DNA from: an uncultured Planctomycetota bacterium
GTDB taxonomy: Bacteria > Planctomycetota > Phycisphaerae > SM23-33
NCBI GenBank assembly: GCA_903892515.1
Contig: CAITIS010000012.1
Location: 1 to 47,374 of the forward strand
Direction of reading: 5' to 3'
Length of the DNA: 47,374 nucleotides
Program-made: the position numbers and the translations under genes
The notes under the pieces: model-generated
Databases searched by the model: none
What the model was told of the DNA's origin: nothing
What the model saw: the letters and a program-made list of their open reading frames with translations, nothing else
In this document: positions 1 through 47,374 of the stretch, one piece after another
Layout of the letters: each line of letters opens with the position of its first letter
Position numbering within the stretch: the first letter of the stretch is position 1

Positions 1-1
1 A

Positions 2-124
2 CTCTGGCGGCAGTTCCAGAACTCCTGGTCGAGCCTCATCAAGAAGTGCCAGTACGACCAGTGGCGTAACGAGGCCTCCTACGCCTCCAGACGACGCACA
101 CAATCCCGCCTCGATACCACCTAG
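2..124 (+). CDS. C-terminal fragment of an unrecognised protein cut by the window edge
   Basis: An open frame enters from the left edge and ends at TAG, giving the last 40 residues of a basic, Ser/Arg-rich tail (it ends SRRRTQSRLDTT). I do not recognise the family. It stops only about 10 bp before the point where a minus-strand ABC permease loses its homology, so the economical reading is that this is the end of a transposase in an insertion sequence that landed in the permease. It is not similar to the ISAs1-like tail at the right end. No catalytic motif is in view, so the transposase reading is inference. Confidence 0.35.
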   Translation, partial: LWRQFQNSWSSLIKKCQYDQWRNEASYASRRRTQSRLDTT

Positions 125-134
125 CGCTGTCGTG

Positions 135-395
135 GTAGCCCAGGGCGATGCGGCGGATGCTGATCCATATGTTGTGGGCGAGGGATCGCTCCACCAGCAG
201 GGGCCTGAGACTGTGCTGGGGATTGAATACTTCCGCCGGGCTGGGCAGGATGCTCGGGCCGATGTGGCGATTCTCGACGGGCCCGGCCGTGAGGAACCAC
301 CACAGGCCGGCCATGGCCACAATGGGCAGCAAACCCAAGAGAATGCTGACGGCAAGTGTCGTGCTGCCCCGAACTGACGATGATGCCTGGCCCAT
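135..395 (-). pseudogene. Truncated ABC transporter permease, SsuC/TauC-like N-terminus
   Basis: From ATG at 395 the frame encodes a short cytoplasmic lead, one hydrophobic helix (residues about 12-30, rich in L, I, V, A, G and W), then ILPSPAEVF and a stretch ending SIRRIALGY. This is the order expected in permeases of nitrate/sulfonate/taurine-type importers, where a PSP.EVF motif precedes the first membrane-domain helix block. After GY at 135-140 family resemblance stops and the frame runs into unrelated sequence. About 87 residues remain of a protein that is normally near 260, without the EAA loop, so it cannot work as a permease. No partner ATPase or binding protein is in view. Confidence 0.6.
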
Positions 396-879
396 GCATA
401 GAGAGAGTATGCAAATACTCGCGTAAGTCAATGCCTTGCCCGCAGTTTGATGGCGGGGCGACCTGGGACGTATGGCAAGAACGCATGTGCCATCAAGAGA
501 CAGGATGCATCAACGATCATCGCCGTATCTTGCCCCAGCGGGGCAAAGGCCTGTAGCCACGGGTGGAGCGAAGACCGCTACTGCGGCCGTAGCGGAACCC
601 GTGGTAGAGGGCGGATTGTGATTTCCGCCCCAGGCGGGGCGGAGGAGACTCAATCAGCTGCATGGACTCTGTCGTGGCGTGCGCTGCCTTCGCCCCGCCG
701 GGACGAAAACAAGAAACCCATCGTCTCCACGGGTTCCGCGTCGGCGGGCGTTGCCGCCGCCGCTCCACCCGTGGCTACACCCTCGGCCCCGCTGGGCCGA
801 AGACCAAGACCAGAACACCAAAACCTGCCAGGCCAGGACTTGATGAATCCCCATCAATTTCGAACCACGACGGTAGCTG
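396..879. other. Intergenic region dominated by repeat family 1
   Basis: No gene is supported between the broken permease and the stop of the LTD protein. Several short overlapping frames exist but none has a family signature or ribosome site. The stretch is largely occupied by the family 1 nested palindrome at about 476-800, which has a second copy at 35998-36365. Confidence 0.6.
476..800. repeat. Repeat family 1, copy A: nested inverted repeat
   Basis: The core is a perfect 19-bp inverted repeat (552-570 TGTAGCCACGGGTGGAGCG against 761-779). Inside it is a perfect 13-bp inverted repeat (592-604 GCGGAACCCGTGG against 727-739). Self-complementary ends flank it: TTGCCCCAGCGGGGCAA at about 530-546 and TCGGCCCCGCTGGGCCGA at about 783-800. 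Copy B at 35998-36365 has the same order. The layout fits a non-autonomous miniature element or a structured RNA; no coding content is convincing. Confidence 0.75.
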
Positions 880-3800
880 CTAGAGGATGTGCAAATCCTC
901 GTCGCGCGTGATCGAGTTCAGCAGGCTCGTTGAGCGCGATGACGCCCATGTGGCCGCGGGCTTCGTGGCAATGATCCGGGTTTGCACCGTTGCGTCCTGC
1001 ACCGGCCCGGCGGCGCCGGACAGGATCGGGCCGGCCGACAGCACAATGGATGCCAGTGGCGCCATGGCCGGGGCGGATGGCAGAGGGATGGTCTTGCCGA
1101 AGTTGGCTTCCAACATGATGTAGTCGCGGAAGTTCACGATGCCGTCGCCGTTGAAGTCAGCAGCCAGCTGCGTGCCGACGTTGCCAAAGCTGGCTTCCAG
1201 GATGATGTAGTCGGCAAAGGTCACGTGGCCATCGAGGTTGGCATCGCCCGCCAGCACGGTCGGCAACCCAGGCGACGTGCGGAAGGATTGCCAGTTGAAC
1301 GGGTCGTCGCCGTAGTTCGTCAGCACGATCCGCTCCAGCGACTTGCCCGTGCCGTCAGCCTCCACCGCCCAGGGGTAACTGGGCCAGTACTCGACGCGGT
1401 CCACGCGGATCATCGCGTACGTGCCGTCGGTCGGGTCCACGCTGAGGGGCTTGTTGAGATTCACGTGGTCGCCGGCGTTGTTCAGGTTGCCGAGCCACGG
1501 GCCCAGCACGTCGACATTGGCCGGGATGTTGTACTTGGCCTTGAAGGCGCTCTTGAGCGCCGGCGTGGAGACATCGGCCGACGTCAGCACCAGCAGGCCT
1601 TGCGCCGGAATCTCTGTGGCTGCGGGAAGCGTGAAGTCGGCCCCGCCGCTGAGAGTCCAGGTATGCGCCGGACTGGCCGCGTCGTAAAGCTTTACAGGCG
1701 AATCGGTGATGTTCCGCAGCTCGACGAATTCGTCGTTGCCGTCCAGCGGGTGATACATGATCTCGTCGATGACCACCGGGCCGACCAGCGGAGTGCTGTT
1801 CGCTCCGCCCATCGTTGGAGTGGTCAGGGCCGTGAATGTCCAGTGGCCATCCCGATTGAGATATCGGCCGAAGGTCACGCCGGTGTCAGAGCCGCCAAAG
1901 TCGTCGGAATCGATCACCGCGCCGGCGGTATTGCTCAGGTAGATGCTCTCGCCGTTCTTGGAGAGCTTAAAAGCCGAGCCGAATTGGGCCTCGGTGAAGA
2001 CTGCGTACCCGTTGGAGGGGATCGCTGTGCCAGCCGGAATCGCGAACTTTTGCAGACTGGCGCTACTGTCGCTGAGATACCAGCCCGACAGATCCACCGC
2101 TCCGCCAGTGGGGTTGAACAACTCGATCCAGTCGCCGGCGTCGCCGTTATTGGTCATGACTTCATTGATGACCGGCTGCGTAGCGTTGTAGCTGCGCGAA
2201 CTGATCAGCATGTTGTTGGCGGCCACAAGGTGGAGCGTCTCGCCGGTGTTGTCCATATGGCCCGCGTAGGGGCCGACCACGTACAGACCTTGCCCGCCGC
2301 GAGGCCCGCTGGTCCTGGCGCGGAAGGCGTTCAGGTCAGCGGCCACATACACGCTGGCGCCGGGGGCTAAGACGGTCCCGCCGGCAAAGGTGTAGTCGAT
2401 GCCGCCGGTGAGCTTCCAGCCAGAGATGTCGACAGCGTAGCCCTGGGGGTTGGTGAGTTGGATGTACTCCTGGTTCTGGTCGCCTGACGCGGGAGAGAAA
2501 TCCACCGTCCCGATGGTGATCTGGTTGGCGAACGGGGCCCACTGGGCCGCTGGGATAAAGCCGTCGGATTCGATGAACCGCCGCCGCGGGGCCAGGAACT
2601 GCGTCTTGAGGATGTTGGTTGCCTGCACGATGGTCTGGTCGCTGCCGTAGGCGTAAGGCCGCCAGCGCGCGTCCAGCGTGGCGTCGTTGCCGATCTGGGC
2701 TACAAGCTGGTCGATGCGGGCCTCGTACTTGAGCTGCGCCGCCGGCGTGGCCGAAGACTGGAAGAGTTGGTCGTACAGCGTCCGAACGCGCCGCAGGTAC
2801 ATGGCCTTGGTCTGCGGGTTGTTCACGATGATGTCAGCGATCTCGTTGCTGATCAGCCAGGGGTCCGTCGGCTCGCCCTGGTAGGACATGTCGTCGTTGA
2901 GAACATCCCCGTTGTTGTGCCGCCCGAACGTCAGGTCCTTGTCCCAGGGCAGGATGCTCCACACGTGCGTGTTCAAGTCCTCGTACAGGTAGAAGTTCTT
3001 GCGCACGGAGTCGGAATCGTTCAGCAGATACAGCACCGCCAGATAGTCGACGCACTCGGAGATGTCCAGGTGGTCGAACATGTAGCTGACGCGCGTGGCG
3101 TTGTTCACCTTCAGGTTGGTCATGAACTCCAGCATGTCGGAGGTGGGCGAGTCGGTGTTGGTGTCCTTCTCCACGCCGATGGTCGAGCTGAAGGGCAGGT
3201 GTCCCTGCACGATCTTGTACAGGTCGCCGTCCTTGTCAAGACCGTTGCGCTTGAGATAGTCCGCATCGGGCTGCTCGATGAAGATCGGGACGCTGAAGAA
3301 GCTCCCGTTCTGCTGCAGCCGGACGGGGAAGGTCTCGCAATACGGCACGCCGGCATCGCGGAAGCTTTCATAGCTCAGGATTGGCCGGACGTCGGATTTG
3401 TCGCTATACGTCGTGTTGAGGTCGAACTCGTCGCGCCGGGTCTCTGAAGGCGAAAAGAGAAACTGATGATCCTTGGGCAAGTCGAACTTGTAGCTCTTCT
3501 TCGGATACGTGGCCGACGTGCCGCCGCGCAGCCGGACGTTGACGTTGTCGTAGAATTCCCCCGCGTAGTACAGGCTGGCCGGGGCGCCGACCGTGGTGTC
3601 GGCGGCGCTTGGGTTCTGCACGAACCACTGATACACCGGCAGGTTGCTGACGATCGAGGGGTCCGCAACCACGGTGCCGTAATACTGCTCGGATTTTTCC
3701 GGGTCCAGAAACAGCGGCATGCGCGTGGTGTGGCTGGCACTGTCCGTGGCCGTTACATACCAGCGGACCATCTGGCCCGGCGCCGAGGCCGAGGCGGGAA

Positions 3801-5637
3801 TGACCGCGCCGTACACGCCATCGCCGGCAGCGCCGTCGCCGTGGGCGCCGTCATCGTACATCGTGAGGGTGGTCTCGGTGTTCCAGTTCACGCGGTAGTG
3901 CAGCACCACCGAGGTGATAGCACTGGATGCCTTGGCCACGCTGGCCGTCACCGTCAGCGGGTTGGCGTCGGCGGGCGTCTGCGGAAAATGGTTCACGTGC
4001 GTGACGATCGGGCCCAGTTCGTTGACTCCGACGGAATTGACATCGCCGGGCGTGGGGACCTGGAAGTACCGCTCTTCGATAGCTCCGGTCGGCGTGACTT
4101 TGGCCACCAGCGTAGGTGACAGGAGAAAGTCGGTGTCGGAGGCAGCGACATTCATCGCCTGGATGGCCAGCACGTTCGTGCCGCTATGGATCAGAGCCAA
4201 GTAGGGCGTCAGGTCGAAGGATTCATCCTGCACGGCGCTTTCGTCGTCATTCTCCGCCGTCGCCGCCGAACTGTACGTCGGTGAGGCCGGGGCGTTGCGG
4301 CTGGCGACCTGCGTGCCATTGATGTACGCAATGAATCCGTCGTCGTACTTCATCTTCAGCATCAGCGACTCTAAGACGGAGGGATCCGCCACAGTGAAGG
4401 GGATGCGCGTGTACGCCGTGGCATTGACGTCCTTCATGGCGGTCTGCACGTTGGTCTGGATCAGCGGGCCGAAGTCGCTGGTAGTGGCGTTTACGGTGGC
4501 CGTGATCTTGGGAATGACCAGGAAATCGCTGTCGGCGGTGGGAACGCAATTAAGCCCCTGGATCGCCAGCACGTTTCGCCCTGCCACCAACTGGCCGATG
4601 TACGGCGTGATGTCGTAATCCGTGTACCCCGTCGGGTCGTCCGGCTGGCTGGTCGCGGCCGAATTCCAGGCCAGCGTGGCCGGGGCGTTGATGCTCTTGA
4701 TGGGCGCAGCGTTGCCGTTGAGCCAGACCACGCAGCCATCGTCCACCCGCAGCGACAGCGTCAGGGCGCTGATCGTCGATGGGTCGGGACAGTCAAAGTC
4801 GATGCGGATGTAACAGCTCGAGCGCACGCCGTGCATCTGCGTCGCGACGTTCAGGCCGATCACGGTTTCGTAGCCGCTGGCCATTTCGTAGCCCACGCCC
4901 GTGGTGCCGGAGAGCCAGCCGGTGGGCGTGAAACCGGGGTTGCGCCAGGTCGTGCCAATGTCGGTGCTGGGGACCAAGGCGTACGCCGACGCGCCATAGT
5001 CCAGCAGGGTCTGGGGTGAAGTCGTGGTCGTCGTGTCGGTGTCAAAGCCGATAGCGGCCTTGCCGGCCGTCCAGGAACTGTCATTAAAGCCGCTGGTCAT
5101 CCAGGCGGCGTCATCGGCCGGGCTGGTCGGGACATGACAGCGGGCAGTATCGGTGCTATGAACCAGCGTGGTGGAAGTGTCCAGGTTCGCCAGCCCGTAA
5201 GAAACGTCCGGGTACTGCGCCGGGAAATTCGGGCTGTACTGCGAGTCGATGGTGCTGCCGTTGGGTTCCACCAGGGCCAGGTACTCGCCGGAGGTGGCCA
5301 GGCTGAAATTCGTATGCAGCTCCTGCCCGGAGACTTTTCGGTCCTTGCCCGAGGCGAAGACCACGATATAGCTGCCCGCGCCCAGCGTGTCGTCGGGGAA
5401 CTTCCACTTGGTCAGGTTGGCGGCATCGTCGGTGAGGTAATAGCCGTTCAGGTTGACCGCGGATGAGCCGGAGTTGTACAGCTCGACCCAGTCGGAGTTG
5501 TCCCCGTCCTGGTCCTTCAGGCCGTTGGTGTTTTTGGCCATGAACTCGGTGATGACCACCGAGCCGCTCAGAAGTACGCGGGGCTCAAGGGCTTCGAGCA
5601 TCGATACGATGTGCTTTGCACGCGGCGTCTTTCGCAC
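880..5637 (-). CDS. Giant secreted LTD / CotH-kinase-like / dockerin protein with LEPR N-terminal motif
   Basis: This is a 1,585-residue exported protein. I chose GTG at 5637 because AAAGGA lies 6 nt upstream; an ATG at 5652 is in frame but has no ribosome site. Residues about 17-25 read LEPRVLLSG, the N-terminal motif of many planctomycete surface proteins. Order seen: a lamin-tail domain (about 26-155, with WVELYN and GYYLTDD); repeated beta-rich segments with DDG...WLNG or DDGFIAYING (about 170-530), which look like galactose-binding folds; a CotH-type region (about 700-1015, with VRLRGGTSATYPKKSYKF and ILPWDKDLTFG); three further lamin-tail domains (about 1039-1404); and a dockerin-like EF-hand pair (about 1460-1515, GDANLDGHVTF and DFNGDGIVNF). 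CotH relatives are atypical kinases; activity here is not proven. No cohesin is visible, so the dockerin may bind calcium or an unseen partner. Probable cell-surface or matrix role (inference). Confidence 0.85.
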   Translation of the reverse strand: MRKTPRAKHIVSMLEALEPRVLLSGSVVITEFMAKNTNGLKDQDGDNSDWVELYNSGSSAVNLNGYYLTDDAANLTKWKFPDDTLGAGSYIVVFASGKDRKVSGQELHTNFSLATSGEYLALVEPNGSTIDSQYSPNFPAQYPDVSYGLANLDTSTTLVHSTDTARCHVPTSPADDAAWMTSGFNDSSWTAGKAAIGFDTDTTTTTSPQTLLDYGASAYALVPSTDIGTTWRNPGFTPTGWLSGTTGVGYEMASGYETVIGLNVATQMHGVRSSCYIRIDFDCPDPSTISALTLSLRVDDGCVVWLNGNAAPIKSINAPATLAWNSAATSQPDDPTGYTDYDITPYIGQLVAGRNVLAIQGLNCVPTADSDFLVIPKITATVNATTSDFGPLIQTNVQTAMKDVNATAYTRIPFTVADPSVLESLMLKMKYDDGFIAYINGTQVASRNAPASPTYSSAATAENDDESAVQDESFDLTPYLALIHSGTNVLAIQAMNVAASDTDFLLSPTLVAKVTPTGAIEERYFQVPTPGDVNSVGVNELGPIVTHVNHFPQTPADANPLTVTASVAKASSAITSVVLHYRVNWNTETTLTMYDDGAHGDGAAGDGVYGAVIPASASAPGQMVRWYVTATDSASHTTRMPLFLDPEKSEQYYGTVVADPSIVSNLPVYQWFVQNPSAADTTVGAPASLYYAGEFYDNVNVRLRGGTSATYPKKSYKFDLPKDHQFLFSPSETRRDEFDLNTTYSDKSDVRPILSYESFRDAGVPYCETFPVRLQQNGSFFSVPIFIEQPDADYLKRNGLDKDGDLYKIVQGHLPFSSTIGVEKDTNTDSPTSDMLEFMTNLKVNNATRVSYMFDHLDISECVDYLAVLYLLNDSDSVRKNFYLYEDLNTHVWSILPWDKDLTFGRHNNGDVLNDDMSYQGEPTDPWLISNEIADIIVNNPQTKAMYLRRVRTLYDQLFQSSATPAAQLKYEARIDQLVAQIGNDATLDARWRPYAYGSDQTIVQATNILKTQFLAPRRRFIESDGFIPAAQWAPFANQITIGTVDFSPASGDQNQEYIQLTNPQGYAVDISGWKLTGGIDYTFAGGTVLAPGASVYVAADLNAFRARTSGPRGGQGLYVVGPYAGHMDNTGETLHLVAANNMLISSRSYNATQPVINEVMTNNGDAGDWIELFNPTGGAVDLSGWYLSDSSASLQKFAIPAGTAIPSNGYAVFTEAQFGSAFKLSKNGESIYLSNTAGAVIDSDDFGGSDTGVTFGRYLNRDGHWTFTALTTPTMGGANSTPLVGPVVIDEIMYHPLDGNDEFVELRNITDSPVKLYDAASPAHTWTLSGGADFTLPAATEIPAQGLLVLTSADVSTPALKSAFKAKYNIPANVDVLGPWLGNLNNAGDHVNLNKPLSVDPTDGTYAMIRVDRVEYWPSYPWAVEADGTGKSLERIVLTNYGDDPFNWQSFRTSPGLPTVLAGDANLDGHVTFADYIILEASFGNVGTQLAADFNGDGIVNFRDYIMLEANFGKTIPLPSAPAMAPLASIVLSAGPILSGAAGPVQDATVQTRIIATKPAATWASSRSTSLLNSITRDEDLHIL

Positions 5638-6191
5638 ATCCCATCCTTTCATATTGGGGGACAGCGACCACTCTATGTTACACGTGTTTTGGCAAACGCG
5701 TAAGGGAATTTGCGGGAGTACGGCGAGTGTATCTGGCTGCGTTTTCTGGCCGCCGGGATTTGTCGTGTAACAGGCCCCGGCTTCAGCCGGGGTGCCCGGT
5801 GGCCGACAGACGCAATCAGCCCGGTTCACCGGGCTTGAGGCTGTGCCTTGAGGCAATGGCTCAAGAGGCAAGACGGGAAGCCCGTTGAAACGGGCTGGCA
5901 GAATGTGGGGCAATCCGCTTTACCCCGGCTAAAAGCCGGGGCCTGTTACACGGCGAAACCAGGGCCTGTTACACGGGGCAAAGCCGGGGCCTGTTGCACG
6001 GCTTGACCAGGGCGCGCGGCCAAAGCACCTCCCGCCAAGAATAGTAACACGCGAGTCTTGTTACGTTCATGCCACGACCAACCCGCAGAATGCTTGCGGA
6101 ATCGTGCCGGCCAGAGACAATCAGACACCAATGGCCCGCGACGGTCGCGGGACAGGTTAGTTCATGAAGCCCCGAGAGGCAGGATACGAAC
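5638..6191. other. Intergenic region with repeat family 2
   Basis: The region separates two divergent genes and must hold both promoters. It is mostly occupied by the family 2 palindrome (5764-5952) and two extra half-ends. No gene is supported. The open frame that extends the LTD gene upstream to 5913 passes through the repeat and is not considered coding. Confidence 0.6.
5764..6001. repeat. Repeat family 2, copy A: GTGTAACAGGC-ended palindromic element
   Basis: The ends form a perfect 20-bp inverted repeat (5764-5783 CGTGTAACAGGCCCCGGCTT against 5933-5952). Internal hairpins are AGCCCGGTTCACCGGGCT near 5818 and AAGCCCGTTGAAACGGGCT near 5879. Two additional copies of the right end follow directly (about 5959-5976 and 5980-6001), as if ends had been duplicated. 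A second full copy lies at 9572-9758. Confidence 0.75.
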
Positions 6192-7973
6192 ATGACCGTT
6201 TCGCTCGAAGACCTCAAGCCCGTCGTCGGCCGATGGTACACCGCCAGCTTTAACGCCCCGACACAGTTGCTCAAGATCGCTGCCCGGAAGGGCAAGTTCC
6301 ACGTCCTGCTGCCGCTGGTCTCGGCCTGCGATCAGCCGGGGAAACGTGATGTGACGGAGTCGATCTCTGATATCCGCATGACAAAGCGCGGGGCCAAGAG
6401 CGTCCTGACCTTTACCGAAAAGAGCGCCCTGTGGGAGCGCAAGGAATACACCATCGAGTTCGGGCCCGAGCGGATTCGGTACTGGTACAAGGTCTTTGGC
6501 CATGGCAGCGTGGGCAGGGCGTACTTCTTCCGCTCGTGGTTCAGCGATCCGCGGACGGTCGAGACGGAGATGGGCATGGTGCCGGGGTACGATCAGATCT
6601 TCAGCCCGGCCGTCAACTTCTTCGACAAGGTCTATCACTTCCCCGGCGACACCTCGATCATCACCGTGGGCGACGAGCCGATGTACTGGGGGCAGGCCCT
6701 GGTGGCCGCTCCGTACAGCTTCGCCTTCAACCATCGCGCGGACAAGCTGTGGGTATGGGCGGCTCTGGGCGTCCGGCCGGGGGAGCATCGTTTCGAAGAA
6801 TTCACCTACAACACGAACGAGACCAAACGCATCTATGGCGCTGGCGGCTTCGACTGCAATTTCAACGGCAAGTTCGAGATCGACGGGCAGTGGGAATCGC
6901 CGCACATGGTCATCGGCTCAGCCAGCGATCCGTACCAGGGGCTCGAAGATTACGTGGCCGTGCTGGAGAAGGATTACGGCATCAAGCTCAACCGCAAGCG
7001 GCGCTTCCCCAAGTGGTGGCGAACGCCCATTGTTTGCGGCTGGGGCGAGCAGATGAGCCTGGGCTACAAGCACGAGGGCAACCTCGAAGGCGTCAACGTT
7101 GACAAGTACTGCACCCAGGCCGCCCATGACGAGTGGCTGGATATCCTGCGTAAACACGACATCCGCGCCGGCCAGCTCATCATCGACGCCGGCTGGCAGG
7201 CCGACGGCACGATCGGCGACATGTTCCCGCACGAGCAGCGCTGGCCGGACTTGCGCGGCTGGATCGACCAGCGCCGCAGCGAGGGCCTGCGGACGATCCT
7301 GTGGATGTGCGCGTGGAACCGCCAGGGCGTGCCCGACAGCGAGTGCATCACCAACGCCGAGGGCAAGGCCGTCAACGTCGATCCGACCAATCCCGCCTAC
7401 GAAAAGCGGCTGCGGGCGATGATCCGCCGCCTGGTCAGCAGCGAAGAGGGCTGCTATAACGCCGACGGCGTCAAGATCGACGGCGAGATGGGCTGCCCGA
7501 CGGGCCCGGGCCTGAAGAACTGCGGCAACGTCTGGGGCCTGGAACTCCAGCGGGCGTACATGGGCATCGTGTACGACGAACTCAAGAAGCACAAGCCCGA
7601 TGCCTGGGTGGGGGCCTTCCAAGCCAACCCGTACATGGCCCAGTTCAGCGACGTGGTCCGCACCGCCGACCTGTTCAGCGTCAAGTCTTCGCCGGAGGAT
7701 ACGATGATTCACCGCGCGAAGATCCTCTCGATCACGCAGCCAGGCTGCCCCATTGATACGGATCACGCCTTCCTGTACGACGTGCGCGACAACTGGATCG
7801 ACATCATGCAGGCCCAACTCCGCTGGGGCATTCCGTGCCTGTACCACTTCAAGTACGTCTGGCACAAACGCCCCTTCGTCCGGCCATACCTCGAAGAGAT
7901 GACCGACGCGCATTACGCCGCGGTGGCCAAGGCATTCAAGAGTTACTGGAAGAAACTGGAAGGCACGAGATAA
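6192..7973 (+). CDS. Cytoplasmic glycoside hydrolase, alpha-galactosidase/GH31-GH36-like superfamily
   Basis: 593 residues without a signal peptide, so it probably acts on imported oligosaccharides. The N-terminal third is a beta-rich domain. The C-terminal half has the pattern of a TIM-barrel retaining glycosidase: LIIDAGWQ at about 329-336, an RTILWMCAWN strand, and DGVKIDGE at 425-432, in which D430 occupies the place of the nucleophile in the KxD motif of clan GH-D/GH31 enzymes. GVKIDGE is not the classical KWD, so the exact family and substrate are uncertain. A weak AGGA lies about 10 nt before the ATG. The stop is followed 5 nt later by a family 3 palindrome. The convergent neighbour is a sugar-type dehydrogenase, in keeping with carbohydrate catabolism. 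Confidence 0.7.
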   Translation: MTVSLEDLKPVVGRWYTASFNAPTQLLKIAARKGKFHVLLPLVSACDQPGKRDVTESISDIRMTKRGAKSVLTFTEKSALWERKEYTIEFGPERIRYWYKVFGHGSVGRAYFFRSWFSDPRTVETEMGMVPGYDQIFSPAVNFFDKVYHFPGDTSIITVGDEPMYWGQALVAAPYSFAFNHRADKLWVWAALGVRPGEHRFEEFTYNTNETKRIYGAGGFDCNFNGKFEIDGQWESPHMVIGSASDPYQGLEDYVAVLEKDYGIKLNRKRRFPKWWRTPIVCGWGEQMSLGYKHEGNLEGVNVDKYCTQAAHDEWLDILRKHDIRAGQLIIDAGWQADGTIGDMFPHEQRWPDLRGWIDQRRSEGLRTILWMCAWNRQGVPDSECITNAEGKAVNVDPTNPAYEKRLRAMIRRLVSSEEGCYNADGVKIDGEMGCPTGPGLKNCGNVWGLELQRAYMGIVYDELKKHKPDAWVGAFQANPYMAQFSDVVRTADLFSVKSSPEDTMIHRAKILSITQPGCPIDTDHAFLYDVRDNWIDIMQAQLRWGIPCLYHFKYVWHKRPFVRPYLEEMTDAHYAAVAKAFKSYWKKLEGTR

Positions 7974-7977
7974 ATGT

Positions 7978-8046
7978 GGGTGCCACGGCTGCGGCGTTTG
8001 CAGCCGTGCCCCTTGCACACCTGCAAACACCGCAGGTGTGGCACCC
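7978..8046. repeat. Repeat family 3, copy a: GGGTGCCAC...GTGGCACCC double hairpin
   Basis: This 69-bp element starts GGGTGCCACGGCTGCGG and ends CCGCAGGTGTGGCACCC. It contains two hairpins, CACGGCTGC/GCAGCCGTG and CACCTGC/GCAGGTG, inside 9-bp terminal inverted repeats. It begins 5 nt after the glycosidase stop. Other copies are at 13614-13675, 16716-16787 and 41439-41509. Confidence 0.8.
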
Positions 8047-8094
8047 GAGAACCTAGGCCGGACAGAGCGTTGGGCGCTGACATTGATACATCCG

Positions 8095-8143
8095 CCGAGC
8101 TATCCATAGACTTGCCGCTGCGGCAAGCCTATGGACAACTCGG
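8095..8143. terminator. Long hairpin between convergent genes
   Basis: An imperfect palindrome of 49 bp has outer arm CCGAG/CTCGG, middle arm CCATAG/CTATGG and inner arm CTTGCCGC/GCGGCAAG around a tiny loop. It lies between the glycosidase stop (7973) and the stop of the convergent oxidoreductase (8222), where a bidirectional transcription barrier is expected. There is no T-tract on either side, so intrinsic termination is not certain. Confidence 0.45.
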
Positions 8144-8159
8144 TGGCACGTGGCCGGAA

Positions 8160-8195
8160 GGGCGGCATGGTCACGCTGTTCGCGTGACCATGTTT
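8160..8195. repeat. Repeat family 4, partial copy a
   Basis: GGGCGGCATGGTCACGC followed by GCGTGACCATGTTT forms the left hairpin of family 4. The full 116-bp form is at 15971-16086 and 37844-37959; here the right half is missing. Confidence 0.65.
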
Positions 8196-8221
8196 GGACG
8201 CTGCTGAGCTGCTGATTCCGC

Positions 8222-9334
8222 TTACGCGATGACGACTTCCTTGCCGGCGGCCGCTGAGCGGTAGACGCCGTCGAGCATCTTCTGGACATCCAGCCCAGCC
8301 TCGCCCGGAGCGGTCAGGGGCGTGCCCTTCAGGCAGCCATCGACCCAGTTGCGCAGCTTGGTGTTGAACAGGTAGGTCCAGCTGCAGTCACCCGTGAACG
8401 AGGGCGTGCTGTTGATCATCGTGCCGGCGCGGTCGGTAAAGATTGCGGCCGGGTCCCACGAGCAGCCGCCCTTGTCGCCGATGGCGGTGAAGTTCCAGAC
8501 GTCCTTTTCGATATGGGCGGCGAAGCTGGATTCGATCTGCAGGATCGCGCCGTTCTCGAAGCGGATATGCCCGACGGCCAAGTCCTCGACCGTGTAGGTC
8601 TTGTGGTCCCACCCTGGCCACTGAGAGACGACCTTGCTGGGCTTGTTGCCCATGTAGGTCCAGATGTTTCCGCTGGCGGCCACGGGCCTGGGCGAACCCA
8701 TGAAGAAGTGGGCCATCTCAATGACGTGTACGCCGATGTCGATCATCGGGCCGCCGCCCTGGAGCTTCTTCTGGCCGAAGACGCCCCAGTTGGGGATGCC
8801 TCTGCGGCGCAAGGCCTGGCATTTGACGTACATGATCTTGCCGAACTGGCCTTCGTCGCGGGCCCGGGTAAGAAACTGGGTGTTGGGGTGGTAGCGCTGC
8901 TGGAAGCCTACGGCCAGTTTGACCTTGCTCTTCTTGGCGGCCTCGATCATCCGCTGGCATTCCTTGGGCGTCATGGCCATCGGCTTTTCGGTGATGGCGT
9001 GACAGCCGGCGTTGCAGGCGTCCACGACGGGCTGGCAGTGCACGCCGTTGGGGGTGCAGACGTCCACCGCGTCGGGCTTGACCTTCTTGAGCATGGTCTT
9101 CCAGTTATCGAACAGGGCGGTGACACCCCATTTTTCTTTCATGAGCTTCAGACGAGCAGGCACGATGTCCACGCCGGCAACGATCTCGACGTCGGGCATC
9201 TCCTTGTACGCGGTCAGGTGGGTCTGGCTGATGCCGCCGCAGCCAACGATGGCCACGCGCAGCTTCTTGCCCACCGAGACCTTCTTGCCATCGTCCAACT
9301 TCAGCGACTCTGTAGAAACGCTTTTGTCGGCCAT
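8222..9334 (-). CDS. Gfo/Idh/MocA-family oxidoreductase
   Basis: A 370-residue NAD(P)-dependent sugar or cyclitol dehydrogenase-type protein. It has a Rossmann nucleotide-binding loop GCGGIS (31-36), the family EKP motif (116-118) whose lysine contacts substrate and cofactor, and GGGPMIDIGVH (193-203), whose D199/H203 pair is typical of the active site. Start: ATG at 9334 with AAGGAG 6 nt upstream. There is no Tat signal, so it is cytoplasmic. It faces the glycosidase at 6192-7973 and could process the sugar that enzyme releases, but the substrate cannot be read from sequence. The member is complete and typical in length. Confidence 0.88.
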   Translation of the reverse strand: MADKSVSTESLKLDDGKKVSVGKKLRVAIVGCGGISQTHLTAYKEMPDVEIVAGVDIVPARLKLMKEKWGVTALFDNWKTMLKKVKPDAVDVCTPNGVHCQPVVDACNAGCHAITEKPMAMTPKECQRMIEAAKKSKVKLAVGFQQRYHPNTQFLTRARDEGQFGKIMYVKCQALRRRGIPNWGVFGQKKLQGGGPMIDIGVHVIEMAHFFMGSPRPVAASGNIWTYMGNKPSKVVSQWPGWDHKTYTVEDLAVGHIRFENGAILQIESSFAAHIEKDVWNFTAIGDKGGCSWDPAAIFTDRAGTMINSTPSFTGDCSWTYLFNTKLRNWVDGCLKGTPLTAPGEAGLDVQKMLDGVYRSAAAGKEVVIA

Positions 9335-9936
9335 ACTGAACTCCTTGTCCTTTCAAGGTTAGACGCGGCCCGTCGGGCGGGTAGCCCATCGGCGGGGCCG
9401 AAGGGACGTGATGATACCAATCCGCAGCGACAGTATTCCACTGTTGCCCTCGCACATGCAACCGCCAAGTTCGTGTCCGCGGGGTCGTGCGGTGAGCGCC
9501 CCGTCTTTCCGGCGAGCGTTCTTTCTGGCGAGGCAAGGTGCCGACGATCTGCCGCAGACCGAGAGAGGGTTGTGTAACAGGCCCCCGCTTCAGCGGGGGT
9601 GAAACGGCCCCATATTGTGCTTGCAGCCCGTTTCAACGGGCTTACCTGGACCGGCTTTAGCCACTGTGCCTGAAGGCACGACTTCAAGCCCGCCCAAGCG
9701 GGCTGAGGGAGACAGATTCGCTGCCTTGCACCCCCGCTGAAGCGGGGGCCTGTTACACGACAAAACGCACCACAATGCCGGCAAGACGCATCAGAACAGG
9801 CCGCTCACGCATGCGTGTTTCGTTCTATTCGCTTTGGGTGCGTTCTCTGGCCGGTTACGCTATTGCTTTGGGCCTTCGACCTTGAGCCTGCTTGTTGGCC
9901 GAGGGCCTCGGGCCTTTCTTTGGAGCGTGACAAAGG
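9335..9936. other. Divergent intergenic region with repeat family 2 copy B
   Basis: About 600 bp without a supportable gene between two divergent genes. The central part (9572-9758) is the second family 2 palindrome. The rest should hold the promoters of the oxidoreductase (leftward) and the TSUP gene (rightward), but I could not assign a convincing -35/-10 pair. Confidence 0.5.
9572..9758. repeat. Repeat family 2, copy B
   Basis: A perfect 19-bp terminal inverted repeat (9572-9590 GTGTAACAGGCCCCCGCTT against 9740-9758) encloses three further hairpins: GCTTCAGCGGGGG near the left end, AGCCCGTTTCAACGGGCT at about 9625-9642, and AAGCCCGCCCAAGCGGGCT at about 9686-9704. Same architecture and ends as copy A at 5764, with partly different interior. 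Confidence 0.75.
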
Positions 9937-10779
9937 ATGTTGATTCTCGGACAGTTCTTCGGCGTACCGGGCCAGGTGGATCAGACAACGTTTCTCATCG
10001 TCGGCTCGCTGGCGGCCATTCTTATGGGAGCGGCCAAGAGCGGCTTTGGCGGCAGCGTGGGCATGCTGGCCACGCCGCTGATGATCCTGGCCTGCGGGCA
10101 CGATGCGGCCATGGCCACGGGCATCCTGCTGCCGATCCTGATCGCGTGCGATTACGCCTCCATGGTGTACTGGTGGCGGCAGTGGGAGATTCGCAACATC
10201 CGCCTGCTCGTGCCGGGCATGGTCTTTGGTATCGGCGTGGGCTGGATCGTGCTGTATTACATGTTCCACGGCGGCGCTGACACGGTTGGGCGGGAGCGTG
10301 CGGACAACTGGTTGAACCTGTCGGTGGGGCTGGTGGCGGTGGGGTTTGCCCTGCTGCACGTCATCCGCTGGCTGCGCAAGGACACGCGGGTATACAAGCC
10401 CGGCGTGTTCGGCGGCCTGGCGGCGGGTTCGTCGGCGGGCTTTGTGAGCACCCTGGCCCACACGGCCGGTCCTATCACCAACATGTACCTGCTGCCGCAG
10501 GGCATGGGCAAGGCCACCTTCCAGGCCACCACGGTGCTGTACTACTGGATCGGCAACCAGGTCAAACTCGTGCCGTACTGGAACCTGAACCTGCTTTCAT
10601 CGCCGGTGCTCAAGGCCGATCTGCTGTTCGTGCCGGCCCTGCTGATCGGCGTGGTGCTGGGAATCTTTCTGCACAACCGCATCAACGAGCGGGCCTTCTC
10701 AACCGTGGTGTACGTGCTGCTGGGCGCGATCGGCCCGTACTTGATCGCCACCGCCGGCTACCGGCTGTGGACTATGTAA
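9937..10779 (+). CDS. TSUP-family (TauE/SafE) membrane permease
   Basis: 280 residues, almost entirely hydrophobic, with about 8 predicted transmembrane segments. The family has two homologous halves, each with a Gly-rich pore motif. Here they are AKSGFGGSVGMLATP at about 33-47 and GFVSTLAHTAGPITN at about 168-182. TSUP proteins move sulfite, sulfoacetate, taurine-derived or other small organic anions; nothing in the neighbourhood decides the cargo. The ATG at 9937 has TGGAG about 12 nt upstream, a slightly long spacing. Length is normal for the family. Confidence 0.85.
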   Translation: MLILGQFFGVPGQVDQTTFLIVGSLAAILMGAAKSGFGGSVGMLATPLMILACGHDAAMATGILLPILIACDYASMVYWWRQWEIRNIRLLVPGMVFGIGVGWIVLYYMFHGGADTVGRERADNWLNLSVGLVAVGFALLHVIRWLRKDTRVYKPGVFGGLAAGSSAGFVSTLAHTAGPITNMYLLPQGMGKATFQATTVLYYWIGNQVKLVPYWNLNLLSSPVLKADLLFVPALLIGVVLGIFLHNRINERAFSTVVYVLLGAIGPYLIATAGYRLWTM

Positions 10780-10877
10780 CAGTTGGCGAGTGGTAGCACG
10801 CCCTCGCCTGTGGTCGTTCGGGCGATTGGGCTTTGCGATAGAATGCTGCAACCCGCGAGCATGAAGGGCACAGACTT

Positions 10878-11345
10878 ATGACATGCGATGCATCGACCTT
10901 GGCGGCGCTGGACGCACTGCTTGCCGCGATTCGCGGCTATGACGATCCGCGGAGGGCCTCAACTGAATGGAAGCAGGCGTACAAGCTGCTGCAGAAGACT
11001 GACCTGCCCGGCTCCCGCGTCACGCACATCGTGGGCATGCGCGACGTGCCGAGCCTGGTCGAGCTGATTGAAACACTTCGCGCCCCAGCTGAGGCGGCTG
11101 GGGCGGTCGACGCGCCCGATCCGGAGGTCTGTTCTCGGGCACTGCGGGCGTTTCGCAAGCGCATGGCCTTGACCAAGCTGGACGACGAGTCACGCATCAG
11201 CAGCCACAGTCCGCTGTCCAAGGGCGCCGATGCCCGCGGCAGCGCCATCATCCCGCCGATGGAATGGCCCGACGCCATCTGGCAGGAACTGGTCCGCCAA
11301 GGCAAGCTCCGCTACGTTGGCCACGGCTTCTATGAGCTGCCGTGA
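10878..11345 (+). CDS. Small conserved-looking protein of unknown function
   Basis: 155 residues, soluble, no signal peptide. The N-terminal half is helical. The C-terminal 45 residues (KLDDESRIS, then IIPPMEWPDAIWQELVRQGKLRYVGHGFYEL) look like a small winged-helix-type fold and are the better conserved part judging by composition; I know of similar unnamed proteins in planctomycetes but cannot give a function. TAGAAT at about 10837 could be the -10 of its own promoter, and GAAGGG lies about 9 nt before the ATG. It sits alone between the TSUP gene and the convergent Hsp20 gene. Confidence 0.65.
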   Translation: MTCDASTLAALDALLAAIRGYDDPRRASTEWKQAYKLLQKTDLPGSRVTHIVGMRDVPSLVELIETLRAPAEAAGAVDAPDPEVCSRALRAFRKRMALTKLDDESRISSHSPLSKGADARGSAIIPPMEWPDAIWQELVRQGKLRYVGHGFYELP

Positions 11346-11353
11346 GAAGACGA

Positions 11354-11466
11354 GTTGTTAGTTCCTAGTTCCTAGTTCCTAGTTGTTAGTTCCTGGTGAA
11401 CGGCCGCTGAACAAGACGCTCATGTTTCCTGGCTTTACTAGGAACTAACAACTAACAACTAAGAAC
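11354..11466. repeat. Heptanucleotide tandem arrays arranged as an inverted repeat
   Basis: Six 7-bp units of GTTNNTA type (GTTCCTA, GTTGTTA) run from 11354 to 11395. Four units of the reverse complement (TAGGAAC, TAACAAC) run from 11439 to 11466. A 43-bp spacer separates them, so the whole can fold as a hairpin. It lies exactly between two convergent genes (stops at 11345 and 11482) and may act as a bidirectional terminator. Confidence 0.75.
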
Positions 11467-11481
11467 TCGTTGCGTGTCCGC

Positions 11482-11940
11482 TCACTCTGTCTGCACCGGG
11501 ATCTCCTTGCGTTCGTTCTGGGCCTTGGGGCTTTTGGGCAGGGTGATGGTCAGCAGGCCCTTCTTGTACTCGGCCCTGATCTTATCCGTCTCGACCTCGG
11601 CCGGTATCTGCACCACGCGGCGGAACGCGCCGTACGACCGTTCGATGCGGAAATAGTTCCGGCCCTTGTCCTCGTGCTCCTGCTTCTTTTGGCCCTCCAA
11701 AATCAGGGCGCCGCGGTCGAAGTAGGTGTGGAGGTCGTTCTCGTCCAGCCCCGGCACCTCGGCCGTCACGTGAATCTCGGTGTCCGTCTCGCTGACGTCC
11801 ACGGAGGGCACGAAGTCCACGCGCGACTCGCCGAACCACTCGCTCAGGCCGCCAAAGAAGTCGTTAAACATGCGGTCCATTTCGTGGTGCAGCGTGGAGA
11901 TCGGCCCTTCTGTCTTCCTGGGCACTATTTCGTGTGCCAT
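11482..11940 (-). CDS. Hsp20/alpha-crystallin small heat-shock protein
   Basis: 152 residues. ATG at 11940 is the start, with GGAAAGGA 8 nt upstream; the frame extends further upstream but without a ribosome site. The alpha-crystallin domain runs from about residue 45 to 140: VDFVPSVDVSETDTEIHVTA at its head, the family motif AEVPGLDENDL, and the terminal A-x-x-x-GLLTITLPK strand. The short C-terminal tail contains IPV, the I-x-V-type motif that docks subunits in oligomers. Role: ATP-independent holdase for unfolding proteins. No HrcA/CIRCE element was seen upstream. Confidence 0.95.
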   Translation of the reverse strand: MAHEIVPRKTEGPISTLHHEMDRMFNDFFGGLSEWFGESRVDFVPSVDVSETDTEIHVTAEVPGLDENDLHTYFDRGALILEGQKKQEHEDKGRNYFRIERSYGAFRRVVQIPAEVETDKIRAEYKKGLLTITLPKSPKAQNERKEIPVQTE

Positions 11941-12195
11941 TGTTCGGTTCCTTTCCAGATCTTCCCGGCGCAGCCACAAGAGGCCTTGCATCGGCCTGCC
12001 GCGTCCGCGCGGATATTTGACGTTGATCCATATCATCGCCATCAAATTCTATGCAATGCGCGTGCCAAAACGCATGCGGAGGCGTGCGAGTAAGCTATGG
12101 CCAGCACGCTCGTTGCGGTGGGATGTTTTGGGGTGCCGGCCCACCGGTCAACGTGGCCGCTGGACGCCGCGACCACGGCACCCGGCCAGCGGTTG

Positions 12196-12306
12196 GGTGG
12201 CATGGTCATCCGCCCGTCGTTGGGCGGTGACCATGTTCACGTGGCTCAGCATGTCAGGGGCTCAGCATGGTCATCGCTGAGCGACGCGAGTGACCAATGC
12301 CACCCC
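12196..12306. repeat. Repeat family 4, variant copy b
   Basis: The 111-bp element begins GGGTGGCATGGTCA and ends TGACCAATGCCACCC, with inner arms TGACCATGTT and CAGCATGGTCA. It keeps the family's four-arm order but the hairpin loops differ from the 116-bp copies. Confidence 0.65.
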
Positions 12307-12347
12307 GGGCGGCGCATCGCCCCGGGCATGGCATCCGAAACGGCCGT

Positions 12348-12376
12348 TGCGTGATGTGCAAGCCAGGTAGTAGCAT
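12348..12376 (+). promoter_or_regulatory. Promoter giving a probably leaderless phosphoribosyltransferase mRNA
   Basis: TTGCGT (12348-12353), 17 bp, TAGCAT (12371-12376), then GCCGCG and the ATG at 12383. The -10 to ATG gap of 6 nt places the transcription start at or next to the A of ATG. No Shine-Dalgarno sequence is present. Part of a recurring pattern in this window. Confidence 0.55.
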
Positions 12377-12382
12377 GCCGCG

Positions 12383-12943
12383 ATGAGCAACGGACGCATC
12401 GGCCATGGCAGTTCGCACCCCGGCTACGAGCTGGCGATGTTGATTCCGCGCGCCGAGATCCAGCGTCGCGTGGCCGCACTGGCCCGGCGGATTCACCGCA
12501 TATATGACAACCAGCCACTGGTCGTCATTGGCGTGATGAGTGGGGCGTTGTTCTTTCTGTCCGACCTGCTCCGCCGGCTGGAACAGCCGCTGCAAGTGGA
12601 ACTTGTGACGTTGCGCAGCTACCGTGGAAAGAGCACCAAGCCAAGTAAGATTCAGTGGATACATCGAATGCAGGCGGACGTCGCCGGCAAGCACGTGCTG
12701 CTGGTCGATGATATATTGGATTCCGGCCAGACGCTCGCGACGGTGCTGCGGACCATCCGCCGTCAGAAGCCGTTGAGTTGCCGCACGTGCGTGTTGTTGC
12801 GAAAAGAGCGGGCGGAAAAGCCCAAGGTGGAGGCCGATTGGATCGGCTTTCCCATTGCCGATGTGTTTGTCGTCGGGTATGGCCTGGACTTCGACGGGCT
12901 GTACCGCAACATTCCCGACATCGCGGTCCTTCAACAGAAATGA
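12383..12943 (+). CDS. hpt: Hypoxanthine/guanine phosphoribosyltransferase
   Basis: 186-residue purine-salvage enzyme that joins hypoxanthine or guanine to PRPP to make IMP or GMP. Seen: the PPi loop VMSGALFFLSDL (51-62), the catalytic flexible loop around SYRG (79-82), the PRPP-binding motif VLLVDDILDSGQT (105-117) with the two acidic residues, and the purine-contact segment PIADVFVVGYGLDFDGLYRN near the C-terminus. The ATG at 12383 is preceded not by a ribosome site but by a -10-like TAGCAT 6 nt away. The stop is 3 nt before the next gene, suggesting co-transcription. Confidence 0.93.
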   Translation: MSNGRIGHGSSHPGYELAMLIPRAEIQRRVAALARRIHRIYDNQPLVVIGVMSGALFFLSDLLRRLEQPLQVELVTLRSYRGKSTKPSKIQWIHRMQADVAGKHVLLVDDILDSGQTLATVLRTIRRQKPLSCRTCVLLRKERAEKPKVEADWIGFPIADVFVVGYGLDFDGLYRNIPDIAVLQQK

Positions 12944-12946
12944 CGG

Positions 12947-13504
12947 ATGCCAGTGGCTGAGCCGACCTCACAGCCGACTATCGCCGCCCCGGCCACCGCC
13001 GAACGGGATGTCCTTTCCGGCGGGGAAATCATTCTGCTGGCGCTCAAGCCCAGCCCGTGGTTCGTCTTGCTGGTGAGCTTGCCGGTGCTGATCGCCGCGG
13101 GCGTGGTGGCGGCATTGGCGTACGTTTCCACCGCCTACTGCGGGGTGGATTGTGACCGCCTGGCGTACAGCTTCGCCATCGTCGTGACGCTGCTGCGGCT
13201 GACGGTGGCGTCGTGGCAGTGGCTGGGGCAGACGTATCTGCTGACGAATCTTCGCGTGCTGAACATCCGCGGCCTGGTGAAGGTGCAGACCGCCTTTGTG
13301 CCGCTGGTGGAGATCGAGCAGGTGCAATTGGCCGAGTCGATTCCCGAGCGAGTCCTGGGCGTCGGCACGCTGTACTTCAACGACACCGCGCACCCATCGC
13401 CCCGGCTGATCTGGCTGTCCATCGCCCAGCCGGCCAAGACCCAGGCGGCCGTCGAAGAAGCCATCAACCGCGCCCGCCGAGCCCAGAACATCAACGGCAA
13501 GTAG
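12947..13504 (+). CDS. Membrane-anchored bacterial PH-domain (bPH2/DUF304) protein
   Basis: 185 residues. A 30-residue cytosolic lead is followed by two transmembrane helices (about 40-60 and 70-85) and a bacterial pleckstrin-homology-like domain (about 93-165), recognisable from YLLTNLRVLNIRGLVKVQTAF and ERVLGVGTLYF. Such proteins are small inner-membrane proteins with poorly defined, possibly lipid- or envelope-stress-related roles. It starts 3 nt after the hpt stop; no separate ribosome site is evident, so translation is probably coupled. Confidence 0.82.
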   Translation: MPVAEPTSQPTIAAPATAERDVLSGGEIILLALKPSPWFVLLVSLPVLIAAGVVAALAYVSTAYCGVDCDRLAYSFAIVVTLLRLTVASWQWLGQTYLLTNLRVLNIRGLVKVQTAFVPLVEIEQVQLAESIPERVLGVGTLYFNDTAHPSPRLIWLSIAQPAKTQAAVEEAINRARRAQNINGK

Positions 13505-13515
13505 CACAGCGGAAC

Positions 13516-13573
13516 GGGCGGCATGGTCTTGGAATGGGTGGCATGGTCTCGCTGTCGTTGGCGTGACCATGTT
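13516..13573. repeat. Repeat family 4, partial copy c
   Basis: GGGCGGCATGGTCTTGG is followed by GGGTGGCATGGTCTCGC and GCGTGACCATGTT. It looks like the left end duplicated and then one left hairpin, again lacking the right half of the element. Confidence 0.6.
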
Positions 13574-13613
13574 AGACGCGACTAGGGCAGGGCACGACGA
13601 GCAGGGTGCCACG

Positions 13614-13675
13614 GCTGCGGAGTTTGCAGCCGTGCTGTAGCTCGCACACCTGCACACGCCGCAGGTGTGGCACCC
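13614..13675. repeat. Repeat family 3, copy b
   Basis: 62 bp with ends GGGTGCCAC and GTGGCACCC and both internal hairpins (CACGGCTGC/GCAGCCGTG and CACCTGC/GCAGGTG). It lies 40 bp after the family 4 partial copy in the same gap. Confidence 0.8.
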
Positions 13676-13734
13676 ATCCCCTCAGGTATGACACCGATCC
13701 CTGTTTTTCCATCCACGTCGGCCACGCTTGCCGC

Positions 13735-13740
13735 TACATT
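13735..13740 (+). promoter_or_regulatory. -10-like box 8 nt before the flippase ATG
   Basis: TACATT at 13735-13740, then ACCCACCT and ATG at 13749. No -35 box or ribosome site is evident. Weaker than the other leaderless-type starts of this window. Confidence 0.35.
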
Positions 13741-13748
13741 ACCCACCT

Positions 13749-15074
13749 ATGAATAAGAAGGTGCGGAAGTTCATCGTCCTGCTGGCCAAGATCGCCGTGG
13801 CGGTCGGGCTGTTGTGGCTGGTGGCCCGAAAGGTCTACTGGAACGACTACGCCGTGAGCATGACCGGCGAGTATGTTCCCGTCCTGCCGACGACAGACTC
13901 CGCCGCTCATCCCGGCCAGCTCTTCGCCAAGGACTCCGCCGGGCAAGGCCAGTGGCAGGGGACCCAGCGCTTCCGCCCGCTGTACGTCACGTGGGAAGGC
14001 AAGAACGCCAGCGTGCAGAACGCCCAGCCAGGCTGGGATCACCCGCAGCAATATGAGATTCAGCGTCCTGACGGCCAGCGGCTTTGGCTGACATCGGCGC
14101 AGATCGACCTCAAAAGCGCACAGTACATTGCCCGTGGCCTGCGCAACACGCTGCTGTCCGCCAAGCCGTGGCTGCTGGGGCTGTCGGCCATCTTCTCCGT
14201 CATGCCGCTGCTGATCACATCGCTGCGGTGGTGGTACCTGCTAAGCATCCTGGACATCCACGTCGGCGGCTTTGAGGTCGTCAGGCTCACCTTCCTGGGG
14301 CAGTTCTTTAGTTTCGTGGTGCCCGGCACAGTATCGGGCGACTTGGTGAAGGCCTGGTACGTCGCCAAGCACACGCCGCGCAAAGCGGCCGTGCTGGTCA
14401 GCGTGTTCATCGACCGGGTAATCGGGCTGCTGGAGTTCGCCATCCTGCCGGCGGTCGTGATGGTCGTGATGCTCGCCTCGGGCGTGGGCGCGATGTCGCG
14501 CTTCCGCACCCCGGCCATCATGGTCGTCGTGGTGCTCGTGATGGTGGCCGGCAGTCTGTCGCTATTGTTGAGCCCGGGCCTGCGCCGAATGCTGCGGGTC
14601 AGTTGGCTGGTAAAACGCCTGCCGATGCAGAAGCACCTGCAAATCATCGCCGAGGCCGCTAACCTGTATCGCAAGAGGGCCGGGGCGCTGTTCAAGGCCT
14701 TGGCCATCACCTTCGGCAGCCAGTTCTTCTTTATTGGCGCGATCTTCCTGGCGGGGCTGAGCCTGGGTCTGCCCGTGCCGTGGTACCAGTATTTCCTGTA
14801 CGTGCCGCTGATTTACATTATCGCCGCCATTCCCATCAGCCCCGGAGGTTTGGGCGTGGCTGAGACCTTCTACGTGATGTTCTTCACTCCTTCGGGCTCT
14901 GAGCCTTGGACGGTCTCTGCCAGCCAGATTCTGGCCCTGGCCCTGGTGGCCCGGCTGATTCCCATGCTGGTCTCGCTGCCGGGCCTGGTGGTGGCGGTGA
15001 CGGGGCCCAAGCGGCCCAAGAGCAGTGACATGCAGGCCGAACTCGAAGGCGGCCAAGCGTCCAGCGTTTTATAA
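13749..15074 (+). CDS. YbhN/UPF0104 flippase-like integral membrane protein (lysylphosphatidylglycerol synthase TM-domain family)
   Basis: 441 residues. The ATG at 13749 (MNKKVRKF) is preferred over an upstream TTG. After one N-terminal helix (about 8-27) comes a non-membrane insert of about 85 residues rich in Q, G and W, then the multi-helix core with the family signatures LRWWYLLSILDI, LGQFFSFVVPGTVSGDLVKA and PISPGGLGVAETF. Related proteins (AglD/MprF N-domain superfamily) move lipids or lipid-linked sugars across the membrane, or modify lipids. The large N-terminal soluble insert is unusual for the family. Its neighbours are the bPH protein and a PilZ protein, so envelope function is likely. 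Confidence 0.82.
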   Translation: MNKKVRKFIVLLAKIAVAVGLLWLVARKVYWNDYAVSMTGEYVPVLPTTDSAAHPGQLFAKDSAGQGQWQGTQRFRPLYVTWEGKNASVQNAQPGWDHPQQYEIQRPDGQRLWLTSAQIDLKSAQYIARGLRNTLLSAKPWLLGLSAIFSVMPLLITSLRWWYLLSILDIHVGGFEVVRLTFLGQFFSFVVPGTVSGDLVKAWYVAKHTPRKAAVLVSVFIDRVIGLLEFAILPAVVMVVMLASGVGAMSRFRTPAIMVVVVLVMVAGSLSLLLSPGLRRMLRVSWLVKRLPMQKHLQIIAEAANLYRKRAGALFKALAITFGSQFFFIGAIFLAGLSLGLPVPWYQYFLYVPLIYIIAAIPISPGGLGVAETFYVMFFTPSGSEPWTVSASQILALALVARLIPMLVSLPGLVVAVTGPKRPKSSDMQAELEGGQASSVL

Positions 15075-15128
15075 TCAAGTTCGCCTCCTGCCGTGCCGAC
15101 TTTCATTGCGGAAAGGCAGGTTTGCGTT

Positions 15129-15899
15129 ATGCCGGTTATCCAGGAACTCTCGCGTCGGCAGATCGACGAATGCATGGACGAACTCATACGCCGCCAGGCT
15201 CCGCTGACGGTCAATTTCCGCTTGGGCAAGGCGTGGTTTGCGGTTCATAGCCACGTGGTGGAGCGGACCGACCAGAAGCTCTGGCTGGCCTACCCGACGG
15301 CCGACGAAACCCCCATGCCCGATATCCGCACCGGCCAGACGCTGAGCCTGGCCTTTAAGGTAAAGCATCACAAGCACGTCTTCATTGGCACGGTCGAGGC
15401 CATCAGCGAACTTGCCATCACCGGCCAGCAGACGCGGTCGGTGTGCATCAGCTATCCCTGGCGCATGCAGCGGATTCAGCGCCGCGCGTACAACCGAGCC
15501 GAGGTGCCGCGCAGCCGGACCGTGCTGGCGACATTCTGGCAGGGCGGGCTGCCCGAGGCCTCGGATTCGCCCGAGGGTATGGCCCTGACCTGGGAAGGCT
15601 GGGTCATCAACCTGTCCGCCGGCGGCTTGCAGGTGCGCGGCAGCTTGCACGCCATGCCCGCACTGGAGCCCGGCGACATTGCCGGCATCCGCATCGACGT
15701 GGGCAGCGAGTACGAACCGGTCCTGGCCGAGGCACAGCTTCGGCACATAGACGACGACGGCCAGGGCGGCGTAATGCTGGGCTATCAGTTCATCGCCCTG
15801 AACGATACGGCCAAGGGCCGCGAGATGATCCGCCGCATCAGCCAGATCGTGCTGGACTTCCAGCGGGCCAGCAGCCATCGCCGGGCCGATTCGGCGTAG
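15129..15899 (+). CDS. YcgR-type PilZ-domain c-di-GMP receptor
   Basis: 256 residues, soluble. The start is ATG at 15129, with GGAAAGGCAGG 9-19 nt upstream. The N-terminal part (about 1-105) resembles the YcgR-like beta-barrel that precedes PilZ in flagellar-brake proteins. The PilZ domain begins at the linker and carries both binding signatures: RxxxR (R119-R123 in RRAYNR) and N161-x-S163-x-x-G166. These residues hold intercalated cyclic di-GMP in the family, so the protein is predicted to sense the second messenger. No flagellar or cyclase gene is adjacent, so the output is unknown. Confidence 0.85.
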   Translation: MPVIQELSRRQIDECMDELIRRQAPLTVNFRLGKAWFAVHSHVVERTDQKLWLAYPTADETPMPDIRTGQTLSLAFKVKHHKHVFIGTVEAISELAITGQQTRSVCISYPWRMQRIQRRAYNRAEVPRSRTVLATFWQGGLPEASDSPEGMALTWEGWVINLSAGGLQVRGSLHAMPALEPGDIAGIRIDVGSEYEPVLAEAQLRHIDDDGQGGVMLGYQFIALNDTAKGREMIRRISQIVLDFQRASSHRRADSA

Positions 15900-15903
15900 G
15901 TTC

Positions 15904-15945
15904 GGAATCGGGAAGCCGGAAGCGGGAATCGGGAATCGGGAAAGA
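15904..15945. repeat. Degenerate heptamer array (GGAATCG-type) left of family 4 copy d
   Basis: About six 7-bp units such as GGAATCG, GGAAGCC and GGAATCG follow the PilZ stop by 4 nt. They are the reverse complement of the GAWTCCC units found on the other side of the family 4 element, so the element is bracketed by inverted heptamer arrays. Confidence 0.7.
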
Positions 15946-15970
15946 CGGAACTCGGAAGCCGCAGATCCGT

Positions 15971-16086
15971 GGGTGGCATGGTCACGCTGTTCGCGTGACC
16001 ATGTTTGACCGTTGAGTGGCGAGAAGGTCTTAACTGTAAGAAGGTCTCAACATGGTCACCCCGAAAGCAGGGCGACCATGCCACCC
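15971..16086. repeat. Repeat family 4, full-length copy d
   Basis: 116 bp: GGGTGGCATGGTCACGC / GCGTGACCATGTTTGACC in the left half, AACATGGTCACCCCG / GGGCGACCATGCCACCC in the right half, with GAGAAGGTCTTAAC and GAAGGTCTCAAC direct repeats between. The copy at 37844-37959 has the same length and order. Outer ends are 14-bp inverted repeats with one mismatch. Confidence 0.8.
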
Positions 16087-16089
16087 ACC

Positions 16090-16143
16090 GAATCCGTTCT
16101 TCCCGAATCCCGAATCCCGAATCCCGATTCCCGCTTCCTGGCT
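16090..16143. repeat. Heptamer array (CGAATCC-type) right of family 4 copy d
   Basis: Seven-bp units CGAATCC, CGAATCC, CGAATCC, CGATTCC, CGCTTCC follow the family 4 element directly, preceded by two degenerate units. It ends 15 bp before the -10 box of the ogt-like gene. Confidence 0.75.
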
Positions 16144-16157
16144 CCTCCTCCTGCCGC

Positions 16158-16163
16158 TATGAT
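16158..16163 (+). promoter_or_regulatory. -10 box 6 nt before the ogt ATG
   Basis: TATGAT at 16158-16163, then GGCCTC and ATG at 16170. TTCCTG lies 17 bp upstream as a poor -35. No ribosome site is present, so the transcript may be leaderless. Confidence 0.45.
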
Positions 16164-16169
16164 GGCCTC

Positions 16170-16691
16170 ATGCCGCAAGAGAACATCAAGTACGCTGCCT
16201 GGCCTACCGCCTGGGGGCCGATGGGCGCCGTTTCGAGCGATAAGGGCCTGATCCGCGTCATCCTGCCTCACTACGAGTTGAACGACCTGCGCGCACTGCT
16301 GGCGTTTGAGTACAAGCAGGGCCAGGAGGATCGCTCCGCCTTCGACGCGCTGATCGAGCTGACCCGCCAATACTTCAACGGCCAGAAGCCCGACTTCAGT
16401 TCCGTCCTGTGCAACATGCCCGACGAGCAGACCTTCAGCGGCAAGGTGTATCGGGCGTGCCGGGCGATCGGGCATGGCCAGACGCGAAGCTATGCCTGGC
16501 TGGCTGGGACCGCGGGAAACCCCGACGGGGCGCGTGCCGCCGGTGCGGCCATGGGCAAGAACCCCATTCCGCTGATCGTGCCCTGTCACCGCGTGGTTTC
16601 CGCCGGCGGCCGGTTAGGTGGCTTCTCCGCCGAAGGGGGAGTCGAGCTGAAGCGCAAGATGCTCCAGCTCGAAGGAGTTAAGGTACCTTAG
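16170..16691 (+). CDS. ogt: Methylated-DNA-protein-cysteine S-methyltransferase
   Basis: 173-residue suicide enzyme that removes alkyl groups from O6 of guanine in DNA. The active-site motif PCHRV is intact with the acceptor cysteine at C139, the helix-turn-helix region around RAAGAAMGKNP (122-132) carries the arginine finger R122, and GGFSAEGG (150-157) is the usual substrate-pocket loop. The start is ATG at 16170; upstream the frame runs through repeats and is not coding. Standing alone, not fused to AraC-type AdaA. Confidence 0.93.
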   Translation: MPQENIKYAAWPTAWGPMGAVSSDKGLIRVILPHYELNDLRALLAFEYKQGQEDRSAFDALIELTRQYFNGQKPDFSSVLCNMPDEQTFSGKVYRACRAIGHGQTRSYAWLAGTAGNPDGARAAGAAMGKNPIPLIVPCHRVVSAGGRLGGFSAEGGVELKRKMLQLEGVKVP

Positions 16692-17044
16692 GGTTCAGTA
16701 TGGCGTGCCAGACTTGGGTGCCACGGCTGCGGAGTTTGCAGCCGTGCCGTTGCTGGCACACCTGCACACGCCGCAGGTGTAGCACCCGACCAGTGCGGAC
16801 GTCCGGCTGGGAGGGTGCCCAGTTTAGGCCGTCACCCCCGCAGACACCACGGGCTTGGCACTACGAAACTGCCAGATTGCCCTGGCCTCCAGCACCGGCG
16901 TAACCCGAGCGGCAGACCATGCCACTAACCAATTGTGGAAAATCGCGTTGGCCCAGTGGTCCGGCCCGTAAAGACATTGTAGAGTTCAAGTGGCATTCGT
17001 AAGGTGGCGTTGTTGCAAGACTCGAAGAGAAACAGAGGGCGATC
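16692..17044. other. Intergenic region with family 3 copy c
   Basis: About 350 bp. It holds a family 3 palindrome 24 bp after the ogt stop, then about 250 bp in which I see no gene or clear promoter before the ribosome site of the small membrane protein. Confidence 0.5.
16716..16787. repeat. Repeat family 3, copy c
   Basis: 72 bp with left end GGGTGCCAC and right end GTAGCACCC (one change from the other copies), and both internal hairpins. Lies 24 bp downstream of the ogt stop. Confidence 0.8.
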
Positions 17045-17329
17045 ATGCTGCGGATACTAAGACTGGCCTTCCTGATCGGTGCATTCGCCGGCGGGTACTA
17101 CCTTGGCCGGTTGCCCAATAGCCCCGACGTCTTCGCCTATGCCAAGGACGCTTGGCAGAAGACCGTTACCACTGGGGAGGAAATCTCCGCCAAGGCCAAG
17201 ACCGACGGCACGAGCGTGCCGCAGGCCGCGGTCGCGTACATCAAGGAACACGCCGCCAAGCAGGTCACCACCGACGCGACGCAAGCTTTGCCCGGGGCTC
17301 TGAACAGCCAGACCGGCCGAAACTTCTAG
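17045..17329 (+). CDS. Small single-pass membrane protein of unknown function
   Basis: 94 residues. An N-terminal hydrophobic helix (about 4-20, LRLAFLIGAFAGGYYLG) is followed by a helical, charged region with many A, K, T and E residues, reminiscent in composition only of YtxH-type small envelope proteins. The ATG at 17045 has GAGGG about 7 nt upstream. It precedes the URO-D-like gene by 70 bp, which has its own promoter. I do not recognise a family. Confidence 0.6.
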   Translation: MLRILRLAFLIGAFAGGYYLGRLPNSPDVFAYAKDAWQKTVTTGEEISAKAKTDGTSVPQAAVAYIKEHAAKQVTTDATQALPGALNSQTGRNF

Positions 17330-17364
17330 GGCTGCCCCGAAGCGATATAGGTAGCCCCTTCCGA

Positions 17365-17392
17365 TTGCAGTTTTCCCTCCGGCGGCTACAAT
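17365..17392 (+). promoter_or_regulatory. Promoter giving a probably leaderless URO-D-like mRNA
   Basis: TTGCAG (17365-17370), 16 bp, TACAAT (17387-17392), then GCCGCCC and ATG at 17400. The 7-nt gap puts the transcription start on the A of the ATG. The same TACAAT/TATAAT-GCCGC-ATG layout is seen at rarA and the glycosyltransferase gene. Confidence 0.6.
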
Positions 17393-17399
17393 GCCGCCC

Positions 17400-18548
17400 A
17401 TGCCCACCAACCAAGAGAAAGAGCAACTCTGGCAGGCGTATCGTGACCACAAGCCCACGCGCGTGCCGGTTGTGTATGGCGTAAACCCGCGCGTCGTGGC
17501 CTTGGACCCCAAGTGGAACAGGCGCGGCATCAGCTTCAAAGAGTACTTCTACGATGCCGCCGCCACCATCGAGATTCAACGCGGCTTCCTCGACTACCAG
17601 CACGAGTACCTCAACAACTACTGCGACCGGCCAACGGGCAAGCCCAAGGAATGGGGCTTCTACGCCGACTGCCAGAACGTCACCGACTCGGCCTATTTCG
17701 GCGGGCCGCTGGAGTTCCGCGAAGGCCAGGTGTGCGACATCCACCCGTACTTGGCCGGGGAGGGCAAGAACCACATCTTCGACATTGATATCAACCGCCC
17801 GCTGGACAACCCGTTCATGAAGGACCTCTTCTCCCGCTACGAGAAGCTCAAGGCCGCCGTGGCCAAGCTGCCCGATGACGGCATCAAGTACAAGGTCAGC
17901 CCGCCGCTGGCAGGCTTCGACGGGCCGCTGACCGTGGCGACGAACCTGCGCGGCCCCGAACTGTACACTGACTTTTACGAAGATCCGGCGTACGTGCGCA
18001 AGCTGCTGGACTTCATCCAGGCCGGCGCCATCATCCGCAACAAGGCCACGCACGAGGCGTTTGGCCGGCAGTACCTCACCGGCGACGCTTGGTTTGCCGA
18101 CGACTCGATTCAACTCATCTCCACGCCTATGTACGTGGAGTGGATTCTGCCGCTGCATCGGCGGTTTTACGACAACTGGCCCAAGGACTCGGCCAGGTTC
18201 ATCCACCTTTGCGGCGACGTGCAGCGGCACATGCCGACCATCATCAAGGAACTGGGCGTGCGCTCCTGGGACACGGGCTTTCCCGTGGATCTCGGCCGGG
18301 CGCGGCAGGAGTTGGGCGACGAGGTGGAAATCCACGGCGGGCCGGAGGTGGCGCTGCTGCTGCACGGCTCGGCCCAGCGGGTGTACGAACGCACTGCGCA
18401 GATCCTGCAATCGGGCGTGATGCGCGGCGGCCGATTCACCCTGCGCGAGGCCAACAACCTGCCGCCAGGCTGCCCCGAGGAGAACCTCTCAGCCATGTAC
18501 CGCGCTAGCCTTGACCACGGCCAGTACGCTCCCGCCACGCAGGCGTGA
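17400..18548 (+). CDS. URO-D superfamily protein, corrinoid-methyltransferase-like
   Basis: 382 residues. The start is ATG at 17400 rather than the ATG 9 nt earlier, because a TACAAT box lies exactly 7 nt before it. The fold is that of uroporphyrinogen decarboxylase. However, IHLCGDV (268-274) supplies an H269-x-C271-G motif that binds zinc in MtaA/MtbA-type methylcobamide methyltransferases and related demethylases, and the arginine-rich HemE N-terminus is absent. A role in methyl transfer from a small methylated or methoxylated substrate is likelier than heme synthesis. No corrinoid protein is adjacent; planctomycete genomes often carry many such orphans. Confidence 0.72.
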   Translation: MPTNQEKEQLWQAYRDHKPTRVPVVYGVNPRVVALDPKWNRRGISFKEYFYDAAATIEIQRGFLDYQHEYLNNYCDRPTGKPKEWGFYADCQNVTDSAYFGGPLEFREGQVCDIHPYLAGEGKNHIFDIDINRPLDNPFMKDLFSRYEKLKAAVAKLPDDGIKYKVSPPLAGFDGPLTVATNLRGPELYTDFYEDPAYVRKLLDFIQAGAIIRNKATHEAFGRQYLTGDAWFADDSIQLISTPMYVEWILPLHRRFYDNWPKDSARFIHLCGDVQRHMPTIIKELGVRSWDTGFPVDLGRARQELGDEVEIHGGPEVALLLHGSAQRVYERTAQILQSGVMRGGRFTLREANNLPPGCPEENLSAMYRASLDHGQYAPATQA

Positions 18549-18652
18549 AGCCGTTTGCGTTGAATGCGACGGTCTTGTTAGACGAGCAGGCAATAGGCGT
18601 GGCAAGGTGTTCTGGCATATGCTAACATATGTGCAAGTATATTCTTAGCCCG

Positions 18653-18847
18653 GAGGGCGTCTGAAAATAGCCCCGCCCGTAGCGCAGCAAGGGCGGGGAA
18701 GACGGCAGGCTTTGCTAAGAGCCCCTTGCGGGCGACTGAGGATCGGACGCCGCCCCTGAGCTTCAGTCGCCCCCCAAGGGCTCCGAATGCTGACGCCGGT
18801 AAACCCCGCCCTCCCTTCGGTCGGGACGGGGCTACTTTCAAACGCTC
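18653..18847. repeat. Nested three-tier inverted repeat, single copy here
   Basis: The outer arms are 18653-18675 (ends ATAGCCCCG) and 18827-18847 (starts CGGGGCTACTTTC). Middle arms are AGGGCGGGG at 18690-18698 and CCCCGCCCT at 18804-18812. Inner arms are 18719-18739 and 18763-18783, matching 19 of 21 positions around GCGACTGA/TCAGTCGC. The architecture is that of families 1 and 2, with a different sequence. Confidence 0.65.
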
Positions 18848-18916
18848 TTCGAGCTAGGAAAAGCCGGTGCCAGAAACTTTGGGCACACCCCATGTAACCC
18901 ATTCCCGCATCGTTAC

Positions 18917-18944
18917 TTGACAGAACGAACTTGCGCGGTACGAT
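18917..18944 (+). promoter_or_regulatory. Sigma-70-like promoter for the PEP-CTERM gene
   Basis: A consensus -35 TTGACA (18917-18922), 16 bp, and TACGAT (18939-18944). Transcription would begin near 18951, leaving a leader of about 87 nt before the strong ribosome site AGAGGAGG. Confidence 0.5.
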
Positions 18945-19038
18945 ATTAGCTGTCCTGATTCGTTCGCCGGGGCGAAGCTTGCTCGCAAATGGGCGGAAGC
19001 GAACACGCACATCGATAATTGAGCAGAGGAGGCGGTTT

Positions 19039-19743
19039 ATGAAGAAGCTCGCACTTGTCGCTCTGGTTCTGACCGTATCGGCGCTAATGGCCCAAGCCAC
19101 ACCGACTGTAACACTCTCGATGTCCTGGACGAACACGACCTGGCAGCTATACGCTTCTGTCAGCAGCGACTGCGCCGGCCTGGCCAGCTTCGACATCAGC
19201 TTTGGCGGTGGGGCATACGGCCAGGTGCTGACCTCCACGCAAATGGGCAAGTCGCTGAATATGCCCTTCCCCGGCCAAAACCTGAGTGTCAAGAACAGCG
19301 TGGGCGATTCTGTTGGCTTCGCCTCCAGCCTGCGCAGCAACGGCGATGTCTCCAACGGTGCCGTCTATGACATCAGCAATGGCCAGGGCACGCTATGGAC
19401 AGCCGATGGCGGCGCGACCGACGCCTACAACACCGGCCTGGTTATCCAGGGCATCGGCATCACCGATGCCAAGGCGTACGACTATGACGGCACGACCGCC
19501 CTGAAGACCATTTCCGCGCCGGTCCTTATCGCGCAGGGCACGGGGATAAACTGTGACCTGGGGTTCCTGCCCAGATTCGCCGTCGGCAATGTGTTGGGCG
19601 GTCAGGTCGGCTCTTGGGTGGGACCGGGGAATGTCGTTGCGCCAACCTTCGTGTTTGGTGCGGGCCCGCTGGGGGTCGAACCCGGATCGATGGCCCTCCT
19701 GCTGGGCGGCTCGCTGACGCTGCTGAAGCGGCGGCGGAAGTAG
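19039..19743 (+). CDS. Secreted PEP-CTERM-like protein of unknown function
   Basis: 234 residues. ATG at 19039 is chosen because AGAGGAGG lies 7 nt upstream. A clean signal peptide (MKKLALVALVLTVSALMAQA) precedes a Gly/Ser/Thr/Asn-rich beta-type body. The C-terminus has the layout of a PEP-CTERM sorting signal, with a short motif, a hydrophobic stretch and a basic end, but the motif is VEPGS (213-217) instead of VPEP: the first proline is missing. Known PEP-CTERM signals are cut by exosortase, and no exosortase is in this window. It may be a degenerate or lineage-specific sorting tag. The body resembles no enzyme I know. Confidence 0.75.
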   Translation: MKKLALVALVLTVSALMAQATPTVTLSMSWTNTTWQLYASVSSDCAGLASFDISFGGGAYGQVLTSTQMGKSLNMPFPGQNLSVKNSVGDSVGFASSLRSNGDVSNGAVYDISNGQGTLWTADGGATDAYNTGLVIQGIGITDAKAYDYDGTTALKTISAPVLIAQGTGINCDLGFLPRFAVGNVLGGQVGSWVGPGNVVAPTFVFGAGPLGVEPGSMALLLGGSLTLLKRRRK

Positions 19744-19800
19744 GGCGGCGCGGGCTCGCTGGTCGCGCAGGCTGACCTCAAGCACGCCGGCGATGTGCGG

Positions 19801-20763
19801 CTACTTTTCGAATCCCCGCTTCCAGCCGGGCTGGGTTTGCGCCACGTGACCGGGCGGATGCGGCTCGACCAGTTTGCCGTAGAGTTCAGGCCGGCGGGCG
19901 CGCAGGTAGCGCCGGGCCGGCGCCTTGTCGTACTTCTCGGCCGTCAGCAGCGCCACCGCCAGGCCGCTGCCAAGTTCGTGGCACTCGCTGATCACGTCGC
20001 CGTAGGGGTCGAGGATCATGGCGTTGCCGGGCTTGATCGTGTCGTGGTCGCGGCCGACGGCGTTGCTGAAGATGCCGTAGATGCCGTTCTCCCACGCCCG
20101 CGCCGGCAGGAACTTCATCATCCAGGCCCTGCCCTTGGGGCCCTCGAATTCCATCCTCAGCCGCTCCGGGTCGCGGTCGCGATTGGCCCACAAGGCCGGT
20201 GCGATCAGCCCGCGTCCGGGCATGACCGAGGCCGTGCCGCCCGTCACGTGCGGCATGAAGATCACCTCTGCGCCCATCAGCGCCAAGGCCCGCGCGTTCT
20301 CGGGCAGGTTGTTGTCGTAGCAGACCAGGCAGCCGGCCTTCATACCCAGCAGGTCGATCACCTGCACGCCCTCGCCCGGTGAGATGTCAGGATGGATGAA
20401 CGGATGCAGCTTGTGGAACTTGGCGATGAAGCCTTGCTCGCCCACGGCCACATAGCACTTGAGCAACTTGGGTCCGGCGGACTCGATGAGCCCCGCCAGG
20501 ATCACAACGTGATACTCCTTGGCCAGTTGCATCAATCGCCGGGTGGAGGGGCCATCGGGCACGGGTTCGGCCAGGCCGGCAAGCTCAGGCCGGCTCAGAG
20601 TTTGCAGGAACGTGTAGCCGGTGATGCTGCATTCATGGAAGCTGGCGATCTCGGCGCCCTGGTCGGCGGCCTGGCGGGTGAGGGCCTGAATTTGCCCTAG
20701 GTTGAATGCCTTGTTGGCGTCACGGTGCTCGAACTGCCCAGCGGCCACTCGTATGTCGCGCAT
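19801..20763 (-). CDS. Nitrilase-superfamily carbon-nitrogen hydrolase
   Basis: 320 residues, cytoplasmic. The Glu-Lys-Cys triad of the superfamily is complete: E44 in FHECSITGY, K118 in KFHKLHPF, and C148 in GCLVCYDNNLPE. Such enzymes hydrolyse amides, carbamoyl groups or nitriles; this branch resembles amidases/N-carbamoyl hydrolases, but the substrate is not readable. The C-terminus has about 40 residues beyond the core. The start is ATG at 20763 with CAGGTG 5 nt upstream. TATAGT, read on the minus strand at 20788-20793, is a good -10 that would give an 18-nt leader. Confidence 0.88.
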   Translation of the reverse strand: MRDIRVAAGQFEHRDANKAFNLGQIQALTRQAADQGAEIASFHECSITGYTFLQTLSRPELAGLAEPVPDGPSTRRLMQLAKEYHVVILAGLIESAGPKLLKCYVAVGEQGFIAKFHKLHPFIHPDISPGEGVQVIDLLGMKAGCLVCYDNNLPENARALALMGAEVIFMPHVTGGTASVMPGRGLIAPALWANRDRDPERLRMEFEGPKGRAWMMKFLPARAWENGIYGIFSNAVGRDHDTIKPGNAMILDPYGDVISECHELGSGLAVALLTAEKYDKAPARRYLRARRPELYGKLVEPHPPGHVAQTQPGWKRGFEK

Positions 20764-20916
20764 AGTTCACCTGTTGGAGACGCCCGCACTATAGCACGTT
20801 TTGCCTGCCGCGAGGAGTCTTCGCCGCCTGTGTGACGCGGCCTCGTCGGCATAAGATTGAGTAGCTGGGCGATGAAGCTTCCGCCTCAGCTAGATGACTT
20901 GTAAGGAGTGCAACCT

Positions 20917-21858
20917 ATGCTTCGAAGCGTATTCGTCAGCCTGACGCTCGGGGCGCTATCCGCCTTGGCATCGGGCTTTCAACCGCAGCGCACCGACATG
21001 TGCGCGTGCAATTCAGGCTCTTCCCAATCTGACAGGCAAACGCCGAACCAACCCGCACCGCCTAAGATCGAGCAAGTCCAGGGCAACCCCACGCTATCTC
21101 CTAACGAACAGCCGGGCTTCGATCCCCAACGCGGAATGCGCGATGAGGGCAACTGGCCGATGACTCCGATGACTCCGCCGGCAGATGAGGATCGGAATCT
21201 CAACCCGCCAAGTGCCCCCTTCCCCGACGAGCAGCCGCTGACGCCGGTTCCGCCGGCTAAGCCCGAGTTGGTCGTCGCGCCGGTCATGCCGCCAAGCGAC
21301 CCGACCTGCCCGGTATTGCTGCTGCCAGAGTGCCCGCTGATCGACGACCATGAGCGGATTATGGGCCACGGGGACGGTTACTACCGCCAAACCGACTTCC
21401 GCCGAGACGATGATCGGCCATGGGGCTGGCATTACCGCGACATGGATCGCCGAGGCGATGGCCGCGGGTGGGGCCGGGGCTACGGTGATGACGGCTATCG
21501 CCGGTATCGCGACATTGACGACCGCGGGTACGGCTACCCGTACCGTGGCGAGGGCCGGAGCGGCCGGGGAGAGCGACTGATCGTCCCGCTGGCTCTGGTG
21601 ACCGCACCGGGCCTGGCCGCAACGCCCGACGACAAGACGCCCATGAACGGCTGCCACGATCTCTACCAGCGGACGGATCACCGGGACTGGGACGATGATC
21701 ACTACTACCGCGGCGACCGCGACCGATTCCGCTACTGGAGATGCGACGCCGAGGGCTACTGCTACCGCGAATGGGGCCCCCGGCCATGGGGCGAGCGTCA
21801 CGAAGAGGAAGAGCACGAGCATGAGCACATCGCCCTGCCCGTGACGCCGCCGCTGTAA
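20917..21858 (+). CDS. Exported low-complexity Asp/Arg/Tyr/Gly-rich protein
   Basis: 313 residues. ATG at 20917 is preferred to a GTG inside the ribosome site AAGGAG, which lies 8 nt upstream. A signal peptide (LRSVFVSLTLGALSALASG) is followed by a Pro/Gln-rich linker (about 30-125), then a segment dominated by D, R, G, Y and W (about 140-205), a second DRDR/Y/W-rich stretch (about 250-285), and a HEEEEHEHEHE tail that could bind metal. I know no family. Composition suggests an intrinsically disordered, possibly metal-binding envelope protein. Transcription is closed by a terminator at 21908-21941. Confidence 0.6.
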   Translation: MLRSVFVSLTLGALSALASGFQPQRTDMCACNSGSSQSDRQTPNQPAPPKIEQVQGNPTLSPNEQPGFDPQRGMRDEGNWPMTPMTPPADEDRNLNPPSAPFPDEQPLTPVPPAKPELVVAPVMPPSDPTCPVLLLPECPLIDDHERIMGHGDGYYRQTDFRRDDDRPWGWHYRDMDRRGDGRGWGRGYGDDGYRRYRDIDDRGYGYPYRGEGRSGRGERLIVPLALVTAPGLAATPDDKTPMNGCHDLYQRTDHRDWDDDHYYRGDRDRFRYWRCDAEGYCYREWGPRPWGERHEEEEHEHEHIALPVTPPL

Positions 21859-21907
21859 GATTCGCAGAGGCGGGGATGTGAGTGAGGCGAGGATGCCTGA
21901 GTGTCAC

Positions 21908-21941
21908 CCGGCCGGCGGGGCAAACTCACCGGCCGGTTTTT
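21908..21941 (+). terminator. Intrinsic terminator after the Asp/Arg-rich protein
   Basis: An 8-bp stem CCGGCCGG (21908-21915 with 21929-21936) and 13-nt loop is followed directly by TTTTT. It lies 50 bp past the stop codon. Confidence 0.75.
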
Positions 21942-22011
21942 GCGCGCCCCCGGCCGAACGGACGAGGGCAGCGTAAGCCTATGATTTTGACGCCGGGGAG
22001 ATGATTTCTGC

Positions 22012-22039
22012 TTGACGCAATGAGCGTTATCAGTACACT
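22012..22039 (+). promoter_or_regulatory. Promoter of tRNA-Lys
   Basis: TTGACG (22012-22017), 16 bp, TACACT (22034-22039). Predicted start near 22046, a few nucleotides before the mature 5' end. Confidence 0.65.
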
Positions 22040-22048
22040 GCTGGTCTC

Positions 22049-22121
<73 letters not shown>

Positions 22122-22125
22122 GGAC

Positions 22126-22161
22126 AAGCCCTTGTAAGGCAGACTTACAAGGGCTTCTTTT
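22126..22161 (+). terminator. Intrinsic terminator of tRNA-Lys
   Basis: A perfect 13-bp stem (AAGCCCTTGTAAG at 22126-22138 with 22144-22156), 5-nt loop, then CTTTT. It starts 5 nt after the tRNA. Confidence 0.85.
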
Positions 22162-22184
22162 ATGCGCCGAAGTTGGCTTTGCCA

Positions 22185-22487
22185 GTGTGGTGCGTCACAA
22201 TTACTCACCATTACGTGCAGGTTGTGGACAATGAGAAGCGGGGTGATTACGCGGGCTCCCATTACGTGGGCTTTGAGCCCCGTTTACGGGGCTTTTTTCC
22301 TATTAGGCCGCCGCTTGAGCGGCGGTGCGACAAGCCGCTGGTTGCATCTGAGCCCGTTCACGGGCTTCCCCGAATGCAGCAAAGCCCGTGAACGGGCTCA
22401 GCAGTCTGGAATCGCATTTCATACCCCGCCGAAAGCGAGGGCCTACCGCTTCGCAAAGGCTAGTGTTCAATCTGAATGATGCACTAC
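22185..22487 (+). repeat. Left arm of a 300-bp inverted repeat bracketing a lipoprotein gene
   Basis: About 303 bp that matches the reverse complement of 23299-23604 over the whole length, at roughly 85-90 percent by eye. It contains a string of hairpins: AGCCCCGTTTACGGGGCT, GCCGCCGCTTGAGCGGCGG, and GAGCCCGTTCACGGGCTT with its partner AAAGCCCGTGAACGGGCTC. Its inner end reads TTCAATCTGAATGATGCACTAC. Confidence 0.85.
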
Positions 22488-22623
22488 ACTTGCATACGCA
22501 GCCTCTACGCTGCACGCCTCACGATGGACGTTCGGCCCTCTGCCGGCACTGGCGAGCGCCAGGTCGATTTTGAGCGCGGCTTGGAGCTACGATTCTGCGT
22601 CACTCCAACACGAAAGGAATGCC

Positions 22624-23223
22624 ATGAAAGGACTGCTTATCTTTGCCGTGCTGTCTTTTGCCGCAATGACCACCGGCTGCGTTAGCCGGGCCATCAGCGA
22701 GGGAACGGAGAAAGCCCTGGGCCCGACAGGGTATGTGCTGCCGATGGACCCCAAGTGGCCTGCGGAAGACCACGCGTTCCTGGCGGCGTACAAGAACTTC
22801 GAACTGGCTGCGCCGATCCAGAGCGAGTTTCCCGACCTGAGCCAGCGATTCATTGAGTACTTCCCGGGCAAGTTGAAGGAGCAGTTGGTCGGCAGGGGCC
22901 TGTCGGTGGGCAACCCGGGCAAGACGTTGCTGATCAAGGTGAACGTGCTGGCGTACCAGGGAGTCAGTTCGTATCACAAGGCGCTGGGGCCGACCGAGGA
23001 GGTCGTCGCCCGCGTCGAGCTGGTGGACAAGGACGGCGGGAACGTGGTGGGCAAGGCCATCTGCATTGGCCGGACGTACCAGTCCGTCGGGCTGGGGCCC
23101 AAGTGGAAGGCCTGGGGCTTGAGCCGCGCCATCGTCAATTCCTGGATCGACAAGTACTATCCCAAGGAAGGCCGGAATGAAGCCGAGGAGGAGGCCCCGC
23201 CCGAGGATAAACAGGATTACTAG
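22624..23223 (+). CDS. Lipoprotein of unknown function inside an inverted-repeat cassette
   Basis: 199 residues. The start is ATG at 22624 with AAAGGAA about 5 nt upstream. A signal peptide ends in the lipobox TTGC (Cys19), so the mature protein is predicted to be lipid-anchored. The body (about 30-180) alternates beta strands and helices; LIKVNVLAYQGV and VVARVELVDKDGGNVVGKA resemble the outer-membrane lipoprotein folds seen in DUF4410/TolB-N-like proteins, but I cannot name the family. The tail is very acidic (NEAEEEAPPEDKQDY). The gene and little else lie between the arms 22185-22487 and 23299-23604. Confidence 0.75.
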   Translation: MKGLLIFAVLSFAAMTTGCVSRAISEGTEKALGPTGYVLPMDPKWPAEDHAFLAAYKNFELAAPIQSEFPDLSQRFIEYFPGKLKEQLVGRGLSVGNPGKTLLIKVNVLAYQGVSSYHKALGPTEEVVARVELVDKDGGNVVGKAICIGRTYQSVGLGPKWKAWGLSRAIVNSWIDKYYPKEGRNEAEEEAPPEDKQDY

Positions 23224-23255
23224 GCCCGCTGACGGCCAGCCGTGTCTGAGCAATG

Positions 23256-23290
23256 CAGGTGGCATACCCGGTGAGCGGGCGTGCCACCTG
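23256..23290 (+). terminator. Hairpin downstream of the cassette lipoprotein
   Basis: A 9-bp stem CAGGTGGCA/TGCCACCTG encloses a smaller CCCG/CGGG hairpin, 33 bp after the lipoprotein stop. There is no T-tract, so factor-independent termination is uncertain. Confidence 0.4.
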
Positions 23291-23298
23291 CTGCTATT

Positions 23299-23604
23299 GT
23301 AGTGCGTCATTCAGATTGAACATTATCGTGCCTTTGCGAAGCGGTAGGCCCCGCTTTCGGCGGGGGTAGGAAATGCGATTCCAGACTGCTGAGCCCGTTT
23401 ACGGGCTTTGCTGCATTCGGGGAAGCCCGTGAACGGGATGGCTACAACCAGCGGCTTGTCGCACCGCCGCTCAAGCGGCGGCCTAATAGGAAGAAAGCCC
23501 CGTAAACGGGGCTCAGAGCCCAAGTGGTCCGAGCGGGCGTAATCGCCCCGCTGCTTATTGGCCACAACCTGGACGTAACGGTGAGGAATTGTGACACGCT
23601 ACAC
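23299..23604 (-). repeat. Right arm of the 300-bp inverted repeat
   Basis: The reverse complement of this stretch follows the left arm (22185-22487) nearly base for base, including TCACAATT near the outer end, CCTATTAGGCCGCCGCTTGAG in the middle and CAATCTGAATGACGCACTAC at the inner end. Differences are scattered substitutions and small gaps. Confidence 0.85.
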
Positions 23605-23642
23605 TACATGCGCAAGCCTTGACGCGTCGGGCATGCAATTCG

Positions 23643-23648
23643 TATGAT
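23643..23648 (+). promoter_or_regulatory. -10 box before the DUF2752 gene
   Basis: TATGAT at 23643-23648 lies 15 nt before the ATG at 23664, giving a leader of about 8 nt and no room for a normal ribosome site. Confidence 0.35.
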
Positions 23649-23663
23649 ACGTCTTGCTTGCCT

Positions 23664-24167
23664 ATGGCTGAACCGTCCTCATACGCTGATTCCCGCCAGT
23701 TGGCCAATGCCCCTGGAGGCGAGGCGTCCGTGCGTCCGTCCCTCCGGCCGATTCGCGTGCGCGGCCTGATCGTGGCGGCGCTGTGCTGGGGGCTGTTTGG
23801 AGTGGCCCTGTGGCTGCATCCAAACCCCAGCCATTACGGCACGCACACGCAACTGGGGCTGGGCGCCTGCCCGTTTCTGATGCGCACCGGCCTGCCGTGC
23901 GTGACGTGCGGGCTGACGACCTCGGTGAGCGCCACGGCCCATCTGGACCTGGCCCTGGCCTGGCAGGCCAATCCCGCGGGCATCGTGCTGCTGCTGGGGG
24001 CGGTCGTGCTGGCTCTGGCCGGTAGCGGCGAACTGGCCACGGGGCGGAATCTGCTGGCGGGGCTGAGGCCCAAGTGGTGGGCGTATGGCCTGGTGCTGGG
24101 CTTGCCGATGGCCTGGGCATTGCGGTTAGCGGTCGGCTTGGCCAGCGGCACGCTGCCGTTGCGGTAG
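23664..24167 (+). CDS. DUF2752 membrane protein
   Basis: 167 residues. The start is ATG at 23664 (MAEPSS). A hydrophilic lead of about 30 residues is followed by three or four hydrophobic helices. The DUF2752 signature is clear at about 72-98: ACPFLMRTGLPCVTCGLTTSV, with the CP...TGLPC..CGLT cysteine pattern that could bind metal or form disulfides, and ANP shortly after. Function is unknown in the family. It starts the run DUF2752 - lipoprotein - lipoprotein (14 nt gap, then a 4-nt overlap), which looks like one operon. Confidence 0.85.
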   Translation: MAEPSSYADSRQLANAPGGEASVRPSLRPIRVRGLIVAALCWGLFGVALWLHPNPSHYGTHTQLGLGACPFLMRTGLPCVTCGLTTSVSATAHLDLALAWQANPAGIVLLLGAVVLALAGSGELATGRNLLAGLRPKWWAYGLVLGLPMAWALRLAVGLASGTLPLR

Positions 24168-24180
24168 GAGAGATCAGAAG

Positions 24181-24855
24181 ATGAGGAAAGCTCTGCGGTA
24201 CTTGGCGTTGATGGCGATTCCGTTCCTGGCTGGGTGCCAGCAAATGGGCTTTATGATGTACGCGCTGACCCCGGAAAAGGACGAGACCAAGGTCGAGGCC
24301 AGGTATGCGGGGCTACAGGGCAAGACGCTGGCGATCGTCGTGCTGGCCGATCCGCACACGCTGCTGGAATACCACGAAGTGCAGTTGGAACTCAGTGACG
24401 CGGTGGGCTCCAATCTCAGGAAGAACGTCAAGGATCTGAACCTCGTTGCCCCGGGCAGGGTGCTGCGGTATCTCGATGAGAATCCCAAGGCTGGTTCGAT
24501 GGCGCCGGAGAAGCTGGCTGGCGTGTTCAACGCCGATTACGTGCTGATCGTCACGCTGCTGGAGTATTCGACGCGCGAGCCCTCCAGCATAAGTTTGTAC
24601 CGCGGCAAGGCGCTGGCTGAGGCGAGCCTGTGGCCGGCGGTGGCTCCCAACTCCGACCCGCGCGACCCGGTCAAGCCGACGTGGCAGTCCGAGACGATCA
24701 AGATTGTCTACCCGCCCGAGGCGCCGCAGGGCATTCCGGTCAACGATGACCGGGTTATCCGCATCAAGACCGCCCAGCTCTTCGCCGACGAGCTGGCCAA
24801 GAACTTCTACGTTCACACAGTCCCGGACAACAAGAAACCGCTGGATAGGTCATGA
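24181..24855 (+). CDS. Lipoprotein of unknown function, first of a coupled pair
   Basis: 224 residues. The ATG at 24181 has AGGAGA about 9 nt upstream. Signal peptide with lipobox LAGC (Cys19). The mature part contains KTLAIVVLADPHTLLEYHEVQLELSDAV and ADYVLIVTLLEYSTREP, a pattern of a nucleotide-binding-like or TolB-N/CsgG-like alpha-beta fold in which a helix of conserved residues follows an early strand. Its stop overlaps the start of the next gene (ATGA), and the two proteins appear to be distant paralogs of the same length, perhaps forming a heteromer at the outer membrane (inference). Confidence 0.78.
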   Translation: MRKALRYLALMAIPFLAGCQQMGFMMYALTPEKDETKVEARYAGLQGKTLAIVVLADPHTLLEYHEVQLELSDAVGSNLRKNVKDLNLVAPGRVLRYLDENPKAGSMAPEKLAGVFNADYVLIVTLLEYSTREPSSISLYRGKALAEASLWPAVAPNSDPRDPVKPTWQSETIKIVYPPEAPQGIPVNDDRVIRIKTAQLFADELAKNFYVHTVPDNKKPLDRS

Positions 24856-25526
24856 CCATGTCGCCAATCGCAAAAACGGTCTGTCTGCTGTCTTTGACGC
24901 TTCTGGCTTGCTGCTGCACGGGCTGCCAACTGCCTTTCGTGCTGGCGGAGATGGCCTTTCCCAACGAGAAGATCAAGTCTGAGTACACGCTGCCCAAGGA
25001 CAAGTCGGTGCTGGTCTTCCCCGACGACATGACCAATCCGGTGAGCTATCCGCCGATCAAGCGTGAGCTGGCTGAGAAGATCAACGAGTACTTCCGCCAG
25101 AACAAGCTGACCGGCGAGGTGATTCCGTATCAGCGGCTGGCCGACCTGCAGGCCGATGACGCGAACTTCAATCGCATGTCCGTCGGGACGGTCGGGCGCA
25201 AGCTCGGGGCCGACTACGTGATCTACATCAACATCGAGCGGTTCGACCTGAAGGAATCGCCCACCGACACGATCTGGCACGCCAATCTGGAAGGGCGGGT
25301 TCGCGTGGTCGATTCTCACACCGGCCAGCGGACCTGGCCCGATGAGTCGGCCGGCTTTCCGTTCAAGTGCGGCATGCCGACCACTGACAATGCCTCGCCC
25401 GGCTTTGGCGGCGTGCTGACCAAGGCGCTGTGCAACAAGGCCGGCACGGAAATCTGTTACCTCTTCGACTCGCACGAAGAACGTCGCAGCCGGCCAAAGG
25501 AAAAGGAAACGGAGCTGGATCACTGA
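24852..25526 (+). CDS. Lipoprotein of unknown function, second of a coupled pair
   Basis: 224 residues, starting in the ATGA overlap. A second ATG 6 nt later is possible. Signal peptide with cysteine-rich end and lipobox CTGC (Cys25). The body has KSVLVFPDDMTNPVSYPPIKRELAEKI, then a PYQRLADLQ helix and GADYVIYINIERFDLKE, the same strand-helix order as the preceding gene. A charged tail (RRSRPKEKETELD) ends the protein. Together with the DUF2752 gene it forms a tight three-gene unit. The two tandem 159-bp repeats begin 38 bp after its stop. Confidence 0.78.
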   Translation: MTMSPIAKTVCLLSLTLLACCCTGCQLPFVLAEMAFPNEKIKSEYTLPKDKSVLVFPDDMTNPVSYPPIKRELAEKINEYFRQNKLTGEVIPYQRLADLQADDANFNRMSVGTVGRKLGADYVIYINIERFDLKESPTDTIWHANLEGRVRVVDSHTGQRTWPDESAGFPFKCGMPTTDNASPGFGGVLTKALCNKAGTEICYLFDSHEERRSRPKEKETELDH

Positions 25527-25564
25527 TCGGGCCGGAGGCGCCTCGTCCGTAGTGGCGCGTTCAT

Positions 25565-25723
25565 GGGTGCCATGGCCTGACTTGTCTGAGCCGCAGGCGA
25601 AGGCAAGGCTGGCCATGCCGAACCGCGAGCGGGGAACTGGCTTCCTCATGTAAGTCGTGTGGCCTTGGCCACGCCCCGCATAGGTAGAGCCGTAAGACGG
25701 CACGGCTCAACCTATGGCACCCA
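25565..25723 (+). repeat. Repeat family 5, 159-bp copy A
   Basis: The ends are GGGTGCCAT and ATGGCACCC. The final 46 bp (25678-25723) form the hairpin GCATAGGTAGAGCCG...CGGCTCAACCTATG. Copy B follows 199 bp later in direct orientation, with roughly 17 differences over 159 bp by eye. Confidence 0.85.
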
Positions 25724-25763
25724 ACCGGCGTCGTGGCGAGCTTCGTGTTTGGCGTTTTCTGAT

Positions 25764-25922
25764 GGGTGCCATGGCCTGACTTGTCTGAGCCGCGGGCGAA
25801 GACAAGGCTGGCCATGCCGACCTACCAGCAGGGAACTGGCTCCCTCACGTAAGTCGTGTGGTTCCGGCTGTGCCCCGCATAGGTAGAGCCGTAAGACGGC
25901 ACGGCTCAACCTATGGCACCCA
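25764..25922 (+). repeat. Repeat family 5, 159-bp copy B
   Basis: Same length and ends as copy A. The terminal 46-bp hairpin module (25877-25922) is identical to that of copy A, while the middle has diverged. Isolated copies of just this module occur at 26256-26301 and 37762-37805. Confidence 0.85.
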
Positions 25923-26002
25923 ACGGGCGCGGCTTGGCCTGTGGCACGCGCCCCGCACTATTATCTGCGTCATCTGCGGATGCTGTCGCGCTGTCAGTGC
26001 AT

Positions 26003-26031
26003 TTGCATTGCGCCGGCACGGCTCGTATCAT
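26003..26031 (+). promoter_or_regulatory. Promoter giving a probably leaderless glycosyltransferase mRNA
   Basis: TTGCAT (26003-26008), 17 bp, TATCAT (26026-26031), then GCCGCCG and ATG at 26039. Same geometry as the start of the URO-D-like gene. It heads the envelope gene block. Confidence 0.6.
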
Positions 26032-26038
26032 GCCGCCG

Positions 26039-27238
26039 ATGGAGCATGTGTGGCATTTTGTGGATCGTTCCTGCCGGCCGGACGCCGTGGCCGAAGCCCA
26101 GGCGCTGGCTGAGAGCGGCCGGCTTGTCTGGGTCGGCACGCAGCCTGAACGTCATTCCACTTCGCAACAATCCCCGTGGCTGGTCATGAAGAATATTGAC
26201 CTCGCTCGGCTGTGCGCCGCGGCTCCCGAGGCGGCTTTGCCTGTGGTGATGCCGCGCATAGGTAGAGCCGCAAGAAGGCGCGGCTCAACCTATGGCACCC
26301 ATGCCCATCCCGTGCTGCAATGCTGGTCGGTCAAGCTGGCGTTGGCCGTGGCAGAGTCGGCCAAGCGTGCGCTGGCGCAGAACTATTTCATCACTGTGCT
26401 GCGACTGACGAGCCCCCTGGACGCGTCGGAGGCCACTTGCCTTGGGGAATTGAGCCGCGAGACGCGTTTGCTGGTGGTGGCCGACAGTGAGTCGCTGCGT
26501 GCGCAGGCTCGTAGCGCCTGCCCGCCCTCGTTCAGTTCGGCCGGGGGCGCACTCACGATAGTAACGGTGATGCAGATGATGTGCATTCCGCCCATCGGCG
26601 CCTCCGGCGTCCATCTCGCACGGCGAGTCCAGTTGCGGAAGCAGTGCGGCCTGGCTGCTGGCGACATCGTGCTGGCGGTCCCGCCGGCGGTGACCGCGAC
26701 CTCGGGGCACTACTTCGCCTTCTGGGCGACGGACATTTTGCATGTGGCAGAGTTTCCCGTGAAACTGGTCCTTCCCGCCGATCCGCTGGCGGCCAAGTCG
26801 AGCGGCCCGTACCGCGAGCTGGTCCGCTTTGCCTCCCAGTGCGGTTCGGGCGACTGCCTCATGCCGGCGGAGCTGTCGGGAGCTGAAGTGGCGGCCATCG
26901 GCGACGTGCTGCTGCTCGGCGACGAGCAGGAACTCTCGGCCTTCCAGGCGGCGCAGGCTTTGTCGGTGGGTAAGCCCATCGTGGCCACCGACACGCCGTC
27001 GGCCCGGGCCTTGCTGGGCGATGCGGCGCTGTTCGTGCCGGGCCGATCCCCGCGGGCTCTGGCCCAGGCGCTGCTGCGGCTGATCGAGCATCCCGAAGCG
27101 GCGGCCAGTTTGACGGAAAAGGCTCGGCTTGGCGGCCAGCAGTTCGAGGCGGCGGGCGTCCGGGAACAATGGACGCAGCTCTATGGCGGGCTGTCGCCGT
27201 CTTCTCACATCGAGGCCAGCGTTGCATCCGGACGCTAA
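26039..27238 (+). CDS. GT4-like glycosyltransferase with an in-frame palindromic repeat
   Basis: 399 residues, cytoplasmic. I start at ATG 26039 because TATCAT lies 7 nt upstream and no ribosome site supports earlier starts. The C-terminal half has the GT-B/GT4 donor-site layout: LLLGDEQELSAFQAAQALSVGKPIVATDTPSARALLGDAALFV (about 285-335) followed by helices typical of the end of the family. The N-terminal acceptor half is diverged and lacks a clear GGPxxV-type loop. Residues 73-88 (RIGRAARRRGSTYGTH) are encoded by a 46-bp repeat also found in intergenic DNA, so they are almost certainly an inserted peptide. It overlaps the next gene by 17 nt, so the block is probably one operon. Confidence 0.72.
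   Translation: MEHVWHFVDRSCRPDAVAEAQALAESGRLVWVGTQPERHSTSQQSPWLVMKNIDLARLCAAAPEAALPVVMPRIGRAARRRGSTYGTHAHPVLQCWSVKLALAVAESAKRALAQNYFITVLRLTSPLDASEATCLGELSRETRLLVVADSESLRAQARSACPPSFSSAGGALTIVTVMQMMCIPPIGASGVHLARRVQLRKQCGLAAGDIVLAVPPAVTATSGHYFAFWATDILHVAEFPVKLVLPADPLAAKSSGPYRELVRFASQCGSGDCLMPAELSGAEVAAIGDVLLLGDEQELSAFQAAQALSVGKPIVATDTPSARALLGDAALFVPGRSPRALAQALLRLIEHPEAAASLTEKARLGGQQFEAAGVREQWTQLYGGLSPSSHIEASVASGR
26256..26301 (+). repeat. Repeat family 5 hairpin module inside a coding sequence
   Basis: GCATAGGTAGAGCCGCAAGAAGGCGCGGCTCAACCTATGGCACCCA (split here: starts GCATAGGTAGAGCCG, ends CTCAACCTATGGCACCCA) differs from the intergenic module at a few loop positions only. The reading frame of the glycosyltransferase runs straight through it. 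Arms and loop are conserved as in the other three copies. Confidence 0.85.
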
Positions 27239-28874
27239 AGAGCCACTGGCCGGGGCGGCGCCCAAGGCGAAGATTCTCGCCCCCCAGCCATTGCTGGAGG
27301 CCGCTGGCGAATCTGCGATTCATGTTCCCGATCCGGCCGCGCGCGACCGTTTCGCCGCCGTGGTGCGGGATCGCCTGGAATGGTCGCTCATCAAACGCAA
27401 CGCCTCCCGCAGCGTGTACCGGGCGGTCGATTCGCGCGGCCCGCTGTACCTCAAGCACTTTCACAGCCAGTCGCTGGGCCATCGGCTGGGCGAGTGGCTG
27501 GGGCGGATGGACGCGCGGATGGAGTACGAGTGCATCGCTCGGCTGCGTGCTGCCGGCGTGAGCGTGCCGACGCCGCTGGCGGCCTGTTGGTCGGCGGGCT
27601 CGCACTGGCTCATCACCGAGGGTGTGGAACCCGCCCAGAGCGGCGATTTATGGCACGCCGAGCAGGCCAAGGCGGGCAACTGGCGGGCGATTCGCCAGGC
27701 CACGCTGGCGCTGGCGGACCTGGTGGCGCGGATGCACCAGGCCGGCGTAACGCATCCCGACTTGCACCTGGGCAACGTGCTGGTGCGGACGGATGGCGAG
27801 CGGCCTGAGCTGGTGCTGATCGATCTGCATCGCATGGGCCGGCACCGTCGATTGAGCTTGCGGAACCGGGCGGCCAACCTGGCGATCCTGCTTGGGAATC
27901 GGTTTGCCTGGACCACCGCCGCCGAGCGGCTGCGATTCCTGCGGCGGTACATGGAGCACGCGGGCGGGCCGATGTCGGTCGGGCTCTGGCTGGACTACAT
28001 CGAGCCGGCGGCGTTTCGTCTCAGGCGGCGATACCTGAGCCAGTGCAATCGACGCATTCTTCGCAACAACGGCTATTTCGCACGAATGAGAATCGCCGGC
28101 TATCGCGTTCACTCCCTGCTGCGAACGAAATGCCGCGTGCCGTCGTCACTGGCATGCACGCGCGAAACCACGGCTGCGGAGTGGCAGGCGGTGTTGCGCG
28201 AGCCCGATGCATTGCAGGACGGGCGCAGGCTGCGCATTGCCGATAGCAATCTGAATGTGTGTATCTGCCGGCGCGAATACACCTGCTGCTGGCCGATGCG
28301 TTCGGCCGCGCTGCGGGCATTTGTCATGGGCCACCGGCTGATGTACTGCGGTTTTTTCACAGCCGTGCCGCTGGCGGTGCTCGAAAAACGCCGACGAGGC
28401 CGAGTCGAGACGATCCTCATCACAGAACGCCAGACGGGCAGGCCGCTGGGCGAGTCTCTGCGTCAATGCCGCCGGAGGGGCGTATCAAGTGCTGCGGCCG
28501 AGTTGCAGTATCCGGGCCGCCCGCTGGCGTGGCAACTTGGCCGATGGCTGCGCCGGTTGCAGGAGGAAGGTTTTGTTCTGGAGGGCCTGAACTGCGAGAA
28601 TGTGCTGGTGTGCCGCGACGGGCAGACTGGTCAGGTCCAAGACCACCGGCGACAGTTCATCCTGAGCGGGCTGGAAGCGCTGTGTGGCCAGTCAAAGTGG
28701 CGCATCGGCCGGCCAAGCTTGCAGCGGCGTTTCGGCGTGCTGCAAGGGCTGGTGGCATCGCTGCGAGCCAGAGGCGCCATTAGCCGGGCCGACGAGTTGC
28801 GAATGCTGCTGGGCTGGCTGTCCGAAATGACCGACCACAAACCGTATTGGCGGCTGATGCAGGAGACGACTTAA
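27222..28874 (+). CDS. Tandem LPS-kinase-type (WaaP/InaA-like) kinase-pseudokinase fusion
   Basis: About 550 residues. I take TTG at 27222 as start because GAGG sits 6 nt upstream; an ATG at 27183 is also in frame. The first half has the LPS kinase pattern: RNASRSVYRAV nucleotide-loop region, YLKHFHS with the ATP lysine, the catalytic loop HPDLHLGN (H178, D180, N185) and metal-binding LIDLHR (D201). The second half (about 300-540) repeats the fold order, but its loop reads EGLNCENVLV with no catalytic aspartate, so it looks like a pseudokinase. WaaP-type enzymes phosphorylate heptose or Kdo of the lipopolysaccharide core. Neighbours are sugar transferases, which supports an envelope role. Confidence 0.72.
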   Translation: MHPDAKEPLAGAAPKAKILAPQPLLEAAGESAIHVPDPAARDRFAAVVRDRLEWSLIKRNASRSVYRAVDSRGPLYLKHFHSQSLGHRLGEWLGRMDARMEYECIARLRAAGVSVPTPLAACWSAGSHWLITEGVEPAQSGDLWHAEQAKAGNWRAIRQATLALADLVARMHQAGVTHPDLHLGNVLVRTDGERPELVLIDLHRMGRHRRLSLRNRAANLAILLGNRFAWTTAAERLRFLRRYMEHAGGPMSVGLWLDYIEPAAFRLRRRYLSQCNRRILRNNGYFARMRIAGYRVHSLLRTKCRVPSSLACTRETTAAEWQAVLREPDALQDGRRLRIADSNLNVCICRREYTCCWPMRSAALRAFVMGHRLMYCGFFTAVPLAVLEKRRRGRVETILITERQTGRPLGESLRQCRRRGVSSAAAELQYPGRPLAWQLGRWLRRLQEEGFVLEGLNCENVLVCRDGQTGQVQDHRRQFILSGLEALCGQSKWRIGRPSLQRRFGVLQGLVASLRARGAISRADELRMLLGWLSEMTDHKPYWRLMQETT

Positions 28875-28904
28875 ATCTCAGATCTCAGATCTCAAATCTC
28901 AGAT
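28873..28904. repeat. Heptamer array (ARATCTC)n
   Basis: Four and a half 7-bp units AAATCTC, AGATCTC, AGATCTC, AAATCTC, AGAT fill the entire 30-bp gap between the kinase stop and the next start codon, in place of a ribosome site. Confidence 0.75.
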
Positions 28905-29963
28905 GTGACGCCTGTGACGCTCGCGGCGCCCGCGCCATCGCCGACGCCGCGGAACGTGCTTATCATCAAGCCCTCCAGCCTGGGCGACGTGGTCAGCGCG
29001 CTGCCGATTCCAGCCGGTATCAAGCGGAGCTTTCCCGACTGTCGCGTCTCCTGGCTCGTCACGCCCGCCTGTGCGGACATCCTGGCCAACCAGGGCGATG
29101 TGGACGAGGTGATCCTGTTCGACCGTCGCCTGTATGGCCGGATGCTGACCAGCCCAGCGGCGGGGCTGGCTTTTCTGAAGTTCTGCCGGCAACTCAAGGC
29201 CCGGCGCTTCGACTGGGTGCTGGACCTGCAAGGGCTGTTCCGCAGCGGCTATATGGCTTGGCAGACCAAGGCCCCGTTGCGGGCGGGCTTTGCCGATGCG
29301 CGCGAGGCGGCGGGGATCTTCTACAATCGCCGCATCGCCTGCCGCAGCGAGCACACCATCGACCGCAGTATCGAGTTGGCGCGGGCAGTGGGTGTCGATG
29401 CCCGGGCCGAGGACTTCCATCTGCACGTCGACCCAGCTGCGCGGCAGAAGGTCGAGGCGCTGCTGGCTGGCCAATCCGTCCGGCCGGGGCAGTTCGTGCT
29501 GCTCTTTCCCGGCACGCGCTGGCAGAGCAAGACGTATCCGGCACGGCTATGGCGCGAAGTGGCCCAAGGGCTGGCGCGCGACTGGCCGGTGGTGCTGGCC
29601 GGCGGACCGGCCGAGCGGGAGTTGTGCCAGTCGCTGGCTGGGCCTGGCATTGTCGATCTGGCCGCCCAGACCAACTTGCGCGGGCTATCGGCCTTGATTT
29701 CGCTGGCGCGATTGGTGATTTGCTGCGATTCATCGGCGAACTTTCTCAGCCCGGCCGTGGGCACGCCGCACCTGGTGTTGCTCGGCCCGACGCGGCCCGA
29801 GCGCACCGGCCCGTACGGCCCGCTTGGCCGGATGCTGCGACCGACCGTTGACTGCCTGGGTTGTCTGCGCCGCAGGTGCTGGCACGATAGCTGCATGCAA
29901 TGGATCGCGCCGGCTGACGTGATATCGGCCGCTCGCGAGATGATGGCGGCGGCGAAGACGTGA
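28905..29963 (+). CDS. GT9 heptosyltransferase-like protein
   Basis: 352 residues. The start GTG at 28905 is uncertain, as a heptamer array instead of a ribosome site precedes it; GTG at 28914 is an alternative. The GT9 family order is complete: N-terminal VLIIKPSSLGDVV (18-30) with the acceptor-site loop, WVLDLQGLFRSGY in the middle, LLFPGTRWQSKTYP for the donor site, and the C-terminal cysteine cluster CLGCLRRRCWHDSCM typical of WaaF/WaaC relatives. It would add heptose or a similar sugar to a lipid-linked core on the cytoplasmic face. It follows the kinase by 30 bp. Confidence 0.88.
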   Translation: MTPVTLAAPAPSPTPRNVLIIKPSSLGDVVSALPIPAGIKRSFPDCRVSWLVTPACADILANQGDVDEVILFDRRLYGRMLTSPAAGLAFLKFCRQLKARRFDWVLDLQGLFRSGYMAWQTKAPLRAGFADAREAAGIFYNRRIACRSEHTIDRSIELARAVGVDARAEDFHLHVDPAARQKVEALLAGQSVRPGQFVLLFPGTRWQSKTYPARLWREVAQGLARDWPVVLAGGPAERELCQSLAGPGIVDLAAQTNLRGLSALISLARLVICCDSSANFLSPAVGTPHLVLLGPTRPERTGPYGPLGRMLRPTVDCLGCLRRRCWHDSCMQWIAPADVISAAREMMAAAKT

Positions 29964-30070
29964 CTCGTGGATTCGTGAACTCTTAGACTCGTGCTCGTCG
30001 ATTCACGAATTCGCTTCACTCACGAGCGGCTTGCGGATTCGCGAGTTCACGCGTTCACGAATTCGCGCGT
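29964..30070. repeat. Degenerate heptamer-like array
   Basis: A run of ACTCGTG, GATTCGT, GAACTCT-like 7-bp words and their complements (GATTCAC, GAATTCG, TTCACGC) fills the gap between the GT9 gene and the promoter of the first TMTC-like gene. The period is recognisable but the units are diverged and point both ways, allowing local hairpins around CGATTCACGAATTCG. Confidence 0.5.
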
Positions 30071-30091
30071 CAACGGCAGTTCAATTGGCAT

Positions 30092-30119
30092 TTGTCGTCC
30101 CGTCCTTGCCGATTATGAT
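30092..30119 (+). promoter_or_regulatory. Promoter of the TMTC-like gene pair
   Basis: TTGTCG (30092-30097), 16 bp, TATGAT (30114-30119). Start expected near 30126, leaving a leader of about 23 nt that contains AGGAG 6 nt before the TTG start codon at 30149. Confidence 0.5.
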
Positions 30120-30148
30120 GGTATCACTTGTCTTTTCAGGAGCGACCT

Positions 30149-32248
30149 TTGACGGACGAGCAAGTACAAGCAAGCCCATCGTTGCCGGACGAGCAAGCAC
30201 CGAAGAGTTCATCGGTTTGGCCGCTGGTGGCGGCGTTGGTGCTGGTGACGCTGGCGGTGTACTGGCAGAGCTTCCAGGGGGCATTTGTCTTCGACGACCC
30301 CGGTTCGCTCATCGACAACCCCTCCATCCAGCATCTCTGGCCCATCACCGGGCCGCTGAATCCGCCGCGCGGGCAGGGCATCACGGTCGAGGGCCGGCCC
30401 GTCCTGAATCTGACCCTGGCCGTTAACTGGGCCATCGACCAGTACAATAGCACGTACTCGTATCACGTCGGCAACTTCATCATCCACATGCTGGCGGCGC
30501 TGGCGCTGTTTGGGCTGGTGCGGCGGACATTGCTGCTGGAGCGGTGGGGCGGGCGCTTCGGCTCTTGCGCCGGCGAACTGGCCCTGGCCGTGGCCGCTAT
30601 CTGGGCGATCCATCCGCTGCAGACTGAGTCGGTAACGTACATCGTGCAGCGGGCCGAGTCGCTCATGGGGCTGTTCTATCTGGCCACGCTGTACTTCGCG
30701 CTACGGGCCTTCACCGACAAGCACGGCTGGGCCTGGTCCGCCGCGGCCATCTGCACCTGCGCACTGGGCATGGGCAGCAAGGAAGTCATGGTCTCAGCCC
30801 CTCTGGCCGTGATACTCTTCGACCGCTTCTTCCTGTTTGGCAGCTTCAAAGAGGCCATCGCGCGGCGGTGGAAGCTGTACGCCGGCCTGGCGGTCACGTG
30901 GGCCATCCTGGTCTACGAGGTCAGCCAGAGCGCCACGCGCGGCGGCACCGCCGGGTTCACGGGCAACATCAGTGCGTGGGCGTATTTCCAGACGCAGATG
31001 GTCTTCATCGCCCGCTACCTGGGCCTGGCCTTCTGGCCGTTCCCGCCCAACCATCTCGTGTTGGACTACGGCATAAACCTCATCACGGGCTTGCAGCGCG
31101 TCTGGCCGTACGCGCTGCTGATGGCGGGCCTGCTGGCTGCGACGTTGGCGGCTATTCGTTACCGGCCTTGGGCGGGATACCTGGCCATCTTGTTCTGGAT
31201 GCTGCTGGCCCCGACTTCGAGCTTCGTGCCGAACGTCAATCAAGTGGCGGCCGAGCATCGCATGTACTTGCCGCTGGCGCCGCTGGTGGCGCTGGTGGTG
31301 GTGGGGCTGTTCGTGCTGTATCAGCGCTGGGCTTCGGGGCGCTCTGCCAGCGAGGATGGCCGCTGGGTGCTGGATCGCGCGCTGCCGGCTGGGACGTTGC
31401 TGGTGGTGCTGGCGGCCTTGGGATACCGAACGTGGATCCGCAACGGTGACTACGGCCGCGAGGCCGTTCTCTGGAGCCAGATCGTCTGGTACTACCCCGA
31501 CAATCCGCGCGGATATCTGAACGTGGCGTACATGCTCTCCAACGGGGCGGGTCAGCTCGAGAAGATGGCCCTGCAGGAACCCGACAAGGAGAAGGCCCAG
31601 GCTCTCAAGCGACGGAGCGTCCAGGCGTACACCAGCGCCGTGGCCAAGTGCACCGAGGCTATCGAGCATAGCCCTGAGTATGCGATGGCGTGGTCTGATC
31701 GCGGGACGCATTGGGGCCGGCTGGGCAAGAAGGAAGATGCCATCCGCGACTTTACCAAGGCCATCGCGTTGGATCCGCGACTGGTTCAGGCGTACAGCGG
31801 GCGGGGCGCGGTGTATCGGGCAATGGGCAGAAAGGCCGAGGCCATGAAGGACTTCGACACGGCCCTTCAGTATCGGCCCAAGAACGAGTTTGCGCGCTTG
31901 AACCGAATTGGCCTGCTGCTGGAGGAGGGCTATCTCACCCAGGCCCATGGTGAATGCGCCGAACTTGTGCAGCTCTTCCCCGACGACGCCGGGGCGCTGC
32001 GGTACATGGGCGATATCCTGCGCGCCGAGGGGAAGCCCCAAGAAGGCCTGACGTACGTGGATAAGTCGCTCCAGATCACGCCTGAGTCAGGCCCGGCCTA
32101 CGCCGTTCGCGCCAGCATCCTGGCGGACCTGAAACGCCTGCCCGAGGCGCGACAGGATCTGGCCCAGGCCTATCGGCTGGGAGAGGCCGCTCACCCGGAC
32201 ATAGAAGACAAGCTGCACCTGCCCGCCCGGACGACCGGGCGGAATTGA
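30149..32248 (+). CDS. TMTC-like polytopic membrane protein with C-terminal TPRs, copy 1
   Basis: 699 residues. TTG at 30149 is preferred since AGGAG is 6 nt upstream. Residues about 22-410 contain some ten transmembrane helices in the arrangement of GT-C enzymes. An early extracytoplasmic loop carries FVFDDPG (D49, D50), the acidic pair common to PMT/TMTC-type O-mannosyltransferases, and IHPLQTESVTYIVQRAESL and LAPTSSFVPNVNQ...AEHRMYLP are recognisable family blocks. From about 440 to the end there are five or six tetratricopeptide repeats. TMTC relatives O-glycosylate exported proteins using lipid-linked sugar; bacterial functions are mostly untested. The next gene is a paralog 22 bp downstream. 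Confidence 0.82.
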   Translation: MTDEQVQASPSLPDEQAPKSSSVWPLVAALVLVTLAVYWQSFQGAFVFDDPGSLIDNPSIQHLWPITGPLNPPRGQGITVEGRPVLNLTLAVNWAIDQYNSTYSYHVGNFIIHMLAALALFGLVRRTLLLERWGGRFGSCAGELALAVAAIWAIHPLQTESVTYIVQRAESLMGLFYLATLYFALRAFTDKHGWAWSAAAICTCALGMGSKEVMVSAPLAVILFDRFFLFGSFKEAIARRWKLYAGLAVTWAILVYEVSQSATRGGTAGFTGNISAWAYFQTQMVFIARYLGLAFWPFPPNHLVLDYGINLITGLQRVWPYALLMAGLLAATLAAIRYRPWAGYLAILFWMLLAPTSSFVPNVNQVAAEHRMYLPLAPLVALVVVGLFVLYQRWASGRSASEDGRWVLDRALPAGTLLVVLAALGYRTWIRNGDYGREAVLWSQIVWYYPDNPRGYLNVAYMLSNGAGQLEKMALQEPDKEKAQALKRRSVQAYTSAVAKCTEAIEHSPEYAMAWSDRGTHWGRLGKKEDAIRDFTKAIALDPRLVQAYSGRGAVYRAMGRKAEAMKDFDTALQYRPKNEFARLNRIGLLLEEGYLTQAHGECAELVQLFPDDAGALRYMGDILRAEGKPQEGLTYVDKSLQITPESGPAYAVRASILADLKRLPEARQDLAQAYRLGEAAHPDIEDKLHLPARTTGRN

Positions 32249-32270
32249 CCGCACAGGATCGAGGAACAGC

Positions 32271-34268
32271 GTGGAGTTGGATCAGCCACAAGTCAAAAAG
32301 TCCTGGCCGCTGGCGGCGGCCTTGGTCGTGCTGGTATCGGCCGTGTACCTCAACAGCCTACACGGCGTCTTCCTCTTCGACGATAGCGATTCCATCGCCG
32401 ACAACCTCACGATCAAGAGCCTCTGGCCGATCTGGCGGCCCTTCCTGCCGCCAACCGGCGGTGCGACCGTCTCGGGCCGGCCCATCGTCAACTTCAGCCT
32501 GGCCGTCAACTGGGCTATCGGCCGGATGGACGTCTTCTCGTACCACGTCGTCAATGCCCTGCTGCACGCGCTGGCTGCCCTGACGCTGTATGGCCTGATG
32601 CGGCGCACGCTGCTGCTGCCGAAATGGAAGGGGCGGTTCGACGCCAACGCCGCCGACCTGGCCTTTGCCGCCGCCGCCATCTGGGCGCTGCATCCGTTGC
32701 AGACCGAGTCGGTAACGTACATCGTGCAGCGGGCCGAGTCGCTTATGGGCCTGTTTTACCTGCTGACCCTGTACTGCTCGCTGCGGGCTTTTACCGATAG
32801 CCTGAAGCTCACCGTCCCGTGGACCCTGGCCGCGGTGGCCGCTTGCGCCGCCGGCATGGGCAGCAAGGAAGTCATGGTCTCTGCCCCGCTGGCGGTGGTG
32901 CTGTTCGATCGCTTCTTTCTCTTTGATAGTTTCAAGGAGACGCTGCGGCGCCGCTGGATGCTTTACGTCGGCCTGGCCCTGACCTGGGGCATCCTGGCGG
33001 TCGAGGTTCTCACCAACTCCACCCGCGGCGGCTCGGCCGGGTTCACCGGCGATATCACCGTCTGGGGGTACATGCAGACCCAGGCCGTGTGGATCTGCCG
33101 CTACCTGTGGAAGACCATCTGGCCTGGAACGCTCGTGCTAGATTACGGCAAGGGCCTGATCACCGGCTTTGGGCAGATTTGGCCGTATGCGACGATAATT
33201 CTGCTGCTCCTGGCGGGCACGGCCGCGGCCATTTGCTACCGGCCGTGGGTGGGTTTCCTGGCGATTCTGTTCTGGATGATCCTGGCGCCGACATCGAGCT
33301 TCGTGCCCAACGTGAACCAGACGGCCGCTGAGCATCGCATGTACCTGCCGCTGGCGCCGCTGGCAGTCCTGGCCGTCATGACCGTGGCGTGGCTATGGGA
33401 CCGCTTGATGGGCCGGCTCAAGCTCAGCGAAGACAGCCGCTGGCTGCTGGGCCGGGTCGGGCTGTCGGGCGTGCTGGCCGTCGTGCTGCTGTTGCTGGCG
33501 GTGCGGACGATCATGCGCAACGAGGATTACCAGAGCTTGGAGCGGATGTGGACGCAGGCTAATCGCGACTATCCCGATAGCCCGCGGCTGCTGCAGAACA
33601 TGGGCAGCGTGTACCTGGAAGCGGGGCAGTTCGAGGACGCCCTGAAGCAATATGATCGGGCCGTGCAGGTGGGTCCTGAGTATTCCCACGGCTACAGCGG
33701 CCGGGCGGACACCTTCGTCCACATGGCCCAGGCGAGCAAGTCCGAGTCGGAGCGGCAGCGGCTGTACACCCAGGCCGCCCAGGATTACGCCAAGGCCATC
33801 GAACTGGAACCCCGGGATCTCGGAGCGTACATAAACCGCGGCGTGATGTACCAGCAGTGGGGCAGGAAGCAGCAGGCGCTGGACGACTATAACAAGGTTC
33901 TGACCATTGCGCCGCGGCATCTGCGAACGCGGATCAGGCGGGCAATTCTGGAAATGGACATGGGCCGTCTCAGGGATGCCCGCGATGATCTCGATTTCGT
34001 GCTGACGTACAACGCTGACAACGTGGCCGCTCTGCACATGCGGGCCGAGACGCTGCGGAAGCTGGGCGATCTGCCGCGGGCCTTGGACGATGCCTCGCGG
34101 GCGCTGCGGATTGCACCGGCCGGGCTGACCTTCGTAACGCGGGCGGAAATCTACGCCGACATGAACCAGCTTGCCAAGGCCGCTGAGGATGCCCAGCAGG
34201 CTCGCGAGCTCGGCATGCGCATTCCTGCCGAACTGGCGCGAAAGCTGGCCGGCAGCACGGCCAAGTAG
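32271..34268 (+). CDS. TMTC-like polytopic membrane protein with C-terminal TPRs, copy 2
   Basis: 665 residues, start GTG at 32271 with GAGGAA about 6 nt upstream. Same architecture as the preceding protein: membrane core with FLFDDSD (D37, D38), LHPLQTESVTYIVQRAESL and LAPTSSFVPNVNQ, then TPR repeats from about 415 onward (for example RDLGAYINRGVMYQQWGRKQQ). The two genes share exact stretches of nearly 40 bp around the QTESVTYIVQRAES codons, and again at GMGSKEVMVSAPLAV, so they arose by tandem duplication with conserved or recently converted patches. The soluble tails are clearly more diverged than the membrane cores, hinting at different partners. Confidence 0.82.
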   Translation: MELDQPQVKKSWPLAAALVVLVSAVYLNSLHGVFLFDDSDSIADNLTIKSLWPIWRPFLPPTGGATVSGRPIVNFSLAVNWAIGRMDVFSYHVVNALLHALAALTLYGLMRRTLLLPKWKGRFDANAADLAFAAAAIWALHPLQTESVTYIVQRAESLMGLFYLLTLYCSLRAFTDSLKLTVPWTLAAVAACAAGMGSKEVMVSAPLAVVLFDRFFLFDSFKETLRRRWMLYVGLALTWGILAVEVLTNSTRGGSAGFTGDITVWGYMQTQAVWICRYLWKTIWPGTLVLDYGKGLITGFGQIWPYATIILLLLAGTAAAICYRPWVGFLAILFWMILAPTSSFVPNVNQTAAEHRMYLPLAPLAVLAVMTVAWLWDRLMGRLKLSEDSRWLLGRVGLSGVLAVVLLLLAVRTIMRNEDYQSLERMWTQANRDYPDSPRLLQNMGSVYLEAGQFEDALKQYDRAVQVGPEYSHGYSGRADTFVHMAQASKSESERQRLYTQAAQDYAKAIELEPRDLGAYINRGVMYQQWGRKQQALDDYNKVLTIAPRHLRTRIRRAILEMDMGRLRDARDDLDFVLTYNADNVAALHMRAETLRKLGDLPRALDDASRALRIAPAGLTFVTRAEIYADMNQLAKAAEDAQQARELGMRIPAELARKLAGSTAK

Positions 34269-34463
34269 AAGTCGTTTCAGCAATTCGTCTCTAGACGGCT
34301 GCGTCGATCGGTGGTATCATGTCAAGGCAGAATGATATGAGGCAGGCGTTCGGTGAGTTGGAAACGTTGACTTGCCTGCAAGATGTGCCGCAGTTGTGTT
34401 GCGCGATGGTCCATGTCCCGATCTGGCCCCTAAGCAAGGCTTTGCCTTGGCTGGGATAGAACA

Positions 34464-35894
34464 ATGATCAAGCCCATATGCAGACTTGTGATGGTCGCGG
34501 TGGTCGGGAGCGTCTTGGCCGGGCAGAGTTGGGCCGTGACGAATACATGGACCGGCCTGGGCGGCGATAAAACCTGGGAAACCGCGGCAAACTGGTCATT
34601 GGGGCATGCGCCCGCTCGCAACGAAGTAGCACTGCTCGGTTCGGCCGCGCCGGACTACATCAACGTACTGGGCCAAGGACGCTGCCTGACGCTGCTGATC
34701 ACCAAGCCCGGCGACATCATGCTGCAGCGAGACCCCAGCAGCGGCGATTCCTGGGTCGGCTCCACGACGGACACGACGCTCATCATCGACCCGTCTGACG
34801 GTCAGTCGCACACCGTCTCGTGGGGAGACATCCCAGCCGCCCATCGCATGACCATGATCAGCAGCGACGCCACTTCGAATCCCACGATGGACGTCCGCGG
34901 CAATAGCATCTTCGCGCTGAACTCGTGGTGGGCGCAGAATGCCCCCGGCTACACCAAGATCGGGACGGGCACGCTCCGCATCGGCACGAACTTCCAGAAC
35001 TTCTGCCAGTGGTACATTCCGTCCGTGCTCAATGTGAACGAAGGTGTCATCGACGATCAGAGCTCATCGGTGTACCTCGCGGGCGCCTCGGCAGGCAGCA
35101 GGATGAATATCGCAGCCGGGGCGGTGGTGCAGCTTGAGCGCGACGCCAGCATGGACGGCTTGATCACCTTCGCCGGCAACGGCAAGATCGTGATGAACAC
35201 CAAGCTGGACGGCACCGGAACGCCCAGCCAGATGAACAGCACGGGCAAGAGCTGGAGCCCGGGCATGGTAAACGGGCAGGCCGGCAAGCTGAGCATCGTG
35301 GGCAACACGGTGTTCACTATCCAGTCCTCGCGATACAACAAGCTGACCATGGACATCACCGGCAGCGGCGATGTCGCAGGAGCGGATTTTGACCAGTTGA
35401 GCATCGCCGGCAGCGTGCTGGGCCTGGGCACTGCCGATCTGCTCGTCAACGTTGCCAGCGGGCTGGATGTGGCCGGCAAGAGTTACACGCTCCTGACCTC
35501 GTCCAATAACCTCTCGACGCAGACGATTCACAGTCTGACCGTAACTGGAACGCCGCAGCTTTACGCGGTGTCAGCATTGCCTGGCGGAGGGCAGGGCCTG
35601 CAGATCAGGTTTGGCTCCCTCGTTCCGGGCGACGCCAACCGGGACGGCAAGGTGGACTTTGCCGACTACGTCTCGCTGGAGCTTGGGTTCGGCTACAGCG
35701 GGGGATGGGCCGAGGGCGACTTCAACGGCGACGGCAGAGTGAACTTCAAGGACTACATCATCCTGGAAGCCCACTTCGGCCAGAGCAGCAGTGTGCCCGA
35801 GCCGGCGACGCTTGGCCTGTTGGCTTTCGGCGGCGGGTGCCATGCCCTCCTGCGGCGTTTGTGGAAGGGCAGGCTTCGCGGCGCCGCGAGGTAG
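34464..35894 (+). CDS. Secreted beta-rich protein with dockerin pair and PEP-CTERM signal
   Basis: 476 residues. Signal peptide at 1-24 (ending GQSWA) and a mature start NTWTGLGGDKTWETAANWS, common to planctomycete autotransporter-like beta-helix proteins. The body (about 50-380) is rich in G, T, N and S with short strands. Two EF-hand-like dockerin repeats follow: GDANRDGKVDFADYVSLELGF (from about 389) and GDFNGDGRVNFKDYIILEAHF (from about 418). The protein ends with a canonical PEP-CTERM tail, VPEPATLGLLAFGGG, then hydrophobic and basic residues. Likely surface-sorted by an exosortase encoded elsewhere. It follows the TMTC-like pair and could be one of their substrates (inference). Confidence 0.82.
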   Translation: MIKPICRLVMVAVVGSVLAGQSWAVTNTWTGLGGDKTWETAANWSLGHAPARNEVALLGSAAPDYINVLGQGRCLTLLITKPGDIMLQRDPSSGDSWVGSTTDTTLIIDPSDGQSHTVSWGDIPAAHRMTMISSDATSNPTMDVRGNSIFALNSWWAQNAPGYTKIGTGTLRIGTNFQNFCQWYIPSVLNVNEGVIDDQSSSVYLAGASAGSRMNIAAGAVVQLERDASMDGLITFAGNGKIVMNTKLDGTGTPSQMNSTGKSWSPGMVNGQAGKLSIVGNTVFTIQSSRYNKLTMDITGSGDVAGADFDQLSIAGSVLGLGTADLLVNVASGLDVAGKSYTLLTSSNNLSTQTIHSLTVTGTPQLYAVSALPGGGQGLQIRFGSLVPGDANRDGKVDFADYVSLELGFGYSGGWAEGDFNGDGRVNFKDYIILEAHFGQSSSVPEPATLGLLAFGGGCHALLRRLWKGRLRGAAR

Positions 35895-36440
35895 TATTCC
35901 AACTAGATTGAGCATTCCTGATGCCCACGACGGGCTACGGCGATGCCAACGAGGGGCCATGCAGGCCTTGCAGAAGGCGGGCCAACTGCGTCTGCGGCAA
36001 GAACGCATGTGTCGTCAAGAGCCAGCGCCGTACCAACGACCATCGCCGTGTCAAACGGCCAGTGTCGTATCAACAGCCAGTGTCGCGTCTTGCCCCAGCG
36101 GGGCAAAGGCCTGTAGCCACGGGTGGAGCGCAGACCGCTGCGGCGGTCGCAGCGGAACCCGTGGTAGAGGGTGGATTGTGGATTTCCGCCCCGAAGTTGG
36201 CGGAGGAGACTCAATCAGGCTGCACGGGCTGTGTCATGGCTGTGCGCTTCCTTCGCTTCGCCGGGGCGAAAAGTAGAGACCCACCGTATCCACGGGTTGC
36301 GCGTCGGGCGGCGCTGCCGCCGCCGCTCCACCCGTGGCTACATCCCTCGGCCCCGCGGGGGCCGAATTCCCGCCGGCGCTGCTGCGCGGTAGCATGTCGG
36401 CCAAGAGTCCTGTTTGTGGTATGCACGATGGAGCGTTGAC
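35895..36440. other. Intergenic region with repeat family 1 copy B
   Basis: About 545 bp, largely made of the second family 1 element (35998-36365). A -10-like TAGCAT at 36390-36395 may serve the D-aminopeptidase gene. No coding region is supported. Confidence 0.55.
35998..36365. repeat. Repeat family 1, copy B
   Basis: It keeps the perfect 19-bp outer inverted repeat (36112-36130 with 36324-36342), the 13-bp inner pair with one mismatch (36152-36164 with 36290-36302), the TTGCCCCAGCGGGGCAA palindrome on the left and TCGGCCCCGCGGGGGCCGA on the right. Similarity to copy A starts about 110 bp before the outer arm, at CAAGAACGCATGTG. Confidence 0.75.
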
Positions 36441-37262
36441 ATGAAGATCATGATCGTCACGGACATGGAAGGTTGTGCCGGCATCTTGAATCACGACGAC
36501 TGGGTGATGCCCACTGGCCGGCATTACGACAAGGGAGTGCGACTGCTCACGCAGGAGACCAACGCCGCTATCGCGGGCTTCTTTGACGGCGGGGCGGCCC
36601 ACGTGCAGGTGCTGGATGGCCACGGGAAGGGCGGCATCGACCCGGAACTGCTGGATGAGCGGGCGACGCTGCAGCGCGGCAGGCACCCGGGCGGATTCAT
36701 GGGCGAACTCGACGGCAGCTTTGCCGGCCTGGCGTTCGTCGGCCAGCATGCCAAGGCCGGCACGCCGTTCTCGCATATCACGCACACACAATGGTTCAAT
36801 TATATCGATCTGTCTATTAACGGTATCAGCATCGGCGAGTATGGCCAGTGCGCCTTGGTCGCGATGGAGCGCGGCGTGCCGACCATCTTTGCCGCGGGCG
36901 AATTGGCTTTGACCGAGGAGGCGTCCGGGCTCACGCCGGGCGTCGTCACCGTGGCCGTCAAGCGCGGCCTGTTGCCCGACGGCCTGGAGCATCTTGACGC
37001 CCAGCAGTACCGCGCTGCCAAGCTCGGGGCGGTGCATTCCTCGCCGACTCTGACGCGGCGGCTCATTCGCGAGGGGGCCAAGCGAGCGGCTGAGAAACTC
37101 AAGGCGCAGCGGGGATCGTTTGCCTACCCCGACCTCAAGGGGCCATACATCCGCAAGGCCCGCTTCCGCCGCGACGGCGACACGGGGGCCTGGGAAGCCC
37201 ACGACCGCCACGAAACCAGCCTCACGGCCGTGATCGAGATGGAATACACGCCGGTGAAGTAG
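36441..37262 (+). CDS. dppA: D-aminopeptidase of peptidase family M55
   Basis: 273 residues, cytoplasmic. The start is ATG at 36441 with GGAG 8 nt upstream. The zinc ligands and active-site residues of the DppA family are present in order: D8 and E10 in TDMEG, H61 in DGHGKGG, H103 in GQHAKAG, and E133 in SIGEYG. The family removes N-terminal D-amino acids from short peptides, for example D-Ala peptides released from cell-wall turnover. No Dpp transporter is adjacent, but an L,D-transpeptidase gene lies 0.8 kb downstream on the other strand. Length is normal. Confidence 0.92.
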   Translation: MKIMIVTDMEGCAGILNHDDWVMPTGRHYDKGVRLLTQETNAAIAGFFDGGAAHVQVLDGHGKGGIDPELLDERATLQRGRHPGGFMGELDGSFAGLAFVGQHAKAGTPFSHITHTQWFNYIDLSINGISIGEYGQCALVAMERGVPTIFAAGELALTEEASGLTPGVVTVAVKRGLLPDGLEHLDAQQYRAAKLGAVHSSPTLTRRLIREGAKRAAEKLKAQRGSFAYPDLKGPYIRKARFRRDGDTGAWEAHDRHETSLTAVIEMEYTPVK

Positions 37263-37570
37263 GGCGGCAGATGTGCTGGTGCGCGCAGGCACGCTCACGC
37301 CTGGCGGGCAAAACCGGGCTGCGACTGCGCTGCTTTTGTGCAGAGTTTCGCGGATGCTATGCGTCTGCGTGCGCGCAAGGCCCGCGCGGTCGTCCATATG
37401 TAGAGGAGCACTGGCTGGAGATTCTTCGGATTCACCGGCCTTGACAAGTGCATACGAGCGGGTCAGATGCGCAGCTGTGCGCATGGGTAGCGCGCCTAGG
37501 GATTCTGCATCTGCCGTGGGCGGGGCGATGGATGGATGTGGCAGGCGGGCAATGGGTTGCGGCTGCGAAC

Positions 37571-37700
37571 GAGCGTGCCGAAACGTTCCCAATCGTTCCA
37601 AATGGTTCCGAATGGTTCCGTTTGGTTCCGTTTGGTTCCGTTTCGTTCCGTTTCGTTCCGGTTGGTTCCAGTCGGTTCCGCTTCGCGCCGTCTCGTGCCG
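37571..37700. repeat. Decanucleotide tandem array, 13 units
   Basis: Thirteen consecutive 10-bp units of consensus TTTGGTTCCG. The six central units (37601-37660) differ only at the first three bases and the fourth, and units decay toward both ends. The period is not a multiple of three. Confidence 0.9.
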
Positions 37701-37761
37701 CGGTGACTTGGTGTGAACTCCCGCGCAAACGGCACCGGGCTTGGCCATCACGCAGGGCTTT

Positions 37762-37805
37762 GCATAGGTAGAGCCGAAGACGGCCGGCTCAACCTATGGC
37801 ACCCA
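37762..37805 (+). repeat. Repeat family 5 hairpin module, isolated copy
   Basis: GCATAGGTAGAGCCG and CGGCTCAACCTATGGCACCCA with a shortened loop (44 bp in total against 46). Only this module of the 159-bp family is present. Confidence 0.8.
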
Positions 37806-37843
37806 TTTCACGGTTTTCCGGCCCCCGCTTCCCGACTCGCGGT

Positions 37844-37959
37844 GGGTGGCATGGTCACGCTGTTCGCGTGACCATGTTTGACCGTTGAGTGGCGAGAAGG
37901 TCTTGCCAATGAGAAGGTCTTAACATGGTCACCCCAAAAGCAGGGTGACCATGCCACCC
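37844..37959. repeat. Repeat family 4, full-length copy e
   Basis: 116 bp, nearly identical to the copy at 15971-16086, with all four arms. It is followed 4 bp later by the heptamer array, as is the other full copy. Confidence 0.85.
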
Positions 37960-37963
37960 ACGC

Positions 37964-38040
37964 GATTCCCGATTCCCGATTCCCGAATCCCGATTCCCGA
38001 ATCCCGATTCCCGAATCCCGAATCCCGATTCCCGATTCCC
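37964..38040. repeat. Heptamer array (GAWTCCC) x 11
   Basis: Exactly 77 bp, eleven uninterrupted 7-bp units: GATTCCC or GAATCCC. It ends 7 bp before the L,D-transpeptidase stop codon. Confidence 0.95.
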
Positions 38041-38047
38041 CGCCTCT

Positions 38048-39298
38048 CTACGGCAGGATCGTCACCGTGCTCCATTGTTCGTAGAGCAGGGAGAAGACGG
38101 ATTCAATGTCTGGGTCTGACAGGCGGATGCAGCCCATGGAGGCGGCCTTGCCGATGCTGTCGGGTTCGTTGGTGCCGTGGATGCCGTAGCCGTCGCCGGA
38201 ACTCAGGGCGTTGCCCTCGATGCCTTCCAAGCTGATCCAGTAGCCTTCTTTGCCCAGCGGGTAGCCTTCTTCGCCCCAGCGGACGGTGCGGTTGGTGGGC
38301 TGCCCGGCAGCGGGAGGCGCGGCCCAGGGCGCTTGCTTGATCTTGCCGCCCAGCGCCGGCCGCCATTTGCCCAGCGGGGTGCAGCCATCCTTGCCCAGGC
38401 CGACCTTGAAGCTCTTGACCAGGATCATCCGGCCGCTGTCGCTCTCCTGCAGGTACAGGTCCATCAGGAAGCGGCTCTTGTACACCACGGCGTGAAAGGG
38501 GCCGCGAATGAGTTTGAGCGTCTGGCCGACGACGAGCTTGTTGGCCTTGATGTTGTTGATGCTGGTGATGAGTTGCGTGGGCACGTGCAGTTTTTGCTCG
38601 CGTTCGATGCGGATGATCATGTCCCCGGGCCTGACCTGGTAGCCGAAGGTGCAGGGGTCGCCGGCCACGACCTCGCGCGAGAAGATCATGCGGTCGGCCA
38701 AGTCCAGCAGGCTCTGCCGCACCAGCGCGTTGTCGGCGTCGGAGAGCTTGCCCGAGTTGAGTTCGGTGGCGAAGATCGTCCGCGCCGCTACGAGCTTGCC
38801 CGCGGCCAGCAGACGCTGAGCCTCGGCCAAGGTGCCGGAGAATTTCGGCTCGGCGGTGGCCGGCGTGCTGGTGGGGCGTGAGGCCACGATCGGGGCGGTC
38901 GCTCGCGAGGTCGGCAGTGACGTCGGCATGGAAGTCGGCCTGGAAGCAGGCGCTGGGGCCGAAGCTGGTTGAGAATCCGGCGGGGGAGTCGGGATAAAGG
39001 TTGGGACGGGAATCGAGCTGGCCGGGCCGGAAGTTGGCGATCCGGTGGCTGGACCAGTCCCGGGCTGCGGGTGAGTCAGCGTCCCAGTTGCCCCTGGCTG
39101 TGAAGTGGCCATGGGCTCAGCGGCCGCCTCTTCCTGCCCGGCCGCCGGCAACAGGTCGACGTTCAGGACGTCGTTTTGGGCTAAGGCGGCGTCAGGGCGA
39201 TGCGAGGCGAAGAAACGGCTCTTGGCCCAAAGTCCCAGGGGAATCGCGGCGGCCAGTACGATGAGGGCAATGAAAAACCGGGCCTTACTACGTCTCAC
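38048..39298 (-). CDS. L,D-transpeptidase (YkuD) with membrane anchor and Pro/Ser/Thr linker
   Basis: 416 residues. The start is GTG at 39298 with GGAGG 6 nt upstream. One N-terminal helix (about 8-26) anchors it; then a long linker rich in P, T, S and A (about 50-150), a helical segment (about 150-205), a LysM-like stretch (YQVRPGDMIIRIEREQK ... KLVVGQTLKLI, about 222-268), and the catalytic YkuD domain with YGIHGT (H374) and SMGCIRL (C390). Such enzymes crosslink peptidoglycan through 3-3 bonds or attach proteins to it. The start overlaps the stop of the upstream cyclo-ligase gene (GTGA), so translation is coupled. Confidence 0.9.
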   Translation of the reverse strand: MRRSKARFFIALIVLAAAIPLGLWAKSRFFASHRPDAALAQNDVLNVDLLPAAGQEEAAAEPMATSQPGATGTLTHPQPGTGPATGSPTSGPASSIPVPTFIPTPPPDSQPASAPAPASRPTSMPTSLPTSRATAPIVASRPTSTPATAEPKFSGTLAEAQRLLAAGKLVAARTIFATELNSGKLSDADNALVRQSLLDLADRMIFSREVVAGDPCTFGYQVRPGDMIIRIEREQKLHVPTQLITSINNIKANKLVVGQTLKLIRGPFHAVVYKSRFLMDLYLQESDSGRMILVKSFKVGLGKDGCTPLGKWRPALGGKIKQAPWAAPPAAGQPTNRTVRWGEEGYPLGKEGYWISLEGIEGNALSSGDGYGIHGTNEPDSIGKAASMGCIRLSDPDIESVFSLLYEQWSTVTILP

Positions 39299-39918
39299 GA
39301 ACGGCCTCCGCTCTTGCGGTCGTCGCTGGGGGGCTTGATGTTGAATCGCAGGACTTCTTCGTCGGTCACGAGCATGTTCACGGGTATGTCATTTTCCTGC
39401 ACGGGCAGGCTGTCGAGCACTTGCTCATGAAACGCCAGCCCGACCGAAACGCCGTGGAAGTGCGATTGGGCCAGGAAGCGGTCATAGAAGCCCGCCCCGC
39501 GACCCAGGCGGTTGCCCTTGCGGTCGTACGCCAGCGCCGGCACGATCACCAGGTCAAGCATCTCCACCGGCACAGGTTCGCCGGTGGCGGGTTCACGCAG
39601 GTTGGGCACCGCGGGCCGGTCGGTCTTGACCAGGCCGGTTTCCAGCGAGCGGATTTCCACCGGAATCATGTGCCGCTGGTCCCAGGCAAGCTTGGGCGCG
39701 GCGATGGTCTTCTGGTCCTGCCAGCCGCGCAGGGCAATGGGGCCGATGTCCACCTCGCCGCTCATGGGCAGGTAGATCATGATGGACCGGGCCTTGGCGA
39801 ATTCCGGCTGGGCCACCAGCTTCAGGCAGGCGGCCATGCTCTTGGCGTGTGCGACCGTAGGGTCAAGAGCCGAGAGCTTCTGACGAATCTCGGTTCGGAG
39901 TTTTTTCTTCACGACCAT
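39295..39918 (-). CDS. 5-formyltetrahydrofolate cyclo-ligase
   Basis: 207 residues. ATP-dependent enzyme that converts 5-formyl-THF to 5,10-methenyl-THF. The N-terminal KKKLRTEIRQKL binds nucleotide in the family, IMIYLPMSGEVD is the early strand-loop, and the C-terminal signature is complete: VPALAYDRKGNRLGRGAGFYDRFL (about 126-149), which holds ATP and Mg. The ATG at 39918 has only a weak AGG upstream. Its stop overlaps the start of the L,D-transpeptidase gene by 4 nt. Confidence 0.93.
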   Translation of the reverse strand: MVVKKKLRTEIRQKLSALDPTVAHAKSMAACLKLVAQPEFAKARSIMIYLPMSGEVDIGPIALRGWQDQKTIAAPKLAWDQRHMIPVEIRSLETGLVKTDRPAVPNLREPATGEPVPVEMLDLVIVPALAYDRKGNRLGRGAGFYDRFLAQSHFHGVSVGLAFHEQVLDSLPVQENDIPVNMLVTDEEVLRFNIKPPSDDRKSGGRS

Positions 39919-40012
39919 ATCAAACCTGATTCAGCTCGCCGATGCAAGAGGATGGGCGTCCGGAATCCCCAAGCCGGGAACCAGAACGCCCGATCTGGGC
40001 CGCCCGCGCTCT

Positions 40013-41368
40013 TTACGGCTGAGCCTGTTTGTCCTTGTCTGTGCCGGGTTCACGAAGTTTCCTGGCCCATTCTAGGTACGCCGCCATGTGCTTTTCGTAG
40101 CCGCGGTCGGTGGGCGTGTAATAGCTCTTGCCCACGCCCAGGTAGTCTTGGTCGGGGCTTATGCCGCCCGGGAAGTCGTGGCTGTACTGGTAGCCCTGGC
40201 TGTAGCCGTAGACTTCCTTCATTTTTGGGTGCGGGGCGTTGCGCAGGTGGACCGGCACCGGGACGGTGCGGTTCTCCTTCACGTCGCCGCTGGCCTGCCA
40301 GATGGCCATGGCCGAAGCGTTGCTCTTGGGGGCGCAGGCCATGTAGACGGTGGCCTGGGCGAGCGTGAGTTGGCATTCCGGCATGCCGATGCGCTCCACG
40401 ATGTCATACGCGGCCGAGGCCACCATGATGGCCCGCGGATCGGCGTTGCCCACGTCCTCGCTGGCCAGGATGGCGATGCGGCGGGCGATGAAGCGCGGGT
40501 CCTCGCCGGCCACCAGCATGCGGGCCAGCCAGTACACGGCCGCGTCGGGGTCGCTGCCACGCATCGACTTGATGAAGGCGCTGATGGCGTCATAGTGCTG
40601 ATCGCCGGCCTTGTCGTATTGCAGGGCCTTCTGCTGGATGGACTCCTGGGCGGCCACCAGGTCGAAGATGATCTCCTGGGCGCCGCTCTTGGCCTGGCTG
40701 AGTACGCCGATCTCCAAGGCCGTCAGGGCGCGGCGGACGTCGCCGTCGCTGATGGTGGCCAGGTGGGCCAGGGCCTCGTCGGTGGCCTGGATGTTGTACA
40801 GCCCCAGGCCGTGCTCCTTGTCGGCGATGGCCCGGCGGAGCAGGGCGATGATGTCCTGCTCGGAAAGCGGGGAGAACTTGAAGACAGTCGAGCGGCTCAA
40901 TAGCGGCGAGTTGATGGCGAAGAACGGGTTCTCCGTCGTGGCGCCGATGAGCAGGATGACGCCATTTTCGACATCTTCCAGCAGCACGTCCTGCTGGGCG
41001 CGATTGAAGCGGTGGAGTTCGTCGATGAACACGACCGTCCGCCGGTTGGTGGCCGCCAGGGCGGTGCGGGCCTGCTCGATGATCTCACGCACCTGGCCTA
41101 CCGACGTGCTGGAGGCATTGAGCTTATGAAAGACGCAATTGATCTGCTCGGCGATGACGTACGCCAGCGTGGTCTTGCCGCTGCCCGGCGGGCCGTGGAA
41201 GATCAGGCTGCTGATGCGGTTGGCCTGCAACATGCGCCGCAGCAGCTTGCCGGGACCCAGGAAATCCTGCTGGCCGGCGATCTCGTCGACGCTCCGCGGG
41301 CGCATCCGCACCGCCAGCGGCGCGTTGCGGGCAATCGCAGCCTCCTCAGCCTGTCGCAGCAAATCCAT
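40013..41368 (-). CDS. rarA: Replication-associated recombination protein A (RarA/MgsA)
   Basis: 451-residue AAA+ ATPase acting at stalled replication forks. Seen: MRPRSVDEIAGQQ near the N-terminus, Walker A GPPGSGKT (59-66), Walker B VVFIDELHRF with D116/E117, sensor GATTENPFF, and the long helical C-terminal tetramerisation domain ending in KKxxY-type tyrosine-rich motifs (YGYSQGYQYSHDF). I choose ATG at 41368: TATAAT on the same strand ends 7 nt before it, so the mRNA is predicted to be leaderless; ATG at 41377 would lie inside the promoter. Open frame upstream of this is antisense to the next gene and not coding. Confidence 0.93.
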   Translation of the reverse strand: MDLLRQAEEAAIARNAPLAVRMRPRSVDEIAGQQDFLGPGKLLRRMLQANRISSLIFHGPPGSGKTTLAYVIAEQINCVFHKLNASSTSVGQVREIIEQARTALAATNRRTVVFIDELHRFNRAQQDVLLEDVENGVILLIGATTENPFFAINSPLLSRSTVFKFSPLSEQDIIALLRRAIADKEHGLGLYNIQATDEALAHLATISDGDVRRALTALEIGVLSQAKSGAQEIIFDLVAAQESIQQKALQYDKAGDQHYDAISAFIKSMRGSDPDAAVYWLARMLVAGEDPRFIARRIAILASEDVGNADPRAIMVASAAYDIVERIGMPECQLTLAQATVYMACAPKSNASAMAIWQASGDVKENRTVPVPVHLRNAPHPKMKEVYGYSQGYQYSHDFPGGISPDQDYLGVGKSYYTPTDRGYEKHMAAYLEWARKLREPGTDKDKQAQP

Positions 41369-41375
41369 GTGCGGC

Positions 41376-41381
41376 ATTATA
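41376..41381 (-). promoter_or_regulatory. Perfect -10 box 7 nt before the rarA ATG
   Basis: On the minus strand TATAAT is followed by GCCGCAC and ATG. This matches TACAAT-GCCGCCC-ATG at 17387. No good -35 is visible. Confidence 0.6.
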
Positions 41382-41438
41382 AGAGCGAGGTGGCCGGACC
41401 GAGCAGACCTTTCCTTTCGGCGTGTAAGGTGTTCTGCC

Positions 41439-41509
41439 GGGTGCCACGGCTGCGGTGTTTGCAGCCGTGCGAACGCACACACACTGCACACGCCGCAGGT
41501 GTGGCACCC
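41439..41509. repeat. Repeat family 3, copy d
   Basis: 71 bp with GGGTGCCAC/GTGGCACCC ends and both hairpins. It lies in the divergent promoter region between rarA and the dehydrogenase gene. Confidence 0.8.
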
Positions 41510-41526
41510 GGCATCTTCTCTTTCTA

Positions 41527-41554
41527 TTGCCTGTGGCGGGTTTCCCGCTAGAAT
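41527..41554 (+). promoter_or_regulatory. Promoter of the isopropylmalate-type dehydrogenase gene
   Basis: TTGCCT (41527-41532), 16 bp, TAGAAT (41549-41554). Start near 41561 gives a leader of about 66 nt with AAAGGA about 10 nt before the ATG. Confidence 0.5.
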
Positions 41555-41626
41555 GGCCCGTTCCCGTCCGCCTGAGCGGGCGGGGATTTGAGTGCGACGT
41601 ATCGAACCAGAAAGGACGAACGAGCT

Positions 41627-42718
41627 ATGCGTATTGCAGTAATCGGCGGCGATGGCACGGGGCCCGAAGTTGTGGCTGAGGGGCTGAAGGTTCTCGCCCA
41701 GGCGAGCAAGAAGGCCGGCTTTCAGTACACCCTGACCGATTTCAACGTCGGCGGCGAGCGGTATCTTTCTGCTGGCGGCGACCCGACCAAGCCTTCCATT
41801 CCCGTCATCAGCGATGCGGAAATCGCCGAGCTGCGCAAGTTCGACGCCATCTACCTGGGCGCCGTCGGGCACCCGAAGATCGCTCCGGGCATTCTGGAAA
41901 AGGGCCTGCTGCTGCGGCTGCGGTTCGAGCTGGACCAGTACATCAACCTCCGGCCGGTGCGGCTGTACCCGGGCGTCGAGTCGCCGCTGCGCGACAAGAA
42001 GCCCGAGGACATCGACTTTGTCGTCGTGCGTGAAAACACCGAAGGCATCTACACCGGCATGGGCGGCGTGCAGTACAAGGGCATGGCGGCGGAAGTCTCC
42101 ACGCAGCTGAACTGCACCACGCGGTTCGGGGCCGAGCGGGCCATCCGCTACGCCTTCGACCTGTGCCGGCGGCGCAACAATAAGAAGCACCGCCTGACGC
42201 TGGTGCACAAGACCAACGTGCTGACCTTCGCCGGTGGCACGTGGTTTGACGCCTTCCAGGCAGTCGGCAAGGAATACCCCGAGATCGAGAAGGATTACAA
42301 TCACGTGGACGCGTGCTGCATGTGGTTCGTCAAGAACCCCGAGCACTACGACGTGATCGTGACCGACAACCTCTTCGGCGACATCATCACCGACCTGGCC
42401 GCCGTCATTCAGGGCGGGCTGGGCGTGGCCGCCGGCGGCAACATCAACCCCGCGGGCGTGAGCATGTACGAGCCGATGGGCGGTTCGGCCCCGAAGTACA
42501 CCGGGCTGAACGTCATCAACCCGATTGCGGCCATCGCGGCCTTGGGCATGCTGCTGCGTGAAACCGGCCGGAAGCTCGGCGACGAAAAGGCCATGCGCGG
42601 CGGCGAACTCGTCGAGCAGGCCGTCGTGTCCGTGACGCCGAAGATGAAGACCCAGTCGGCCGGCAAGATGGGCTTCTCGACGACGCAGATTGGCGACATG
42701 GTCGCACAGGCGATCTAG
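41627..42718 (+). CDS. leuB: Isocitrate/isopropylmalate dehydrogenase family protein, probably 3-isopropylmalate dehydrogenase
   Basis: 363 residues. The start is ATG at 41627 (MRIAVIGGDGTGPEV). Family landmarks: GGDGTGPEVV at the N-terminus, the substrate-binding segment LLLRLRFELDQYINLRPVRLYPG, VVVRENTEGIYTG, the catalytic Tyr/Lys region and metal-binding DNLFGDIITDLAA, and the NAD-loop MYEPMGGSAPKYTG. The LLxRLRFELDxYxNLRP arrangement fits isopropylmalate dehydrogenase of leucine synthesis, but tartrate dehydrogenase and other decarboxylating dehydrogenases are close relatives. No leuA, leuC or leuD gene lies next to it, so the symbol is tentative. Confidence 0.78.
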   Translation: MRIAVIGGDGTGPEVVAEGLKVLAQASKKAGFQYTLTDFNVGGERYLSAGGDPTKPSIPVISDAEIAELRKFDAIYLGAVGHPKIAPGILEKGLLLRLRFELDQYINLRPVRLYPGVESPLRDKKPEDIDFVVVRENTEGIYTGMGGVQYKGMAAEVSTQLNCTTRFGAERAIRYAFDLCRRRNNKKHRLTLVHKTNVLTFAGGTWFDAFQAVGKEYPEIEKDYNHVDACCMWFVKNPEHYDVIVTDNLFGDIITDLAAVIQGGLGVAAGGNINPAGVSMYEPMGGSAPKYTGLNVINPIAAIAALGMLLRETGRKLGDEKAMRGGELVEQAVVSVTPKMKTQSAGKMGFSTTQIGDMVAQAI

Positions 42719-42721
42719 CGA

Positions 42722-42818
42722 TTGAAAATCTGAGATTTCAGATTTGAAATCTCAGAGTTGGAATTCGGACCTGATATCTCGGACATGGGATATCAGGTCT
42801 GAAATGTCAGAGTCAGGA
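42722..42818. repeat. Degenerate heptamer array with palindromes
   Basis: Seven-bp words such as AATCTGA, GATTTCA, GATTTGA, AATCTCA and later ATATCAG, GTCTGAA, ATGTCAG fill the gap between the dehydrogenase stop and the DUF1854 gene. Units run in both directions, forming ATCTGAGATTTCAGAT and CCTGATATC...GATATCAGG. Confidence 0.6.
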
Positions 42819-42825
42819 CCAGGCA

Positions 42826-43362
42826 TTGGTGAACGAAGGCGCACAATCAGCGGCTGGCCAGACCAATAACCTCGGCGGCGAGGCCAGTTCCGTCACCCCG
42901 CCCGAGCAGGTGCATCTGCGCCGCAGTGGCCGGGGGGAGATCGACGCCGAAATCAATGGCCGAACGGTGGTCAACGTCAAGGTCGCCCGCTGCTTTCCCT
43001 GGTCGATGAAGGACCGGTACATTTCCATTCGCGACAAGGATGGCAAGGAAGTGGCCCTGCTGGAAAGCAGCGAAGGCTGCGATGCATGCACCCGGGCCCT
43101 CCTTGAGCAGGAGCTGCGCGACCGCTGCTTCGTGCCCAAGATTCTGAAGGTCAAGTCGCACCAGTCGGAATTCGACGTGGTGACCATATCGGCCCAGACG
43201 GATCGCGGCGAGGTGTCCTTTCAGATCCGTAGCCGGGACGACGTGCGGACGCTGTCGTCGAAGCGGGCGATCTTCCGCGACGTGGACGGCAATATTTACG
43301 AGGTCGAAGACGTCACCCAACTCGACCGTCATACCCAGCGGCACCTGGAGCGGTATTTCTAA
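42826..43362 (+). CDS. DUF1854 protein
   Basis: 178 residues, soluble. The family pattern is visible: RCFPWSMKDRYISIRDKDGKEVALLES, LEQELRDRCFVPKI, TDRGEVSFQIRSRDDVRTL and a closing DGNIYEVEDVTQLDRHTQRHLERY. DUF1854 proteins are often found beside ABC transporters or cyanophycin-linked genes in proteobacteria, but their activity is unknown. Here it stands between the dehydrogenase and the SIS gene. The start (TTG 42826 or GTG 42829) is uncertain, with only AGG elements upstream. Confidence 0.8.
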   Translation: MVNEGAQSAAGQTNNLGGEASSVTPPEQVHLRRSGRGEIDAEINGRTVVNVKVARCFPWSMKDRYISIRDKDGKEVALLESSEGCDACTRALLEQELRDRCFVPKILKVKSHQSEFDVVTISAQTDRGEVSFQIRSRDDVRTLSSKRAIFRDVDGNIYEVEDVTQLDRHTQRHLERYF

Positions 43363-43447
43363 CGTGTCATGGCCGTCTCGGCCATGTGTGCCATGGGCGT
43401 CTCGCCCATGATCCTGTCAGTAACGATGCACGTTGAGGAGAGAGAGC

Positions 43448-44206
43448 ATGGCAACGAATCTCGGCGCGGCGTACCTGGCGAACGTGACGGGCAAGCTCGA
43501 AGCCATCGAGGCCAAGCAGGCGGAGAAGTTCCGCCAGGCCGGCAAGATGATGGCCGACGCGTACCAGCAGGATCGGCTGCTGCACGTGTATGGCGGCGGC
43601 GGGCACACGGTGTTGATGGTCTTTGAAATGTTCTTCCGCGCCGGCGGCCTGGCCAACGTCAACCCCATCCTTGGCCACGACATCAGCCCCATGTGCCAGG
43701 CCCTAAAGTACCTGGAGGTCGAGCGGCTGACCGGGTACGGCAATTGCCTCATCCGCTATTACGACCTGGCCAAGGACGACCTGCTGATCATTTTTCACAA
43801 CATCGGCATGAACCCGACGACCATTGATGCAGCCGAGGAGGCCAAGGCCCGCGGCGCCAAGATCATCGCCATCTCCTCCAGCGACTGGCAGAAGAAGCTG
43901 CCGCTGGACCACAAGATTCGCCACCCCAGCAAGAAGCACCTGTTCGACCTGGCCGACCTGTGCATCGACGACGAGAACCCCTTCGGCGACGCCGACTTCT
44001 TCGTCGAAGGCTTCGATGTGCCCATCGGGCCGACGTCGACCATGGTGGACGCGTACATCGCCCATCGCATGGTGATGGAAGCGGTGAGCGAGATGAAGGC
44101 CCGTGGCCTGGAGCCGCCGATTTTTCGCAGCGCCAACCTGCCGGGCGGGGATGAGTTCAACGCCCGGCTGCTGGACCGGTACAAGAACCGCGTGAAGTAC
44201 CTGTGA
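43448..44206 (+). CDS. SIS-domain sugar isomerase/phosphosugar-binding protein
   Basis: 252 residues. The start is ATG at 43448 with GAGGAGAG about 9 nt upstream. It shows the sugar-isomerase fold: HVYGGGGHTVLMVFEMFFRAGG is the first phosphosugar loop, DDLLIIFHNIGMNPTTIDAAEEAKARGAKIIAISSS is the second Rossmann-like unit, and PTSTMVDAYIAHRMVMEA is the C-terminal helix seen in UPF0309-type proteins. These bind or isomerise phosphorylated sugars. An uncharacterised gene with a related-looking pattern follows after 95 bp, and a sugar-type MFS transporter converges on them, suggesting one uptake-and-processing module. Confidence 0.85.
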   Translation: MATNLGAAYLANVTGKLEAIEAKQAEKFRQAGKMMADAYQQDRLLHVYGGGGHTVLMVFEMFFRAGGLANVNPILGHDISPMCQALKYLEVERLTGYGNCLIRYYDLAKDDLLIIFHNIGMNPTTIDAAEEAKARGAKIIAISSSDWQKKLPLDHKIRHPSKKHLFDLADLCIDDENPFGDADFFVEGFDVPIGPTSTMVDAYIAHRMVMEAVSEMKARGLEPPIFRSANLPGGDEFNARLLDRYKNRVKYL

Positions 44207-44301
44207 TCTGAGTGCAGCAAGTGTCGTGAGTGGGAGGGGCCGGGAGTGTCGCCGCTGTGCCGGGCCTGCGTGGCCTCGGTGTGAAGCACGAATGGGTAAA
44301 C

Positions 44302-45534
44302 ATGAAGAATAACAGTCGTTCCGCCGCTGGCAAGACGCCCGCGTTGAAGTACATCAGCATGATCAATGGCCGGATCGCCGCGATTCGCAAGGACACGCCG
44401 GCCATCACCCGTCTGGCCGAACGCATGGCCCAGCCGCTGCTGGAGGGCGGGACCCTGTTTATCCCGCACGTGGCGGACTACTGGCCCAGCGAATTCTGTG
44501 GCCGGGCGGGCGGCCTGATGGGCGTGAAAAGCTGGTCCTTCGAAGCCAAGTCCGGCAAGGACGTGGGCTTTTTAGCGCTGACTGATCCGCGTCGGCCCGA
44601 CGCCCGCGCCGAGCAGGAACTGAAGAAGCACGTGGACGGCGATGGGCAGTTGTTCGTCCTTGGCCGCAAGCAGGATTTGCCCGCTGGCGTTCCGGCCGGG
44701 CGATTCGCGGGCTTCACGGGCGACGTGGCTGCCGACGACGGGCTGTATGGCCACGACGGCGTCCGGCCGCTGGCGTCGCTGCGGCCCTTCGAGCAACTTG
44801 TCCGCGGCTGGGTGACAACGGGCGAACTTATCGCCGCGTTCACGCGTGCAGGCCGGATGCCCGTGATCTGGATGAGCATCTGGCTGGAAGGCGCCGCTGC
44901 CCGCAACGCCTGCTTCATGCGAATGGGCAATCTCGGCGAGCCTTCGCCCAATGCGCCGCTCTTTCACGATGACTACTTCGTCCCGGCGCTGGGCCGGGGC
45001 TTCGTCGCCGGCGAGTTCCTGCGCGAGGTGGAGAGCATCGTTGGCGTGTTGGCGGGACAGGCCGGCGCCTTGGCCAAGGCCGGGGCGTGGATGGCAGATG
45101 CCGCCAGGACCGGGCACAAGATTCACTCCGTCGCCGCCGGTCACTCGTACCCCGCCATCCTTCAGCGGCCCTCGAAGGAGACCTATCCCATCGAGTGGGG
45201 CCGAGCCGCCAGCGGCATTCCGGCGGCCGTACCCCCGACGCTGGGCCAAGGCGATGTGGCGTTGCATTTTGGCTATGGCCCGGTGAACGTGGATCATGTG
45301 CGGCAGGTTCTGGACCGCGGCGTGCGGTTCGTTCACTGCTCTCCCTACGGCCGGCCGGCGCAGCTCAAGAACCACCGTAACTTCATATGGCTGGACCTGC
45401 CTTGGCGGCCGGCGGACCAGACTGTAGACGTTCCCGGCTACAGCGCGCGAATCCTGCCCACCAGCAGCAGCGTCGACACGGTCGCCTACTTCGCCATGGT
45501 GGCCGAAATGGCCGAGGCGCTGGGCTGGAAGTAG
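44302..45534 (+). CDS. Uncharacterised protein next to the SIS gene, possibly a divergent SIS relative
   Basis: 410 residues, soluble. The ATG at 44302 is the probable start; GTG codons upstream are possible. I do not recognise a named family. FIPHVADYWPSEFCGRAGGLMGVKSW near the N-terminus has the spacing of the first loop of the preceding SIS protein (GGGGH...FRAGG), VIWMSIWLEGAAARNA resembles a Rossmann strand-helix, and a second domain contains KIHSVAAGHSYPAIL and HFGYGPVNVDHVRQVLDRGVRFVHCSP. It could be a two-domain SIS-like protein lacking canonical residues (inference). A stable hairpin follows the stop. Confidence 0.6.
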   Translation: MKNNSRSAAGKTPALKYISMINGRIAAIRKDTPAITRLAERMAQPLLEGGTLFIPHVADYWPSEFCGRAGGLMGVKSWSFEAKSGKDVGFLALTDPRRPDARAEQELKKHVDGDGQLFVLGRKQDLPAGVPAGRFAGFTGDVAADDGLYGHDGVRPLASLRPFEQLVRGWVTTGELIAAFTRAGRMPVIWMSIWLEGAAARNACFMRMGNLGEPSPNAPLFHDDYFVPALGRGFVAGEFLREVESIVGVLAGQAGALAKAGAWMADAARTGHKIHSVAAGHSYPAILQRPSKETYPIEWGRAASGIPAAVPPTLGQGDVALHFGYGPVNVDHVRQVLDRGVRFVHCSPYGRPAQLKNHRNFIWLDLPWRPADQTVDVPGYSARILPTSSSVDTVAYFAMVAEMAEALGWK

Positions 45535-45641
45535 ATCGCGGAAGAGTACGACGCACTACCCAAGGGCTGAGCGAAACGTGGTTGCTACGCTTCGCTGCGC
45601 AAACCACGGCACCAGGGCACCCCGGCCGAAATAGGTTTCCG

Positions 45642-45667
45642 CGTGGCGGGTTTCCCAACCCGCCACG
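45642..45667. terminator. Hairpin between convergent genes
   Basis: An 11-bp perfect stem CGTGGCGGGTT/AACCCGCCACG with a 4-nt loop lies 107 bp after the plus-strand stop (45534) and 15 bp from the minus-strand stop (45682). On the plus strand there is no T-tract, so it may act mostly as an mRNA-end stabiliser or bidirectional barrier. Confidence 0.5.
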
Positions 45668-45681
45668 TGGCCTCCAATCGA

Positions 45682-47142
45682 TCAGACGCCCGGCGGCGTG
45701 TAGCCGTCAGCCCCGCCGCGTCGCTTCCATTCGCGGTAGAGCAGGAACATGAACACCAGCGCCAGGATGTGGAAGCCGGCCTGCCAGACCGCGTAAAAGC
45801 GATAATGCCAGTCGCCCATCCACGCTAATGAGTTCATGAAGGCAACGGCCAGGATGCTGCCGAAGATCGTTGCAAAGGATCGGATCATGGCGCCGGCGGA
45901 GGCGAACTGCCCGTAGCGGTCCCTGGGCAGCAGGATCATGCTCACCGAAAGCTCGGCTACTCCCAGGACCGCGTTAATCGGCAGGAATGCCAGGCTCGTG
46001 ATGTAGATGGCGATCAAGTTGCCGTGCGGGCCGAAGTCGGTGAAGACAAAGATGCACTGTGACAGCACCGCCAGCAGCAGCACCGCCGACAGCCAGACCC
46101 ACACCCTGACGGGGTTGAACTTGTCTGCCAGCCAACCGGCCGGGTACATGATGATCAGACTGGCGATGCCACCCCAAAAGCCGAGGTCGCCAAGTTGGTG
46201 CAGATTCAAGTGCAGCGAGTCGCGGTTACGCAGGCCCGAGAAGGTGGTGGACATGTAAGACATAAAGAACAGCGTGTTGGCCAGGAACAAGTACCAGTAG
46301 AAACGGTGGGTGAAGCATTCCCTGCAGTAGGTCTTGATCGCAGCAATGACGCCCTTACGGTTGCCGGCGTTTTCGGGTGGAGGCGGATAGCGGCCTTCCT
46401 TGACCGTAAAGCACATCACCAGGAAGCCCAGCGTGAACAGGACCCCGGCCACCACGAACACGAAGCGGAAGTTCTGCAGCACGTTGGGGAAGACCCACTT
46501 GGAGTAAATGATCCCAGCCGCGCGGCCGACGATCTGGAACATCGCCATGAACCGCGTCATGTATTCCTTGGGAACCACGTCGTTGAAGAGATACCAGTAC
46601 ACCGAATTGACGAAGATGTTGACGATGGTGAAGCCGATGATCATCGCCCCCAGGATGGCGATGTACAGCTCGGATCTGCCCATGGTGAGGCCGAGAATCT
46701 TGGCCGACTCGGCCCCGCCCAGCAGGACGTTGGTCACTGATTCGTAGCAGCCCATCAGGATCAGAAACAACCCGACCAACGGCGTGCTCCAGGCCAGGAA
46801 GGGAATCCGGCGGCCCCAGCGGCTGCGGTATCGGTCGCTCTTGAAGGCCACTACCGGAGCGAACATGAACACTACGGCGGCTGGAACCGTCTTGAGGAGG
46901 ATCTGGATCGTCCAGTCGCTGGCGCCCATGTCCTTGAGCTTGAAGGGCAGGATGCCTGGCAGGTTCTGGTCCAGCATCGTCCAGACGAAGTCGCCCCACA
47001 ACAGCGACACCATGACCATGATCAAGCCAAAAGCGGTATAGCGAAGCGTGCCGGCCGTGTGAACTTTGCCGCCAAGCGGCAATGCCGCAATGGCAGCAGG
47101 AGCGGGAGACGCGGAACTTGCCGATTCGTTTCGATGGGTCAT
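45682..47142 (-). CDS. MFS transporter, GPH/SLC45 sugar-type
   Basis: 486 residues with about 12 hydrophobic helices and a 30-residue cytosolic Ala/Ser/Pro-rich lead. The motif after helix 2 is KSDRYRSRWGRRIPFL, the D-R-x-x-S-R-x-G-R-R-x-P-F signature shared by glycoside-pentoside-hexuronide symporters and SLC45-type sugar carriers. The N-terminal half also has WTMLDQNLPGILPFKLKD, and the C-terminal half GGIASLIIMYPAGWLADKF. It likely imports a sugar or glycoside with a cation. Start ATG at 47142 with TAGG about 6 nt upstream. It converges on the SIS gene pair. Confidence 0.85.
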   Translation of the reverse strand: MTHRNESASSASPAPAAIAALPLGGKVHTAGTLRYTAFGLIMVMVSLLWGDFVWTMLDQNLPGILPFKLKDMGASDWTIQILLKTVPAAVVFMFAPVVAFKSDRYRSRWGRRIPFLAWSTPLVGLFLILMGCYESVTNVLLGGAESAKILGLTMGRSELYIAILGAMIIGFTIVNIFVNSVYWYLFNDVVPKEYMTRFMAMFQIVGRAAGIIYSKWVFPNVLQNFRFVFVVAGVLFTLGFLVMCFTVKEGRYPPPPENAGNRKGVIAAIKTYCRECFTHRFYWYLFLANTLFFMSYMSTTFSGLRNRDSLHLNLHQLGDLGFWGGIASLIIMYPAGWLADKFNPVRVWVWLSAVLLLAVLSQCIFVFTDFGPHGNLIAIYITSLAFLPINAVLGVAELSVSMILLPRDRYGQFASAGAMIRSFATIFGSILAVAFMNSLAWMGDWHYRFYAVWQAGFHILALVFMFLLYREWKRRGGADGYTPPGV

Positions 47143-47235
47143 GGTCGCCTACACAAATGCCCAGGTTGACTGAGTTTCCTTTGGCGAAGTCTACAGGCTG
47201 AGCCCCGTCGCCGCAATTGCGGGCCGGCGGAAATG

Positions 47236-47374
47236 CAGGGCAATCGCATCTAAAGTCCTTGGTCGGTGCGGGTGAGGACGCGGAGGAGGTAGTCGTGGCT
47301 CCAGCCGCAGCAGAGCCGTTTGGTTTTGATGCCCACTTTGTGCCTGGTCTGGGCCTTGAGCAGGTTCAGGGCGA
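47236..47374 (-). mobile_element. Partial ISAs1-like insertion sequence at the right edge
   Basis: The probable terminal inverted repeat starts at 47236 with CAGGGCAATCGCATC; ISAs1-type elements commonly have CAGGG-starting ends (recalled, not checked). The transposase reading frame ends inside this terminal repeat, which is usual for compact insertion sequences. The rest lies beyond the window, so target-site duplication cannot be checked. Confidence 0.55.
47250..47374 (-). CDS. C-terminal fragment of ISAs1-family transposase
   Basis: The last 40 residues are visible: ALNLLKAQTRHKVGIKTKR, then LCCGWSHDYLLRVL and a short tail to TAG. ISAs1 transposases end with a conserved ALxLLK...K.GIK.KR...GW..DYLL.VL block, which this matches. 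The catalytic DDE residues are outside the window. Confidence 0.65.
   Translation of the reverse strand, partial: ALNLLKAQTRHKVGIKTKRLCCGWSHDYLLRVLTRTDQGL

What the first reader, a model, noticed from the sequence alone, without database searches (positions are those of the whole stretch)
26256..26301. A mobile-looking palindrome sits in frame inside a glycosyltransferase gene
Seen: a 46-bp hairpin module found three more times in this window in non-coding DNA (25678-25723, 25877-25922, 37762-37805) also lies inside the GT4-like gene, where it encodes residues 73-88 (RIGRAARRRGSTYGTH). The frame is not broken. Known: Rickettsia palindromic elements (RPEs) insert in frame into genes and add tolerated surface peptides; comparable cases outside Rickettsiales and Wolbachia are rare. 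Inference: this is an RPE-like event in a planctomycete, with the donor family lying 0.3 kb upstream of the target gene.
Basis: partly seen in the sequence, partly recalled or inferred. Interest (0 to 1): 0.78.

Follow-up and report, generated by a model that had tools for sequence, protein, structure and literature searches.

The report
Mobile palindrome inside a glycosyltransferase gene
A short palindromic DNA repeat, found 146 times in this bacterium's genome, also sits in frame inside a sugar-transferase gene and lengthens the protein; it was likely copied there by the RAYT-type transposase whose gene the same repeat flanks elsewhere in the genome, a known kind of event that here involves repeats with an apparently new recognition tag.

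Summary
Confirmed: 26257-26300 is one of 146 exact-pattern copies in this genome (reversed control 0) and is read in frame in a GT4-type gene. The element-derived stretch is longer than reported: 26229-26300, 72 bp, residues 64-88. In 13 of 13 readable syntenic orthologs the surrounding spacer is 36-42 residues; here it is 59. A second copy lies in frame, antisense, in an ImuA-like gene; these are the two confirmed cases among 118 copies examined.

The element is best read as a REP, not a Rickettsia RPE. Inverted copies flank a RAYT gene (NCBIfam REP_Tyr_transpos, above cut-off) and the hairpin has a 5' foot, GGGTGC, in place of the canonical GT[AG]G. Of 50 RAYT loci sampled from this phylum, 44 have a shared inverted segment; in 27 of the 44 a G[GT]GTG[CG]C foot adjoins its best hairpin (reversed control 0). 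I found no description of GTGC-footed REPs in the papers read (figures and supplements unseen).

In-frame intragenic REPs are published for many species, so the insertion is not new in kind. The neighbouring copies are not the best donors: identical hairpins lie on other contigs. That the RAYT moved the element is inferred.

The parts
26039..27238 (+). GT4-type glycosyltransferase gene, 399 aa, that carries the element in frame
   Evidence: (PF13692 29.8 bits, PF00534 27.4 bits, both over cut-off)
26229..26300 (+). element-derived stretch (72 bp, residues 64-88): 3' arm of the left hairpin, spacer and right hairpin
   Evidence: profile match 58.8 bits; flank test
26257..26300 (+). right hairpin with tail GGCACCC (foot GGGTGC on the other strand); one of 146 copies
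25679..25722 (+). intergenic copy of the right hairpin
25878..25921 (+). intergenic copy of the right hairpin, in a 168-bp direct duplication (25563-25730 and 25762-25929, 90% alike)
37763..37804 (+). shorter fourth copy of the right hairpin
25566..25621 (+). weak match to the left hairpin of the compound, starting with the GGTGCC tag
   Evidence: 13.4 bits, E 0.002
25764..25823 (+). weak match to the left hairpin of the compound, starting with GGGTGCC
   Evidence: 13.2 bits, E 0.0023
27228..28874 (+). Kdo/WaaP-type kinase gene next to the glycosyltransferase; the neighbourhood is conserved in relatives
   Evidence: PF06293 81.7 bits; homolog beside 21 of 29 glycosyltransferase loci

Best explanation
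A 72-bp piece of a 146-copy palindromic repeat lies in frame inside the glycosyltransferase gene, and it was likely placed there as a REP element mobilised by the RAYT transposase whose gene the same repeat flanks on another contig. Shown: the copies, the hairpin with its GGGTGC foot, the RAYT gene with inverted copies on both sides, the open frame, a spacer longer than in readable orthologs, and a second in-frame copy in an ImuA-like gene. Inferred: that this RAYT cuts at the GTGC foot and moved a single-stranded REP or REP dimer into the gene; that the insertion survived because the hairpin has one open frame per strand, the added length kept the frame, and the site is a length-variable stretch between the second beta strand and the QCWS motif; and that the left part of the compound element was lost or mutated. 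No function of the added peptide is claimed.
For: 146 copies, reversed control 0; profile match 26229-26300 with flank test; spacer 59 residues against 36-42 in 13 of 13 readable syntenic orthologs, 22 in P0003; conserved kinase neighbour in 21 of 29 loci; RAYT on C102 with four tags on one side and one inverted on the other, NF047646 93.5 bits against a cut-off of 80, match to TnpArep 4er8 at E 1.7e-4; second in-frame copy in L162, loop 55 residues against 11 in the closest homolog; one open frame per strand in 115 of 117 copies; tag GGGTGCC in 115 of 117; 27 of 44 RAYT loci with a G[GT]GTG[CG]C foot at the best hairpin, control 0.
Against: No empty site in a close relative is available: the element is absent from 34 other family genomes, so target and boundaries are unknown. 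The spacer is indel-prone (P0003 has 22). The left 39 bp of a full compound cannot be recognised. The mobilising step is by analogy; no assay. One copy also lies about 1.5 kb to one side of another Y1 gene on C21, and the C155 RAYT locus was not scanned for the element. 7 of the 44 RAYT loci have no tag in the shared segment and 6 of 50 have no such segment.
Confidence: 0.82

Rival explanations
1. It is a Rickettsia-type palindromic element (RPE), a selfish palindrome without a transposase of its own that spreads into genes.
For: Palindrome, dispersed copies, in-frame residence in two different genes.
Against: A RAYT gene is flanked by inverted copies; a foot plus hairpin anatomy is shared with other RAYT loci; 2 of 118 examined copies are confirmed intragenic, so it is mainly extragenic. 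No RPE sequence was compared.
Confidence: 0.05
2. It is a MITE of a conventional (DDE-type) transposon, with GGGTGCCATAGG/CCTATGGCACCC as terminal inverted repeats.
For: Compound copies are bounded by long inverted ends.
Against: 31 of 56 collected copies lack the left end searched for; the flanks of 18 compounds show no consistent target duplication by eye; the element flanks an HUH-type gene. DDE genes were not searched for.
Confidence: 0.05
3. The insertion is functional: the added basic peptide was retained because it changes the enzyme, not merely tolerated.
For: The gene is intact and in a conserved neighbourhood; AlphaFold2 models residues 63-85 as one helix at moderate confidence.
Against: No homolog carries it; the spacer varies from 22 to 42 residues in others; in the ImuA-like protein the corresponding stretch is predicted disordered.
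Confidence: 0.06
4. The gene is decaying and the open frame is accidental.
For: Two segments are absent from close homologs; upstream coding score is modest, -1.0.
Against: 399 codons without a stop, both flanks score best in this frame of six, matching N- and C-terminal ends with P0003, GT-B fold.
Confidence: 0.05

Closest known systems
GTAG-tagged REPs and RAYT REPtrons (PMC2817692, PMC3733652, PMC6006769; passages or sections read)
   Same: High-copy hairpin with a 5' foot, dimers, mainly extragenic, RAYT gene flanked by inverted copies, some copies in frame in genes
   Different: Foot adjoining the stem is GTGC (GTGG in some relatives) instead of GT[AG]G; sequence confined to this genome among those searched
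Class 3 TnpAY1 systems of Planctomycetes and Acidobacteria (PMC6006769)
   Same: HUH tyrosine transposase gene flanked by hairpins, partly in the same phylum as named there
   Different: There the foot is CnGA and the Y motif YV[VI][AENY]EQ; here GTGC and YIHRNP
TIRtrons/TIRYTs (PMC3733652)
   Same: Tyrosine transposase gene with repeat ends other than GTAG, some self-complementary and multicopy
   Different: Their shared motif is GGGGWSAS; the tags here are GGGTGCC or GGGTGGC
Rickettsia palindromic elements, RPE (as cited in PMC3733652)
   Same: Palindrome read in frame within protein genes
   Different: Different lineage and, here, a RAYT gene flanked by the element; mainly outside genes

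Membership tests
REP/RAYT system (wide sense) | Short hairpin in high copy, dispersed | tested here: met
   146 copies, control 0; fold
REP/RAYT system (wide sense) | Flanks, in inverted orientation, a REP-associated tyrosine transposase gene | tested here: met
REP/RAYT system (wide sense) | Tetranucleotide foot 5' of the hairpin | tested here: met
   GGGTGC in 115 of 117 copies; found without presupposing it in L170 and other loci
REP/RAYT system (wide sense) | RAYT binds and cleaves the foot | not testable with these tools
   needs biochemistry
REP/RAYT system (wide sense) | Mainly extragenic | tested here: met
   2 of 118 examined copies confirmed in genes; about 82% of the window is long ORF; 28 of 146 copies not examined
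GTAG super-family of REPs | Unpaired GTAG (GT[AG]G) at one end | tested here: not met
   the foot is GTGC; the GTAG letters lie within the stem
Rickettsia RPE | Sequence similarity to an RPE family | not tested
   no RPE sequence was compared
Rickettsia RPE | Palindromic element in frame in protein genes | tested here: met
   two genes
TIRtron | GGGGWSAS motif at the repeat end | tested here: not met
   tags GGGTGCC/GGGTGGC held by eye against the consensus

The most novel reading that the evidence does not exclude
A phylum-wide class of RAYT-REP systems uses GTGC (or GTGG) as its guide foot instead of GTAG, and its hairpins, which keep one open frame on each strand, repeatedly donate new in-frame segments to proteins such as this glycosyltransferase and an ImuA-like repair protein.
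Probability: 0.45. Interest if true: 0.66.

Novelty: new variant of a known kind. Interest (0 to 1): 0.52.

Why it matters
It gives a countable REP family with a probable cognate RAYT, two in-frame gene captures in different proteins and orientations, and a foot whose last base differs from the known guide. That makes two questions testable: which RAYT residues read the guide, and whether intragenic REPs add tolerated or useful protein segments. For annotation it explains extra segments in two proteins as repeat-derived.

Tried and rejected
Chance similarity: rejected (0 expected, reversed control 0). Same element in relatives: 0 of 34 other family genomes by pattern; a 111-nt consensus gave two 22-nt partial hits in 59 relatives. 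The only named-genome match, L105 (where records very near the window's genome may be left out), looks by eye like a chance match with no extended palindrome.

The 37-residue difference to P0003 (59 against 22) equals the modal 111-bp compound and was first taken as a full-length insertion. I dropped this because 13 other orthologs have 36-42 residues there, so P0003 itself is short, and because by inspection the left end of a 111-bp compound puts a TAG in the frame used. 12 of 25 compounds have no frame open throughout and 13 have at least one.

Census: 118 distinct copies of 146 were examined; 73 open configurations with at least 75 nt of open frame on either side were scored and 16 read. 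Besides the glycosyltransferase and the ImuA-like gene, L152, L158 (two), L141, L139, L111, L014 and L150 were judged antisense or spurious by eye, L108, L129, L142 and L026 short or low-scoring, and L155 and L136 judged to start after the element (L155 is PF02522, L136 has no Pfam hit). Apart from the Pfam scan of those two, these were not tested by homology, so 2 of 118 is a confirmed minimum. The coding test passes 95% of 580 random positions in 29 window ORFs at -3.5, but those ORFs were largely also its training set.

RAYT residues that track the foot base C or G: no clear single residue (35 labelled proteins; relatedness not corrected). Genome-wide tag counts are uneven: 554 against 82 reversed in this genome, but many relatives are at or below the control. 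In one search, 27 of 44 loci have the tag at the best hairpin's foot, 10 elsewhere in the shared segment (no control made for those), 7 not at all; 6 of 50 have no shared segment.

Literature: searches (two returned none). Read: PMC3733652 abstract, passages and sections 5, 14, 15, 16; PMC6006769 passages and section 14; PMC2817692 passages. The other papers were seen as listings. Figures and supplements were not seen; PMC3733652 lists REP families in R. baltica, so a GTGC-footed family may already be drawn there.

Full report
What is there. The window holds four copies of a palindromic module. The one at 26257-26300 is inside the glycosyltransferase ORF read from 26039, in frame, as residues 73-88. 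Shuffled sequence gives none. The window is contig C12 of a 4.89-Mb, 159-contig genome, in which the pattern GGTAGAGCN{6,24}GCTCAACCTATGG occurs 146 times with no reversed-control match.

Anatomy. Of 56 copies collected, 25 are compounds with a recognisable left end: left part, spacer and right hairpin, bounded by GGGTGCCATAGG and CCTATGGCACCC; 111 bp is the commonest length, 9 of 25. The right hairpin folds as a 14-bp stem with one A.A mismatch, and a compound folds into one large structure, -42.1 kcal/mol, z -8.5. Read on the other strand the hairpin has the 5' foot GGGTGC; GGGTGCC is present in 115 of 117 copies. The GTAG letters of the module lie within the stem. In 115 of 117 copies exactly one frame per strand is open.

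The gene copy. A profile from 18 compounds matches 26229-26300, covering the 3' arm of the left hairpin, the spacer and the right hairpin. The 40 nt before the hairpin fit the best compound better than any of 4000 random window 40-mers or 1031 same-gene 40-mers; by mean score one of each does as well or better. The identical 35-mer occurs at C77, C84 and in L023, while the two upstream neighbours differ at three positions, so the donor was probably not next door (inference).

Is it an insertion in a live gene? The closest homolog, P0003, starts and ends alike and lacks the stretch. A Kdo-kinase homolog lies beside the glycosyltransferase match in 21 of 29 relative loci. Of 20 syntenic loci tried, 19 ORFs were extracted and 13 have a readable N-terminal half; in all 13 the distance between the second strand and the [QH]xW[SG] motif is 36-42 residues, against 59 here, an excess of 17-23 that is close to the 24 codons of the matched stretch. 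P0003 has 22, so the spacer is indel-prone and exact boundaries remain uncertain. The AlphaFold2 model (20 sequences, mean pLDDT 83.9) is a GT-B fold, best PDB match HepE 4xsu; residues 37-60 are below 50 and residues 63-85, most of the insert, are modelled as a helix at moderate confidence.

A second case. Among 118 copies examined, one other is confirmed in frame: an ImuA-like gene, L162:1792-2763 (NCBIfam ImuA 53.6 bits, below its cut-off of 150), carries the element antisense from residue 68. The loop is 55 residues against 11 in the closest homolog P0008; other homologs have loops of other lengths, some long, so this loop is variable too. AlphaFold2 leaves residues 68-94 below pLDDT 50. 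Part of the extra loop looks, by eye, like another repeat. About 82% of the window is long ORF, so copies avoid genes or are purged from them.

The likely motor. Of 14 Y1_Tnp matches in this genome, one, on C102, is flanked on both sides by the element within 1.5 kb: four tags on one side and one inverted on the other. A single copy lies about 1.5 kb to one side of another Y1 match on C21. The C102 product passes the REP-associated tyrosine transposase model, 93.5 bits against 80, and matches TnpArep 4er8 at E 1.7e-4. That it mobilises the element is inferred from REPtron precedent (PMC2817692, PMC3733652, PMC6006769).

A variant foot. In 18 RAYT loci of this genome's class, its own C102 locus included, tags GGGTG[CG]C[AG] number 82 against 8 for the reversed motif, and 48 against 0 when a hairpin of at least 8 bp must follow; 13 loci have tags on both sides (control 1). 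In 29 glycosyltransferase loci the numbers are 14 against 13, and 1 against 0. Without presupposing the tag, 44 of 50 RAYT loci (those 18, 3 more of this genome, 29 from a phylum-wide search of 294 genomes) have a shared inverted segment; 27 of the 44 have G[GT]GTG[CG]C at the foot of its best hairpin, reversed control 0, and 10 more have it elsewhere in the segment. The stems differ between loci while the foot recurs. PMC6006769 describes canonical feet as GT[AG]G and CnGA feet for its class 3; PMC3733652 describes degeneracy at positions 2-3 of GTAG, and GTGG. The GTGC foot is a variant that I did not find in print within the searches listed and without figures or supplements.

Verdict. The best account is an in-frame REP insertion, a known phenomenon, by a GTGC-footed REP/RAYT system that appears to be a new variant of a known kind.

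Noticed in passing
window 37843-37960: Hairpin-forming repeats with a GGGTGGC tag (GGGTGGCATGGTCACGC...), probably another REP family with a GTGG foot.
   Followed up: no
L036, L040, L044: Three further RAYT loci of this genome (C94, C109, C159) are flanked on both sides by GGGTG[CG]C-tagged repeats with other stems, so several REP families seem to coexist.
   Followed up: partly
L012, L026, L028, 3' of the right hairpin: Short tandem repeats of the tail (CTCAACCTATGGCACCCA-like) follow several copies.
   Followed up: no
window, glycosyltransferase residues about 170-183: A second 14-residue segment is absent from the three homologs aligned; it is not element-like in the profile scan.
   Followed up: no
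window 37600-37680 and 37960-38040: Simple tandem arrays (GTTCCGTTTG-like and ATTCCCGA-like) near the fourth copy.
   Followed up: no
genome G225: This distant relative has ten RAYT matches, nine of them of similar length and 35-36% identity to the query, which may indicate RAYT genes that multiply themselves.
   Followed up: no
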